From positions 1 through 49,607 of the forward strand of contig NZ_SOHE01000044.1 of NCBI RefSeq assembly GCF_004403305.1: a stretch of DNA of 49,607 nucleotides. The letters run 5' to 3'. The notes under the pieces were generated by a model. It was not told where the DNA came from and did not search any database. It was given only the letters and a program-made list of their open reading frames with translations. A program made the translations under genes and the position numbers. The DNA is from Cryobacterium frigoriphilum (GTDB taxonomy: Bacteria > Actinomycetota > Actinomycetes > Actinomycetales > Microbacteriaceae). Below, piece by piece: positions 1-49,607 of this stretch; the stretch's first letter is position 1, and each line of letters starts with the position of its first letter.

Positions 1-1
1 C

Positions 2-46
2 GCCGCGCCCGCCGCCGCGCCCGCCGCTCTGCCGCCCGCCGCTCTG
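2..46 (+). repeat. 15-bp tandem repeat in the ATPase N terminus
   Basis: Three in-frame 15-base units; the last two are GCGCCCGCCGCTCTG and CCGCCCGCCGCTCTG, the first is degenerate. They encode Ala/Pro/Leu pentapeptides ahead of the ATPase domain. The array may continue upstream of the window. Confidence 0.6.
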
Positions 47-865
47 GCGGCCGCCCACGAACTGCGCGCCGAGAACCTCTCGCTCGGCTACGACGGCATG
101 ACCATAGTCGACGCGCTCAGTCTTGACGTGCTCGCCGGCGCCGTCACCGTGATCGTCGGCGCCAACGCGAGCGGCAAGTCGACGCTGTTGCGCGGCCTGG
201 CCCGGCTGCTCAAGCCGCAGGCCGGCGTCGTTACCCTCGATGGGCGCGACATCGCCGCCCTGCCGAGCAAAAAGGTCGCCACCGTCGTCGGACTGCTGCC
301 GCAGCAGCCCGTCGCGCCGGAGGGCATCACCGTCGCCGACCTCGTCTCGCGGGGTCGCTACCCGCACCAGGGCTGGTTTCGGCAGTGGTCGAGCACCGAC
401 GACGCCATCGTCACCGAGGCGATGGCCGCGACGGCGACCCTGCCGCTGGCCGCTCGCCGCCTCGAAGAACTGTCTGGAGGTCAGCGCCAGCGAGTCTGGA
501 TCGCGATGGCGCTCGCCCAGCAGCCGGACATTCTGCTGCTCGACGAACCCACGACATTTCTCGACGTGACCCACCAGATCGAGGTGCTCGACCTGCTGCT
601 CGAACTCAACCGCACGCGCGGCACGACCGTCGTCATGGTGCTGCACGACCTCAATCTCGCCGCCCGCTACGCCGACCACCTCGTCGTGATGCGGGCCGGC
701 GCGATCATTGCCGCCGGGACTCCGGCCGCGACGTTGACCGTTCCGGTCGTGCTCGAGGCCTTCGGTCTCGCGGCCCGGGTGGTCGCCGACCCCGTCTGTG
801 GCTCACCCATGGTCGTGCCGATCGGACGCTTTCACGGGGCCGCGACATCCGCCGGCTCAGAATGA
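2..865 (+). CDS. Iron-siderophore ABC transporter ATPase (FecE/FepC type), 5' partial
   Basis: Cytoplasmic ATPase of a ferric-siderophore importer; it hydrolyses ATP to drive uptake through FecCD-type permeases, which would lie upstream outside the window. The reading frame is open from base 2, so the start is not visible. ATG at 98 falls inside the conserved first beta-strand region (LSLGYDGMTIVD), so it is not the start. Visible motifs are Walker A GANASGKST, signature LSGGQRQR, Walker B ILLLDEPT and the switch histidine in VLHDLN. The visible N terminus is an Ala/Pro-rich run made of 15-base units before the domain begins, which is unusual for the family. The binding-protein gene follows 56 bases later. 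Confident of family; the siderophore specificity rests on resemblance and on the iron box downstream. Confidence 0.9.
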   Translation, partial: AAPAAAPAALPPAALAAAHELRAENLSLGYDGMTIVDALSLDVLAGAVTVIVGANASGKSTLLRGLARLLKPQAGVVTLDGRDIAALPSKKVATVVGLLPQQPVAPEGITVADLVSRGRYPHQGWFRQWSSTDDAIVTEAMAATATLPLAARRLEELSGGQRQRVWIAMALAQQPDILLLDEPTTFLDVTHQIEVLDLLLELNRTRGTTVVMVLHDLNLAARYADHLVVMRAGAIIAAGTPAATLTVPVVLEAFGLAARVVADPVCGSPMVVPIGRFHGAATSAGSE

Positions 866-875
866 CCACGCTAAA

Positions 876-894
876 TTAGGGTAGGCTATCCTTA
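876..894 (+). promoter_or_regulatory. IdeR/DtxR iron box with embedded -10 element
   Basis: The 19-base sequence TTAGGGTAGGCTATCCTTA is a near match to the actinobacterial DtxR/IdeR consensus TTAGGTTAGGCTAACCTAA and is an imperfect palindrome. TAGGCT at 882-887 can act as the -10 element, so Fe(II)-repressor binding would block RNA polymerase. It lies 27 bases before the binding-protein GTG. Iron repression is inferred. Confidence 0.85.
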
Positions 895-921
895 CAAATC
901 CCTGACGAACCGGAGACTCCC

Positions 922-1941
922 GTGTCACGACGCCTCACCTTTGCGATCGCAGCAGCAGCGACCGCCCTCGCGCTCACCCTCACCGGGTGCGCGCCCGCCG
1001 ACACCGACGAGGCGACGGATGCCGCCGCCTCCGGCAGCTTTCCCGTCACCATCGAGCACGCCTTCGGCGAGACGACCCTCGACGCCCAGCCCACCCGGGT
1101 GGCGACCTGGGGCTGGGGGAGCGCCGACAACACGATCGCCCTCGGCGTCGTGCCGGTCGCGATGCCCGTGCAGAGCTACGGCGGCGACGACGACGGCGTG
1201 CTGCCCTGGATCGGCGAGGCCCTCGACGAGATGAGCGCCGAGCTGCCGATCATGCTGCCCGCCTCGGAGGAGCCGCCCTACGAGGACATCGCCGCGGCCG
1301 CGCCCGACGTGATTCTCGCCGCCTACTCCGGTATCACCGAAGACCAGTACGACCTGCTGAGCGAAATCGCTCCCGTCGTCGCCTACCCGGGCGAGCCCTG
1401 GGGTACCGACTGGCGCGAGCTGATCGAAATCACCGGAACCGCGCTCGGCAAGAGCGCCGAGGCTGAGACCGTGCTCGCCGACATCGACACCGAACTCGCC
1501 GAGCAGGCCGCAGCTCACCCCGAATTCGCCGGCAAGACCATCGCCATGACGGCCGATACGACCGACACCTTTTACGTCTATACGGCCGCCGACCCGCGGG
1601 TCGACTTCACCCTCGACCTCGGCTTTGAGAACGCCCCGAGCGTCACTGAGCTTGGCCCCGACCCGGCCGCCTTCTCGTACACGCTGAGCTACGAAGAACT
1701 CGACAAGCTCACGAGCGACGTGCTCGTGAACTTCGGAACCACGCAGCAGATGGCCGACGCGTTCCTGACCGCCGGCTACGCCCAGGTGCTGCCGCAGGTC
1801 GCGAGCGGCGCGGTCGCCTCCCCGGTCGGAGCGGCGTTCACCGCCTCGGTCTCGCCGCCGAACGCACTGTCGCTGCTGTGGGGCCTCGACGACTATGTCG
1901 CGCTGCTGTCGACCGCGGCACTCGCGGCCGACGCCGAGTAG
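922..1941 (+). CDS. Iron-siderophore ABC transporter substrate-binding lipoprotein
   Basis: Extracytoplasmic receptor that would bind a ferric siderophore and deliver it to the ABC permease. The 339-residue product starts with Arg-Arg, a hydrophobic stretch and lipobox LTLTGC, so it is a lipid-anchored protein. The mature part follows the FepB/FhuD pattern: IEHAFGETTL, TRVATWGWGSADN, PDVILAAYSGIT and the cradle-type C-terminal lobe. GTG at 922 is chosen because GGAG (912-915) lies 6 bases upstream and the signal peptide begins there. It has its own IdeR box at 876-894, so it can be induced by iron starvation independently of the ATPase. The family is secure, the siderophore unknown. Confidence 0.9.
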   Translation: MSRRLTFAIAAAATALALTLTGCAPADTDEATDAAASGSFPVTIEHAFGETTLDAQPTRVATWGWGSADNTIALGVVPVAMPVQSYGGDDDGVLPWIGEALDEMSAELPIMLPASEEPPYEDIAAAAPDVILAAYSGITEDQYDLLSEIAPVVAYPGEPWGTDWRELIEITGTALGKSAEAETVLADIDTELAEQAAAHPEFAGKTIAMTADTTDTFYVYTAADPRVDFTLDLGFENAPSVTELGPDPAAFSYTLSYEELDKLTSDVLVNFGTTQQMADAFLTAGYAQVLPQVASGAVASPVGAAFTASVSPPNALSLLWGLDDYVALLSTAALAADAE

Positions 1942-1970
1942 CCCGGCACGACTCGGCTTCGTGCAGACCC

Positions 1971-2028
1971 GCGCCCCAAACGGGTGAGCGCTACGGTAAC
2001 CGCCGTAGCGCCCACCCGTTTGGGGCGC
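1971..2028. terminator. Long perfect-type hairpin, probable factor-independent terminator
   Basis: Arms of 26 bases (1971-1996 and 2003-2028) pair with a single A/C mismatch around the 6-base loop TAACCG. There is no U-tract. It lies just after the siderophore binding-protein gene, so it probably ends that transcript as a tail-less actinobacterial terminator. The rest of the 1942-2205 gap holds only the promoter below. Confidence 0.65.
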
Positions 2029-2119
2029 GCTTGCGCGTGCGGCCCGATTGCGGCAGCACAATCTTCGTTCGGGTCGCTGCCTCGCCGCGGAGCGTCCCCG
2101 AAGAGGTGTCCCGGTGTAT

Positions 2120-2125
2120 TAGGCT
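2120..2125 (+). promoter_or_regulatory. -10 element TAGGCT of the amino acid ABC operon
   Basis: TAGGCT, inside the word TAGGCTCAC, which also occurs upstream of the paralogous binding-protein gene at 6469-6477. Transcription would begin near 2132 and leave a leader of about 74 bases. No clear -35 element is visible. Confidence 0.5.
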
Positions 2126-2205
2126 CACACCCTGCGGCGTTCCCTCGGAACGTTTGCGCACCGTTCCTTGCGAAGAAGCCCAACCCCACGAAAAAGGTCA
2201 TTGCT

Positions 2206-3096
2206 ATGCGCGCTCGTTTCGTACTCCCGGCGCTCGGCGCCGTGGCAGCCCTGCTGCTCACCGGCTGCGTCGACAACTCCACGCCGGCCCCCGAAACGTC
2301 GGGCGCCGCCAGCTCGGTGACCGCCGATGACGCGGCCGTCGCCCTGCTGCCGGCCGATGTGGCCGCGTCGGGCACGCTGTCGATCGGAACCGACGCGGCC
2401 TACCCGCCGAATGAGTACAAGGACTCCGCCGGAGCGCCGATCGGCTGGGGCATCGACCTCGCGACCGCGATCGCCGGCAAGCTCGGCCTCGACCCCGACT
2501 TTCAAATCTCCAAGTTCGACAACATCATCCCGAGCATCGTCGGCGAGAAAATCAATATCGGCGAGTCCTCCTTCACCGTCAACGCCGCCCGCATGGAGCA
2601 GGTCGACTTCGTGAACTACTACGAGTCCGGCATCCAGTGGGCCTCCGCCACGGGCACGGATGTCGACCCCGACAACGCGTGCGGCCTGCGTGTCGCCGTG
2701 CAGGCGACGACCGTGCAGGACACCGACGAGGTGCCCGCCAAGAGCGACGCCTGCGTCGCCGCCGGCCTCGAGCCGATCGAGAAACTGCAGTTCGACACCC
2801 AGGACCTCGCGACCAACGCCGTCGTTCTCGGTCAGGCCGACGCCCTCAGCGCCGACTCGCCCGTGACCTTCTACGCCATCAGCCAGAACGACGGCGACCT
2901 GCAGGCCGCCGGGGAGACCTTCGACGTCACCCCCTACGGCATCGCTCTCGCCAAGGGCAACGGCATGGCCGAGGCCGTGCAGGCAGCCCTGCAGTCCCTC
3001 GTCGATGACGGCACCTACGACGACATCCTGAACGAATGGGGTGTCGCCGACGGCGGTATCTCCACCATCACGATCAACGAATTGGCGGTCGGCTAA
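2206..3096 (+). CDS. Polar amino acid ABC transporter substrate-binding lipoprotein
   Basis: Receptor of a polar amino acid importer (SBP family 3, the HisJ/GlnH group). The 296-residue protein begins MRARF with a hydrophobic core and lipobox LLLTGC, so ATG 2206 is chosen over the in-frame ATG at 1984, which would bury the signal peptide and include the terminator hairpin. Family motifs seen are SIGTDAAYPPNEYKD, GWGIDLATAIAGKLG and the end motif DDGTYDDILNEWGV. Permease and ATPase genes follow at 3-base spacing and with a 4-base overlap. The product at 6580 is a close paralogue with the same layout. The amino acid transported cannot be told from sequence. Confidence 0.9.
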   Translation: MRARFVLPALGAVAALLLTGCVDNSTPAPETSGAASSVTADDAAVALLPADVAASGTLSIGTDAAYPPNEYKDSAGAPIGWGIDLATAIAGKLGLDPDFQISKFDNIIPSIVGEKINIGESSFTVNAARMEQVDFVNYYESGIQWASATGTDVDPDNACGLRVAVQATTVQDTDEVPAKSDACVAAGLEPIEKLQFDTQDLATNAVVLGQADALSADSPVTFYAISQNDGDLQAAGETFDVTPYGIALAKGNGMAEAVQAALQSLVDDGTYDDILNEWGVADGGISTITINELAVG

Positions 3097-3099
3097 CCG

Positions 3100-4155
3100 A
3101 TGAGCTCGACGAAACCGAATCGACCGGCCGCGCCCCAGGCGCTGCCCGAACCGGCACGCGCGGCCGCGATCAAGGCGATTCGGCTTCGTCACCCCGGGCG
3201 GATGGTTTTCGCCACCCTGCTCGTGCTGCTCTTCGTGGTGTTCATTCTCGACGCTGCCGCCCGCCCGGCCTTCGACTGGCCCTCGGTCGGCAAATACGTC
3301 TTTGACCAGCGCATCTCCATGGCCGCGTTCGTCACCCTGCAGCTCACCGTGTACTCGATGGTGATCGCGATCGTACTCGGCGTGATCCTCGCGGTCATGC
3401 GCCTCTCGCCGAACCCGGTCGTGAAGAGCCTCGCCTGGTTCTACCTGTGGGTTTTCCGCGGTACCCCGGTCTACGTGCAGCTGGTCTTCTGGGGACTGAT
3501 CTCGATCATCTACCAGGACATCAGTGTGGGTATTCCCTTCACCGAACCCTGGCTCGTCTTCGAAACCGATGCCGTGCTGAGCACCTTCGCGCTCGCCGTG
3601 ATCGGGCTGGCCCTCAACGAAGCCGCCTACTTGGCCGAAATCGTGCGCGCCGGGCTGCTCTCGGTCGACAAGGGCCAGGACGAAGCGGCGACCGCGCTCG
3701 GCATGAGCTGGGCGCAGACCATGCGCCGCATCATCATTCCGCAGGCGATGCGGGTTGTGATCCCGCCGACCGGCAACGAGGTCATTTCTATGCTCAAGAC
3801 CACCTCGCTCGTGACCGCGGTGCCGTTCAGCTTCGACCTCTTCACGCGGTCGCGTGACATCTCCGCCGAGACCTTCAACGTCATTCCGATGCTCGTGGTC
3901 GCGTCGATCTGGTATCTGTTCTTCACCTCGATTCTCATGGTTGGGCAGTACTTTCTCGAGAAGCGCTTCGCCCGCGGAGTCGGCGACCGCCGCCCCGACC
4001 GCAAGGCCGACGGGCTCACGGGAGCGGCGACCGGAACCGTCACCGGGCTGATCCCGACGATCGGCGGCGGCCAGGCGACCGTCGTGCTTCCCGTTCCGCC
4101 TGCTGCCCCTGAAGCAGCGGATGATCCCACCAGCCCCGAGGGAGGCGTGCGATGA
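3100..4155 (+). CDS. Polar amino acid ABC transporter permease
   Basis: Inner-membrane channel subunit of the HisM/GlnP family. The sequence shows a cytoplasmic N-terminal tail, a first membrane helix (about residues 28-52), a second set beginning near residue 70, the family motif [14 protein letters not shown], and the EAA loop ([21 protein letters not shown]) that contacts the ATPase. At 351 residues it is longer than the usual 220-300 residues because of the N-terminal tail and an Ala/Pro/Gly-rich C-terminal tail of about 50 residues. ATG 3100 is 3 bases after the binding-protein stop, and its stop overlaps the next start by 4 bases (ATGA), so it is translationally coupled. One permease gene implies a homodimer. 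Confidence 0.92.
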
Positions 4156-4970
4156 CCGACGCAACCGATCAGAACAGCCGCGCGGCGGCATCCGCTTCGA
4201 CTGCAAAACAGGTGCCCATGGTGCTCGCGGAGATGGTGTCGAAGAGTTTCGGATCCAACGAGGTACTCAAGAGCATCAGCCTCGAGGTCAAGCGCGGCGA
4301 GGTCATGTGCCTGGTCGGACCGAGCGGTTCGGGCAAGTCCACCTTCTTGCGCTGCATCAACCACCTCGAGGTGGTGTCCGCCGGTCGCCTCAGCGTCGAC
4401 GGCGACCTTGTGGGCTACCGCGAGGCCAACGGCAAGCTCTACGAGCTCGCGCCACGGGAGGCCGCCCGGCAGCGCCGCGACATCGGCATGGTGTTCCAGC
4501 GCTTCAACCTGTTTCCGCACATGACGGCGCTGGCCAACATTATGGAGGCGCCGCAGCGGGTGAAGGGCCTGCCGAAGGCGCAGGTCGAGAAGAGCGCCCG
4601 CGAGCTGCTCGCCCGCGTCGGGCTCGCCGACCGGGCCGACTACTACCCCGCGCACCTGTCGGGCGGGCAGCAGCAGCGCGTCGCCATCGCCCGGGCCCTG
4701 GCGATGGAACCCAAGCTCATGCTCTTCGACGAGCCGACGAGCGCGCTCGACCCCGAGCTGGTCGGCGAGGTGCTCGACGTGATGCAGGGTCTCGCCGCCT
4801 CGGGCATGACCATGATCGTGGTCACCCACGAGATGGGTTTCGCCCGCGAGGTCGCCGACTCGCTCGTCTTCATGGACGCCGGCGTCGTCGTCGAGTCCGG
4901 CCACCCCGATGCGGTGCTGAGCAACCCGCAGCACGGCCGCACCCAGGCGTTTCTCTCCAAGGTGCTCTAA
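4152..4970 (+). CDS. Polar amino acid ABC transporter ATPase
   Basis: ATPase subunit of the GlnQ/HisP family, 272 residues, acting at the cytoplasmic face of the permease at 3100-4155. Motifs in order are Walker [11 protein letters not shown]-loop in [10 protein letters not shown], signature [15 protein letters not shown], Walker [15 protein letters not shown] and switch His in VVTHEMGF. The N terminus carries about 20 extra residues rich in Ala and Ser before the first strand. Last gene of the three-gene operon; a long hairpin at 4986-5045 follows. Confidence 0.95.
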
Positions 4971-4985
4971 GACTCGTTCCCGCGC

Positions 4986-5045
4986 CGCGAGTGAGCATTG
5001 TCTGCGCTTCCCACGCTCGGGAAGCGCACACACTGCTCACTCGCG
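4986..5045. terminator. Bidirectional terminator hairpin between convergent genes
   Basis: Two 27-base arms (4986-5012 and 5019-5045) pair with two mismatches around loop ACGCTC. It lies between the amino acid ABC operon (+) and the peptidase gene (-), so it can end both transcripts. No U-tract. Size, 6-base loop and a GTGAGC word near the arm match the hairpin at 1971-2028. Confidence 0.65.
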
Positions 5046-5059
5046 AGACGTGCGGCGGG

Positions 5060-6385
5060 CTAGTAGGTGGTGAGCAGGTCCGCGAGCACCCGGCGGCCGA
5101 AACCGAGGGCCTCGAGCGGCACGCGCTCGTCGACACCGTGGAACATCGACGGAAAGTCGAAATCGGCCGGCAGCCGCAGCGGCGCGAAGCCGTAACCGGT
5201 GATGCCGAGCGCTGCGAGAGCCGAATTGTCAGTGCCGCCCGAGAACATGTACGGCAGCACGGGCGCGCCCGGATCGTGCCGACCGAGGGCGCCGATGGCC
5301 GCCTCGACGAACGGCCCGCGAAACCCGGTCTCCAGGCCGTGGTCTCGGTGCAGGGTCTCGATATCAATGTCGGGTCCGACGAGGTCGGCCAGTTCGGCGA
5401 GCACTCCGTCCTCTTCGCCGGGCAGGCAGCGGATGTCTACGAGCGCGGTGGCCGTGTCGGGGATCACGTTGTGCTTGTACCCGGCCGACAGGCCCGTCGG
5501 GTTCGTCGTCGTGCGCAGGCTGGCCTGGATGAAGCCGGACGCGGTGCCGGTGGCGAGGGCAAGCTCGTCGGGGCCGACCCGAGCAGGGTCCACGTCGAGC
5601 AGACGGGCGAGTTCGGCGAGCAGCTCGGTCGCCGTGTCGGTCAGTCGGATCGGCCACTCGTGTCGCCCCACAGCCACGACGGCCTCTGCCAGTCGGGTGA
5701 CGGCGTTGGCCGGGTGCAGGCGTGAGCCATGCCCGGCATCGCCGTGGGCAGTGAGCCTGACCCAGAGGAGCGATTTCTCCCCGGTCTGCAGCAGGTAGGC
5801 GCGCTGGCCGCCGACGGTGATGGAATAGCCGCCGACCTCGCTCAGGGCTTCCGTCGCCCCCGCGAAGAGCTCGGGGCGATTCTGAACAAGGTGGCGGGAG
5901 CCGTAGACGCCGCCGGCCTCCTCGTCGGCGAAGAACGCGAGCACGAGGTCGCGTTGCGGGGCACCGCCGGCCCGCACGATGTCGCCGACGGCGGCGAGGA
6001 TCATGGCGTTCATGTTCTTCATGTCGACGGCGCCGCGGCCCCAGAGCATGCCGTCACGCACGACCCCGGCGAACGGGTCGACCGACCAGTTCGCGGGGTC
6101 GGCCGGCACCACGTCGAGGTGTCCGTGCACCACGAGCGCGGCGGCGTCGGGATTGCGGCCCGGTACCCTGGCCACGACACTCGTGCGGCCGGGGGCGGCG
6201 TCGACGAGTTCGGGCGCCAGACCGAGGTCGCGCAGCCGCGCGGCCACGTATTCGGCGGCATCCGTCTCACCGTTCGAACGCCCCTGACCGTAATTGGAGG
6301 TATCGAAGCGAATCAGGTCACGAGCGATCTGTGCCGTGAGCTCGAGCTCAACGGAAGCGGCGGTGTCATGCGAGGGAGAGACCAT
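5060..6385 (-). CDS. M20 family metallopeptidase
   Basis: Zinc-dependent exopeptidase or deacylase of the M20/ArgE/DapE family, 441 residues, predicted cytoplasmic. Metal and catalytic motifs are visible: VHGHLDVVPAD (first metal His and Asp), GRGAVDMKN (bridging Asp), DEEAGGVYGS (catalytic Glu pair), the dimerisation-domain His in GDAGHGS, and a C-terminal GTDNSAL and MFHGVDE with the last metal-ligand His. The start is ATG 6385, with TAGCGT ending 6 bases before it, suggesting a leaderless mRNA. It lies convergent to the amino acid ABC operon and next to a second binding protein, so processing of imported peptides or acyl amino acids is plausible, but the substrate is unknown. Confidence 0.9.
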   Translation of the reverse strand: MVSPSHDTAASVELELTAQIARDLIRFDTSNYGQGRSNGETDAAEYVAARLRDLGLAPELVDAAPGRTSVVARVPGRNPDAAALVVHGHLDVVPADPANWSVDPFAGVVRDGMLWGRGAVDMKNMNAMILAAVGDIVRAGGAPQRDLVLAFFADEEAGGVYGSRHLVQNRPELFAGATEALSEVGGYSITVGGQRAYLLQTGEKSLLWVRLTAHGDAGHGSRLHPANAVTRLAEAVVAVGRHEWPIRLTDTATELLAELARLLDVDPARVGPDELALATGTASGFIQASLRTTTNPTGLSAGYKHNVIPDTATALVDIRCLPGEEDGVLAELADLVGPDIDIETLHRDHGLETGFRGPFVEAAIGALGRHDPGAPVLPYMFSGGTDNSALAALGITGYGFAPLRLPADFDFPSMFHGVDERVPLEALGFGRRVLADLLTTY

Positions 6386-6391
6386 AGCCTC

Positions 6392-6397
6392 ACGCTA
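6392..6397 (-). promoter_or_regulatory. -10 element of the M20 peptidase gene (leaderless type)
   Basis: On the minus strand the hexamer is TAGCGT, ending 6 bases before ATG 6385. Transcription from it would start at or next to the start codon. Confidence 0.5.
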
Positions 6398-6468
6398 CCG
6401 TGCAGCGTGCATGGTCAAGCTTATTCAGAACGTAATCCACCCGCCCAAAATCGGTGATGACCGTGCAA

Positions 6469-6474
6469 TAGGCT
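6469..6474 (+). promoter_or_regulatory. -10 element TAGGCT of the orphan binding-protein gene
   Basis: TAGGCT followed by CAC, identical over 9 bases to the site at 2120-2128 before the paralogous gene. The leader would be about 100 bases and includes an 8-bp stem (TTCGCCGG at 6539-6546 pairing with 6554-6561) just before the Shine-Dalgarno AAGGA. Confidence 0.5.
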
Positions 6475-6579
6475 CACTCCCGAGGGGCCGCCCGCATTCG
6501 CCGGGTCGCGGGCAGAAGCATGCCCGAGGCTCCACGACTTCGCCGGTCACCGGCCGGCGAACCAGAATCGAAGGAAACC

Positions 6580-7497
6580 ATGCGCGCTCGCCTGCTCATT
6601 CCCGCCCTCGCCGGCACCCTCGCCCTGCTGCTGACCGGCTGCGTGGACAACTCTGCGCCCGCAGCGACCGGAGACACCGAGGCCGCAAGCGGATCGTCGC
6701 TCGCGTCGACGGCGGGAAAGGATGCTGCCGCGATCGCGCTGTTGCCGGCCGCCCTGGTCGAGGCCGGAACCCTCAAGGTGGGAACCGATGCGAGCTACGC
6801 GCCGAACGAGTTCAAGGATGAAGCCGGCAACCCCATCGGCTGGGGCATCGACATCGCCACGGCGATTGCCGCGCGGCTCGACCTGACCCCGAAATTTCAG
6901 GTCGCGAAGTTCGACAACATCATCCCGAGCGTCAAGGGCGGCAAGGTGGACATCGGTATGTCCTCCTTCCTCGACACCGTCGAACGTGAAGAGCAGGTCG
7001 ACTTCGTGAATTACTACATCGCCGGCACCCAGTGGGCGGCGCCCGCCGGAACGACTGTCGACCCGGACAACGCCTGTGGCCTCACGGTCGCCGTGCAGCA
7101 GACGACGTACCAGGACACCGTGGAAATGCCGGCCAAGATCGACGCCTGCGTTGCGGCCGGTGCGGAGCCGATCACGCTGCTGCGATTCGACACCCAGGAT
7201 GCGGCCACAAACGCGGTGGCCATCGGCCAGGCCGACGCCGTGACGGCGGCCTCACCCGTCATTCTCTACGGTATCGGCCAGCTCGACGGAGCCTTGATCA
7301 CGGCGGGTGAGACCTTCAGCGTGGCCCCCTACGGCATCGCCGTCGGCAAGGAATCCGACCTGCGCGAGGCCGTTCAGGCCGCCGTGCAGTCGCTCGTCGA
7401 CGATGGCACCTACGCGGCGATCCTCGAGGACTGGAACGTGGCCGGCGGCCAGGTGACCGCGGCCACGATCAACGCGGGCGCCACCGCCACCGAGTAG
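6580..7497 (+). CDS. Orphan polar amino acid ABC substrate-binding lipoprotein (paralogue of 2206-3096)
   Basis: SBP family 3 lipoprotein, 305 residues, with signal MRARLLIPALAG and lipobox LLLTGC. ATG 6580 is chosen for the signal peptide and the AAGGA at 6571-6575; the in-frame ATG at 6520 would bury both. It shares GWGIDIATAIAARL, KFDNIIPSVKGG, VDFVNYY and DDGTYAAILEDWNV with the product of 2206-3096. No permease or ATPase accompanies it. I infer that it feeds the same translocator with another substrate, or is a retained duplicate. It ends 29 bases before the convergent hrpA stop. Confidence 0.9.
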   Translation: MRARLLIPALAGTLALLLTGCVDNSAPAATGDTEAASGSSLASTAGKDAAAIALLPAALVEAGTLKVGTDASYAPNEFKDEAGNPIGWGIDIATAIAARLDLTPKFQVAKFDNIIPSVKGGKVDIGMSSFLDTVEREEQVDFVNYYIAGTQWAAPAGTTVDPDNACGLTVAVQQTTYQDTVEMPAKIDACVAAGAEPITLLRFDTQDAATNAVAIGQADAVTAASPVILYGIGQLDGALITAGETFSVAPYGIAVGKESDLREAVQAAVQSLVDDGTYAAILEDWNVAGGQVTAATINAGATATE

Positions 7498-7526
7498 CCC
7501 CGAGCCGAACGGATGCCGCGCCGAGG

Positions 7527-10500
7527 CTAGACGGCGAGCACCTTCTGGATGCGCTGCAGCGAGACGCTCTCGGCGGCCTTCAGCTCCTGAGCGAACAGGC
7601 TGATGCGCAGCTCCTCGATCATCCAGCGGGCGCGCACGAGGTGCGGCGCGGCATCCGTCTGCAGGGGCATCGTGCCGCCCGCGGTCTCGAAACGGGCCGT
7701 CGCGGCCTGGGCCTCGTTCATCCAGACCCGGTCGCGGCCCGGATTGTCGACGAGCTTGGGGATGCGTGCGCTGATGCCGCCGAGGTAGCGCGGCAGGTGT
7801 CGCAGCTGGGCCAGCCCGGTCGACGAGACGAAGCCGGGGTAGATCAGCCCGGCGAGCTGGCCGCGCGCGTCGCTGATCGCCGGCAGCAGGGCCATGCTCG
7901 TGGCGCCCTTGAGCTCCTTGTCGGCGATGCGGGCCGCTGCGAGAATGCGGGCGACGAGCCCGACGGTCTCGAACATGGAGTCCATCACGACGCCCGACAC
8001 CCGGTCGCGGATCGTGTCGAACTCTGCCTTCATGAAGATCTGGCCGTCGGGGCGAACCCGGAACAGCACGTCGTCGACGGATGCCGCGAGGCAGTCCTCG
8101 AACAGGGCCGCGGTGTTCTTGTACGGGCTGGTGGCGAGGCTGAGCTTCTCGGTGCCGGTGAGGTGCTGCTGCACGTACGCGGCGGGGCTCGGCGTGGCGA
8201 GCAGCAGCAGCCGGCGCACGCCCCGCGGCAGCGCGCGGGCCTGTTCGGCCTCGGTGCTCATCATGCGAATCGCGACCGACGTGCCCTCGTCGACGAGGGT
8301 CGGGTAGCCGCGAATGGTGTTCTCGCCCTGGCTGCCCCGAATCTTGGTGTCGAGAAAGCGGGGGAGTTCGCCGAGATCCCAGGTGGTGATGCCGCCGCGC
8401 TCGATCGCATTGGTCGGAATCTGGGCGGATGCCTTCGCCACGCTTTCACGCGCCCGCGGCGCCAGTCGGCGCTGCAGTTCGGTGAGTTCCTTGCCGGTGG
8501 CGACCGTGCGGCCGCGCTCGTCGGAGACCACAAAGGTGGGCCGCAGGTGCGAGGGCACTCGATCGAGTTCGAAGTCGACCGCGGTGACGGGCACGTAGGT
8601 CAGCTTCTGAATTAGTGCCGCGAGGGTCGCGGTGAAGGACTGGTCCGGAACGTCGGCTGGCTGAGTCTGAATGATGCCCGGCTGGGGCGGCAGCTCGGCG
8701 AGCAGCCGGGCCGCCCAGTCCCCGGCCGGAACGACGTTGCGGCGGATGTTCTTCGGCAGCGACTTGATCAGCGCCGTGACCAGTTCGGCGCGCAGTCCCG
8801 GCACCTGCCAGTCGAAGCCGTGCGGTGACAACCGGGCGAGCAGCGCGAGGGGAACCTGCACGGTCACGCCGTCGTCCTCGGCGCCGGGCTCGAACTTGTA
8901 GCCGAGCGAGAGGCGCTGGTCACCCTGCTGCCAGCTCGGCGGAAAGACGCCCTCGTCGATCTCGGGGGTGTCCTCGTCGACGAGCGCGTCGGCGGTCATG
9001 GTGAGCAGGTCGGGCGTCTCGAGCCGCGCCTTGCGCCACCAGCCCTCGAAGCTCTTGGTGGAGCAGACCTCCGGCGGAATGCGGTGCTGGTAGAACTCGA
9101 ACACGGCCTCGTCGTCGACGAGAATATCGCGGCGCCTGGTACGTTCCTCGAGCTGGGCGAGTTCCTCGCGCAGCTGCGCGTTGGCGCGCTCGAAGGCCCA
9201 CATGCCGGGATCGGCGATCTGGCCGGGGCGACCGCCGCGGGCCGCGCTGCCGGAATCCGATCCTGATCCGCGGCCGCGGGTCGAGCCACCGCCGTCGGCA
9301 CTGATCGCGACGCGCTCATTGCGGGAGGGGCCGCTGCCGCCCCGGTCGGGTGCGGCATCCGGTATACCCGAACGCCCGCCGATCACGGAGGCGCGGTCCC
9401 ACTCACCCTCGACGAGGGCGTGGCGAATGAACAGTTCGCGGGCGTAGGCGGGGTCGATGCGGGAGAACTGCACGCGGCGGCGGGCGACGATCGGCACGCC
9501 GTAGAGGGTGACCCGTTCGTAGACGACGGCGGCGCCCTGCTTCATCTCCCAGTGCGGTTCGGAGTAGCTGCGCTTGCAGAGGTCGCCGGCGAGTGGTTCG
9601 GCCCAGGCCGGGTCGACGACGGCGTTCATGCGGGCGAACAGGCGGCTGGTCTCGACGAGTTCGGCGCTCATCACCGCCGACGGCTGCTTCTTGGCCAGGG
9701 CCGAGCCGGGGAACAGCACGAAGCGCTGCTGCCGGGCGCCGACATAGTCTTTCTTGGCCATGTCTTTCAGGCCGATGTGGCTCAGCAGGCCGGCGAGCAG
9801 CGAGCGGTGCACACCGTCGGGGTTGACGCTGGGTTCGCCGAGGTGCAGGCCGAGCGGTTTGGCCATCTGGCGCAGCTGGCGCAGCACGTCTTGCCACTCA
9901 CGCACCCGCAGATAGTTGAGGTATTCGTTCTTGCACAGCCGTCGGAACGCGCTCGAGCCGAGTTCGCCCTGCTGCTTTTCGAGATAGTTCCAGAGGTTGA
10001 GCAGGCTGAGAAAATCACTCGTCGGGTCGACGAACCGGGCGTGCAGCTGGTCGGCCTGGCCGCGTCGCTCGAGCGGGCGCTCGCGTGGGTCCTGAATGGT
10101 CAGGCCGGCGACGATCGCCATCACCTCACGGCTCGTGCCCTGGGTCTTGGACTCGATCACCATGCGGCCGAAGCGCGGATCGATCGGCAACTGGGCGAGC
10201 TGCTGCCCGATGCGGGTCAGCTTCGAGCCGGTGCCGAGCGCGCCCGGATGTACGGCACCGAGCTCGGCCAGCAGGTCGAGGCCGTCCTTGATGTTGCGGG
10301 AGTCCGGCGGAGTCAGGAACGGGAAGGACGCGATATCGCCGAGGCCGAGTGAGATCATCTGCAGAATGACGGCGGCGAGGTTGGTGCGCAGGATCTCAGG
10401 CTCGGTGTAATCCGGCCGACGCGAGAAGTCCTCCTCGGAATACAGCCGGATGGCGATGCCGTCGCTCGTTCGGCCGCTTCGGCCGCTGCGCTGGTTGGCG

Positions 10501-11552
10501 GAGGCCTGCGAGATCGCCTCGATCGGCAGCCGCTGCACCTTCGAACGCACGCTGTAGCGGCTGATGCGGGCCGTGCCGGCGTCGATCACGTAGCGGATGC
10601 CGGGCACGGTCAGGCTGGTCTCGGCCACGTTGGTGGCGAGCACGATGCGCCGCCGCACCCCGGCAATCGTCGAGGTCTGGAACACCTTGTGCTGGTCGGC
10701 GGCCGAGAGCCGGCCGTAGAGCGGCAGCACCTCGGTCGGGTTGCGGCTCTGCGACGAGGCGTACTTGCCCTGCAGGGCGTCGGCGGCGTCGCGAATCTCG
10801 GTCTCACCACTCAGAAAGACGAGCACGTCACCGTTGGATTCGCGCTCGAGTTCGTCCAGGGCCGTGGTGATGCCCTCGATGTAGTCGCGGTCGACGGAGG
10901 GCGCGGCATCCGTCGTGTCGTCGTCATCGTCGATGCCGGGTTCGGCGACCAGGGGCCGGTAGCGCACCTCGACGGGGTAGGTGCGCCCGGAAACCTCGAT
11001 CACCGGGGCCGGCACGCCGTCGGCGTCGGCGAAGTGCGCCGCGAAACTCGCCGGGTCGATGGTTGCGGAGGTGATGATGAGCTTGAGGTCGGGGCGCTGC
11101 GGCAGCAGCTGGCGCAGGTACCCGAGCAGAAAGTCGATGTTGAGGCTGCGTTCGTGGGCCTCGTCGATGATGATGGTGTCGTACTTGCGCAGCATCCGGT
11201 CGCGGTGCATCTCGTTGAGCAGGATGCCGTCGGTCATGAGCTTGATGCGGGTGTTGGCGCCGACCCGGTCGGTGAAGCGCACCTGGTAGCCGACGGTCTC
11301 GCCGACCTCTTCGCCGAGTTCTTCGGCGATGCGCTCGGCGATGGTGCGCGCGGCGAGGCGGCGCGGCTGGGTGTGACCGATGTTTTCGCGGCCGAGTTCG
11401 AGGCAGATCTTCGGCAGCTGGGTGGTCTTGCCGGAGCCGGTGGCGCCCGCCACGATCACAACCTGGTGGTCGCGAATGGCCTTGGCAATCTCGTGCCGGC
11501 TCTGGCTGACCGGAAGCTCGGCCGGAAAAGTGATCTGGGGTGCGGTAGTCAT
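7527..11552 (-). CDS. hrpA: ATP-dependent RNA helicase HrpA
   Basis: Large DEAH-box helicase, 1341 residues, normal for bacterial HrpA (about 1300). Helicase motifs: I GATGSGKTTQLPK, II DEAH in IIIDEAHERSLNID, III SAT in ITSATID, V TNVAETSLTVPGI and VI QRSGRSGRT, followed by the HA2/OB-fold region and the C-terminal HrpA domain. E. coli HrpA takes part in fimbrial mRNA processing and in rescue of stalled ribosomes; the role here is unknown. Residues near 725-780 form a Gly/Ser/Arg-rich linker that probably varies. On the minus strand TACGAT ends 9 bases before ATG 11552, so the leader is very short. Single gene, divergent from the DUF2249 gene. Confidence 0.96.
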   Translation of the reverse strand: MTTAPQITFPAELPVSQSRHEIAKAIRDHQVVIVAGATGSGKTTQLPKICLELGRENIGHTQPRRLAARTIAERIAEELGEEVGETVGYQVRFTDRVGANTRIKLMTDGILLNEMHRDRMLRKYDTIIIDEAHERSLNIDFLLGYLRQLLPQRPDLKLIITSATIDPASFAAHFADADGVPAPVIEVSGRTYPVEVRYRPLVAEPGIDDDDDTTDAAPSVDRDYIEGITTALDELERESNGDVLVFLSGETEIRDAADALQGKYASSQSRNPTEVLPLYGRLSAADQHKVFQTSTIAGVRRRIVLATNVAETSLTVPGIRYVIDAGTARISRYSVRSKVQRLPIEAISQASANQRSGRSGRTSDGIAIRLYSEEDFSRRPDYTEPEILRTNLAAVILQMISLGLGDIASFPFLTPPDSRNIKDGLDLLAELGAVHPGALGTGSKLTRIGQQLAQLPIDPRFGRMVIESKTQGTSREVMAIVAGLTIQDPRERPLERRGQADQLHARFVDPTSDFLSLLNLWNYLEKQQGELGSSAFRRLCKNEYLNYLRVREWQDVLRQLRQMAKPLGLHLGEPSVNPDGVHRSLLAGLLSHIGLKDMAKKDYVGARQQRFVLFPGSALAKKQPSAVMSAELVETSRLFARMNAVVDPAWAEPLAGDLCKRSYSEPHWEMKQGAAVVYERVTLYGVPIVARRRVQFSRIDPAYARELFIRHALVEGEWDRASVIGGRSGIPDAAPDRGGSGPSRNERVAISADGGGSTRGRGSGSDSGSAARGGRPGQIADPGMWAFERANAQLREELAQLEERTRRRDILVDDEAVFEFYQHRIPPEVCSTKSFEGWWRKARLETPDLLTMTADALVDEDTPEIDEGVFPPSWQQGDQRLSLGYKFEPGAEDDGVTVQVPLALLARLSPHGFDWQVPGLRAELVTALIKSLPKNIRRNVVPAGDWAARLLAELPPQPGIIQTQPADVPDQSFTATLAALIQKLTYVPVTAVDFELDRVPSHLRPTFVVSDERGRTVATGKELTELQRRLAPRARESVAKASAQIPTNAIERGGITTWDLGELPRFLDTKIRGSQGENTIRGYPTLVDEGTSVAIRMMSTEAEQARALPRGVRRLLLLATPSPAAYVQQHLTGTEKLSLATSPYKNTAALFEDCLAASVDDVLFRVRPDGQIFMKAEFDTIRDRVSGVVMDSMFETVGLVARILAAARIADKELKGATSMALLPAISDARGQLAGLIYPGFVSSTGLAQLRHLPRYLGGISARIPKLVDNPGRDRVWMNEAQAATARFETAGGTMPLQTDAAPHLVRARWMIEELRISLFAQELKAAESVSLQRIQKVLAV

Positions 11553-11647
11553 GACTGTTCCATCGTACTTTCCCGGTTCCCCGCCGCCTCTCGCGAATTA
11601 AAAGGATAAAAACGGTGTTAATGCGTGCATTGGGGCTGAGACGGGAT

Positions 11648-11653
11648 TAGCGT
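11648..11653 (+). promoter_or_regulatory. -10 element TAGCGT of the DUF2249 gene (leaderless type)
   Basis: TAGCGT ends 7 bases before ATG 11661, so the transcript would start at or beside the start codon. The overlapping in-frame GTG at 11652 lies inside the hexamer, which argues against its use. Confidence 0.5.
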
Positions 11654-11660
11654 GGACGGC

Positions 11661-12954
<1,294 letters not shown>

Positions 12955-12994
12955 CCCGCCACCGCTCATTCTTGTGCCTGGATGACCGCGCTCG

Positions 12995-13091
12995 GTGGTG
13001 AATTCAGGAGATTCGCCGGTGGTCAGCGTCAGGGCCGCCGGACTAGTGCCCTGGCCGCGTCGTCACCGGCAAGATCTCCTGAATTCGCCAC
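12995..13091. repeat. Interspersed palindromic element, copy A (97 bp)
   Basis: The ends are GTGGTGAATTCAGGAGA and, on the other strand, GTGGCGAATTCAGGAGA. Inside are nested inverted pairs GCCGGTG/CACCGGC and CAGGGC/GCCCTG, so the whole element can fold as one long imperfect hairpin. It shares its ends with 27020-27105 and 28792-28889. It accounts for most of the gap 12955-13186. Confidence 0.75.
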
Positions 13092-13153
13092 GCGGGGGCA
13101 CACCAGGCTCGCGCCCTCCGAGACCGCTGGGGCGGGTGGCGCGGCGGGTCTGG

Positions 13154-13159
13154 TAGATT
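13154..13159 (+). promoter_or_regulatory. -10 element TAGATT of pnuC
   Basis: TAGATT lies about 27 bases before GTG 13187, giving a leader near 20 bases. The upstream in-frame GTG at 13163 would lie at or before the start of transcription, so it is disfavoured. Confidence 0.45.
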
Positions 13160-13186
13160 TCGGTGCGCACCGAAGAAACGAGCACC

Positions 13187-13846
13187 GTGAATCCGATTGA
13201 ATGGCTTTTTGACGCCCAGCTGCAGATCGGCACCCAGACGATTCTCTGGCGTGAGGTTGTGGGCAACGTGTTTGGCATCGCGAGCGCCGTCGGTGGGATG
13301 CGCCGTAAGGTGTGGGCCTGGCCCGTCGGCATCATCGGCAATGTGCTGCTCTTCACCGTGTTCCTGGGTGCCGTGTTTGGCACGCCGAACCCGGTCAACC
13401 TGCTCGGTCAGGCCGGTCGGCAGATCATGTTCATCGTCGTCTCGATCTTCGGCTGGGTGGCCTGGCAGCGCAGCCGCAACTCCACGGTGCACGTTGCCGT
13501 CGTGCCGCACTGGGCGAGCAACCGCGCCCGCATTCTGCTGGGCGTCGGCCTCATCGCCGGCACCCTCGTGCTCACCCCGATCTTTCGTGCCCTGGGTTCT
13601 TTCGAACCGGTCTGGGCGGATGCCTGGATCTTCACCGGTTCACTGCTCGCCACCTACGGTATGGCCCGTGGCTGGACCGAATTCTGGCTCATCTGGGTCG
13701 CCGTCGACATCGTCGGCGTGCCGCTGCTGATCAGCGCCGGCTACTACGCCTCCGCGGTTCTCTACCTGTTCTACGGCGCGTTCACCCTGGTCGGATTCCT
13801 GGTGTGGGTGCGCGTGCAACGTCGCCGGGCAGCCCTGCTGGCCTGA
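13187..13846 (+). CDS. pnuC: Nicotinamide riboside/mononucleotide transporter PnuC
   Basis: Integral membrane facilitator for NAD precursors, normally nicotinamide riboside, 219 residues, with about seven hydrophobic segments. The N terminus MNPIEWLFDAQLQIG, the segment REVVGNVFGIASAVGGMRRKVWAWPVGIIGN and the later WTEFWLIWVAVDIVGVPL followed by YLFYGAF are typical of PnuC. GTG 13187 fits the usual family N terminus, with GAAGAAACGAG upstream as a weak ribosome site. No nadR or riboswitch is visible. The stop lies inside the first of three 16-base tandem units (13834-13880). Confidence 0.92.
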   Translation: MNPIEWLFDAQLQIGTQTILWREVVGNVFGIASAVGGMRRKVWAWPVGIIGNVLLFTVFLGAVFGTPNPVNLLGQAGRQIMFIVVSIFGWVAWQRSRNSTVHVAVVPHWASNRARILLGVGLIAGTLVLTPIFRALGSFEPVWADAWIFTGSLLATYGMARGWTEFWLIWVAVDIVGVPLLISAGYYASAVLYLFYGAFTLVGFLVWVRVQRRRAALLA

Positions 13847-13880
13847 ACTCCTGCTGGCCTGAACCCCTGCGGGCCTGGCC
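13834..13880. repeat. 16-bp tandem repeat spanning the pnuC stop codon
   Basis: Two almost identical units, CCTGCTGGCCTGAACT and CCTGCTGGCCTGAACC, then a degenerate third copy. The first unit contains the pnuC stop (13844-13846), so the array begins in coding sequence and runs into the gap before the convergent gene. Confidence 0.7.
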
Positions 13881-13893
13881 GCGGCGAGAGCGG

Positions 13894-15012
13894 TCAGGTG
13901 CGAAATTCGTTGCGGGGCGCATCCGTTTGCGGCAGCTCATAGGGCACGACGTTCGCCTCCGTCGCGGATGACGCCTCGGCCACGATCGACCCGTCGGGTT
14001 GCCAGGCGACGGTGACGAACACGGCGTCCGGAGTGTCTGCCGCAACCGTTGCGCGCACGCCCAGACCCCGATCGGCCAGCACAGCGGGCATCGTGCACGC
14101 GGTTTCGACGCTCCGGTGGTTCTGCTGCACGATGATGCAGACGTCTCCGCCCACGCGATGGGCGACGTAGACCCCATAGTCGTGGGACGGCAACACCGCT
14201 CCGGGCACGCTGCGTATGGTCAGCGCATCATATTCGGCACCGAGCGCCGGTGGGGTGTCGTCGGGCCAGCTCTCGGGATCGCTGAAGATGCGCAGCGCCG
14301 TTGCCGTGGCCGAGTCGTTGGTTGCGGAGCTCGATCCGCGACCGGCGGCGGATGGTTCGGCGAACTCCGGCATCAGGGTCGCGGCCAGTCCGGCGCAGAC
14401 CGCCCCGACGACCGCGCCGAGCACGAAGACGGCAAGGCCACGCCGGCGCCGAGCGAACCTCCCGACCATGTTCACGGGCGCCTGCGTGCTCACGACAGCG
14501 GATGCGGCCGGCCCCGCACCGCTCGGCGCCACGGTCACGGTATCGGTCAGGGTGTCGGTCGCAGCGCCGTTCGCCGCGCCGCTCCCCGAAAGGCTCGTTG
14601 AAAGGCTCGTCGCGGAGGCCGCCCGGGACATCCGCTCGAGAATCGCATCGAGGGCGGCGGCGTCACCGGCCAGGCGCTGCTCAAGCTGCCACAGCTCGTG
14701 TTGAGCGGCGGTAGCGTGCCGGGTGCGGCCGGTGGCCGGATCGAGGCCAGCACTGAACGGCTCGGCAAGCGGCTCGGCGAGGGGCTGCGCGACGGGCCGG
14801 GCATAGACGCGGGCCTGCAGCGCGGGCAGATCGGCGGCCGGATCGAGCAGCCCGGCGGGTGTGCGGGTGAGCGGATGCAACCGCCACCAGAGGGCATCGA
14901 GCACGTCCCCGGTGCCGGAGGGAGGGCCGTGATAGCTGGCGCGCACGGCGGCGAGCTGGGGCGCATCCGTCTGCAGCAGATCCCAGAGCGCCTGTGTTCG
15001 CTCGAACGTCAT
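13894..15012 (-). CDS. Unrecognised single-pass membrane protein, paralogue of 15027-16178
   Basis: 372 residues, function not recognised. The N-terminal cytoplasmic part (about 1-120) carries DVLDALWWRLHPLTRT and LPALQARVYAR and ends in a predicted helical stretch. A Ser/Thr/Ala-rich linker follows, with basic RFARRRRG just before one membrane helix at about residues 190-215 (LAVFVLGAVVGAVCAGLAA). The C-terminal part (220-372) is extracytoplasmic with a conserved core: IFSDPESWPDD, IRSVPG, YGVYVAHR, CIIVQQ and a second Cys in TACTMP. Shape and charge suggest a sensor or anti-sigma-like protein, but no known domain is evident. It is second in a two-gene minus-strand operon, 14 bases after the paralogue. 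Start ATG 15012. Confidence 0.8.
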   Translation of the reverse strand: MTFERTQALWDLLQTDAPQLAAVRASYHGPPSGTGDVLDALWWRLHPLTRTPAGLLDPAADLPALQARVYARPVAQPLAEPLAEPFSAGLDPATGRTRHATAAQHELWQLEQRLAGDAAALDAILERMSRAASATSLSTSLSGSGAANGAATDTLTDTVTVAPSGAGPAASAVVSTQAPVNMVGRFARRRRGLAVFVLGAVVGAVCAGLAATLMPEFAEPSAAGRGSSSATNDSATATALRIFSDPESWPDDTPPALGAEYDALTIRSVPGAVLPSHDYGVYVAHRVGGDVCIIVQQNHRSVETACTMPAVLADRGLGVRATVAADTPDAVFVTVAWQPDGSIVAEASSATEANVVPYELPQTDAPRNEFRT

Positions 15013-15026
15013 TGTGCCCCCGCCCG

Positions 15027-16178
15027 TTACCTCACCCTATCGGCCGGCTGGCCGGGAGGGTCAGGAGCGAGCACGGGGTTGAGCGCGGGTTGCTGCGCGG
15101 GCGCTGACCCGGTATACGGGCCCGTACTGCCGGTATCCCGCGGTGAGCTGCCGGCGATGACCGCCCCGGTGCTGCTCCAACTCACGTAGACCTGCAGCAG
15201 CACGGCGTTGTCGGCCGGTTCGGGCGGCGACCAGACCCGCGCGTGCAGGTACAGGCCGGAGGTCGCGATGGTGCGGGCCGTGGCGCAGGCCGTGCTGCCG
15301 CTCTGGTCGGCGTCCTGCACGACGATGCAGTATTCGGCGGTGCCGCGTTGCGCCACGTAGACGCCGTAACCGGTTCCAATCGGCGCCGGTCCGAGCACGC
15401 TGCGGATCGAGTCGGGCTCGAATTCCCGGCCAAGGTCTGGTGGGCCGCCGTCGGCCCAATCGGTGTCTTCCTCGAAGATCTGCAGCACGTCAGAGCTCGA
15501 GGCGGAGACCGTGCCACCGCTCTGGTTTGCGACGGCATTCGCGGAATCACCCTGGCCGGCCGAATCGCCCTCGCCCAGGGTGCCGATCGCCCCGGCCGTG
15601 CCGATGACCACGCCGAGCACGAGCCCCAGGGCGAAGAACACCGGTCGGCTGAGTGGTGCGAGTTGCGCGAGCTCCGCGGGTGTACCGGGTGTCGGGGGTG
15701 TCGGGGGCTCGGTCGGTTCGACCGGGTACGGTGCCGTTTCGGATTCGCGTGCCGTTCCGAGCACGGCGGCTGGCTTGAACCTCGGTGGCGACTCGTCGGC
15801 TGCCTGCTCGGGTGTCCAGTCCCGCATGCGTTCGAGCAGAGCGTCGAGGGCTGCGGCGTCCTGCGTGAGCCGCGCGCGCAGCGCCGCGAGTCGGTGCTCA
15901 TGCGCGGTGGCGCTGACCGTGGTGCCCGCGCGCTGATCAAACGCCTCGATGACGGGTTCGTTCAGGCCCTCACGGGAGTACACCCTGGCCTGCAGCTCGG
16001 CGAGATCGACGGCCGGGTCCGGCTGCCCGGACTCGGTCGGGGTCAGCGGTCGGAAACGCCACCACAATGCGTCGAGCACGTCACAGCGACCGCGATAGTT
16101 CACTCGCAGCCTCGTGAGAAGTCCGGCATCTGTCTGCGCAGCCAGCCACAGCCGCTGCGCCAGGGGGTCCTGAGTCAT
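15027..16178 (-). CDS. Unrecognised single-pass membrane protein, paralogue of 13894-15012
   Basis: 383 residues with the same architecture as the downstream gene: N-terminal CDVLDALWWRFRPLTPT and LAELQARVYSR, a Pro/Thr-rich linker, one membrane helix near residues 185-210 (PVFFALGLVLGVVIGTAGA), and an extracytoplasmic C-terminal domain with IFEEDTDWADGG, IRSVLG, YGVYVAQR, CIVVQD and a paired Cys in TACATA. Two conserved Cys in the exported half suggest a disulfide. Start ATG 16178 has GAGGAAAAGAAG upstream; the much longer open frame to 17462 runs antisense to the DUF255 gene and is not real. The Pro/Ser-rich tail after residue 345 is not conserved in the paralogue. Function unknown. Confidence 0.8.
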   Translation of the reverse strand: MTQDPLAQRLWLAAQTDAGLLTRLRVNYRGRCDVLDALWWRFRPLTPTESGQPDPAVDLAELQARVYSREGLNEPVIEAFDQRAGTTVSATAHEHRLAALRARLTQDAAALDALLERMRDWTPEQAADESPPRFKPAAVLGTARESETAPYPVEPTEPPTPPTPGTPAELAQLAPLSRPVFFALGLVLGVVIGTAGAIGTLGEGDSAGQGDSANAVANQSGGTVSASSSDVLQIFEEDTDWADGGPPDLGREFEPDSIRSVLGPAPIGTGYGVYVAQRGTAEYCIVVQDADQSGSTACATARTIATSGLYLHARVWSPPEPADNAVLLQVYVSWSSTGAVIAGSSPRDTGSTGPYTGSAPAQQPALNPVLAPDPPGQPADRVR

Positions 16179-16271
16179 TCGCAGCTTCTTTTCCTCGACG
16201 CCGGGCAGCCTACGCTCGACGGAGCGCGGCGCAAGGGGGCGACAGATGCGAAATTGTGACATCCGGGCGGG

Positions 16272-16277
16272 CAGAAT
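16272..16277 (+). promoter_or_regulatory. Candidate -10 element CAGAAT of the DUF255 gene
   Basis: CAGAAT ends 6 bases before ATG 16284, the same position as other leaderless candidates in this window. GGGAG between it and the ATG is too close to serve as a normal ribosome site. Confidence 0.35.
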
Positions 16278-16283
16278 GGGAGT

Positions 16284-18254
16284 ATGAGCAATCGCCTCGC
16301 CGACGCCATCAGCCCGTATCTGCGCTCGCACGCCGACAATCCCGTGGACTGGTATTCCTGGGGGCCGGAGGCCTTCGCCGCGGCCCGTCAGCTCGATGTG
16401 CCGGTGCTCGTCTCGATCGGCTACTCCACCTGCCACTGGTGCCACGTCATGGCCAGGGAGAGTTTCAGCGACCCGGTGCTCGCCGAGTATCTCAATGCCC
16501 ACTTCGTCAGCATCAAGGTCGACCGCGAAGAGCACCCCGATGTCGACGCGAGCTATCTGGCGGCGGCGAGCGCTTTCACCACGGGCCTCGGTTGGCCGCT
16601 CAACGTGTTCGTCACGCCAGAGGGCCGGGCCTTTCACGCCGGAACATATTTTCCGCCGCGCCCGATCGCTGCGCCGAAGGGGGCCGGCGGGGGCGGGCAT
16701 CCGTCGTTTCGCATGGTGCTCGAAGCGGTGACGGATGCCTGGCTCACCCGCCGCGCCGCCGTCACCGAGGGTGCAGCCCAGGTCGCCGACGCGCTCGCCG
16801 AATCGAGCCGGCAGCTGGCCGGTGCCAACCCGCTGCCGGATTCCGGCGCGTTCGCCGGCGCGGTCGCCGAGCTCACCGCCTACGAAGACGACCTCTTCGG
16901 CGGTTTCGGCGGGGCCCCGAAGTTTCCGGTGGCGCCCGCCCTCGGGTTTCTGCTTGACGAGCCCACCGGGCGTGAGCTCGCCCTGCGCACGCTCAAGCGA
17001 ATGGGGGCCTCGCCGCTGCGCGACGCGGTTGAGGGCGGGTTCTTTCGCTACGCCGTGAATCGCGACTGGAGCGAACCGCACTACGAACGCATGCTCTACG
17101 ACAATGCCCAACTGCTCGAGCTGTACACCCGGGCCTGGACGCTCACCGCCGAACCGTGGGCGCGCACGGTCGCCGAAGGCGTCGCCGACTTTCTGCTCGG
17201 CGTGCTGCAGCTGCCGGGCGGAGGTTTCGCGAGCGCGCAGGACTCCGAGAGCACCGTGGCCGGCCAGCGAGTCGAGGGCGGCTATTACGCCCTCGACGTC
17301 GAGGCCCGCCGAGGGGAGACGCCGCCGGCCCTCGACGACAAGATCTTGACCGGCTGGAACGGACTCGCCATCGGAGCGCTGGCCCGCGCCGGCTTCGTGT
17401 TCGACTCTCCCTCCTTCACCGCGGCGGCCCGAGTGGCCGCCGACTTTCTGCTCGACCAGCACCTGCGCGCCGACGGTACCCTCGTGCGAGCCTCGGTGGG
17501 CGGCCGCGCCTCCGCGGCGCAGGCCACCCTGGAGGACTTCGGGATGTGTGCACGGGGCCTCCTCGAACTCGCGACGGTAACGGGGGAGGTGCGCTACGCG
17601 CTGGCCGGTCGCGACCTCGTGAACGGCACGCTACGGGCACCCTCCGACACTGCCCACGGCGACATTGCCCACGGCGACACTGCCCACGGCGACCCTGCCC
17701 AGCCGGACGGTGCCGCCTCGGCCGCCCTGTTCCGTGCGCCCAATGGGCCAGATCCGGTGCTGCACGGGCAGGGCCTCGTCGTGGCCGTCGACCCGTCCGA
17801 GGGCGCCTACCCCTCCGGCCTGACCGCCACGGCCGATGCCAGCCGAGTGCTGTACCTGCTCACGGCAGAGACCCGATACCACGAGGCCGCCGTGACCGCT
17901 CTCGGCCTCGTGTCCGGCCTCGCGCCGGCCAGGCCGCTCGCGTTCGGAGCGTCCCTGCGTCTGATGAGCGCCCTCACGGCCCCGGTCGAACAGCTCGTCA
18001 TCGTCAGCCCCGACGCCGGCTCCGCCGCCACCTCGAGCGGGCTGCTCGGGGCGGTGCGCCGCCGACCGGCCGGGCTGGTCGCATCCGTCACCGAGAGCCA
18101 GGCACGAGCCTTCGCCGACGCCGGGTTCGAGCTGTTCGCGGGCCGATCCGCCCGCGACGGGCTGCCCACCGCCTACCTGTGCCGCGACTTCACCTGCCGT
18201 CTGCCGGTCACCGACCCGGCCGGCCTCATCGGCGCGAGCGCGGTGACCGAGTGA
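16284..18254 (+). CDS. DUF255 thioredoxin-like / glycosidase-fold protein (YyaL, SPATA20 family)
   Basis: 656 residues. The N-terminal thioredoxin-fold domain (about 1-160) starts with [17 protein letters not shown] and holds a redox-type CHWC at residues 50-53; the rest resembles the (alpha/alpha)6 barrel of the family ([42 protein letters not shown]). Human SPATA20 and bacterial YyaL belong here; the catalysed reaction is not established. Residues 455-474 ([20 protein letters not shown]) are encoded by a 15-base tandem repeat that interrupts the barrel. The stop overlaps the DUF488 GTG by 4 bases, so the two are co-translated. Predicted cytoplasmic. Confidence 0.9.
17646..17705 (+). repeat. 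15-bp x4 in-frame tandem repeat in the DUF255 gene
   Basis: Units GACACTGCCCACGGC, GACATTGCCCACGGC and GACACTGCCCACGGC, then a degenerate fourth copy. They encode DTAHG-type pentapeptides. Near-identity at the nucleotide level points to recent duplication. Confidence 0.9.
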
Positions 18255-18631
18255 CCGTCACCATCAAGCGCGCCTACGACGCAGCGACCGAGACCGACGG
18301 ATGCCGCGTGCTGGTCGATCGCCTCTGGCCGCGCGGCGTCAGCAAGGCCGGCGCACACCTCGACGGCTGGCCGAAAGACGTGGCTCCCTCACCCGACCTG
18401 CGCACCTGGTGGAAGCACGACCCCGACCGCCTCGGCGAGTTCAGCACCCGGTACCGGGCCGAACTCGACGGGGTGCCCGCAACCGTCGCGGCCGTGACCG
18501 ACCTGCGCGAACTGATCCGCGAGAACACCGCTCGAGGTGTGCCCACCACGCTCATCTACGGGGCGAAGGATCCGCACGTGAATCACGCCCGCATCCTCGC
18601 CGAGTACCTCGCCGCCGACCCGGCCGAGTAG
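18251..18631 (+). CDS. DUF488 family protein
   Basis: Small cytoplasmic protein of 126 residues. Family hallmarks are [25 protein letters not shown], a WPKDVAPS segment, LRTWWKHD and the C-terminal [10 protein letters not shown]. Other members are annotated only as DUF488; function is unknown. GTG 18251 is chosen because it forms a GTGA overlap with the preceding stop and gives the normal family length and N terminus. Co-transcribed with the DUF255 gene. Confidence 0.9.
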
Positions 18632-18682
18632 CGGCCGCCTTCGCCACAATCCGGTCCTCTCGCCGCACGGGCGGAGGGGCGA

Positions 18683-18688
18683 TAGACT
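18683..18688 (+). promoter_or_regulatory. -10 element TAGACT upstream of the Stealth gene
   Basis: TAGACT in GCGATAGACTGGG is a good -10 match and would give a leader of about 135 bases. A second candidate, TAGCGT, lies at 18780-18785. I cannot tell which is used. I see no recognised structured RNA in the leader. Confidence 0.4.
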
Positions 18689-18779
18689 GGGCCTCAGCGC
18701 CACCGCGTTCCATCGGCTGCTCTCGCACCCGGTTTACGGGGCGCTGGGCCGGTGATACCGGACGCACTCCCCCTGGGCA

Positions 18780-18785
18780 TAGCGT
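18780..18785 (+). promoter_or_regulatory. Alternative -10 element TAGCGT of the Stealth gene
   Basis: TAGCGT would give a leader of about 37 bases ending in the strong ribosome site GAGGAGG (18819-18825) before ATG 18829. Confidence 0.35.
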
Positions 18786-18828
18786 GTGGTTGCCTCGTGA
18801 TCGAGTGTTCCAGATTTCGAGGAGGACC

Positions 18829-20715
18829 ATGGCAACACTTGACCGTCCGAACGCAGAGCCGGACGCGCAAACCCGCGCCAACAGCCCCACCGTCACGACC
18901 GACACCACAGCTCACAGCGACAGCGCTGCTGACGCCGACAGTTTTTCGTACGACATCGCCCACGATGTCGCATCCGCCGCCCTCGGCGAGGACTTCACCG
19001 ACGAGGTCAGCCTCGATTCCGGCCTGATCCCGACCCTCTCGCTCAGCCCTGCGCCCGAACTCGTCCTGGTCACACCCGACGCCCGCAACCGCCGTTTCGA
19101 CCGCGATGACCTCGTCGTGCGCAAGGGCGAAATCGCCCTGATCAATGGTCACTTCACCCCGCACGAGTCGATGGTCAAAGACCTGCTCGCCGTGCACGAC
19201 GCCCTGACGAAGGCCGGCATCGACTTTCTGCTCGTTCGCGGCGACCACAACCGTCCCGTCATCGCCGTCGACCGCAAACGTCGCAAACAGCTCACCCGGG
19301 TGCTCGCCGCCGCGTTCGCCAACGAACCCTTCTATGCCAAGCCCGTCGACGGCCCTCCGGCCGCGCCGTTTCTGCTGGCCGATGGCGTGCTCGCGACGCA
19401 CAAGAAGGCATCCGTTTTTCGCGTCTACCGCCCACGAATCGAACCGATCGGACGCCTGCGCTACGGCGCCCAGACCGCTTTTCAGTTCGAACTGTGGCGC
19501 TTCGGCGAGGAAGAGATCATCGCCCCGGTCGAAAATGCGCTGATGCGCACCCGCCTGCCCCGCTCCGAGGCCCGCGAAACGACCATCGAGCTCTACGGCC
19601 GCACCTGGCTCACCCTGCAGAACATGTTCGACGACCTCGCGAGTGACGTTTCGTTCGACATCGACCTGGTCTTCTCGTGGGTCGACGGCTCGTCGAGCGA
19701 TTTCCAGCTCGAACGCGCCAAGCGGATGCGGGACTACGTGGTCGGCGACGGCGACGACTCCGACGCGCGTTTTCGGCAGATCGACGAGCTCAAGTACGCC
19801 CTGCGCAGTGTCTACATGTTTGCACCGTGGATTCGCCGTATCTTCATTGCCACGGATTCGCCGGCGCCGATCTGGCTCGCCGACCACCCGCGGGTCACGA
19901 TCATGCGCAGTGAGGACTTCTTCGCGGACCCGACCGTGCTGCCGACCCACAACTCGCACGCCGTCGAGAGCCAGCTGCACAATATCCCCGGCCTCGCCGA
20001 GCATTTTCTATATTCCAACGACGACATGTTCTTCGGCCGCCCGGTGGGCCCCGAGCTGTTTTTCTCGCCCGGTGGCGTGACCAAGTTCGTCGAGGCACGC
20101 ACCCGTATCGGTCTCGGTGAGAACGACCCGACCCGCAGCGGCTTCGAGAATGCCGCGCGGGTCAACCGGGCGTTGCTGCGAGGCCGGTTCGGCAAGGTCA
20201 CCACCCGGCACCTCGAGCACACGCCCGCGCCGATGCGCAAGAGTGTGATGCGCGAGCTGGAGAGCGTCTTTCCCGAGGACTTCGCGCGCACCGCAGCCAG
20301 CCGTTTTCGATCGGCGACCGACATCTCCGTCACCAACTCCCTGTATCACTACTACGGGCTGATGACCGGGCACGCGGTCGCTCAGACCCAGGTGCGCTCG
20401 CTGTACGTGGAGACGACCCTGCGGGCGGCCCTGCGCCAGATGAACCGGTTGCGCAAACGCCGAGACCAGGACATGTTCTGCCTCAACGACGGCAGCAACC
20501 CGGAGATCTCCGATGAGGTACGCCAGGCCGCCGTCACCGAGTTTCTCGAACTCTACTTTCCGATCGTGGCGCCGTGGGAGCGAGCCGGTGTGGCGACTAG
20601 TGCAGCACCGGGATCGGCGTGGTCAGTGGCGGCTCTCGCAATGCAGGCAGAGTTTCCGACGGCCGGCTTTGCGCCCGCACTGCCCCCGACGGAAGCTCTG
20701 CCGAAGGTTCGATGA
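18829..20715 (+). CDS. Stealth-family sugar-1-phosphate transferase (capsular polysaccharide phosphotransferase)
   Basis: 628 residues. Stealth proteins transfer hexose-1-phosphate to glycans, making phosphodiester-linked surface polysaccharides. The conserved blocks are present: CR1 [14 protein letters not shown] near residue 280; CR2 [18 protein letters not shown] with [11 protein letters not shown]3 [16 protein letters not shown] and [10 protein letters not shown]; and a C-terminal CR4-like stretch with SLYHYYG. ATG 18829 follows a GAGGAGG ribosome site. The first 60 residues are Asp/Thr/Ala-rich and not conserved. The last 40 or so residues (after FPIVAPWE) are low complexity and lie antisense to the convergent phosphoesterase gene, overlapping it by 119 bases. 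No other polysaccharide gene is adjacent. Confidence 0.9.
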
Positions 20716-21637
20716 CGATGCCCGACGCGGCGAGGCGCCGGGCCGTTTCGGCGGCATCAATGTAGTCAAGCGACGGGAAGGTACCGAGAGGCACCACCGA
20801 GTGCAGCACGGTTCCCGCGTAGACGTGCACGAGGTTGAACGCCCGGGCCCCGTCACGGCCGAGGGTTCCGCCGACGGGAACGTTGAGGTCTTGGGTGTAG
20901 CACGTCGCTGACGCGACCGACACCGGGATGCCGGCGAAGGTCGAGAACGACGAGTAGTGCAGGTGCCCCGCAAGGATGCTGCGCACATCCGTTCCCCGCA
21001 GCACCTGCGCCAGGCGGTCCTGATCGCGCAGTTCCACGGCGACGGCGAGGTCGAGAACGCTCGGTACCGGTGGGTGGTGCAGGGCGAGGATGGTGCCGTC
21101 CGGGGCCGGGGTGCTGAGTTCACGGGCCAGCCACAGCAACTGGCGGTCCGAAATCGCGCCGTAGTGGTGGCCGGGAACCGAGGTGTCGAGCGTGATCACG
21201 CGCAGACCGTTGATCTCGTAGACCTGATCGATCGGGCTGCTCGGGTCGATGGGGTCGTTGCCGGTGTGCGGCGGCAGCAGCGCTGCGCGGAACGCGGCTC
21301 GGTCGTCGTGGTTGCCCATCACCCAGATGACCTTGGCTCCCAGACGTTCGGCGATCGGTTCGACCATGCGGCGCAGCAGGTCGTAGGCCCCGGGTTCGCC
21401 CTTGTCGGCGAGATCTCCGGTGAAGACGATCGCCTCGGGGCGGGCACCGGATGCTTCCACCTCGGCGAAGAGTTCGGCCAGATGTGCCTCAACGTCCACG
21501 CTGCCGTAGAGGCGATTGCCTCCGGCAAGAAGGTGCGTATCGCTCAGGTGTAGTAGAAAATGGTCCGGCCGGGGATACTCGGCCGTTCGAATGATCACGG
21601 AGCTTTCCATTCGTTCGGAGGTGCGCAACTGGTGCAC
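20597..21637 (-). CDS. Metallophosphoesterase (CpdA-like cyclic nucleotide phosphodiesterase family)
   Basis: Calcineurin-like phosphoesterase with a dimetal site, up to 346 residues. Metal-binding motifs: LSDTHLL (Asp, His), [10 protein letters not shown] (bridging Asp), VMGNHDDR (Asn, His), ILALHHPP (His) and [10 protein letters not shown] (His pair). Such enzymes cleave 3',5'-cAMP or other phosphodiesters; the true substrate is unknown. Start choice is uncertain: GTG 21637 has CCGAGAG upstream, while ATG 21610 loses nine residues and lacks a ribosome site. The C-terminal 60 residues (after [20 protein letters not shown]) overlap the end of the convergent Stealth gene by 119 bases. Confidence 0.88.
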
Positions 21638-21846
21638 GCACTCTCGGTACTACGGACTTCACTACTACGCGCTTTCATGACACAGTCCATTCGATCAGAT
21701 GATCTTGAACAACGCATGTACGCCACGCAACTATTGCACATTAGTGCGGGTTTGCATCCGTTTGCATCGATATCGATATAGACCCCGGTGAGGGTGACGA
21801 AAATCCTATCGCCCGAAGCCCCTGTGGAAAGTCCTAGGCTGGCGCT
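21638..21846. other. AT-richer divergent intergenic region
   Basis: About 209 bases, noticeably richer in A+T than its surroundings, between the phosphoesterase (-) and the oxidoreductase (+). It contains GTTTGCATC twice in tandem (near 21751-21770), merging into the palindrome ATCGATATCGAT and a further GATATAG. This looks like an operator but I know of no matching regulator. A 34-codon frame from ATG 21678 shows no recognisable family and no ribosome site. Confidence 0.4.
21835..21840 (+). promoter_or_regulatory. -10 element TAGGCT of the MDR oxidoreductase (leaderless type)
   Basis: TAGGCT ends 6 bases before ATG 21847 and no Shine-Dalgarno can fit between them. This is the clearest leaderless start in the window. 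Confidence 0.65.
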
Positions 21847-22767
21847 ATGGCACGCTACGTACGCATCGACGAATTTGGTGGTCCACGAGTGCTGCGCATC
21901 GAACACGATGAGCAGCCCCAGGCGGCACGCGGTGAGGTGAGGGTGCGCGTGCACGTTGCGGGTCTGAATCCGGTCGACTGGAAGATCTTCAAGGGTGGCC
22001 CGGCCGCCGCAACCTACAACGCCGTGCCGCCGTGTGGCAACGGCAACGACTTCTCCGGGGTCATCGACGAGATCGGCTCGGGCGTTACCGGCTTCGCGGT
22101 CGGCGACGCGGTGCTCGGCGGCAAGCGGATGCACGCCCAGGCCGACTGGGTCGTCGTCGACGCGAGCCGGATCATCCGTAAACCCGCCGCGCTGCCCTTC
22201 GAGCAGGCCGGAGGGCTCGACATCGCCGGCCGCACGGCGTGGGCCAGTGTGCGTTCACTCGCCCTGACCCCCGCCGACACGGTACTCGTGAGCGCCGCGG
22301 CCGGCGGGGTGGGCGTGCTGGCCGCTCAGCTCGCCCTGCGCGCCGGAGCGACCGTGGTCGGCACCGCAAGCGAGGCCAACCACGAGTTTCTGCGCGAACT
22401 CGGCATCATCCCGGTGGCCTACGGCGAGGGCCTGCTCGCCCGACTGCGGCAGGCGGCCCCGAAATACACCGCGGCCCTCGATAACAGCGGCCCGATCACG
22501 ATCGATGTCGCCCTCAAGCTGGGCGTTGCCGGGCCACGCATCAACACCATCGCGGCCCGCGGTCACCGAGCCGATATGGGCATCACCGGCGTCGGCGGGG
22601 TCGAAGCCCACCCCGGTGACCTCGCGGAACTGGCCGATCTCATTGCCCGCGGTGTCGTGGTCTTGCCAATCGACAGCGTGTTCCCGCTCGAACGGGTGCG
22701 CGAAGCCTACGAGCACCTGATGGCCGGACACGCGCGCGGCAAGATCGTGCTCGCCGTCAATCCCTGA
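21847..22767 (+). CDS. NADP-dependent MDR oxidoreductase (quinone oxidoreductase-like)
   Basis: Medium-chain dehydrogenase/reductase without the structural or catalytic zinc ligands, 306 residues. The GroES-like N-terminal half holds VAGLNPVDWKIFKGG and GNDFSGVIDEIGSGV; the Rossmann half holds DTVLVSAAAGGVGVLAAQLA (nucleotide-binding AxxGxxG form) followed by GTASEANHEFLRELG. Members reduce quinones or alpha,beta-unsaturated carbonyls with NADPH; the substrate here is not known. The C terminus VREAYEHLMAGHARGKIVLAV is complete. Leaderless start at ATG 21847. Same strand as the PAP2 and polyketide synthase genes, but with its own promoter. Confidence 0.92.
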   Translation: MARYVRIDEFGGPRVLRIEHDEQPQAARGEVRVRVHVAGLNPVDWKIFKGGPAAATYNAVPPCGNGNDFSGVIDEIGSGVTGFAVGDAVLGGKRMHAQADWVVVDASRIIRKPAALPFEQAGGLDIAGRTAWASVRSLALTPADTVLVSAAAGGVGVLAAQLALRAGATVVGTASEANHEFLRELGIIPVAYGEGLLARLRQAAPKYTAALDNSGPITIDVALKLGVAGPRINTIAARGHRADMGITGVGGVEAHPGDLAELADLIARGVVVLPIDSVFPLERVREAYEHLMAGHARGKIVLAVNP

Positions 22768-22850
22768 TCCACGTCGGGCCGGTGTTTCGCACCCAGCCGT
22801 TGTGCGGCGTGTGCCGGGCATTCTCAAAACCGGCTGTGCGAAGCTGAAAT

Positions 22851-23702
22851 ATGCGCACCTCTTTGCTGGCCCGGCGGTCGACTCGGCCCGTGGCCTATTT
22901 CGGTGGCGCCGTGCTGCTCGCCCTCGTCTTCACGGCGCTCTACATCGTCTTCGTGCGTACCATCACCGGTCAGGTCGCCGACCAACTCTCGTATGACGGC
23001 GCCGAAAACGGATGGCGCAGCGTCACCCCCTTCACCCGTCGCCTGCTCGACGCGGTGCCGATGGTGTCCGTCGTGATCGGGCTCGTGCTGACCGGGGTGA
23101 TCACGCTCGTACGCCGCAACTGGGCGACCCTCATTGTGGCGCTCGCCGCGGCGGGCGCGGCTGCCGTGACGGCGCAGGTTCTGAAATATGCCATTTTGGA
23201 GCGGCCGGGGCTGGGCGTCGAGGGTTACGCCGGTAATTCATTCCCTTCGGGGCATACGACGGTGGCGGCGGCATCCGCTCTCGTCGTCTTCCTGGTCGCG
23301 AGCCCGCGCACCCGTGCAATCGTCGCGGCCGCCGGCACGAGCTTCGCCGTCGCGGCGGGCGTTGCGACCCTCGCCAACCAGTGGCATCGGCCGAGCGATG
23401 TCGTCGCCGCGCTGCTGCTCGTGGCGTTCTGGGGCTGCCTGGCCGGCGTGGTGCTGTCGGTGCGCGCCAGGGACTCGGGGCGAGCGGACGGCGCGGCGCT
23501 CAACCGCCGGTCACCACGATGGTGGTTGTGGCTGGTACCCCTCGTGGGCCTGACCGGCGTGACGCTCGCGGTGACCGTGCTGCGGGCATCCGCGGATTCA
23601 CCGGGCATGCTCGTGGCCTATGTCGGCGGCGTCATCGGCATCGTCGGTGTGGGGCTGGTGCTCGCGTTCGCCGGAACCCGGTTGTTCGCCCGCTTGCCCT
23701 AG
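22851..23702 (+). CDS. PAP2 superfamily membrane phosphatase
   Basis: Integral membrane lipid phosphatase of 283 residues with about six or seven hydrophobic helices. The three PAP2 signature blocks are visible: KYAILERPG (motif C1), FPSGHTT with the catalytic His (C2) and NQWHRPSDV with the second catalytic His and Asp (C3). Substrates are usually undecaprenyl pyrophosphate or phosphatidic acid. An extra C-terminal helical pair follows the domain. Start ATG 22851; GAAGCT preceded by TGTGC ends 5 bases before it and may be an extended -10 element, giving a leaderless mRNA. There is a 104-base gap to the polyketide synthase. Confidence 0.9.
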   Translation: MRTSLLARRSTRPVAYFGGAVLLALVFTALYIVFVRTITGQVADQLSYDGAENGWRSVTPFTRRLLDAVPMVSVVIGLVLTGVITLVRRNWATLIVALAAAGAAAVTAQVLKYAILERPGLGVEGYAGNSFPSGHTTVAAASALVVFLVASPRTRAIVAAAGTSFAVAAGVATLANQWHRPSDVVAALLLVAFWGCLAGVVLSVRARDSGRADGAALNRRSPRWWLWLVPLVGLTGVTLAVTVLRASADSPGMLVAYVGGVIGIVGVGLVLAFAGTRLFARLP

Positions 23703-23795
23703 TGCTGACTCCTGCGCCCTGACCGGGTCATTTGCTCGCGCTCGTGTGGGTGGGAGATTGGTGGGAATCCCTGTTGCCCGGCCGGGGGTGCGTGC

Positions 23796-23801
23796 GACAC
23801 T
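23796..23801 (+). promoter_or_regulatory. Candidate extended -10 (TGCGACACT) of the polyketide operon
   Basis: GACACT preceded by TGC ends 5 bases before ATG 23807, consistent with a leaderless transcript. No -35 element is evident. Confidence 0.35.
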
Positions 23802-23806
23802 GAGGC

Positions 23807-25036
23807 ATGGACGTCACGCTGAGATCGTTACAGACCGCAGTTCCGCCGACAGTGCTGATTCAGGAGCAGGTGCGCGATGTCTTCGCCGCGCAGCCCGGCC
23901 TCACCCGTCTGGCCCAGCGCATCGTCGCCACATCGTTCAACGTGTCGGGCATCGACACCCGGCACACCGTGATCGACGAGCTCACGCTGGATGCCACCGG
24001 CACCGACCCGCAGTTCTTCGACCCGGTCGAGCAGAGACTCCTGATTCCCAGCACCCGGGTGCGCAACGAGCTCTACATCGTCGAGGCCACCAAACTGTTC
24101 GTCGAGGCCGGCCGCAAGGCCCTCGACGCTTGCCCGGGCGTGACCGCCGCCGACGTGACCCACGTCGTGACCGTATCCTGCACGGGCTTCTACGCCCCCG
24201 GCCCTGACTACATGCTCGTGCGTGAACTGGGCCTCAGCCCCGCCACGCAGCGCTACCACCTCGGCTTCATGGGCTGCTACGCCTCGATGCCGGCCCTGCG
24301 CACCGCGAAACAGTTCGTCGAAGCCGACCCGAACGCGGTCGTGCTGGTCGTGAGCGCCGAGCTCTGCTCGCTGCACCTGCGCACCTCCAACGACCCCGAC
24401 ACGATCGTTGCGTCCTCGCTGTTCTCGGATGGCGCCGCCGCCGGCATCGTGAGCGCTCGCCCGCTCGCGCCGGGCGAGCGCGGCCTGAACCTCGACCTCT
24501 TCGAGACGGTGATCACACCGGTGGGCGAGGGCGACATGGCCTGGAAGATCGGTGATGAAGGCTTCGAAATGGTGTTGAGCACCTATGTTCCCCACATCAT
24601 CGACGAACACATCGAGGGCGCGCTCGCGCCGCTGTTCGCTCGGGACGCGGCCGTGTCGGCGATGGTCGCACCATTCGGATCGGGGGCATCCGTCGCCACC
24701 GGGCCGGCACCGGTTGCGGTGCTGCCTGTTCCGGTGCTGCCGGTTGCGGTACTGCCGGTTCCGGTATCGGCGGCGATCGAGCACTGGGCGATTCACCCGG
24801 GAGGGCGCAGCATCCTCGACAAAACCGAGGCAAAACTCGGTCTGACCGAGGCGCAGCTCGCACCCGCCAGGGAGACCCTGCGCACCAACGGCAACATGTC
24901 GAGTGCGACGATCCTGTTCGTGATGAAGGCGATTCTCGACGCACCGACCACCGCAGACGGCGAGCGGGTCTGCGCGATGGCGTTCGGGCCCGGCCTCACG
25001 GTCGAGTCCGGGCTGATGACCGTCGCCATCGGCTAG
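23807..25036 (+). CDS. Type III polyketide synthase
   Basis: Chalcone/stilbene-synthase superfamily enzyme, 409 residues, which condenses malonyl-CoA units on an acyl-CoA starter to give pyrones, resorcinols or resorcylic acids. The catalytic triad is Cys157 (GFMGCYASMPAL), His330 (HWAIHPGGRSILD) and Asn363 (TNGNMSSATILF). A Pro/Val/Ala-rich insertion at about residues 290-322, encoded in part by a 15-base tandem repeat, sits just before the catalytic His block and is absent from typical enzymes. The methyltransferase starts 4 bases after the stop and the flavin hydroxylase overlaps that gene, so the three form an operon like srsABC of Streptomyces griseus. A phenolic lipid product is inferred. 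Confidence 0.93.
   Translation: MDVTLRSLQTAVPPTVLIQEQVRDVFAAQPGLTRLAQRIVATSFNVSGIDTRHTVIDELTLDATGTDPQFFDPVEQRLLIPSTRVRNELYIVEATKLFVEAGRKALDACPGVTAADVTHVVTVSCTGFYAPGPDYMLVRELGLSPATQRYHLGFMGCYASMPALRTAKQFVEADPNAVVLVVSAELCSLHLRTSNDPDTIVASSLFSDGAAAGIVSARPLAPGERGLNLDLFETVITPVGEGDMAWKIGDEGFEMVLSTYVPHIIDEHIEGALAPLFARDAAVSAMVAPFGSGASVATGPAPVAVLPVPVLPVAVLPVPVSAAIEHWAIHPGGRSILDKTEAKLGLTEAQLAPARETLRTNGNMSSATILFVMKAILDAPTTADGERVCAMAFGPGLTVESGLMTVAIG
24713..24772 (+). repeat. 15-bp x4 in-frame tandem repeat in the polyketide synthase gene
   Basis: Units GTTGCGGTGCTGCCT, GTTCCGGTGCTGCCG, GTTGCGGTACTGCCG and GTTCCGGTATCGGCG. The alternation of first-codon pairs (GTTGCG/GTTCCG) suggests a 30-base higher-order unit. 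Encodes VAVLP/VPVLP pentapeptides at residues 303-322. Confidence 0.85.
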
Positions 25037-25040
25037 CCGG

Positions 25041-25787
25041 ATGCTCGCATCGCTGCGCCGTCGGGCGGTCGATGCCGTCGAGATCATGGACGGCCCGGAC
25101 TGCGACCCGGAACGGCTCGACCGTACCTATGCCGATTTTCATGTCGTCAACCTCGCGGTGTCGGGCTGGCGCAGCATGTATTGCCGCAGCATCCGTCCCG
25201 GCCTGTCGACGACCAGGCCGAGCACGCTGCTCGATGTCGGGTCGGGTGGCGGTGATGTGTCGCGGTGTCTGGCCCGCTGGGCGGCGCGCGACGGCCTGCG
25301 TCTCGAGGTGACGGCGATCGACCCGGATGTCCGCGCGCACACCTGGGCGTCGGCACAGCCACCGGTGCCGGGACTCAGTTTTCGGCGAGCGCTGAGTTCC
25401 GAGCTCGTCGCCGAGGGTGCCCGGTTCGACTTCGTGGTGTCCAACCACGTGCTGCACCACCTCAGTGCCGCCGAACTGCAGGGATTGCTCGCCGACTCGC
25501 GGGCGCTCGCCCGGCGGGGGGTTCTGCACGCCGACATTGCTCGCGGACGGCTGGCCTACCTCGGCTTCTCGCTCGGCACCTGGCCGTTTTTTCGCCGGTC
25601 GTACATTCGGGCCGATGGGCTGACCTCCATTCGGCGCAGCTTTACCGCGGCGGAACTGCGCCGGGTCGCACCGGCGGGCTGGACGGTTCGCCGGGCGCAT
25701 CCGTATCGGCTGGAACTGCGCTGGCGCGCGCCACGCGCAGCGGCCACTGCGACGGAAACCGCTGTGGGCACGGCACCGGATGCGTGA
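25041..25787 (+). CDS. Class I SAM-dependent methyltransferase of the polyketide operon
   Basis: 248 residues with a seven-strand Rossmann methyltransferase fold: glycine-rich motif I LLDVGSGGGDVSRCL, acidic strand-2 end in VTAIDPD, and motif IV FDFVVSNHVLHHL. The C-terminal segment SLGTWPFFRRSYIRADGL followed by SIRRSFTAAEL resembles methyltransferases that act on quinone or phenolic precursors. Start ATG 25041 follows the polyketide synthase stop by 4 bases. Its end overlaps the flavin monooxygenase by 8 bases. Ring or carboxyl methylation of the polyketide product is inferred from the operon; srsB in Streptomyces is a different methyltransferase family. Confidence 0.9.
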   Translation: MLASLRRRAVDAVEIMDGPDCDPERLDRTYADFHVVNLAVSGWRSMYCRSIRPGLSTTRPSTLLDVGSGGGDVSRCLARWAARDGLRLEVTAIDPDVRAHTWASAQPPVPGLSFRRALSSELVAEGARFDFVVSNHVLHHLSAAELQGLLADSRALARRGVLHADIARGRLAYLGFSLGTWPFFRRSYIRADGLTSIRRSFTAAELRRVAPAGWTVRRAHPYRLELRWRAPRAAATATETAVGTAPDA

Positions 25788-26997
25788 CGTCATCGTGGTC
25801 GGCGGCGGCCCGGTCGGCATGCTGCTGGCCTGCCTGCTGGCCGCGGAGGGGCTCGACGTCGAGGTTCTCGAACAGCGCAGCGAACCATCACTGAGGTCGC
25901 GGGCGATCGGCATCCATCCGCCGTCGCTGCGCGTGCTGGCCCGCATCGGAGTCGCCGAGGCGCTCATCGAGCGGGCGGTACGCATCGAAGACGGGGTCGT
26001 CTGGTGCGACGGACGACGGCTCGGGCGCATGTCGTTCACGAGCGTCGGCGCGGAGTTTCCGTTTGTCGCCTCCCTGCCGCAGCACGAGACCGAGGCGCTG
26101 CTGCGGCAGCGGTTCGAGCAGCTGGCACCCGGGCGGGTGCGCGCGGGCGCAACCGTCACCGGTGTGAGGGAGCACGGTGTGAGTGGGCACGGTGTGAGTG
26201 GGCACGGTGAGCACGTACGGGTGCAGCTGCAGTGCGGCCCCGTACTGCAGGCGCGCTACGTCGTGGGCGCGGATGGCGCGCGCAGCGTCGTGCGCGCGGC
26301 CGCCGGCATCCGCTTCGCGAAGATCGGACCGCCCGCGACCTACCTGATGGGCGATTTCGCGGCAGAACCTCTCGCGAGTGAGCAGTTTTCGCACCACAAC
26401 TCTGCGGGAAGCGCAGCGGGAAGCGCGGAAAATGCACACGCGCGGGCCGTGCTGTACTTCGAACGCGGGGGAGTGGTGGAGTCGTTCCCGCTGCCGGGTG
26501 GGCGCCGACGCTGGGTCGCGATGACCGATCGGTTGTCGCCGCAGGCATCGAGCGATGACCTGGCCGGCATCATCCGTTCGCGCACCGGGGCCGAGGTCGG
26601 TGCGGCACTCGGCCCGGCGAGCGCTTTCGGAGTGCAGCAGCACCTCGCCGCGCGACTGGTCGCCGGCCGCATCGCCCTGGTCGGTGATGCGGCCCACGAG
26701 ATCAGCCCGATCGGCGGGCAGGGCATGAACCTCGGCTGGCTCGACGCCGCGCAGCTCGCCCCGGCGCTGCGGCGGGCGATCCTCCAGACGGATGCGCACG
26801 GTTCCGCCCTCGAAGACTACGACCGTCACCGACGGCGTACCGCGCGCACCGCCGCCGTGCAGGCCGGCTTCAACATGGCGATGGGCCGGCCCCTGACCGG
26901 TGTGCGGCTGATCGCCCGCAACACGCTCGTGCGCGCCCTCGCCCTGCCGCCGGCGAGTGCCGTGGTGGCCCGCGCCTTCACCATGCGCTGGCTCTGA
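25780..26997 (+). CDS. FAD-dependent monooxygenase (PHBH-type aromatic hydroxylase)
   Basis: Flavoprotein hydroxylase of group A, 405 residues. It shows the FAD dinucleotide-binding GGGPVGMLLACLLA at the N terminus, the DG motif VVGADGARSVVR and the GD motif LVGDAAHEISPIGGQGMNLG. The role inferred from context is hydroxylation of the polyketide-derived phenol, giving a quinone. Residues 128-142 fall in a 15-base tandem repeat (HGVSG-type units) between two beta strands of the FAD/substrate domain. ATG 25780 overlaps the methyltransferase end by 8 bases. It is the last gene of the operon and is followed by a palindromic repeat element. Confidence 0.92.
   Translation: MRDVIVVGGGPVGMLLACLLAAEGLDVEVLEQRSEPSLRSRAIGIHPPSLRVLARIGVAEALIERAVRIEDGVVWCDGRRLGRMSFTSVGAEFPFVASLPQHETEALLRQRFEQLAPGRVRAGATVTGVREHGVSGHGVSGHGEHVRVQLQCGPVLQARYVVGADGARSVVRAAAGIRFAKIGPPATYLMGDFAAEPLASEQFSHHNSAGSAAGSAENAHARAVLYFERGGVVESFPLPGGRRRWVAMTDRLSPQASSDDLAGIIRSRTGAEVGAALGPASAFGVQQHLAARLVAGRIALVGDAAHEISPIGGQGMNLGWLDAAQLAPALRRAILQTDAHGSALEDYDRHRRRTARTAAVQAGFNMAMGRPLTGVRLIARNTLVRALALPPASAVVARAFTMRWL
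26161..26205 (+). repeat. 15-bp x3 in-frame tandem repeat in the monooxygenase gene
   Basis: Units GGTGTGAGGGAGCAC, GGTGTGAGTGGGCAC and GGTGTGAGTGGGCAC (the last two identical), then a truncated GGTGAGCAC. Encodes GVREH, GVSGH and GVSGH. Confidence 0.9.
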
Positions 26998-27019
26998 CCC
27001 GCCGGCACCGCCGGCGCGA

Positions 27020-27105
27020 GTGGCGAATGCAGGATGGATCGCCCGACACGCCGCATTTCATCCTGCTTTCGCCGACGAATGCTCAAATCGTCCTGTTTTC
27101 GCCAC
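27020..27105. repeat. Interspersed palindromic element, copy B (86 bp)
   Basis: Left end GTGGCGAATGCAGGATG, right end TCCTGTTTTCGCCAC. The left arm can also pair with an internal CATCCTGCTTTCGCC (27059-27073; one mismatch), so two alternative hairpins compete. It lies after the polyketide operon and fills most of the gap 26998-27133. Confidence 0.7.
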
Positions 27106-27120
27106 GGTCGATTCGTCGGG

Positions 27121-27126
27121 TTTAAT
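27121..27126 (+). promoter_or_regulatory. Candidate -10 element TTTAAT of the NPPF methyltransferase
   Basis: TTTAAT ends 7 bases before GTG 27134, another leaderless arrangement. It begins 15 bases after palindromic element B. Confidence 0.4.
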
Positions 27127-27133
27127 TGAGACC

Positions 27134-28702
27134 GTGACTTCTGTACTGATCGAGCGGCTTCGGGCCGACCTCGCCGCCGCCAATTTCAGCGTGACCGCCC
27201 TGACCGGGTTATGGGGCGTCGAAGCGGATGCCGCCCTGCAGCGTAACCAGCGGGTTCCGGCCCAGCGTGGACTCGCCGCCCTGCGTCAGAAGCTCGGCCG
27301 CGTCGAACCCTCGGCGACGCTGGCCGAACTGTTCGTGCTCGGGCTGCCCGTGGCCCACGCGGACGTGGCCGCGGCCCTGCCCGCGCTGACCGTGGCCGGT
27401 GCCGAAGAACTCGGGCTCGTCTGCAGCCTCGTGCCCGCCGAGCCGGCCCGGGTGCGCCCGCTCGTCGAGCTGCGCCCGTACAGCTTTCTGGATGAGTTCG
27501 GTGCTGACAGCTGGTGGATCGTGAGCGACCTCGGCGAGCTGGCCCTCGGGCATCCGCTCGGCGAGAGCCACGTGCTCGGCATCGGCGGCGCGAGCCGCAC
27601 CCTCAGCGGCCTGATCATGCCGACGCCGGCCGGCCGGGTGCTCGACCTGGGCACCGGATGCGGCATCCAGGCCATGCACGCCTCCCGCCACGCCGAACAC
27701 GTCGTCGCGACCGACATCTCCGAACGTGCGCTCGAACTCGCCGCCCTCAATGCCGCCCTCAACGGCATCGACACGATCGAGTTTCGCCTCGGAAGCCTCT
27801 TTGAACCCGTCGCGGGGGAACGCTTCGACCACATCATCAGCAACCCGCCGTTCGTGATCACCCCGCGCACACCGGGGGTGCCGAGCTATGAGTACCGCGA
27901 CGGCGGCCTCGTCGGCGACGCGCTCGTCGAGGCCGTCGTGCGCGGGGCGGCCGATCACCTGACCCCCGGAGGCGTTGCCCAGCTGCTCGGCAACTGGGAA
28001 TACCGCGCCGCCGCGGCATCCGTCACCGACGCCTTCACCCGCCTCGAGGCCTGGCTCGACGCCCCCACTGCGGATGCCGCGCCGCTCGACGCCTGGATCA
28101 TCGAACGCGAGGTGCAGCTGCCCTCCGAGTACGCCGAGACGTGGATCCGCGACGGCGGCACCCGCCCCGGCGCCGACTTTGACCGGCTCTACGGCGCCTG
28201 GCTCGACGACTTCGCCTCCCGCGGCGTGACGCGCGTCGGATTCGGCTACCTGCTGCTGCGCCGCCCCGCCGAGACCGGGCTGAGCGCGCTGCGCCGTCTC
28301 GAACGCCTGCCCGACGCCCTCGGCCACAACCCGACCGGGCTCGGCTCGCACCTGGCGGCGTGCCTGGCCGCCCACGACTGGCAGGCGGCGACGGATGACG
28401 CCCTGCTGCTGCGCGCGCACCTCACGGTGGCCTCCGACGTCACCGAGGAGCGGCACTTCTGGCCCGGGCAGGACGATCCGACGCTGATGACCCTGCACCA
28501 GGGCGGCGGCTTCGGCCGCGAGGTGGCCCTCGACACGGCGCTCGCCGCCCTGATCGGCGCCTGCGACGGCGATCTCAACGTCGGCGCCATCATCGGCGCG
28601 CTCGCGCAGCTGCTCGATGCCGAGGAGCCGGCCCTGATCGCGGAGCTGCTGCCGCGCATCCGCGAACTGCTCGACGACGGCTTCCTGCTGCCGCCCGCCT
28701 GA
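27134..28702 (+). CDS. SAM-dependent methyltransferase with NPPF motif (PrmC/RlmG-like; DUF7059/DUF7782 flanks)
   Basis: 522 residues. A helical N-terminal domain (1-110) precedes a methyltransferase core with motif I VLDLGTGCGIQAMHASRHA (about 169-187), acidic loop ATDISERALELA and the amino-methylating motif NPPF at 237-240. A winged C-terminal domain (about 380-522) follows. NPPF/NPPY enzymes methylate amide or exocyclic amino nitrogens of proteins, RNA or DNA. This actinobacterial class is usually annotated only as a methyltransferase, and I assign the DUF7059/DUF7782 names from memory. GTG 27134 is chosen because the -10 candidate ends 7 bases before it; upstream open frame runs through repeat B. 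Confidence 0.85.
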   Translation: MTSVLIERLRADLAAANFSVTALTGLWGVEADAALQRNQRVPAQRGLAALRQKLGRVEPSATLAELFVLGLPVAHADVAAALPALTVAGAEELGLVCSLVPAEPARVRPLVELRPYSFLDEFGADSWWIVSDLGELALGHPLGESHVLGIGGASRTLSGLIMPTPAGRVLDLGTGCGIQAMHASRHAEHVVATDISERALELAALNAALNGIDTIEFRLGSLFEPVAGERFDHIISNPPFVITPRTPGVPSYEYRDGGLVGDALVEAVVRGAADHLTPGGVAQLLGNWEYRAAAASVTDAFTRLEAWLDAPTADAAPLDAWIIEREVQLPSEYAETWIRDGGTRPGADFDRLYGAWLDDFASRGVTRVGFGYLLLRRPAETGLSALRRLERLPDALGHNPTGLGSHLAACLAAHDWQAATDDALLLRAHLTVASDVTEERHFWPGQDDPTLMTLHQGGGFGREVALDTALAALIGACDGDLNVGAIIGALAQLLDAEEPALIAELLPRIRELLDDGFLLPPA

Positions 28703-28727
28703 CCCGACGCCGAGGGGCCGATTCTTC

Positions 28728-28793
28728 GCTCGCGCTCCTGCTCGCGCTCGCGCTCCTGCTCGCGCTCCTGCTCGTGCTCGCGCTCGCGCTCGT
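28728..28793. repeat. Hexanucleotide array GCT(CGC/CCT/CGT) x11
   Basis: Eleven consecutive 6-base units, each GCT followed by CGC, CCT or CGT. It is non-coding on either strand as far as I can tell and abuts palindromic element C with a 2-base overlap. Confidence 0.85.
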
Positions 28794-28889
28794 GGCGAAT
28801 TCAGGAGATTCGGTCGGCCGAGACCGGCAAGCCGCCGGACCTGTGCGGCGGCTCGACGGTCACCCGCACGGTTTTCCTGAATTCGCCAC
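28792..28889. repeat. Interspersed palindromic element, copy C (98 bp)
   Basis: Left end GTGGCGAATTCAGGAGATTC is identical over 15 bases to the complement of the right end TCCTGAATTCGCCAC. GC-rich internal stems (GGTCGGCCGAGACC and CCGCCGG with GCGGCGG) differ from copy A. It lies between convergent genes. Confidence 0.8.
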
Positions 28890-28926
28890 GGGAGGGGGGT
28901 GCAGGTGCCGCGCGTGCGGCTCGGGG

Positions 28927-29709
28927 CTAGTTCTTCGGTGTCGCGCGGCGCAGCGCGAGGAACCCGCCGACCCCGGCGACGACGGCCGGCACCAGGAGCC
29001 AGGCGAAGATGCCGGCGATTCCCTGGGCGCCGAACCAGACGGACACCGGGACCCAGTTGCTCGTGAAGGTGATCACGGTGACCGTCGCCACGATGAGCAG
29101 GGCGAGGGAACTCCAGAACACGAGCATGCCGGGCATGCGCCAGCGCATGTAGATCGTCGCGATGGATGCCCCGATGAAGAACACCAGCAGCTGCATCACA
29201 AAGAACGAGAACAGGTCGACCCAGAAGCCGTCGAGCCCGAGCCAGAGGGCATTGAACATGTAGGTGTCAATCCACCAGCCTGAGGTCACCCGTTCCAGCT
29301 GCGTCAGCACCGCAAACGCGATCGCGTTGCCCGCCGAGATCAGTACGAACAGCAGAGCGGTTCCGAGGTAGAAGTCCCGCCGGGTCACCCCATAACCGAG
29401 TGCCAGCGGAAACCCGAACGAGATCGCCTGCACGCCGACCACGACCAGATACCACTGCGGGCTCATCACGGCCCAGCTGTACCGCTGGCCCTCGATCGCG
29501 TCCGCCGTGCCGAGGCCGCCGGTGGTAAAACCGATGATTTGCGCGATGAAGACCGTCACCACGAACGCGATACCCACGATCAGCCAGGGGATACCGATAT
29601 ACGTGCGGCGGTCGACGAGGTGCAGGCGCACCACGTTCCAGATGCGCGTTGCAGCGGATCGCGGGTGAGCGGATGCGGCGGTTGCCGGAAAACTATCGGT
29701 GAGAGTCAT
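28927..29709 (-). CDS. ABC-2 type transporter membrane subunit
   Basis: Polytopic membrane protein of 260 residues with about six hydrophobic segments, beginning near residue 38 (YIGIPWLIVGIAFVVTVFIA) and ending with LLVPAVVAGVGGFLALRR. No conserved motif is diagnostic, but it follows the GntR regulator and ATPase in a coupled operon, overlapping the ATPase by 4 bases, so it is inferred to be the permease. Systems of this layout (YtrA-type) export or sense cell-envelope stress compounds. ATG 29709; the first 25 residues are cytoplasmic and Ala/Ser-rich. Confidence 0.8.
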   Translation of the reverse strand: MTLTDSFPATAASAHPRSAATRIWNVVRLHLVDRRTYIGIPWLIVGIAFVVTVFIAQIIGFTTGGLGTADAIEGQRYSWAVMSPQWYLVVVGVQAISFGFPLALGYGVTRRDFYLGTALLFVLISAGNAIAFAVLTQLERVTSGWWIDTYMFNALWLGLDGFWVDLFSFFVMQLLVFFIGASIATIYMRWRMPGMLVFWSSLALLIVATVTVITFTSNWVPVSVWFGAQGIAGIFAWLLVPAVVAGVGGFLALRRATPKN

Positions 29710-30740
29710 GCGCGTGTGCTCCAGGCATCGGTCGTACTCACGGTGGGTGTGTCGGTATCTGCGTTGGTGTCGCCGGGGTGGGCGGTGCCGCGACGGCGGC
29801 CGGAGCGGACAGTGGGGCGCTCGCTGCGAGCCGATTCACCGAATTCGGCTCCGGAGCGACTCGTGGTGCGCTGCACGATGAGTTGTTGAAGCGACACGGG
29901 GGAGAGTTCCAGACCGGCGGCCCGCGCGGCATCCCGCTCCGCGTCATCGAGGCCGGCCACGGTCACCGAGGCCAGTCCGCCGATACCATCTCGGGAGATG
30001 ACGTCGCGGCCGGCCACGAAGGCGTCAACATCCGCTCTCTTACCGACGACGGTGCTCGCGCTGCCGCGCAGCTCCTCCGCGTCCTGGTCCATCAGGATGC
30101 GCCCCTCATCGATCACCAGAACGTGTTCCAGCAGGCTGCTGACCTCGTCGATCAGGTGGGTCGAGAGTATGACGGTGCGCGGATGCTGGGTGTAATCCTC
30201 GAGCAGGCGATCGTAGAAGATCTGCCGGGCCACGGCGTCGAGGCCGAGGTAGGGTTCGTCGAAAAAGGTCAGCGGTGCCCGCGAGGCGAGGCCGACGATC
30301 ACGCCGACGGCCGAGAGCTGGCCGCGGGAGAGCTTCTTGATCGGTCGGTTCAACGGCAGCCGAAAGTCATCGACCAAGCGATCGGCGAAGGCCGCATCCC
30401 AGTTGGCGAAGAACCAGGGTGCGCTGGCAAGCACATGGTCGGCCCGAAAGCTGTCAGGGTACTTCTGGCTCTCCTTGATGAAGCAGACCTGCTGCAGCAC
30501 TCGGGCGTTCTCGACGGGGGACTCGCCGAAGACCTCGAGCGCGCCGCTGGTCGCGAACTGCTGCCCGGTCAGCAGCTGCATGATCGTCGTCTTGCCCGCA
30601 CCGTTGCGGCCGAGAAGGCCGTAGATCTTGTTGGCTTCGACGCTGAAACTCACGTCGTCGATGGCGGTGACCTTGCCGTAGCGCTTGGTCAGGCCGTCGA
30701 CGCGTACGACGGGGGTGGTGGGGGATGCCGTGCTCGTCAT
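29706..30740 (-). CDS. ABC-2 type transporter ATPase
   Basis: 344 residues. Motifs: Walker A GRNGAGKTT, signature LSRGQLSAVGV (a degenerate LSGGQ), Walker B LTFFDEPYLGLD and switch His in ILSTHLIDE. The altered signature and Walker B (DEPYLGLD) match the YtrB/YxlF-like ATPases found with GntR regulators. The C-terminal 60 residues (after SLQQLIVQRTTS) are Asp/Thr/Arg-rich and unconserved. ATG 30740 overlaps the regulator stop by 4 bases; the end overlaps the membrane subunit by 4 bases. Acts at the membrane. Confidence 0.92.
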   Translation of the reverse strand: MTSTASPTTPVVRVDGLTKRYGKVTAIDDVSFSVEANKIYGLLGRNGAGKTTIMQLLTGQQFATSGALEVFGESPVENARVLQQVCFIKESQKYPDSFRADHVLASAPWFFANWDAAFADRLVDDFRLPLNRPIKKLSRGQLSAVGVIVGLASRAPLTFFDEPYLGLDAVARQIFYDRLLEDYTQHPRTVILSTHLIDEVSSLLEHVLVIDEGRILMDQDAEELRGSASTVVGKRADVDAFVAGRDVISRDGIGGLASVTVAGLDDAERDAARAAGLELSPVSLQQLIVQRTTSRSGAEFGESARSERPTVRSGRRRGTAHPGDTNADTDTPTVSTTDAWSTRA

Positions 30741-31126
30741 GAGCGAATCGCCTCTTCCTGGATCGAACTCGATGTGGGGGTGTCGCGCACCATCTCGGCG
30801 ACCTGCTGCGGGGTGATGCCGAGTTTGGCGGCCTCGCCGAGCAGTGGGGCGACGAATTTCGCCCGAAACTGTTCGGTGCGTGCCCCAATGAGCTGGGCGC
30901 GGGCGCCCGTTGCGACGAACATGCCGATACCTCGCCTCTTGTAGAGAATTCCGTCGTCCACCAGTCGGTTGACGCCCTTGCCGGCGGTCGCCGGGTTGAT
31001 GCGGTAGAACGCGGCGAACTCGTTCGTGGAGGGCACCGGGCTCTCCTCGGCGATCGCGCCGTCGAGAATGTCATTCTCGATCTGCTCCGCGATCTGCACG
31101 AAGATCGGTTTGCTGGAGTCGATCAC
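30737..31126 (-). CDS. GntR-family transcriptional regulator (YtrA subfamily)
   Basis: 129 residues, the short YtrA type: N-terminal winged helix-turn-helix (PIFVQIAEQIENDILDGAI, then STNEFAAFYRINPATAGKGVNRLVDDGILYKRRGIGMFV) with a small C-terminal dimerisation helix instead of a ligand domain. GTG 31126 has GGACGAG upstream. It heads the three-gene operon and probably represses it through the palindrome at 31148-31178. The inducing signal is unknown; relatives respond to cell-wall-active peptides. Confidence 0.93.
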   Translation of the reverse strand: MIDSSKPIFVQIAEQIENDILDGAIAEESPVPSTNEFAAFYRINPATAGKGVNRLVDDGILYKRRGIGMFVATGARAQLIGARTEQFRAKFVAPLLGEAAKLGITPQQVAEMVRDTPTSSSIQEEAIRS

Positions 31127-31147
31127 CGCTCGTCCGATCGGTTCGCT

Positions 31148-31178
31148 GGTTGGTTGGTCATGTAACTAACTAACTACC
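31148..31178. promoter_or_regulatory. Probable GntR/YtrA operator
   Basis: GGTTGGTTGGT and, on the opposite side of the centre CATGT, AACTAACTAACTACC form a pseudo-palindrome of GTTAGTT-type repeats, 22 bases upstream of the regulator GTG. YtrA-like regulators bind sites of the GTTAGTT kind. Autoregulation is inferred. Confidence 0.6.
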
Positions 31179-31261
31179 TTGGGCAGCGGATGTCAACCCC
31201 ACCCCCAGAAATCGGCGCGCCGCGCCGTCAACTGTGCCGCTGTGCCCGTGCGGCTCTGCGG

Positions 31262-31267
31262 TACCCT
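31262..31267 (+). promoter_or_regulatory. -10 element TACCCT upstream of the amine oxidase
   Basis: TACCCT ends 6 bases before the ATG at 31274, which opens a five-codon frame, and 20 bases before the main ATG at 31288. A transcript starting at 31274 would be leaderless for the short frame. Confidence 0.4.
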
Positions 31268-31273
31268 TGAGCC

Positions 31274-31291
31274 ATGGACCGGGCCGCATGA
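31274..31291 (+). CDS. Candidate leaderless five-codon upstream ORF (MDRAA)
   Basis: ATG 31274 to TGA 31289-31291 encodes MDRAA. The stop overlaps the amine oxidase start as ATGA. With the -10 at 31262-31267, the first codon would be the first transcribed bases, and the main gene would be reached by termination-reinitiation; no Shine-Dalgarno is visible before ATG 31288. Purely a sequence observation; it could also be chance. Confidence 0.35.
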   Translation: MDRAA

Positions 31292-32742
31292 TCACCCGCC
31301 GCACACTGCTCCTCGGCACGGCCTCCGGCCTCTCGGTGCTGGCGCTCGCCGGGTGCACGACCCCGGAGCCCGAGCCCACGCCATCCGTCACCGGCACCCC
31401 AACACCCACGCTCGTGCCGCAACCGCTGACGATGCGCCGCACGAACTGGGCCGGCGACGCCTTTGCCCGCGGATCTTTCAGCTTTGCCGCCGTCGGCGCC
31501 ACCCCGGAGCATCGTGCCGCCCTGCGCGAACCCGTAGCTGACCGGGTCTTCTTCGCCGGCGAGGCGACCGCGATCAGTGAACCAGGCACCGTGCAGGGAG
31601 CCAGGGAATCCGGGCTGCGGGCCGCCGCCGAGGTCGAGGCGATCGCCGACCAGAGCGAGCGCATAGCCGTCATCGGCGCGGGCATGGCCGGACTGTCCGC
31701 GGCCCGGCTGCTCGTTGATGCCGGCTACGACGTGATCGTGATCGAGGCCCGCGACCGTACCGGAGGCCGAATCGACACCGTGACGGATGCCGACTGGCCG
31801 TTTCCGATCGAGCTCGGCCCGAGCTTCATCCGCTCGAGCGCGACCACCGACCTCGACGAGCAGCTGACCGTACTCGGCGCGGCGAGCCTGGAATTCACCA
31901 CCGAGGCCGAGGTGCGCACCCGGGCCGGCACCGTGGTCGCCGTCGACCCGGTTGGCGCCGAGGCCGTGGCCGACGCGCTCGTCTGGGCCGCGGATCAGGC
32001 TCGGGATGTCTCGCTCGAGCGGGCCATCGTGGACTCCGGCAACGGCACGCTCTCGACGACCGTCGGCGACACCGGCGTCTCCCCGGCCGACTGGCTCGAC
32101 TACGACCTCGCGACCGGCCTCAAGGTCACCACCGGCGCGGGCCCCGGCGAAGTGTCGGCCTGGTACGCGCCCGGCGCCCCGGCGACCAGCGATACGAGCA
32201 CGGATGCGAACACCGACGCGACAGAGGATGCCCCGGCCGTGCCGCGCCTCGTGATCGGCGGCTACCGCAGCCTGCTCGACGACCTCGCGACCGACATCGA
32301 CGTCGTCACGTCGAACGTCGTGACCCTCGTCGCCTACGACGATGACGGCGTGAGCCTGCGGCTCGGCGCCGGCGAATCACTGTCGGTCGACCGGGTCGTG
32401 GTCACGATCCCGCTCGGCGTGCTGCAGGACGAGGCCCTCGAATTCTCCCCGGCGCTGCCGTTCGCGCACCGCGGCGCGATCGCCGCCCTCGGCATGGGCG
32501 TGCTCGACAAGGTCTGGCTGCGCTTCGATGAGGCCTTCTGGTCGACGGATGCTCCGCTCTGGACCATCGTCGGCGGCGACCCGGATTTTGCCGTCTGGGT
32601 GAACCTGCTGCCGCTCACCGGGGAGCCGGTGCTCATGGGGGTCGTGGCCGCAGAGAATGCCGACCGGCTCTCACAATTCAGCGACGACGACTTTCTGGTC
32701 GCCGCGCTCAGCGCGCTCGAACCGTTCCTGGCCGCTCCATAA
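31288..32742 (+). CDS. Secreted flavin amine oxidase with circularly permuted FAD domain
   Basis: 484-residue lipoprotein: Tat-like TRRTLLLG and lipobox ALAGC, then a Pro/Thr linker. Residues 50-118 (WAGDAFARGSFSF, FFAGEAT, GTVQGARESGLRAA) match the segment that normally ends monoamine/polyamine oxidases. Only afterwards, at residues 126-160, comes the Rossmann start VIGAGMAGLSAAR and EARDRTGGR that normally begins them. The protein ends at ALEPFLAAP, just where the canonical order would reach the RWxxDPYARGS segment. The order is thus permuted with little lost. ATG 31288 is chosen over an in-frame ATG at 31234 because the signal peptide begins there. It would oxidise amines with FAD, producing H2O2 outside the membrane; substrate unknown. 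The end overlaps the convergent gene by 35 bases. Confidence 0.85.
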   Translation: MITRRTLLLGTASGLSVLALAGCTTPEPEPTPSVTGTPTPTLVPQPLTMRRTNWAGDAFARGSFSFAAVGATPEHRAALREPVADRVFFAGEATAISEPGTVQGARESGLRAAAEVEAIADQSERIAVIGAGMAGLSAARLLVDAGYDVIVIEARDRTGGRIDTVTDADWPFPIELGPSFIRSSATTDLDEQLTVLGAASLEFTTEAEVRTRAGTVVAVDPVGAEAVADALVWAADQARDVSLERAIVDSGNGTLSTTVGDTGVSPADWLDYDLATGLKVTTGAGPGEVSAWYAPGAPATSDTSTDANTDATEDAPAVPRLVIGGYRSLLDDLATDIDVVTSNVVTLVAYDDDGVSLRLGAGESLSVDRVVVTIPLGVLQDEALEFSPALPFAHRGAIAALGMGVLDKVWLRFDEAFWSTDAPLWTIVGGDPDFAVWVNLLPLTGEPVLMGVVAAENADRLSQFSDDDFLVAALSALEPFLAAP

Positions 32743-33448
32743 GGCCCGGCACGTCGGCCTCGGCGTGCGGGCCGGCGGCCGGCCGCACCTGGCCGCCGCG
32801 GCGAGCCAGCACGGCCATGCGCGGGCGCAGGCGGTGTGGTTTCATGCGCGTCGCGGCGGTCAGCAGTGCGGCGATCGCGGTGATGATCACCACGATGAGC
32901 ACGTAGTAGAGGCCCGTTTCGAGCGGCCCACTGACCAACCGGGCGTCGAGAAAGAAGTACGGATACCAGCCGAGCAGATCGCCGCGAATCAGGGTGAAGA
33001 TGAGCCAGAACACGGGAAAGATCAGCACCAGTCCGAGGTGTTTCCACGGCAGGCGGGCCTTGTCGGGGTCGACGAACCAATCGATGACCGCGAGCGCGGG
33101 AATCCAGAAATGCAGAATCTGGCTCGACCACGGAATCGAGATCGCATATGCGACATTCGCCGGCTGAAACGTGATGAGCGCATAGACGACGCCGGAGACC
33201 AGAATGTAGGTCGTGATGCTGACCCGCAGCATGTCGAGCCAGACCGGATCGGTCTCGGTGTGCAGTGCGCGCAGCCCGGCGAGCAGAAAAACCACGCAGC
33301 CCGCCATGCCGCTCTGCACGGTGAAGTAGCTGAAAAAGTAGCTCACGTAGAAGCCTGCGACCCCGAGCGTGAAGACGAAATACCCGATCAGGCCGCACAG
33401 CGCGAGGGCAGCAAGCAGCAGGCGCGCTACTCCAAATGCTCTGCGCAC
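32708..33448 (-). CDS. Pr6Pr-family six-helix membrane protein
   Basis: 246 residues with six hydrophobic segments spread over residues 5-205 and a basic cytoplasmic C-terminal tail. The pattern SYFTVQSG, ILHFWIPALAVIDWF, WKHLGLVLIFPVFWLIFTLIRG and GWYPYFFLD is typical of Pr6Pr/FAR-17a-like membrane proteins, whose function in bacteria is unknown. GTG 33448 follows GGAG at a normal distance. The last 12 codons overlap the amine oxidase end. Confidence 0.85.
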   Translation of the reverse strand: MRRAFGVARLLLAALALCGLIGYFVFTLGVAGFYVSYFFSYFTVQSGMAGCVVFLLAGLRALHTETDPVWLDMLRVSITTYILVSGVVYALITFQPANVAYAISIPWSSQILHFWIPALAVIDWFVDPDKARLPWKHLGLVLIFPVFWLIFTLIRGDLLGWYPYFFLDARLVSGPLETGLYYVLIVVIITAIAALLTAATRMKPHRLRPRMAVLARRGGQVRPAAGPHAEADVPGLMERPGTVRAR

Positions 33449-33537
33449 TCGATCTCCTTATCCGGCTGCGACCGAATACTCGCGCGCGGTCCTGCAGCTA
33501 CGCTACGCCAGCCGCCACCCGAGTGGGTTTGCGCGCG

Positions 33538-34560
33538 TCAGGCCGAGCCGCGCCAGACGATCGGTGTCTGCAACAGGAGGCCTCCGACGGGTGTCGCCTC
33601 GCCGCGCAGTTGCTGCAGCACGAGTTCGGCCGCTCCCGCCCCCAGCCCGGATGCTGGTTGGTGCACGGTGGACAGTGGTGGTTGAGTGCGCCGAGCCCAG
33701 GCGCTGTCGTCGAAACCCACGACACCCACATCTTCGGGCACGCGGCGTCCCGCGTCCCGCAGGGCCTCGAGGGCGCCGGCAGCCACCGCGTCCGAGGCGG
33801 CGAAGACCCCATCAATCTCGGGCGAGCGCTGCAACAGTTCGCGCATGCCGGCCACACCCGCGGCATAGGCGTACAGCGGCACGCTGGCCACGAGATTTGA
33901 GTCGAAGGCGTCGCCGAGGGCATCGGTAAAACCGGCGAGGCGGTCGGCACCGGAATCGCGGTCCAGCGCGGCGGCGATCATGCCTACCCGGCGCCGGCCG
34001 GTGTCGAGCAAACGCTCGGTCAGGGCGCGCGCCGATGTGCGGTTATCGATGCCCACGAACGGTAAGTCGCGCAGATCAGGCGGATGCCCCACAAAAGCGG
34101 TCGGCAGGCCCAGCTTCTCGACGACCCGGGTGATCGGGTCGTTCTGCCGCGCCGACACGATGATCACACCGTCGACAAAACCGCCGCTGAGGTACCGGGC
34201 CACCCGGGCCGTGTCGCGGTCGGAATCGATGATCAGACACACCATCTGGTAATCAGCGTGGGAGAGCGCCGTATTGGCACCGAGCAGGATGTCCCCAATG
34301 TTGGGGTCTTCGAGAAACAGCGAGTGCGGCTCGTGCACGATGAAGCCCACGGCCTGAGAGCGCTGCATGACGAGACTACGGGCGGCATTGTTGGGCACAT
34401 AGCCGACTTTTTCGATGGCGGCCTCGATGGCAGCGCGGGCGTTCGCGGAGACGTAGGGTTCGTCATTGACTACACGGCTGACCGTGCCGCGGGAGACTCC
34501 GGCCTCAACGGCCACATCGTGAATCGTGGCGCGTTTGCGTCGGGCCGGAACGCTCACCAT
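33538..34560 (-). CDS. LacI-family transcriptional regulator of the galactoside operon
   Basis: 340 residues. The N-terminal helix-turn-helix and hinge (TIHDVAVEAGVSRGTVSRVVN, then GYVPNNAARSL) are canonical LacI; the remainder is the periplasmic-binding-protein-like effector domain (VDGVIIVSA, VGIDNRTSARALTERLLDTG, EIDGVFAASDAVAAGALEAL and a DVGVVGFDDS signature). ATG 34560 gives the usual N terminus; the upstream extension to 34638 is out of family and crosses the operator. It is divergent from the GH42 operon, with two LacI-type sites between, so it is inferred to repress that operon until a galactoside binds. Confidence 0.94.
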   Translation of the reverse strand: MVSVPARRKRATIHDVAVEAGVSRGTVSRVVNDEPYVSANARAAIEAAIEKVGYVPNNAARSLVMQRSQAVGFIVHEPHSLFLEDPNIGDILLGANTALSHADYQMVCLIIDSDRDTARVARYLSGGFVDGVIIVSARQNDPITRVVEKLGLPTAFVGHPPDLRDLPFVGIDNRTSARALTERLLDTGRRRVGMIAAALDRDSGADRLAGFTDALGDAFDSNLVASVPLYAYAAGVAGMRELLQRSPEIDGVFAASDAVAAGALEALRDAGRRVPEDVGVVGFDDSAWARRTQPPLSTVHQPASGLGAGAAELVLQQLRGEATPVGGLLLQTPIVWRGSA

Positions 34561-34596
34561 TGGATACCCATTTATTGACTGTATCGAACCGGAGCC

Positions 34597-34626
34597 TTGA
34601 CAGCGGCGTCGGGATCTGTTTATTCT
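34597..34626 (+). promoter_or_regulatory. Sigma-70-type promoter of the galactoside operon
   Basis: TTGACA (34597-34602), an 18-base spacer and TATTCT (34621-34626). It is the only full -35/-10 promoter I find in the window. Its -10 abuts LacI operator 1. Confidence 0.75.
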
Positions 34627-34639
34627 GTGTACGTTCACA
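34626..34639. promoter_or_regulatory. LacI operator 1
   Basis: TGTGTACGTTCACA, a near-palindrome around central CG, typical of LacI-family sites. It starts on the last base of the -10 element, so bound repressor would block initiation. Confidence 0.75.
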
Positions 34640-34671
34640 GACTCTCAATGAGGAGTTGTTGCTCCCCAATC

Positions 34672-34685
34672 TGTGCACGTTCACA
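34672..34685. promoter_or_regulatory. LacI operator 2
   Basis: TGTGCACGTTCACA differs from operator 1 by one base. The centres are 46 bases apart, a distance compatible with cooperative binding or a small loop, and the site lies inside the leader of the GH42 mRNA. Confidence 0.75.
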
Positions 34686-34740
34686 GAACTGCCTGCCGTC
34701 GGCGCAACACGCCCGAGCGGATACGCCTCAATGGGGAGCC

Positions 34741-36810
34741 ATGACCATCCACGAACTCACGCACACGGCCCTCGCGACGATCACCGCACCGGCCGCGCAC
34801 CGGCCGGTCTTCGTGCACCCCGGCCTCGCCTACGGTTGCGACTACAACCCGGAGCAATGGAGCCCGGAACTCTGGCCCGAAGACGTGCGCCTGATGCGCG
34901 AGGCCGGCGTCGACCTCGTGGCCATTAACATTTTCGGCTGGGCACAGCTCGAGCCGCGCGATGGAACGTTCGACTTCTCCGCCCTCGACACAATCATCGA
35001 CCTGCTGCACGCCGGCGGAATTCGCATCAACCTGGGCACCGGCACCTCGTCGCCGCCGCCGTGGCTCACGACCCTGCACCCCGAGATCCTGCCCGTGACC
35101 GACGACGGCACCCGCCGCTTTCCCGGCGGTCGCCAAGCCTGGTGCCCCAGCTCGCCCGTTTTTCGAGAGCGCGCGTTCGCCCTCGTGGAACGGGTCGCCG
35201 AACGCTACGGGCGGCATCCAGCTGTCGCGCTCTGGCACGTGTCCAACGAGTTGGGCTGCCACAACGCGCTGTGCTACTGCGACTCATCGGCTGTCGCGTT
35301 CCGGCGCTGGCTGGTCGCCCGCTACGGTTCCGTTGCCGCCCTGAACGCGGCCTGGGGTACCTCCTTCTGGAGTCAGGCCTACGGGGACTGGGCAGAAGTA
35401 CTGCCGCCGCTGCAAACCCTCTCCAGCCGCAACCCAGGCCAGGTGCTCGACTTTCACCGCTTCAGCTCCGATGAATTGCTTGACCACTACCGTGGCGAGC
35501 GTGACATCATCCGCCGACACAGCGCCGTGCCCGTTACGACGAACTTCATGGTCACCGCGCACATTCAGAATCTCGACTACTGGAGTTGGGCGCCGCACGT
35601 GGACATTGTGGCCAACGACCATTACCTCGACCACCGCCTGGCCGACCCCACGACCGAGCTGGCCTTTTCGGCCGATCTGACGCGTGGGCTGGCCGGGGGA
35701 GCGCCCTGGCTGCTGATGGAACAGTCCACCGGGGCGGTTAACTGGCAGCCGCACAACCTCGCCAAGGCCCCCGGCCAGATGACCCGCAACTCCCTCGCCC
35801 ATGTGGCGCGCGGGGCCGAAGCGGTCTGCTTCTTTCAGTGGCGGGCATCCGTTCAGGGCTCCGAAAAGTTTCACTCGGCCCTGCTGCCGCACGCCGGCAC
35901 CGACACCGCACTCTGGCGTGAGGTCGTCGACCTCGGCGCGACACTGAACCGGCTCAGTGAGATCGTCGGTACCGTCGTCGATGCGCACATCGCCCTGATC
36001 TTCAGCTGGCCGGCCTGGTGGTCGGGCGACGGCGAATCCCGTCCCTCGCACGAAGTGCGCTACCTCGAGCAGGTGCACGCCGTCTATACGGCTCTGCACC
36101 AGCTCGGACACACCGTGGACATCGTCTCGCCCGACGCCGAACTCGGCGGCTACCGGCTGGTCATCGCCCCCAACCTCTACATGGTGTCCGACCGGCAGGC
36201 CGCCAACCTCACCGACTACGTCGCCGCCGGCGGCCACGCGGTCGTCACGTTCTTCAGCGGCATCGTCGACGACGACGACCGAGTGCGCCTCGGCGGCTAC
36301 CCCGGTGCCTTCCGTGACCTGCTCGGCGTCACCGTCGAGGAATTCACCCCGTTGCTGCCCGGCGACAGCGTGACCCTGGACTCGGGCGCTCGCGCTTCGC
36401 TCTGGACCGAGCGGCTGCGCACCACGAGCGCCGTGGCCATCGCCCGCTACGTCGACGGCCCGTTGCCGGGCGTGCCCGCGATCACCCGTAATGATCACGG
36501 TCGGGGAACGGCCTGGTATCTCGCGACAGCCCTCGCCCCGGAGGCGTTGCGCGTTGCGATGCGCACGGTGGCCACCGGCGCCAACCTCACCGCCATCGGC
36601 CCGGAGGGCGATGGCACCATCGAGGTGGTGAGGCGTCGCGCGACGGTCGGCAGCCCCGGGCCAAGCTACCTTTTCGTGATCAACCACGGCGAGCAACCGG
36701 CCATTGTTCCGGCCCATGGCCGTGAGCTGGTCACCGACGTTCAGATCAGCCTCACCGTCAGCGTTCCGGCCGGAGCCGTGCGCGTCATCAGAGAGGACCC
36801 ATCCGCATGA
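34741..36810 (+). CDS. Beta-galactosidase, glycoside hydrolase family 42
   Basis: 689 residues, predicted cytoplasmic. A TIM-barrel domain begins with GCDYNPEQW; the acid/base is Glu170 in LWHVSNELGCH and the nucleophile Glu327 in LLMEQSTGAVNWQP. The trimerisation domain (about 400-620, with FSWPAWWSG and GYRLVIAPNLYMV) and a C-terminal beta domain complete the usual GH42 layout. It hydrolyses beta-galactosides such as galacto-oligosaccharides. ATG 34741 follows GGGGAGCC. First gene of the operon; its stop overlaps the MalF-like permease start by 4 bases. Confidence 0.95.
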   Translation: MTIHELTHTALATITAPAAHRPVFVHPGLAYGCDYNPEQWSPELWPEDVRLMREAGVDLVAINIFGWAQLEPRDGTFDFSALDTIIDLLHAGGIRINLGTGTSSPPPWLTTLHPEILPVTDDGTRRFPGGRQAWCPSSPVFRERAFALVERVAERYGRHPAVALWHVSNELGCHNALCYCDSSAVAFRRWLVARYGSVAALNAAWGTSFWSQAYGDWAEVLPPLQTLSSRNPGQVLDFHRFSSDELLDHYRGERDIIRRHSAVPVTTNFMVTAHIQNLDYWSWAPHVDIVANDHYLDHRLADPTTELAFSADLTRGLAGGAPWLLMEQSTGAVNWQPHNLAKAPGQMTRNSLAHVARGAEAVCFFQWRASVQGSEKFHSALLPHAGTDTALWREVVDLGATLNRLSEIVGTVVDAHIALIFSWPAWWSGDGESRPSHEVRYLEQVHAVYTALHQLGHTVDIVSPDAELGGYRLVIAPNLYMVSDRQAANLTDYVAAGGHAVVTFFSGIVDDDDRVRLGGYPGAFRDLLGVTVEEFTPLLPGDSVTLDSGARASLWTERLRTTSAVAIARYVDGPLPGVPAITRNDHGRGTAWYLATALAPEALRVAMRTVATGANLTAIGPEGDGTIEVVRRRATVGSPGPSYLFVINHGEQPAIVPAHGRELVTDVQISLTVSVPAGAVRVIREDPSA

Positions 36811-37751
36811 GCGCAACCGTCGATCTGGCCCCCACCGTGCCCCGAGCGGATGCTCCGCCCCGGCCAACGAAGCCCCGCGGCCGAGCCCGGGTGCAGCATC
36901 CGCTCGCCATCGTCATCTTCGTGGTGCCGTTCGGAATTCTGTTCTCGCTCTTCTACCTCGTGCCGATCGGCTACGCGATCTACCAGTCGTTGCTCGTCAT
37001 CGAACGGGAGGGCACCTTCGGGGAGGCCCGCGAGGTGTTCGGCGGGCTGACCCAGTATGTGCTCGTGTTTCAGAACGGGCCGTTCTGGGAATCCATCGCC
37101 CGGGTGCTGACCTTCGGGGCCGTGCAGGTGCCGATCATGCTCGGCCTCGCCCTGCTGTTCGCCCTGCTGCTGGATTCACCATTGCTGCGCGGCAAGCGCT
37201 TTTTTCGCCTCGCATTCTTCGTGCCCTACGCCGTTCCGGGCGTCATCGCGGCCATCATGTGGGGGTTTCTCTACTCGCCGAGCCTGTCGCCGTTCAGCGC
37301 GGTCACGAGCAACATCAACTTTCTCTCGGCCGACCTGGTTTTGTGGGCCATCGCCAACGTCGTGACCTGGGTTTTCGTGGGCTACAACATGCTCATCATC
37401 TATTCGTCGCTGTTGGCCATTCCCGCCGAGCTGTACGAAGCGGCCCGGCTCGACGGCGCCGGCCAGCTGCGCATCGCCTGGGCGATCAAGATCCCGCTGA
37501 TTCTGCCGGCCATCACGCTCACGGCGATCTTCTCCATCATCGGAACGCTGCAGTTGCTCGCCGAACCGCAGGTCTTCCGCAGCTTCAGCAGCGCCGTCAC
37601 GAGCACCTTCACCCCGAACCTCACCGTGTACTCGACCTCCTCGATCCCGAACTTCAACCTGGCGGCTGCCTTCTCCGTCGTGCTGGCCCTCGCCACGTTC
37701 ATCCTTTCGTTCGCGTTCCTGAAGTTCACCCAGCGAAAGGACGAGAAATGA
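36807..37751 (+). CDS. Sugar ABC transporter permease, MalF/UgpA type
   Basis: 314 residues with a cytoplasmic tail and six hydrophobic segments. The EAA motif (ELYEAARLDGAGQLRIAWAIKIPLI) near residues 210-235 binds the shared ATPase. The segments FYLVPIGYAIYQSLLVI and FFVPYAVPGVIAAIMWGF are typical of MalF. No ATPase gene is in the operon, so a shared MsmK-like ATPase elsewhere is inferred, as is common in actinobacteria. ATG 36807 overlaps the GH42 stop (ATGA), and the stop overlaps the next gene the same way. Confidence 0.94.
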   Translation: MSATVDLAPTVPRADAPPRPTKPRGRARVQHPLAIVIFVVPFGILFSLFYLVPIGYAIYQSLLVIEREGTFGEAREVFGGLTQYVLVFQNGPFWESIARVLTFGAVQVPIMLGLALLFALLLDSPLLRGKRFFRLAFFVPYAVPGVIAAIMWGFLYSPSLSPFSAVTSNINFLSADLVLWAIANVVTWVFVGYNMLIIYSSLLAIPAELYEAARLDGAGQLRIAWAIKIPLILPAITLTAIFSIIGTLQLLAEPQVFRSFSSAVTSTFTPNLTVYSTSSIPNFNLAAAFSVVLALATFILSFAFLKFTQRKDEK

Positions 37752-38668
37752 GCCGCGTCATGGAAACCCCGCCGACCGAGCACTCGGCAGCAGGCATCCG
37801 TCGGCAGCGCCCGGTGCGTGCCCGCGGGCCGCGCGAGAGCGTGCTGTCGCGGGTGAGCGCGATGACGGTCATGGCCGTCTTCACACTGTATTTTCTCGTG
37901 CCGATCTGGTGGCTCTTCGTGGCCGGCACCAAAAGCAGCTCGCAGTTCACGAGTACCAACCCGCTCTGGTTCGCCGATTTCAACCTGATCGAGAACATCA
38001 CCGACCTGGTCACCTACCGGGATGGCGTCTACCTGCGCTGGATGCTCAACAGCATCGCTTACGCCGGCGGTGGGGCGCTGATCGCGACGATCCTCGCCGC
38101 CATGTGCGGCTACGCCCTCGCCAAGTACCGTTTTCCCGGGCGGGAAACCCTGTTCAACGTTGTGCTCGGCGGCGTTCTTGTGCCCGCTACCGCCCTGGCC
38201 CTGCCGCTGTTTCTGATTTTCAGCCAGATTAACCTCACCAACACGTTTTGGTCGGTGTTCCTGCCGAGCCTCGTCAGCCCCTTCGGCGTCTACCTCGCCC
38301 GCATCTACGCCGCGGCGAGTGTGCCAGATGAACTGATCGAGGCCGCCCGCCTCGACGGTGCCGGTGAGGTGCGCACCTTCTTCACCGTGTCGGTGCGGCT
38401 GATGACCCCCGCCCTGGTCACCGTGTTCCTCTTTCAATTCGTCGCGATCTGGAACAACTTCTTCCTGCCGCTCGTGATGCTGCGCGACGAGACGCTGTTT
38501 CCCGTGACCCTCGGCCTGTACGCCTGGAACTCCCAGGTGAACCAGATTCCCGAACTGCGCGGCTATGTGCTCATCGGTGCGCTGTTGTCCATCATCCCGC
38601 TCATCATCACCTTCCTGCTGCTGCAGCGGTTCTGGCGCAATGGCCTCGGTGCCGGCAGCGTGAAGTGA
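37748..38668 (+). CDS. Sugar ABC transporter permease, MalG/UgpE type
   Basis: 306 residues, six hydrophobic segments, with the partner EAA loop (ELIEAARLDGAGEVRTFFTVSVRLMTPAL) and the MalG-like LYFLVPIWWLFVAGTKSS at the N-terminal side. It pairs with the MalF-like subunit. ATG 37748 overlaps the preceding stop by 4 bases (GAGAAATGAG, with an AAAGGACGAG ribosome site); the longer in-frame extension upstream is shadow of the two preceding genes. Confidence 0.94.
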   Translation: MSRVMETPPTEHSAAGIRRQRPVRARGPRESVLSRVSAMTVMAVFTLYFLVPIWWLFVAGTKSSSQFTSTNPLWFADFNLIENITDLVTYRDGVYLRWMLNSIAYAGGGALIATILAAMCGYALAKYRFPGRETLFNVVLGGVLVPATALALPLFLIFSQINLTNTFWSVFLPSLVSPFGVYLARIYAAASVPDELIEAARLDGAGEVRTFFTVSVRLMTPALVTVFLFQFVAIWNNFFLPLVMLRDETLFPVTLGLYAWNSQVNQIPELRGYVLIGALLSIIPLIITFLLLQRFWRNGLGAGSVK

Positions 38669-38725
38669 CCCACCCCTAACTCTCTCCCGTCCCTCCCACA
38701 TCACCCTCCCGAGAAAAGGATCACC

Positions 38726-40060
38726 ATGTCCCGTACGAAACGAGCGGTCGTCGTTGCCCTGCTCACCGCCTCGACCGTCGCCCTCGTCGGCTGCTCCACC
38801 GGCGGTTCCTCCGCCAGTGGCGACGCCGACGCGGCCTCCTGCGAACCGTCAACCGGTCAGGTCGACCTCACCTTCACGTCGTGGATCCCCGGCATTGAAG
38901 ACGTCGTCGACGTGTGGAACGAGGCGAATCCTGACATCCAGGTCGCCGTACAGACCGGGCCCAACGGCAACGGCGGCACCTACCAGAACTTCTTCAATCA
39001 GCTCAAGGCCGGAAATGCGCCTGACCTCGGTCAGATCGAATACGACGCGCTGCCCAACTTTCGGGTTCAGAACGGTCTGACCAACCTCGCCGCCTGCGAC
39101 GGTGTGCTCGACGCCCAGAACGACTTCGTCGACTGGACCTGGGGTCAGGTCAACTTCGGCGAAGACGATGCCGTCTACGCGATCCCTCAGGATTCCGGAC
39201 CGATGGCCATGTTCTACCGTTCCGACCTTTTTGCCGCGAACAACATCGCCGTGCCCACCACGTGGGCCGAATACGCGGTGGCCGCCGAGCAGGTTCGCGC
39301 CACGGGGTCGTACATCACCAATTTCTCCCAGAGCGACATCAACCAGTTCGCCGGCCTCGTCTGGCAGGCCGGCGGCACGTGGTTTGAGAACGACGGCACC
39401 GACTGGACCGTCGACCTCACGAGTGACGCCTCCGTCACGGTGGCCGACTACTGGCAGGACCTGATCGACCGCGACCTCGTCTCGACGAACCCGCCGTGGA
39501 CCACCGAATGGGACAACGCCTACAACACCGGCGCCGCCTGGACCTGGACCTCCGCAGCCTGGGGTGCCAACTCGATCGCCAGCGGCGCACCCGACACGGC
39601 CGGCAAATGGTCTGTTGCACCGAGCCCGCAGTGGCAAGCCGGCGATGACGCCAGCGGTAACTGGGGAGGTTCCTCGACAGCCGTGTTCACCGGCTCCGAG
39701 CACCCCTTCGAGGCCGCACAATTCGCCCTCTGGCTGAACACCTCAGAGGAGTCCCTCACCATGCTCAATGAATCCGCGAACCTGTACCCGGCCGCCACCG
39801 ACGGTCTGACCCTGCCGGTGCTGCAGGAGGGTGTGGAATTCTATGGCGGTCAGGCCATCTACGACGTCTTTGCCGACGCCTCGAGCACGGTCTCACCGGA
39901 CTTCGTGTGGGGGCCAACCATGACGCAAACCTACAACGACGTCTCAGACGGTTTCAAGGCCGCTGTCACGGGCCAGGGAACCCTGCTCGAGGCCCTCACG
40001 AGCGGCCAGACGTCGACAATTGATGCCCTGAAGGCGCAGTCGATCCCCGTCAAGGAATAG
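38726..40060 (+). CDS. Sugar ABC transporter substrate-binding lipoprotein
   Basis: 444 residues, signal MSRTKRAVVVALLTA with lipobox LVGC, so membrane-anchored outside the cell. The mature part is an SBP family 1 (MalE-like) protein: VDLTFTSWIPG, FNQLKAGNAPDLGQIEYDALP, YAIPQDSGPMAMFYRSDLF and GGSSTAVFTGSEHPFEAAQFA. It lies downstream of the two permeases (unusual; most operons put it first) with its own ribosome site AAAAGGATC. It is inferred to bind alpha- or beta-galacto-oligosaccharides. Confidence 0.93.
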   Translation: MSRTKRAVVVALLTASTVALVGCSTGGSSASGDADAASCEPSTGQVDLTFTSWIPGIEDVVDVWNEANPDIQVAVQTGPNGNGGTYQNFFNQLKAGNAPDLGQIEYDALPNFRVQNGLTNLAACDGVLDAQNDFVDWTWGQVNFGEDDAVYAIPQDSGPMAMFYRSDLFAANNIAVPTTWAEYAVAAEQVRATGSYITNFSQSDINQFAGLVWQAGGTWFENDGTDWTVDLTSDASVTVADYWQDLIDRDLVSTNPPWTTEWDNAYNTGAAWTWTSAAWGANSIASGAPDTAGKWSVAPSPQWQAGDDASGNWGGSSTAVFTGSEHPFEAAQFALWLNTSEESLTMLNESANLYPAATDGLTLPVLQEGVEFYGGQAIYDVFADASSTVSPDFVWGPTMTQTYNDVSDGFKAAVTGQGTLLEALTSGQTSTIDALKAQSIPVKE

Positions 40061-40119
40061 GGTCGAACGCACCAGCACCAACCTCGATATCAACACACGC
40101 ACCAGCAGGGAGATCTTCG

Positions 40120-42252
40120 TTGATTCACTACGGCCGTGCCGCGGGCACCAGTTTTGTTCTGGACACCCGCGGCTCGGGCGTTCCCCTGCTCGTGCACTGG
40201 GGCGGCGACCTCGGTCCGCTCGACCAGCCGCAGCTGCACCGGCTGGCGAATTCCGCGGTGCCGGCGATCCCGCCGAGCTCAATTGATCAGCCCCTGCGGC
40301 TGTCGCTCTTGCCGGCGTTGGGGGAGGGCTGGACCGGGCGCCCGGGAATCACCGGCTTCCGCAGTGAAGCGAAGCGCAGTGGTGCGCTGCGCTTCACGCT
40401 CGGAGGTATCGAATTCGTCGAAAGCAGCAGCCAGGGCATCATCTCGGTGGCCTTCGAACTGCTCGACACCGCGGCCGCGGTCGTGGTGACCACGGAGCTG
40501 CACCTCACCGCCGAAGGCGTGTTGCGCCTGCGGCACCGCGTCGAGAACCGGGGCGAGACCGCGTTCGAGCTGGGGGCTCTCGACATGATCGTGCCGGTGC
40601 CCGATCGCGCGAGGGAGATCCTCGATTTCACCGGACTGTGGACGCACGAACGCCGTCCCCAGCGCACAACACTCGGGCACGGCCTCTGGAGTCGAGAGTG
40701 CCGACACGGCCGCCCGGGGCACGACGACCCCTTTCTCACCGTGGCGGGGACGCCCGGATTCGGGTTTCGCACCGGTGAGGTGTGGGCGACCCATCTCGCC
40801 TGGAGCGGCGACAAGCGGGTCTGGGCCGAGAGCTCACCGCTCGGCCCCGTCGTGCTCGGTGTCGGAGAACTGCTCGCCCCCGGCGAGGTGAGCGTGCCGC
40901 CCGGCGACAGCTATACGGCGCCGTGGGCGGTGTTCGCCTACTCCGACCAGGGCCTCGACGGGCTGTCGCACCGGTTGCACTCGTGGATCCGCAGCTGGCC
41001 GTCGCGTCGGTCTGCCGTGCGCCCCGTCGTGCTCAACACCTGGGAGGCCGTGTACTTCGACCACGACCTGTCCACGCTCGAGCGTCTGGTGGATGCGGCG
41101 GCGCGGGTCGGCGTGGAACGCTTCGTTCTCGACGACGGCTGGTTCACCGGTCGCAGCGACGATCGGCGTGCCCTCGGCGACTGGTTCGTTGACGCGCGGG
41201 CCTGGCCGAGCGGGCTGCATCCGCTCATCGAGAAGGTGCAGGCGGCCGGAATGGACTTCGGGCTGTGGGTGGAACCCGAAATGGTCAGCCCCGACTCCGA
41301 GCTGGCCAGGAGCCATCCCGACTGGGTGCTGGGCGCGGATTCGCTCGGCCCTCCCGGCAGGCTGACCTGGCGCCATCAACTCGTGCTCGACCTCGGTAAT
41401 CCGGCGGCTTTCAACTGGATTCTCGGGCGTCTCGACGCGCTGCTGACCGAGTATCCGATCAATTACCTCAAGTGGGATCACAACCGGGACCTGCTCGCCG
41501 GCTCGGCGCACGCTCAGACCGTGGCGCTGTACCGGCTGCTCGACGCGCTGCGCGCCCGGCATCCCCGGGTCGAGATCGAGTCCTGTGCCTCGGGCGGCGC
41601 CCGCATCGACCTGGGCATGCTCGAGCGTGTCGACCGAGTCTGGACCAGTGACACCAACGACCCGCTCGAACGCCAACAGATTCAGCGCTTCACGGGAGTG
41701 CTGGTGCCACCCGAATACCTCGGCGGGCACCTCGGCGCGCCGGTTGCGCACACCACCGGACGAACCGCGTCGCTCGGCTTTCGCCTGGGCACGGCGCTCT
41801 TCGGCAGCGCCGGCATCGAGTGGGACCTGACGCAGGCCAGCCCGGCCGAGCTCGCCGCGATCACCGAGTGGATTGGCCAGTACAAGGCCCTGCGGCCGCT
41901 GCTGCACGCCGGTGTCGTCGTGCACGCCGATGCCTCGGATCCGGCGCTCGAACTTCATGGCGTCGTATCACCCGACCGATCGGTGGCCGTGTTCGCGGCT
42001 GTCGCGCTTGCCGCGCCGCGCTCGGCCCTGCCGGCAGCGCTGCGCTTTCCCGGGCTGGACCCCGCCCGGATGTATCGCGTGCGGCCGCTCTCAGTAGGGT
42101 CGGCGCCGCGCACGATCCAGGATGCCCCGCCGCCCTGGCTCGAGAACGCTGAGACGACATTCAGCGGTACCGTGCTCGCCCGCGTCGGTTTGCCTCCCGC
42201 GCTGCTGGCCCCGGAACAGGTGGCTCTGTACTCCGTCACGGCCGTGGACTAG
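40120..42252 (+). CDS. Alpha-galactosidase, glycoside hydrolase family 36
   Basis: 710 residues, cytoplasmic. A beta-sandwich N-terminal domain (1-290) precedes the TIM barrel. The nucleophile Asp453 is in INYLKWDHNRDL, the acid/base Asp511 in RVWTSDTNDP, and the substrate loop Cys in ESCASGGARIDLG; the FVLDDGWFTGR block is diagnostic. A C-terminal beta domain closes the protein. The start is TTG 40120: GGGAG is just upstream and no ATG or GTG offers a full-length alternative. It removes alpha-1,6-galactose from raffinose- or melibiose-type sugars and ends the LacI-controlled operon. Confidence 0.95.
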   Translation: MIHYGRAAGTSFVLDTRGSGVPLLVHWGGDLGPLDQPQLHRLANSAVPAIPPSSIDQPLRLSLLPALGEGWTGRPGITGFRSEAKRSGALRFTLGGIEFVESSSQGIISVAFELLDTAAAVVVTTELHLTAEGVLRLRHRVENRGETAFELGALDMIVPVPDRAREILDFTGLWTHERRPQRTTLGHGLWSRECRHGRPGHDDPFLTVAGTPGFGFRTGEVWATHLAWSGDKRVWAESSPLGPVVLGVGELLAPGEVSVPPGDSYTAPWAVFAYSDQGLDGLSHRLHSWIRSWPSRRSAVRPVVLNTWEAVYFDHDLSTLERLVDAAARVGVERFVLDDGWFTGRSDDRRALGDWFVDARAWPSGLHPLIEKVQAAGMDFGLWVEPEMVSPDSELARSHPDWVLGADSLGPPGRLTWRHQLVLDLGNPAAFNWILGRLDALLTEYPINYLKWDHNRDLLAGSAHAQTVALYRLLDALRARHPRVEIESCASGGARIDLGMLERVDRVWTSDTNDPLERQQIQRFTGVLVPPEYLGGHLGAPVAHTTGRTASLGFRLGTALFGSAGIEWDLTQASPAELAAITEWIGQYKALRPLLHAGVVVHADASDPALELHGVVSPDRSVAVFAAVALAAPRSALPAALRFPGLDPARMYRVRPLSVGSAPRTIQDAPPPWLENAETTFSGTVLARVGLPPALLAPEQVALYSVTAVD

Positions 42253-42268
42253 CCACCTGCGGTTTCGG

Positions 42269-42580
42269 TCAGCTGGCGCCGAGAACTCGAAATTGCGTGT
42301 CATGGCCGAGTGGGGCATCCGTCACCGTCAGGGAATCAACCACTGCCCACGGCGGGCCGGTCGACAGCCACTCCAGCATCCGGGCGACGGATGCCGCGGC
42401 CCCCTCCACCTGCGCCTCGACGCTGCCGTCGGGGTGGTTCCGTACGAACCCGGTGACGCCAAGCCTGTCTGCCTCGGCGCTGGCGTAGTACCGAAACCCG
42501 ACGCCCTGCACCTGCCCGCGCACGATCACGCGCTTGCGCTGTCTCTCCTGCTCGTGATCGGTCGGCTGCATGCCCTCCAT
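42269..42580 (-). CDS. Acylphosphatase
   Basis: 103 residues; the fold runs from residue 14 to the end. Catalytic residues are visible: Arg in VQGVGFRYYA and Asn in GFVRNHPDGSVE. It hydrolyses carboxyl phosphates such as acetyl- or carbamoyl-phosphate. The start is uncertain: ATG 42580 has TAGCGG ending 5 bases before it and may be leaderless, while ATG 42571 lies too close to GGAGGG for that to be a good ribosome site. Convergent with the alpha-galactosidase gene, 16 bases away. Confidence 0.88.
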   Translation of the reverse strand: MEGMQPTDHEQERQRKRVIVRGQVQGVGFRYYASAEADRLGVTGFVRNHPDGSVEAQVEGAAASVARMLEWLSTGPPWAVVDSLTVTDAPLGHDTQFRVLGAS

Positions 42581-42585
42581 TGTGC

Positions 42586-42595
42586 CCGCTAGTCT
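42586..42595. promoter_or_regulatory. Overlapping divergent -10 elements (acylphosphatase and rraA)
   Basis: TAGCGG (minus strand, 42586-42591) points to the acylphosphatase and TAGTCT (plus strand, 42590-42595) to rraA; they share two bases. The rraA leader would be about 59 bases with a GAGGAGA ribosome site. Simultaneous use looks impossible. Confidence 0.4.
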
Positions 42596-42660
42596 GGGCA
42601 GCAGACCCCACCCCGGATATCGATCACGGATATCCAGACCCACTTTTCGAGGAGACACCC

Positions 42661-43128
42661 ATGACGATCATGACCGCCGATCTCTATGACGAGCGCGGAG
42701 ACGACCTCGCCTCCGTCTCGGTGCAGTTTCAGTCTCTCGGCGGTCAGGCCCGCTTCAGCGGACCGATCCGCACCGTCACCTGCTTCGAAGACAACGCGCG
42801 GCTGAAGGCGTTGCTCTCCACCCCCGGCGCCGGCGCGGTGCTCGTGATCGACGGCGGCGGGTCGCTCAACAGCGCACTCATGGGCGACATGATCGCCGAT
42901 TTGGCCGTCGCCAACGGATGGGCCGGCGTGGTCATCAACGGAGCCATCCGGGACCGCGTGGCGATCAGCACCATGCCGCTCGGAGTAAAAGCCCTCGGCA
43001 GCAACCCCCGCAAGAGCACGAAAACCGGCTCGGGCACGACCGACGACGAGGTTGAGTTCGGCGGCGTGCGCTTTATCCCCGGCCACACCATCTTTTGCGA
43101 CGAAGACGGCATCCTCGTCGAGCGCTAG
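42661..43128 (+). CDS. rraA: RraA-like protein (RNase E regulator / HMG aldolase family)
   Basis: 155 residues with the RraA fold: TADLYDERGDDLASV, VLVIDGGGSLNSALMGDMIADLAVANGWAGVVINGAIRD and the metal-site VKALGSNPRKS. In E. coli RraA inhibits RNase E; close relatives cleave 4-hydroxy-4-methyl-2-oxoglutarate, and the family often keeps oxaloacetate decarboxylase activity. The Gly-Ala-Ile-Arg-Asp loop is typical of the class. Which role applies in this actinobacterium is unknown. ATG 42661 follows GGAGA. It ends before a small hairpin shared with the convergent response regulator. Confidence 0.9.
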   Translation: MTIMTADLYDERGDDLASVSVQFQSLGGQARFSGPIRTVTCFEDNARLKALLSTPGAGAVLVIDGGGSLNSALMGDMIADLAVANGWAGVVINGAIRDRVAISTMPLGVKALGSNPRKSTKTGSGTTDDEVEFGGVRFIPGHTIFCDEDGILVER

Positions 43129-43163
43129 CCGCCCGCGTCGCCCCCGCGTTGCGAGGTGCTCGG

Positions 43164-43199
43164 TGTCGACAAGCTCGACAACCCGCGCCGCTACGCGGG
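43164..43199. terminator. Tandem small hairpins between convergent genes
   Basis: TGTCGA-CAAGC-TCGACA (43164-43180), a motif widespread between actinobacterial genes, is followed by CCCGCG-CCGCTA-CGCGGG (43182-43199), the second overlapping the response-regulator stop. Likely bidirectional termination of rraA and the two-component operon. Confidence 0.45.
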
Positions 43200-43880
43200 C
43201 GGGCGCGCCCATGCGTAACGACGCTGCGGACGGCCGGTCTGGCCGTAGCGCAGGGTGACCACGGCGTCGCCGATCTCGACCAAGCGTTCCAGGTACTTGC
43301 GGGCCACGACACGGGAGATCCCGAGGGCCTCGCCACACTCCGAAGCGGCGAGGTCGGGCGATGCGCTCCGCAAGGCCCGCTCGACGAGCAGACCGGTCTC
43401 CCGGCTCAAACCCTTCGGCACAGCCGGAGCCGTCGTGATCACTCCGGTCGGAGTTGCCCCGAGCAGCAGATCGAGGTCGTCCTGGTTGACCTCGCCGGGA
43501 CGTGCGAGCAGCCTCCGCCGCTCTGCGTAGCCGGCGAGCCGGGCCTGCAGTTCGGTGATCTTGAACGGCTTGAGAAGGTAACTCACGATGCCGCCCTGCA
43601 GGGCCGCAGCGACCATTTCGGGTTCCCGCGCGGCGCTCAGCACGAGAAAGTCAAGTGTGTGTGCGCCCGTGCGCGCTCGGCGAATCACATCGAGCCCGGT
43701 CATGTCCGGCAGGTACATGTCGAGCAAAACGAGCTGCGGTCGCAACGCGGTGATCGCGGCGAGCGCCTGCGCGCCGGTATGGGCCACGCCCACCACCCGA
43801 AACCCGTCGAGTTTTTCCACAATGCGCTCGTGTGCTCGCGCCACCATGAAATCGTCGTCAACGATCAGGACTTCACACAT
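43191..43880 (-). CDS. Response regulator, CitB/DctR family
   Basis: 229 residues. The receiver domain has the acidic pocket CEVLIVDDD, phosphoacceptor Asp in LVLLDMYLPDMTGLDV, switch Ser in LDFLVLSAA and the invariant Lys in YLLKPF. The C-terminal third is a winged helix-type DNA-binding domain (LAASECGEALGISRVVARKYLERL, then RPQRRYAW), as in DcuR/CitB regulators of C4-dicarboxylate and citrate uptake. ATG 43880 has AAGGAGACCC just upstream; the longer open frame extends into the kinase. It overlaps the kinase end by 8 bases and is inferred to activate tctCBA. Confidence 0.93.
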   Translation of the reverse strand: MCEVLIVDDDFMVARAHERIVEKLDGFRVVGVAHTGAQALAAITALRPQLVLLDMYLPDMTGLDVIRRARTGAHTLDFLVLSAAREPEMVAAALQGGIVSYLLKPFKITELQARLAGYAERRRLLARPGEVNQDDLDLLLGATPTGVITTAPAVPKGLSRETGLLVERALRSASPDLAASECGEALGISRVVARKYLERLVEIGDAVVTLRYGQTGRPQRRYAWARPPA

Positions 43881-45627
43881 GGGTCTCCTTGGGCGACGGA
43901 TGCTGCCGCCCGCTCTCCGAGCTCGCCCGGGTCGGCAGAATGGCTTCGAAGACCGCACCATGCTCGTGCTGGTAAGTGATCTGGCCTCCACGTCGGGTCG
44001 TCACGAGCCGGACGATCGCGAGGCCGTAGCCGTGATCGGATCCGCTCGCAGAGACCGGCTTCGACGTGACGCCGACATCGAAGACGTGCTCCAGCAGGTC
44101 GGTGTCGATGCCTGGACCGGTATCGCGCACCGTCACGCGCACGGCCGACTCGGCGGGCAGTTCCCCTGCGGGTAGCTGAACCGCGGGTAGTTCCACCTCG
44201 CGCAGGTCGACTTCGCGCACGTCGACTTCCACGAGGCGCACCTCCGCTCCGCCGATGACCTCGCCGACCGCATCGAGGGCGTTGTCAATAAGGTTGCCGA
44301 GAACGGTCACAAGGTCGGTCGACAATTGCGCATCGACCCGGGGCAGGGCCGAGCCGCCGGTCAGGGTCAGCTCGGCGCCGCGTTCCCGGGCGAGCGACGT
44401 CTTCGCGATCAGCAGCGCGGCGACGGCCGGTTCCTGCACCCGGGTCAGGACGGTGTTGTCGAGCTCGGTGCGTTCCCGGGTGACGGCGTCGATGTACTCG
44501 ACCGCGGCATCCGGGTCGCCGAGCTGCATCAACATCGAAATCGTGTGCAGCCGGTTCGCGAATTCGTGAGTCTGCGCGCGCAGGGTGTCGGTGGCCTGGC
44601 GGCTGCTGCCGAGGTCGTGCTGCAGCGTGACGAGTTCGGTACGGTCCCGCAGGGTCGTCACCACCTCGGGGCGGCCGCGCGGGGGGTGGATCGTGGTCTG
44701 GTTGAGCACCAGCAACACGCCTCCGTTGACGAGGGCAGAGTCGTGATCGTCGATGCCGTGGCTGCTCAGAGCCTGCACCGCGGCCGCTTCGAGGCCGACC
44801 TCATCGATCCGGGAACCCTCGGCCGTGCCGGGTAACCCCAGCAGGCTGCGCGCACTGTCATTGACCAGGGTGATGATTCCGTCGGCGTCGACGGCGATGA
44901 TGCCCTCACGGATGCCGTGAATCATGGCTTCCCGGTGTTCCACGAGCCGGGCGATCTGGTCGGGTTCGAGCCCGAGGGTCTGGCGTTTCACGCGGGCCGC
45001 GAGCAGCAGGGATCCGGCGATGCCGAGCACAGCGGCGACTCCGAGGTAGGTCAACAGGTTCGGTGCCGCAGCGGCGAGCAGTCCGACAAGCTCCGGAATC
45101 TCGCGGCCGGCGATGATGGTCGCGACCTGGCCGCCGGAATTGGAGATGACGGGTACCTGCCCGAGCACGTGCGGCTTCGTGCCGAGGGGTGCTTCCCCGC
45201 CCCAGGCGCCGCCGGCGCCGTTCGTCCCGGTGTCGGCACGGCCCGGCACCAGCGTGGTGCCGAGCAACCTTGGATCGGCGGGTGAGGCGATGACGCGGCC
45301 AGCGGCATCCGTCACGATGAGCTGGTCGACCCCGGTCGTGGTGCGCAGCGACTCGACCGGCGCCGTCAGCTGCTGGGGCACTACGTCATCGGCCGACAGG
45401 AGGCTACGCAAGAGCGGATTCGCCGCGGTGTACTCCGCAACGGCGAGCATGCGACGCTCGGCCTGGCTGGCAAAGCCGGTGCGGGACTGCTCGACCGAGA
45501 TCGCGGTGACGGCGAGCAGCACCAACGCGATCAGGATCAGCTGAAACATGAGCAGCTGTCGGGTGAGGCTGAACCGAGAACGCCCGAACGGCGTGCGGCG
45601 AACCGGTGCAGGCGAAGCGATCGGCAC
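43873..45627 (-). CDS. Sensor histidine kinase, CitA/DcuS family
   Basis: 584 residues. Membrane helix 1 (about 23-43), an extracytoplasmic PAS-like ligand domain (50-180), membrane helix 2 (about 184-211), a cytoplasmic PAS domain (REGIIAVDADG, then LVNDSAR), the phosphorylated His354 in THEFANRLHTISMLMQ, and an ATPase domain with N-box NLIDNALDA, G1 DTGPGI and G2 GYGLAIVRLV. Residues 465-489 form five imperfect pentapeptide repeats (VEVDV, REVDL, REVEL, PAVQL, PAGEL) just before the G1 box, where typical kinases have a short beta hairpin. GTG 45627 is preceded by AAAGGAGGAGCC; the TTG 30 bases upstream is not needed. It is inferred to sense tricarboxylates. Divergent from tctC. Confidence 0.92.
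   Translation of the reverse strand: MPIASPAPVRRTPFGRSRFSLTRQLLMFQLILIALVLLAVTAISVEQSRTGFASQAERRMLAVAEYTAANPLLRSLLSADDVVPQQLTAPVESLRTTTGVDQLIVTDAAGRVIASPADPRLLGTTLVPGRADTGTNGAGGAWGGEAPLGTKPHVLGQVPVISNSGGQVATIIAGREIPELVGLLAAAAPNLLTYLGVAAVLGIAGSLLLAARVKRQTLGLEPDQIARLVEHREAMIHGIREGIIAVDADGIITLVNDSARSLLGLPGTAEGSRIDEVGLEAAAVQALSSHGIDDHDSALVNGGVLLVLNQTTIHPPRGRPEVVTTLRDRTELVTLQHDLGSSRQATDTLRAQTHEFANRLHTISMLMQLGDPDAAVEYIDAVTRERTELDNTVLTRVQEPAVAALLIAKTSLARERGAELTLTGGSALPRVDAQLSTDLVTVLGNLIDNALDAVGEVIGGAEVRLVEVDVREVDLREVELPAVQLPAGELPAESAVRVTVRDTGPGIDTDLLEHVFDVGVTSKPVSASGSDHGYGLAIVRLVTTRRGGQITYQHEHGAVFEAILPTRASSESGRQHPSPKETHV
44161..44235 (-). repeat. 15-bp x5 in-frame tandem repeat in the kinase ATPase domain
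   Basis: Plus-strand units TTCCCCTGCGGGTAG, CTGAACCGCGGGTAG, TTCCACCTCGCGCAG, GTCGACTTCGCGCAC and GTCGACTTCCACGAG. Neighbouring units share 10-12 of 15 bases, more diverged than other arrays here. Encodes residues 465-489. Confidence 0.75.
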
Positions 45628-45842
45628 GGCTCCTCCTTTCAAGACAACAGTGGCCAAGAGAATAATCGCTCATTCCACCGACAAAATGAAAACCGGAATG
45701 AACGCCTCCGCTGCAACCACAAGCTCCACAACATCCGTTGCAACCACAAGTTGTGTCTCAACCGTTCAATTCTGCACACTAGGGCGAGGCAGCATCGACG
45801 CTGTCCCCAACACCACTATCAAAACAATCAAAGAGGATTGCA
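45628..45842. promoter_or_regulatory. Divergent regulatory region of tctCBA and the two-component system
   Basis: 215 bases, AT-richer than flanks. A 17-base word occurs twice in the same orientation: TCCGCTGCAACCACAAG (45707-45723) and TCCGTTGCAACCACAAG (45734-45750), 27 bases apart, one base different. They are the best candidates for the response-regulator binding sites. CACACT (near 45775-45780) in CTGCACACTAG may be the tctC -10. The ribosome site AAGAGG precedes ATG 45843. Confidence 0.6.
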
Positions 45843-46856
45843 ATGACTACTCACACAGCGGCACGGCGCCTGTTCGGCACCGCCTTCATCGCCACGGCCC
45901 TGGTCGTTGCACTCAGCGCCTGCGGTGTCACCGGCACCGCCACCGTGGCCGCCACCAACAGCGGCCCAATCGAAAACCTCCAGGTTATGGTGCCCAACGC
46001 CCCCGGCAGCGGCTACGACGTCACCGGCCGCGCGGCCGTGAAGGTCATGGACGACATCGGTGTCGCCACCGGCACCGAGGTCACCAACCTCGCCGGTGCC
46101 GGCGGCACGGTGGGACTGGCCCGCACCCTCACAGAGACCGGTAACGCGGACTTTCTTCTCATGATGGGTCTCGGCGTCGTTGGCGCCGCGTACACGAATG
46201 AGGGCGATGCCAAGGTCGCCGACGCGACCCCGATCGCCCGGCTCATTGAAGAGGCCGGCGCGATCTTCGTGCCCGCCGACTCTCCGTATCAGACCCTCGA
46301 CGACATGATCACGGCGTGGAAGGTCGACCCGGCCAGCTTTGCCGTGGGCGGCGGCTCTTCGCCGGGCGGCCCGGACCACCTGCTGCCGATGCAGCTGGCA
46401 GATGCCGTGGGAATCGACCCGAGCACCGTGAACTTCATCACCTACGACGGCGGCGGCGAGCTGCTTCCCGCGATTCTCGGTGGCAAGCTGCAGTTTGCAG
46501 CCTCGGGCTACGGCGAGTTTCTCGAACAGGTCAAGGCCGGCGAGCTGCGAGTGCTCGCAGTCACGAGTGAGGAGCGCGTTCCCGTGCTCGAGGATGCACC
46601 GACCCTGACCGAAGAGGGTGTTGACCTGGTCTTCACCAACTGGCGTGGGTTCCTTGCCGCCCCCGGCCTCAGCGACGAGCAGACCGCACGTCTGGTCACT
46701 GCGGTAACCGAGATGCACGACAGTGAGGAATGGGCCGCCGTGCTCGAATCCAACGGCTGGACGGACGCCTTCGCCACCGGCGACGAGTTTGCCGGGTTCC
46801 TCACCGAGCAGGACGAGCGCGTGGCCACGGTTCTCGAAAGCCTGGGCCTGGTATGA
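45843..46856 (+). CDS. tctC: Tripartite tricarboxylate transporter substrate-binding lipoprotein TctC
   Basis: 337 residues; signal with basic RR, hydrophobic core and lipobox VVALSAC. The mature part shows the TctC/Bug fold: IENLQVMVPNAPGSGYDVTGRA, NLAGAGGTVGLARTLTE, FAVGGGSSPGGPDHLLPMQLA and VNFITYDGGGELLPAILGGKLQFAASGY. It captures tricarboxylates or another carboxylic acid outside the cell. AAGAGG precedes ATG. The stop overlaps tctB by 4 bases. The carboxylate is not identifiable; citrate-like compounds are inferred. Confidence 0.94.
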   Translation: MTTHTAARRLFGTAFIATALVVALSACGVTGTATVAATNSGPIENLQVMVPNAPGSGYDVTGRAAVKVMDDIGVATGTEVTNLAGAGGTVGLARTLTETGNADFLLMMGLGVVGAAYTNEGDAKVADATPIARLIEEAGAIFVPADSPYQTLDDMITAWKVDPASFAVGGGSSPGGPDHLLPMQLADAVGIDPSTVNFITYDGGGELLPAILGGKLQFAASGYGEFLEQVKAGELRVLAVTSEERVPVLEDAPTLTEEGVDLVFTNWRGFLAAPGLSDEQTARLVTAVTEMHDSEEWAAVLESNGWTDAFATGDEFAGFLTEQDERVATVLESLGLV

Positions 46857-47416
46857 GTTCGAGCACCGCGGGTACCCCGGTCACGGGAGCCCCCGCGACG
46901 GGAACTCCAACCGTGAGCCGCGTGCCCGCGGTGCTGCGTGGCCGGTCGGAGCTGGGCGTCGCCGCCCTGCTGGCCGTTCTCGCCACCATCGTCGCCTGGG
47001 ACGCCGCGCACATCAAGCAGCTGAGTATCAACGTCGGTGTGATGGGGCCGCAGGTCGTTCCCAACATCATCGCGGTCGGCCTCGGCCTGTGCGCCATCGC
47101 GCTGACCGTTGATGTACTGCGCGGCGGCGCAGCCGATGCCGAAGACGGCGAAGACATCGACCTGTCTCAGGGTGCCCACTGGCCGACCGTGTTCGGACTG
47201 GCCGGCGTCATTCTTGCCTACGCCCTCACCATGGAATTTCTCGGCTACGTCATTGCGAGCGCGCTGCTGTTCTATGGCTCCTCGCTTCTTCTCGGGTCGA
47301 AACGCTACCTCTGGGCTCTCGTGATTGGGGCGCTGCTCGCCGTAGGAACCTTCTACGGCTTTGTACTCGGGCTTGGTATTCCGCTGCCGGCCGGCCTGTT
47401 GACAGGAATTCTCTGA
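46853..47416 (+). CDS. tctB: Tripartite tricarboxylate transporter small membrane subunit TctB
   Basis: 187 residues with four hydrophobic segments (starting about residues 35, 66, 108 and 152), the four-helix plan of TctB, 10-15% longer than usual because of a 25-residue N-terminal tail. That tail is made of three degenerate 15-base units encoding [10 protein letters not shown] and GTPTV (46871-46915). ATG 46853 overlaps the tctC stop as ATGA. The stop TGA shares one base with tctA ATG. Confidence 0.92.
46871..46915 (+). repeat. Degenerate 15-bp x3 repeat in tctB
   Basis: GGTACCCCGGTCACG, GGAGCCCCCGCGACG, GGAACTCCAACCGTG, encoding Gly-x-Pro-x-Thr/Val units. The protein-level pattern is clearer than the nucleotide match, so it may be old or selected at protein level. 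Confidence 0.55.
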
Positions 47417-49065
47417 TGGAGAATCTCTCTCTTCTGATGGATGGGTTTGCCAACGCGCTGACCCTGCAGAACCTGCTCTTCGCCCTCATCGGCGTGCTGC
47501 TCGGCACAGCTGTGGGCGTACTGCCCGGCATCGGGCCGGCCATGACTGTCGCCCTCTTGCTGCCGCTGACCTACGCGCTCGACGTCACCAGCGCACTCAT
47601 TATGTTCGCGGGGATCTACTACGGCGGCATGTACGGTGGCTCGACGACCTCGATTCTGCTGAACACGCCGGGGGAGTCCTCCTCGGTCGTCACCGCCCTC
47701 GAGGGCAACAAGATGGCGAAGGCCGGACGTGGTGCTCAGGCGCTCGCCACGGCTGCCATCGGCTCCTTCGTGGCCGGTACCCTGGCCACCGGCGGGCTCG
47801 TCTTCGTGGCTCCCTTCATCGTGTCCATCGCGATCAGCCTCGGCGCTCCCTCGTACTTCGCAATGATGGTGTTCGCGTTCGTGGCGGTCAGTACCGTGCT
47901 CGGTTCCAGTCGCATCCGCGGTCTGGCGTCACTGTTCATCGGACTGACGATTGGCCTGGTCGGTATGGATGTCACCACCGGCCAGCCGCGCCTCACGTTC
48001 GGTCAGCCGCTGCTCTCCGGCGGCATTGACGTGGTCGTGATCGCCGTGGCGCTCTTCGCTGTCGGCGAGGCCCTCTGGATCGCCGCGCACCTGCGCAATG
48101 GCAAGCCGGCCACGATTCCGGTCGGTGTGCCGTGGATGGCTAAAGACGACTGGAAGCGCAGCTGGAAGCCCTGGCTGCGCGGTACCGTCATCGGTTTCCC
48201 GTTCGGCGCGATTCCGGCCGGCGGGGCCGAGATCCCCACGTTCCTCTCCTACGTCACCGAGAAAAAGCTCTCCAAGCACCCCGAACAATTCGGTCACGGC
48301 GCCATCGAGGGCGTGGCCGGCCCGGAGGCGGCCAACAACGCATCCGCTGCCGGCACGCTCGTGCCGCTGCTCACGCTCGGACTGCCGACCACGGCCACCG
48401 CCGCGGTCATGATCGCCGCCTTCAACCAGTACGGGATCCCCCCGGGACCGCTCTTGTTCGAAACGGAGCCGTTGCTGGTCTGGACCCTGATCGCGAGTCT
48501 GTTCATCGGCAACACGCTGCTGCTCGCCATCAACCTGCCGCTCGCGCCGCTCTGGGCAAAGCTACTGCGCATTCCACGGCCGTACCTCTACGGCGGCATC
48601 CTGTTCTTCGCGACCCTCGGCGCCTACGCGGCCGGAATGCAGACCTTCAACATTGTGATTCTGCTGCTCATCGGGGCACTGGGTTACATGGCCCGTCGAT
48701 TCGGATTCCCGGTGCTGCCAATCATCGTCGGGGCCATCCTCGGCCCGGAGATGGAACGCCAGCTGCGCCGCTCGCTGCAAATCAGCAGCGGCGACCCGGC
48801 TGCGCTGGTCAGCGAACCGGTGCCGGTCGTCATCTACACGGTGCTCGCCGTGTTCCTGCTGGTGCCGCCGCTCGTGAAGTCGATCCGTCGTCGTCGCGCC
48901 GGAACAAGAACGGGTACGGGCGGAACAGATGGAACGGGTGGCGGCGGCGCCGGCCCGACAATCCCGGCACCGGATGCTCCCGATTCCAGTCGCGTCCCAA
49001 CACGTGTCGCGCAGACTCACCCGGAGCACCACCCGAGCGCCTTTCATCCCGACGCCCGCGCCTAA
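47416..49065 (+). CDS. tctA: Tripartite tricarboxylate transporter large membrane subunit TctA
   Basis: 549 residues with about twelve hydrophobic segments; it forms the sodium-coupled translocation path. The family signature [19 protein letters not shown] and [21 protein letters not shown] followed by [11 protein letters not shown] is near the N terminus, and the second half repeats the pattern ([21 protein letters not shown]). The C-terminal 60 residues are a Gly/Thr-rich and His-rich unconserved tail. ATG 47416 overlaps the tctB stop by one base. The transcript likely ends at the UUCG hairpin 49088-49129. Confidence 0.95.
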
Positions 49066-49087
49066 CTGCCGGGTCGAACCGGCGCGC

Positions 49088-49129
49088 AACGACTCACCCG
49101 CTTGCTTCGGCGAGAGCGGGTGAGTCGTT
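49088..49129 (+). terminator. Terminator hairpin of tctCBA with TTCG tetraloop
   Basis: AACGACTCACCCGCT pairs with AGCGGGTGAGTCGTT, with an inner stem closing on a TTCG loop and a 2-base bulge, followed by TGTTGGTGTG. It is 22 bases after the tctA stop. It carries the word GGGTGAG also seen in the hairpin at 1971-2028. Confidence 0.7.
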
Positions 49130-49257
49130 GTTGGTGTGCCTTACCGTCGATCAGGTCGCCGCGTGCGAAAAAGGCCGTAATGCGTAGGGCGAGTCTGCTG
49201 GTTTTGGTGGGCGCTGCAGCAGCGAGCGGTTGTGCCGCGGCGTTGGGCGTCAAGATG

Positions 49258-49287
49258 CGGGCCGCCGGGGTACGGGCCGCCGGGGTG
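49258..49287 (+). repeat. 15-bp x2 repeat (CGGGCCGCCGGGGT A/G)
   Basis: CGGGCCGCCGGGGTA directly followed by CGGGCCGCCGGGGTG, in frame with the doubtful 78-codon frame (RAAGV units). Confidence 0.8.
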
Positions 49288-49414
49288 TCGAGTGCGGAGC
49301 GTGGGGTGTCGGTGGGTGGTGAGAGGCTCGGGTTGAGGCGAGGCGATTTCCGGCAGGTGACGGATGTTGCACCTCGTTCAGTCGGCAGACTGGGCCGCTA
49401 CTCGGGGTGTCGAT

Positions 49415-49457
49415 AAATACCAGACTCAGGAAAAGTTCTTGAGATTCTCTGGTATTT
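49415..49457. promoter_or_regulatory. Nested inverted repeat (operator or terminator)
   Basis: Outer arms AAATACCAGA (49415-49424) and TCTGGTATTT (49448-49457) are exact complements; inner CTCAGGAA and TTCTTGAG pair with one mismatch around AAG. It ends in TTTTT, so it could be an intrinsic terminator, but it also lies 15 bases before the -10 of the following gene. Confidence 0.55.
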
Positions 49458-49472
49458 TTCTTCATTCAGGAG

Positions 49473-49478
49473 TAAACT
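49473..49478 (+). promoter_or_regulatory. -10 element TAAACT of the last gene (leaderless type)
   Basis: TAAACT ends 6 bases before ATG 49485. AGGAG at 49468-49472 is too far upstream (12 bases) to be an efficient ribosome site. Confidence 0.5.
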
Positions 49479-49484
49479 GAGAAT

Positions 49485-49607
49485 ATGTCACAGACACTCC
49501 CGTCGGACACAGATGCCGACCACAATCCGGTTTCACGCCTCGCCCACATCACCGAGCAACTCGCCGACACTCTCGAAGGGATCGTCTTCCCGCTGGTCGC
49601 CGATGAC
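49485..49607 (+). CDS. Unidentified protein, 3' truncated by the window end
   Basis: Only 41 codons are visible, starting MSQTLPSDTDADHNPVSRL and then a helical LAHITEQLADTLEGIVFPL. No family can be assigned. The codon use is ordinary for the genome, but the promoter DNA before it is AT-rich. Leaderless start inferred from the -10 at 49473-49478. Confidence 0.6.
   Translation, partial: MSQTLPSDTDADHNPVSRLAHITEQLADTLEGIVFPLVADD

Follow-up and report, generated by a model that had tools for sequence, protein, structure and literature searches.

Monoamine oxidase and its relatives share a textbook fold whose parts follow one another in a fixed order. Among the members of the FAO superfamily (PF01593: MAO, polyamine oxidase, LSD1/LSD2), the canonical order is a Rossmann FAD-binding segment, a core and an FAD-end segment. 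According to those parts of PMC12224317 that bear on the subject, nearly all members of the superfamily have a lysine next to flavin N5, and a K-to-E change gave the lowest O2 rate measured there. Tat-bearing FAOs with an adjacent cytochrome c were dehydrogenases in the same parts of that paper, whereas those without one reacted fast with O2. Permutation is not mentioned in its text. Where natural permutations arise by duplication, one may expect duplicated intermediates (PMC3320104, relevant parts), and neither 'flav' nor 'oxidase' occurs in the text of that source. A search of the open-access PMC literature, with subscription papers and preprints outside its range, yielded no report of a permuted amine oxidase.

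We analysed a stretch of 49,607 nucleotides from Cryobacterium frigoriphilum (the window, meaning the whole stretch). The features of the gene studied here are listed in Table 1. Its product scored 192.4 bits against PF01593 (curated cutoff 19.8), in three stretches. An earlier note on this DNA had given the coordinates and frame of the gene and quoted a series of motifs in unusual order, all of which we found as claimed: DAFARGSFSF, FFAGEAT and GTVQGARESGLRAA (residues 57-113) come first, VIGAGMAGLSAAR and EARDRTGGR (residues 128-161) follow, and the chain stops after ALEPFLAAP, four residues past the core (residue 480). Segment profiles built from the family gave the boundaries of the FAD-end, Rossmann and core segments shown in Table 1. 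The order is thus FAD-end, Rossmann, core, not the canonical Rossmann, core, FAD-end. LSD2, the best solved relative by sequence, also aligned in three stretches in rotated order, with residues 43-118 of the window protein matching the C-terminal end of LSD2 (residues 700-775). The window protein is a circularly permuted flavin amine oxidoreductase in which the C-terminal FAD segment has moved ahead of the Rossmann segment.

Table 1. Positions of the permuted gene, the segments of its product and the convergent neighbour in the window
Feature	Coordinates	Strand	Basis
Permuted flavin amine oxidoreductase gene, 484 aa, stop included	31288..32742	+	Frame, PF01593, segment profiles
Putative Tat signal peptide, residues 1-23: R4-R5, lipobox L-A-G-C23	31288..31356	+	Sequence, relatives
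Linker rich in Pro/Thr, residues 24-45; model confidence mostly low	31357..31422	+	Sequence, model
Relocated FAD segment (canonical end), residues 46-117: RxxW..D..RGSFS ... FFAGEAT ... GTVQGARESGLRAA	31423..31638	+	LSD2 alignment, profiles
Junction between relocated segment and Rossmann segment, residues 118-122	31639..31653	+	Profiles, breakpoint comparison
Rossmann FAD-binding segment (canonical beginning), residues 123-184: VIGAGMAG ... EARDRTGGR	31654..31839	+	PF01593, profiles
Variable middle, residues 185-319; taken as mostly substrate domain	31840..32244	+	Relatives, model, dN/dS comparison
Core, residues 320-480: second FAD part and substrate domain, up to new C terminus	32245..32727	+	PF01593, profiles, superposition
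Lys408 codon, lysine next to flavin N5	32509..32511	+	Alignment; role from PMC12224317
Convergent gene for a Pr6Pr family membrane protein (NF038065); overlap of 35 bases at the 3' ends	32708..33448	-	Profile, neighbourhood comparison

The start of the gene at 31288 is backed by homologues that begin M-(x)-x-RRT-F/L-L, and comparison with the Cryobacterium melibiosiphilum locus (L002) gave a dN/dS of 0.185, which indicates purifying selection. The window's genome holds a single match at E <= 1e-5. We checked GxGxxG, the acidic residue after strand 2 and GGR, which we take to be the motifs of the Rossmann segment, and found G130, E153, G160 and R161 kept. In the FAD-end segment, the profile and the LSD2 alignment placed AGE and T-V-x-G-A-x-x-S-G at residues 90-109. 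Positions for FAD and catalysis are largely alike in permuted and canonical rows; the exceptions are losses of the N5 lysine and the tyrosine of RGSYS, which is present in 58/58 canonical rows and is Phe in the window protein. At this position, the 159 rows found with the window protein as query have Phe (108), Tyr (27) or Met (9), among others. Homology and sequence signals suggest that the window protein binds FAD and oxidises an amine, and we hold it highly probable that it is a working, Tat-exported amine oxidoreductase whose canonical FAD end segment has moved to the N terminus.

The unusual order might have been produced by a frameshift, by misassembly or by truncation of an enzyme with a second end segment nearby. 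We found no point in support of such an artefact. The gene is one intact frame, and a six-frame profile scan of the whole 49.6-kb window detected no second FAD-end segment (next match, 9 bits versus 125). The same order was read in open frames at 44 listed loci of other genomes and at 29 further loci of the same family, some perhaps from the same species. The earlier note had itself raised the frameshift, which is ruled out by these loci, and a second GEAT-type segment, which is absent. An artefact can for practical purposes be dismissed.

To locate the rotation, we cut residues 43-484 of the window protein at 46 places and aligned each rotated chain globally with 36 canonical relatives. Global alignment was used because a HMMER scan sums its pieces in any order and was unable to separate the rotations. 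As encoded, the protein gave a mean score of 368. The best mean, 515-516, was reached at cuts 121-123 and fell off on both sides to a lowest value of 276; the highest single score was 593 (cut 113). A single rotation therefore restores full-length collinearity with the canonical relatives, as the earlier note had expected of such an alignment. The breakpoints are equally well defined. The loop from the core to the end segment has a median length of 10 residues in the 58 canonical rows. Permuted chains end at a median of 5-7 residues past the core in three clades, and the former termini are joined in these clades by a median of 5-7 residues (typically 4-7, some as short as 3-4). These lengths indicate that the new termini lie inside one loop and that the old termini are tightly bridged. 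On the fold, the new termini would fall between the last helix of the core and the first strand of the FAD-end segment, in a loop some 10 residues long.

AlphaFold monomer models of the window protein and of a relative had pLDDT values of 88 and 91, and both showed high confidence over the relocated segment and high pTM. The models predict the usual two-domain fold for the permuted protein. Residues 122-484 of the window model superposed on LSD1; as Foldseek and VIA-align compare structures in chain order, they covered residues 122-484 (window) and 103-410 (relative), and the relocated segment (46-117 in the window protein) hardly at all. No permuted member with a solved structure was present among the PDB sequence matches listed (best 60 of 107 and best 60 of 94), and to our knowledge no permuted member has been assayed or had its structure solved. 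Instead of folding back on its own chain, the relocated segment could complete the FAD domain of a partner subunit, so that the enzyme would work only as an intertwined oligomer. The junction of 3-4 residues in some members could favour such a swap, and the models were of monomers only; yet both monomer models placed the segment with high confidence and a high pTM. We consider a domain swap very improbable.

The rotated order turned out to be common. Three protein searches, all with permuted queries, returned 1020, 2639 and 6213 matches, of which 120 each were listed. Segment profiles sorted these 360 proteins into 336 permuted, 22 canonical and 2 partial. A genome scan with one genome for each of 84,980 species gave 522 confirmed stretches, of which 80 were taken in, 44 permuted and 36 canonical; with the window added, the set comprises 81 loci, 45 of them permuted. 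The permuted shares are not frequencies, because only part of the matches was listed and all protein queries were permuted. An end segment at both ends was not seen in any of the 360 proteins, the 81 loci or the 29 same-family loci. Among 398 genomes of the window's family, at least 129 have a strong match (E <= 7e-50). The match starts inside the signal, at query residue 2-9, in 128 of these and at residue 80 in G364 (residue 1 for the window); a few of the matches are partial. Segment order was read in the window and in the 29 best-matching loci only, some of which may be of the same species as loci of the species-wide scan, and was permuted in 29/29.

In Microbacteriaceae, permuted loci occur in Cryobacterium, Agromyces, Herbiconiux, Rathayibacter, Microbacterium, Leifsonia and others; they also occur in other actinobacteria (including Candidatus Microthrix and IMCC26207) and in Alphaproteobacteria. 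The three permuted clades consist of Microbacteriaceae with other actinobacteria, a Microthrix/Acidimicrobiia-type clade and Alphaproteobacteria; in our counts of signals, breakpoints and lysines, clade labels refer to the search that found a protein and not to the tree. The method of sorting mattered. By motif patterns alone, 91/120 proteins were permuted, 28 stayed unsorted and P0117 was called canonical owing to a chance GEAT in its tail, whereas segment profiles assigned all of the same 120 to the permuted order, including those that the motif patterns missed. Where the proteins bear a name, it is a general one ('flavin monoamine oxidase family protein', 'monoamine oxidase' or 'FAD-dependent oxidoreductase', for example), and family profiles score the pieces separately, so the rotation is not visible in them. 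The rotated order is a widespread variant of a known superfamily, not an oddity. The circular permutation proposed in the earlier note, which had also called for homologues of the same order, is thus backed by the rotation scan, conserved breakpoints, hundreds of homologues and confident models.

We then addressed whether the rotation arose once. A tree was built from the rotated, linker-free segments of 93 rows (48 permuted, 45 canonical). These were drawn from 438 rows. A redundancy filter left 192, which were thinned further by manual choice, by taking alternate rows and by random draws; L050, L055, L056 and L081, all canonical, were removed by hand. The maximum-likelihood tree implied two changes of order and a quick tree three, and one change sufficed in 1% of 200 bootstrap trees. 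Representatives of the three permuted clades share 36-39% identity with one another, and each is closer (40-47%) to the canonical row nearest to it. These results would fit two or three separate rotations of one kind, all at a single loop. Nevertheless, a single clade of all 48 permuted rows was not rejected (AU p = 0.26, log-likelihood lower by 8.1), and all three clades have their breakpoint in the same loop and carry a Tat-like signal at the N terminus. We regard repeated origin as a serious possibility, if on balance not our choice.

Whether it occurred once or more often, tandem duplication with trimming, as the earlier note proposed, is a possible origin of the rotation. The simplest route would start from a tandem copy of a Tat-bearing gene: the signal would end up directly before the end segment of the first copy, and the second copy would be cut before its own end segment. 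Three mycobacterial records (L069, L080 and L081) contain two consecutive canonical FAO genes in the same orientation, and the tandem arrangement needed for such an origin therefore does occur in the superfamily.

The earlier note had also described a Tat-type lipoprotein signal. The sequence has the twin arginine, hydrophobic stretch and lipobox cysteine of Tat lipoproteins. R4, R5 and C23 are nearly invariant in 71 relatives and invariant in 18 diverse ones, and a crude pattern for Tat signal plus lipobox matched 143/159 proteins of the window's clade, in good agreement with the description. These signals, together with homology, suggest that the window protein is exported by Tat and lipidated. 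It would cross the membrane folded, would then probably be anchored through its lipid to the outside of the cytoplasmic membrane, and would oxidise an amine there. The further suggestion that the rotation served to place the lipid anchor near the FAD domain did not hold up. By the same kind of crude patterns, alphaproteobacterial permuted relatives have a Tat-like signal in 111/124 cases and a lipobox in only 2/124. The rotated proteins thus do not have the anchor in common, and it was dropped as a general reason for the rotation. Nor is export special to rotated proteins, since 47/58 canonical relatives carry an N-terminal Tat-like signal.

The electron acceptor was approached through the flavin-N5 lysine and the neighbouring genes. 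By alignment, the lysine is kept in the window protein as Lys408. It is likewise kept in 58/58 canonical rows, in 124/124 rows of the alphaproteobacterial search, in 95/97 of the third search and in 133/159 of the window search. A CXXCH scan (frames >= 70 aa) detected no plausible cytochrome c gene near the 45 permuted loci, 37 of which had both 2.5-kb flanks, and a cytochrome c partner for the permuted enzyme was rejected. The same scan gave nothing plausible near 36 canonical loci; the absence does not set the permuted loci apart. Because Lys408 is kept and there is no adjacent cytochrome c gene, we take the window copy to be an O2-reactive oxidase; that O2 is its acceptor is the least certain of our conclusions.

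In the window's family, the permuted gene has a regular neighbour, a membrane protein gene of the Pr6Pr family. In the window, the product of the convergent gene scored 115 bits against NF038065 (cutoff 30). A Pr6Pr match lies downstream at 36/45 permuted loci: 33 named Microbacteriaceae by title, the window, and two loci with vaguer titles (L024 and L034). The match is convergent in 35 of the 36 and on the same strand in L027. Pr6Pr was also found at 27/29 further same-family loci, and directly downstream in 123/129 of the same-family genomes with a strong enzyme match, convergent in 123/123 and with a median gap of 65 bp between the two matches. Of the six exceptions, two have Pr6Pr on another contig and one about 15 kb away; in three (G282, G299 and G038) the Pr6Pr match is weaker and has no place among the matches listed. 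Conversely, the enzyme is present in each of the 124 genomes whose Pr6Pr match is close (E <= 1.3e-38, a threshold picked with the list already in view); some Pr6Pr is found in 344/398 genomes of the family. A profile search did not detect Pr6Pr at the other 9 permuted loci, which lie outside the window's group. No paper with the word Pr6Pr was found in the open-access PMC literature.

Other neighbours were far less conserved. After Pr6Pr, the next largest neighbour cluster comprised 13 loci, and the window's own neighbours recurred at few of the 45 permuted loci (GntR 5, ABC ATPase 5, LacI 8, GH42 7). Divergently upstream (28927-31126, - strand) lie genes for a GntR regulator, an ABC ATPase and a hydrophobic protein that matches no Pfam family, a set shared by the window and four Cryobacterium loci only among the 45; GntR and the ATPase had one match each among the 29 further same-family loci. 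Downstream of the enzyme/Pr6Pr pair (33538-36810), a LacI regulator gene is divergent from a GH42 beta-galactosidase gene, and the loci that keep LacI or GH42 are, besides the window, all Cryobacterium. The neighbourhood in the window (ABC and GntR upstream, LacI and beta-galactosidase downstream) offered no amine or pathway gene as a clue to the substrate.

A functional link between the permuted enzyme and Pr6Pr is likely, although convergent genes do not share a transcript. The lysine is the second notable feature of these loci. T, S, Q or V stands in its place at 19/36 loci having Pr6Pr (L015-L017, L019, L020, L022-L025, L027-L031, L033, L034, L036, L039 and L046), and other residues do so at 10/24 motif-readable loci of the 29 further same-family ones. 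Thr is also found at this position in P0003, which shares 84% identity with the window protein. With the lysine lost at 19/36 loci, not all relatives need be oxidases, and relatives without it likely use an acceptor other than O2.

These observations, together with the effect of the K-to-E change on the O2 rate in the relevant part of PMC12224317, would fit a Microbacteriaceae protein that is a dehydrogenase or a non-catalytic FAD protein working with Pr6Pr, not an O2-using oxidase. The constancy of the pairing in both directions and the poor conservation of the other neighbours (5-8 of the 45 loci for those named above) argue for this explanation. However, the window and 14 Cryobacterium loci keep the lysine and yet have Pr6Pr, so that lysine loss and Pr6Pr are not tied; the two genes, being convergent, form no single operon, and in L027 the Pr6Pr match is on the strand of the enzyme gene; and Pr6Pr is without known function and was not detected at the 9 permuted loci outside the group. 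We think this explanation somewhat unlikely and retain an O2-using oxidase for the window copy. A broader scenario would be that one permutation of a Tat-exported ancestor founded the whole FAO branch of Actinomycetota and Alphaproteobacteria, and that Microbacteriaceae made of it a two-gene module in which a membrane-anchored flavoenzyme has a dedicated Pr6Pr as electron acceptor or substrate gate, which would free many members from the N5 lysine. Taken as a whole, this scenario is improbable.

The existence of a large, natural, rotated clade suggests that an exported, working enzyme can accommodate new termini in its two-part FAD domain, and the clade provides a natural series for the effects of permutation on folding, Tat export and anchoring. 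The Pr6Pr partner gene and the lysine losses are leads that go beyond the earlier note; the constancy of the one and the repetition of the other bring within reach of experiment what decides between O2 and other acceptors in bacterial FAOs.

Compared with known systems, the permuted proteins resemble the natural permutations by duplication (saposin/swaposin and DNA methyltransferases; PMC3320104, relevant parts) in their cyclic rotation and in the transfer of the termini to a loop, and differ from them in that no duplicated intermediate was found for the permuted FAOs. With the Tat-exported FAOs covered in the relevant parts of PMC12224317 (NicA2/Pnao-type dehydrogenases and Tat oxidases), the window protein shares an N-terminal Tat signal before the FAO part. 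The NicA2/Pnao type has an adjacent gene for a Sec-exported cytochrome c, which the CXXCH scan did not reveal at the permuted loci; with Tat and no such gene, the window protein is like the oxidase group. It is set off from these FAOs by the Pr6Pr membrane neighbour conserved in its family. The nearest canonical rows are bacterial FAOs (P0330, L054 and L050, for example) whose three segments are 39-40% identical to those of the window protein, with Rossmann first and FAD-end last. Finally, all segments of the FAO superfamily, its FAD motifs, the N5 lysine and the predicted fold are shared by the window protein, and it is the order that is rotated: the four LSD2 entries aligned carry C-terminally the end segment that the window protein has in front.
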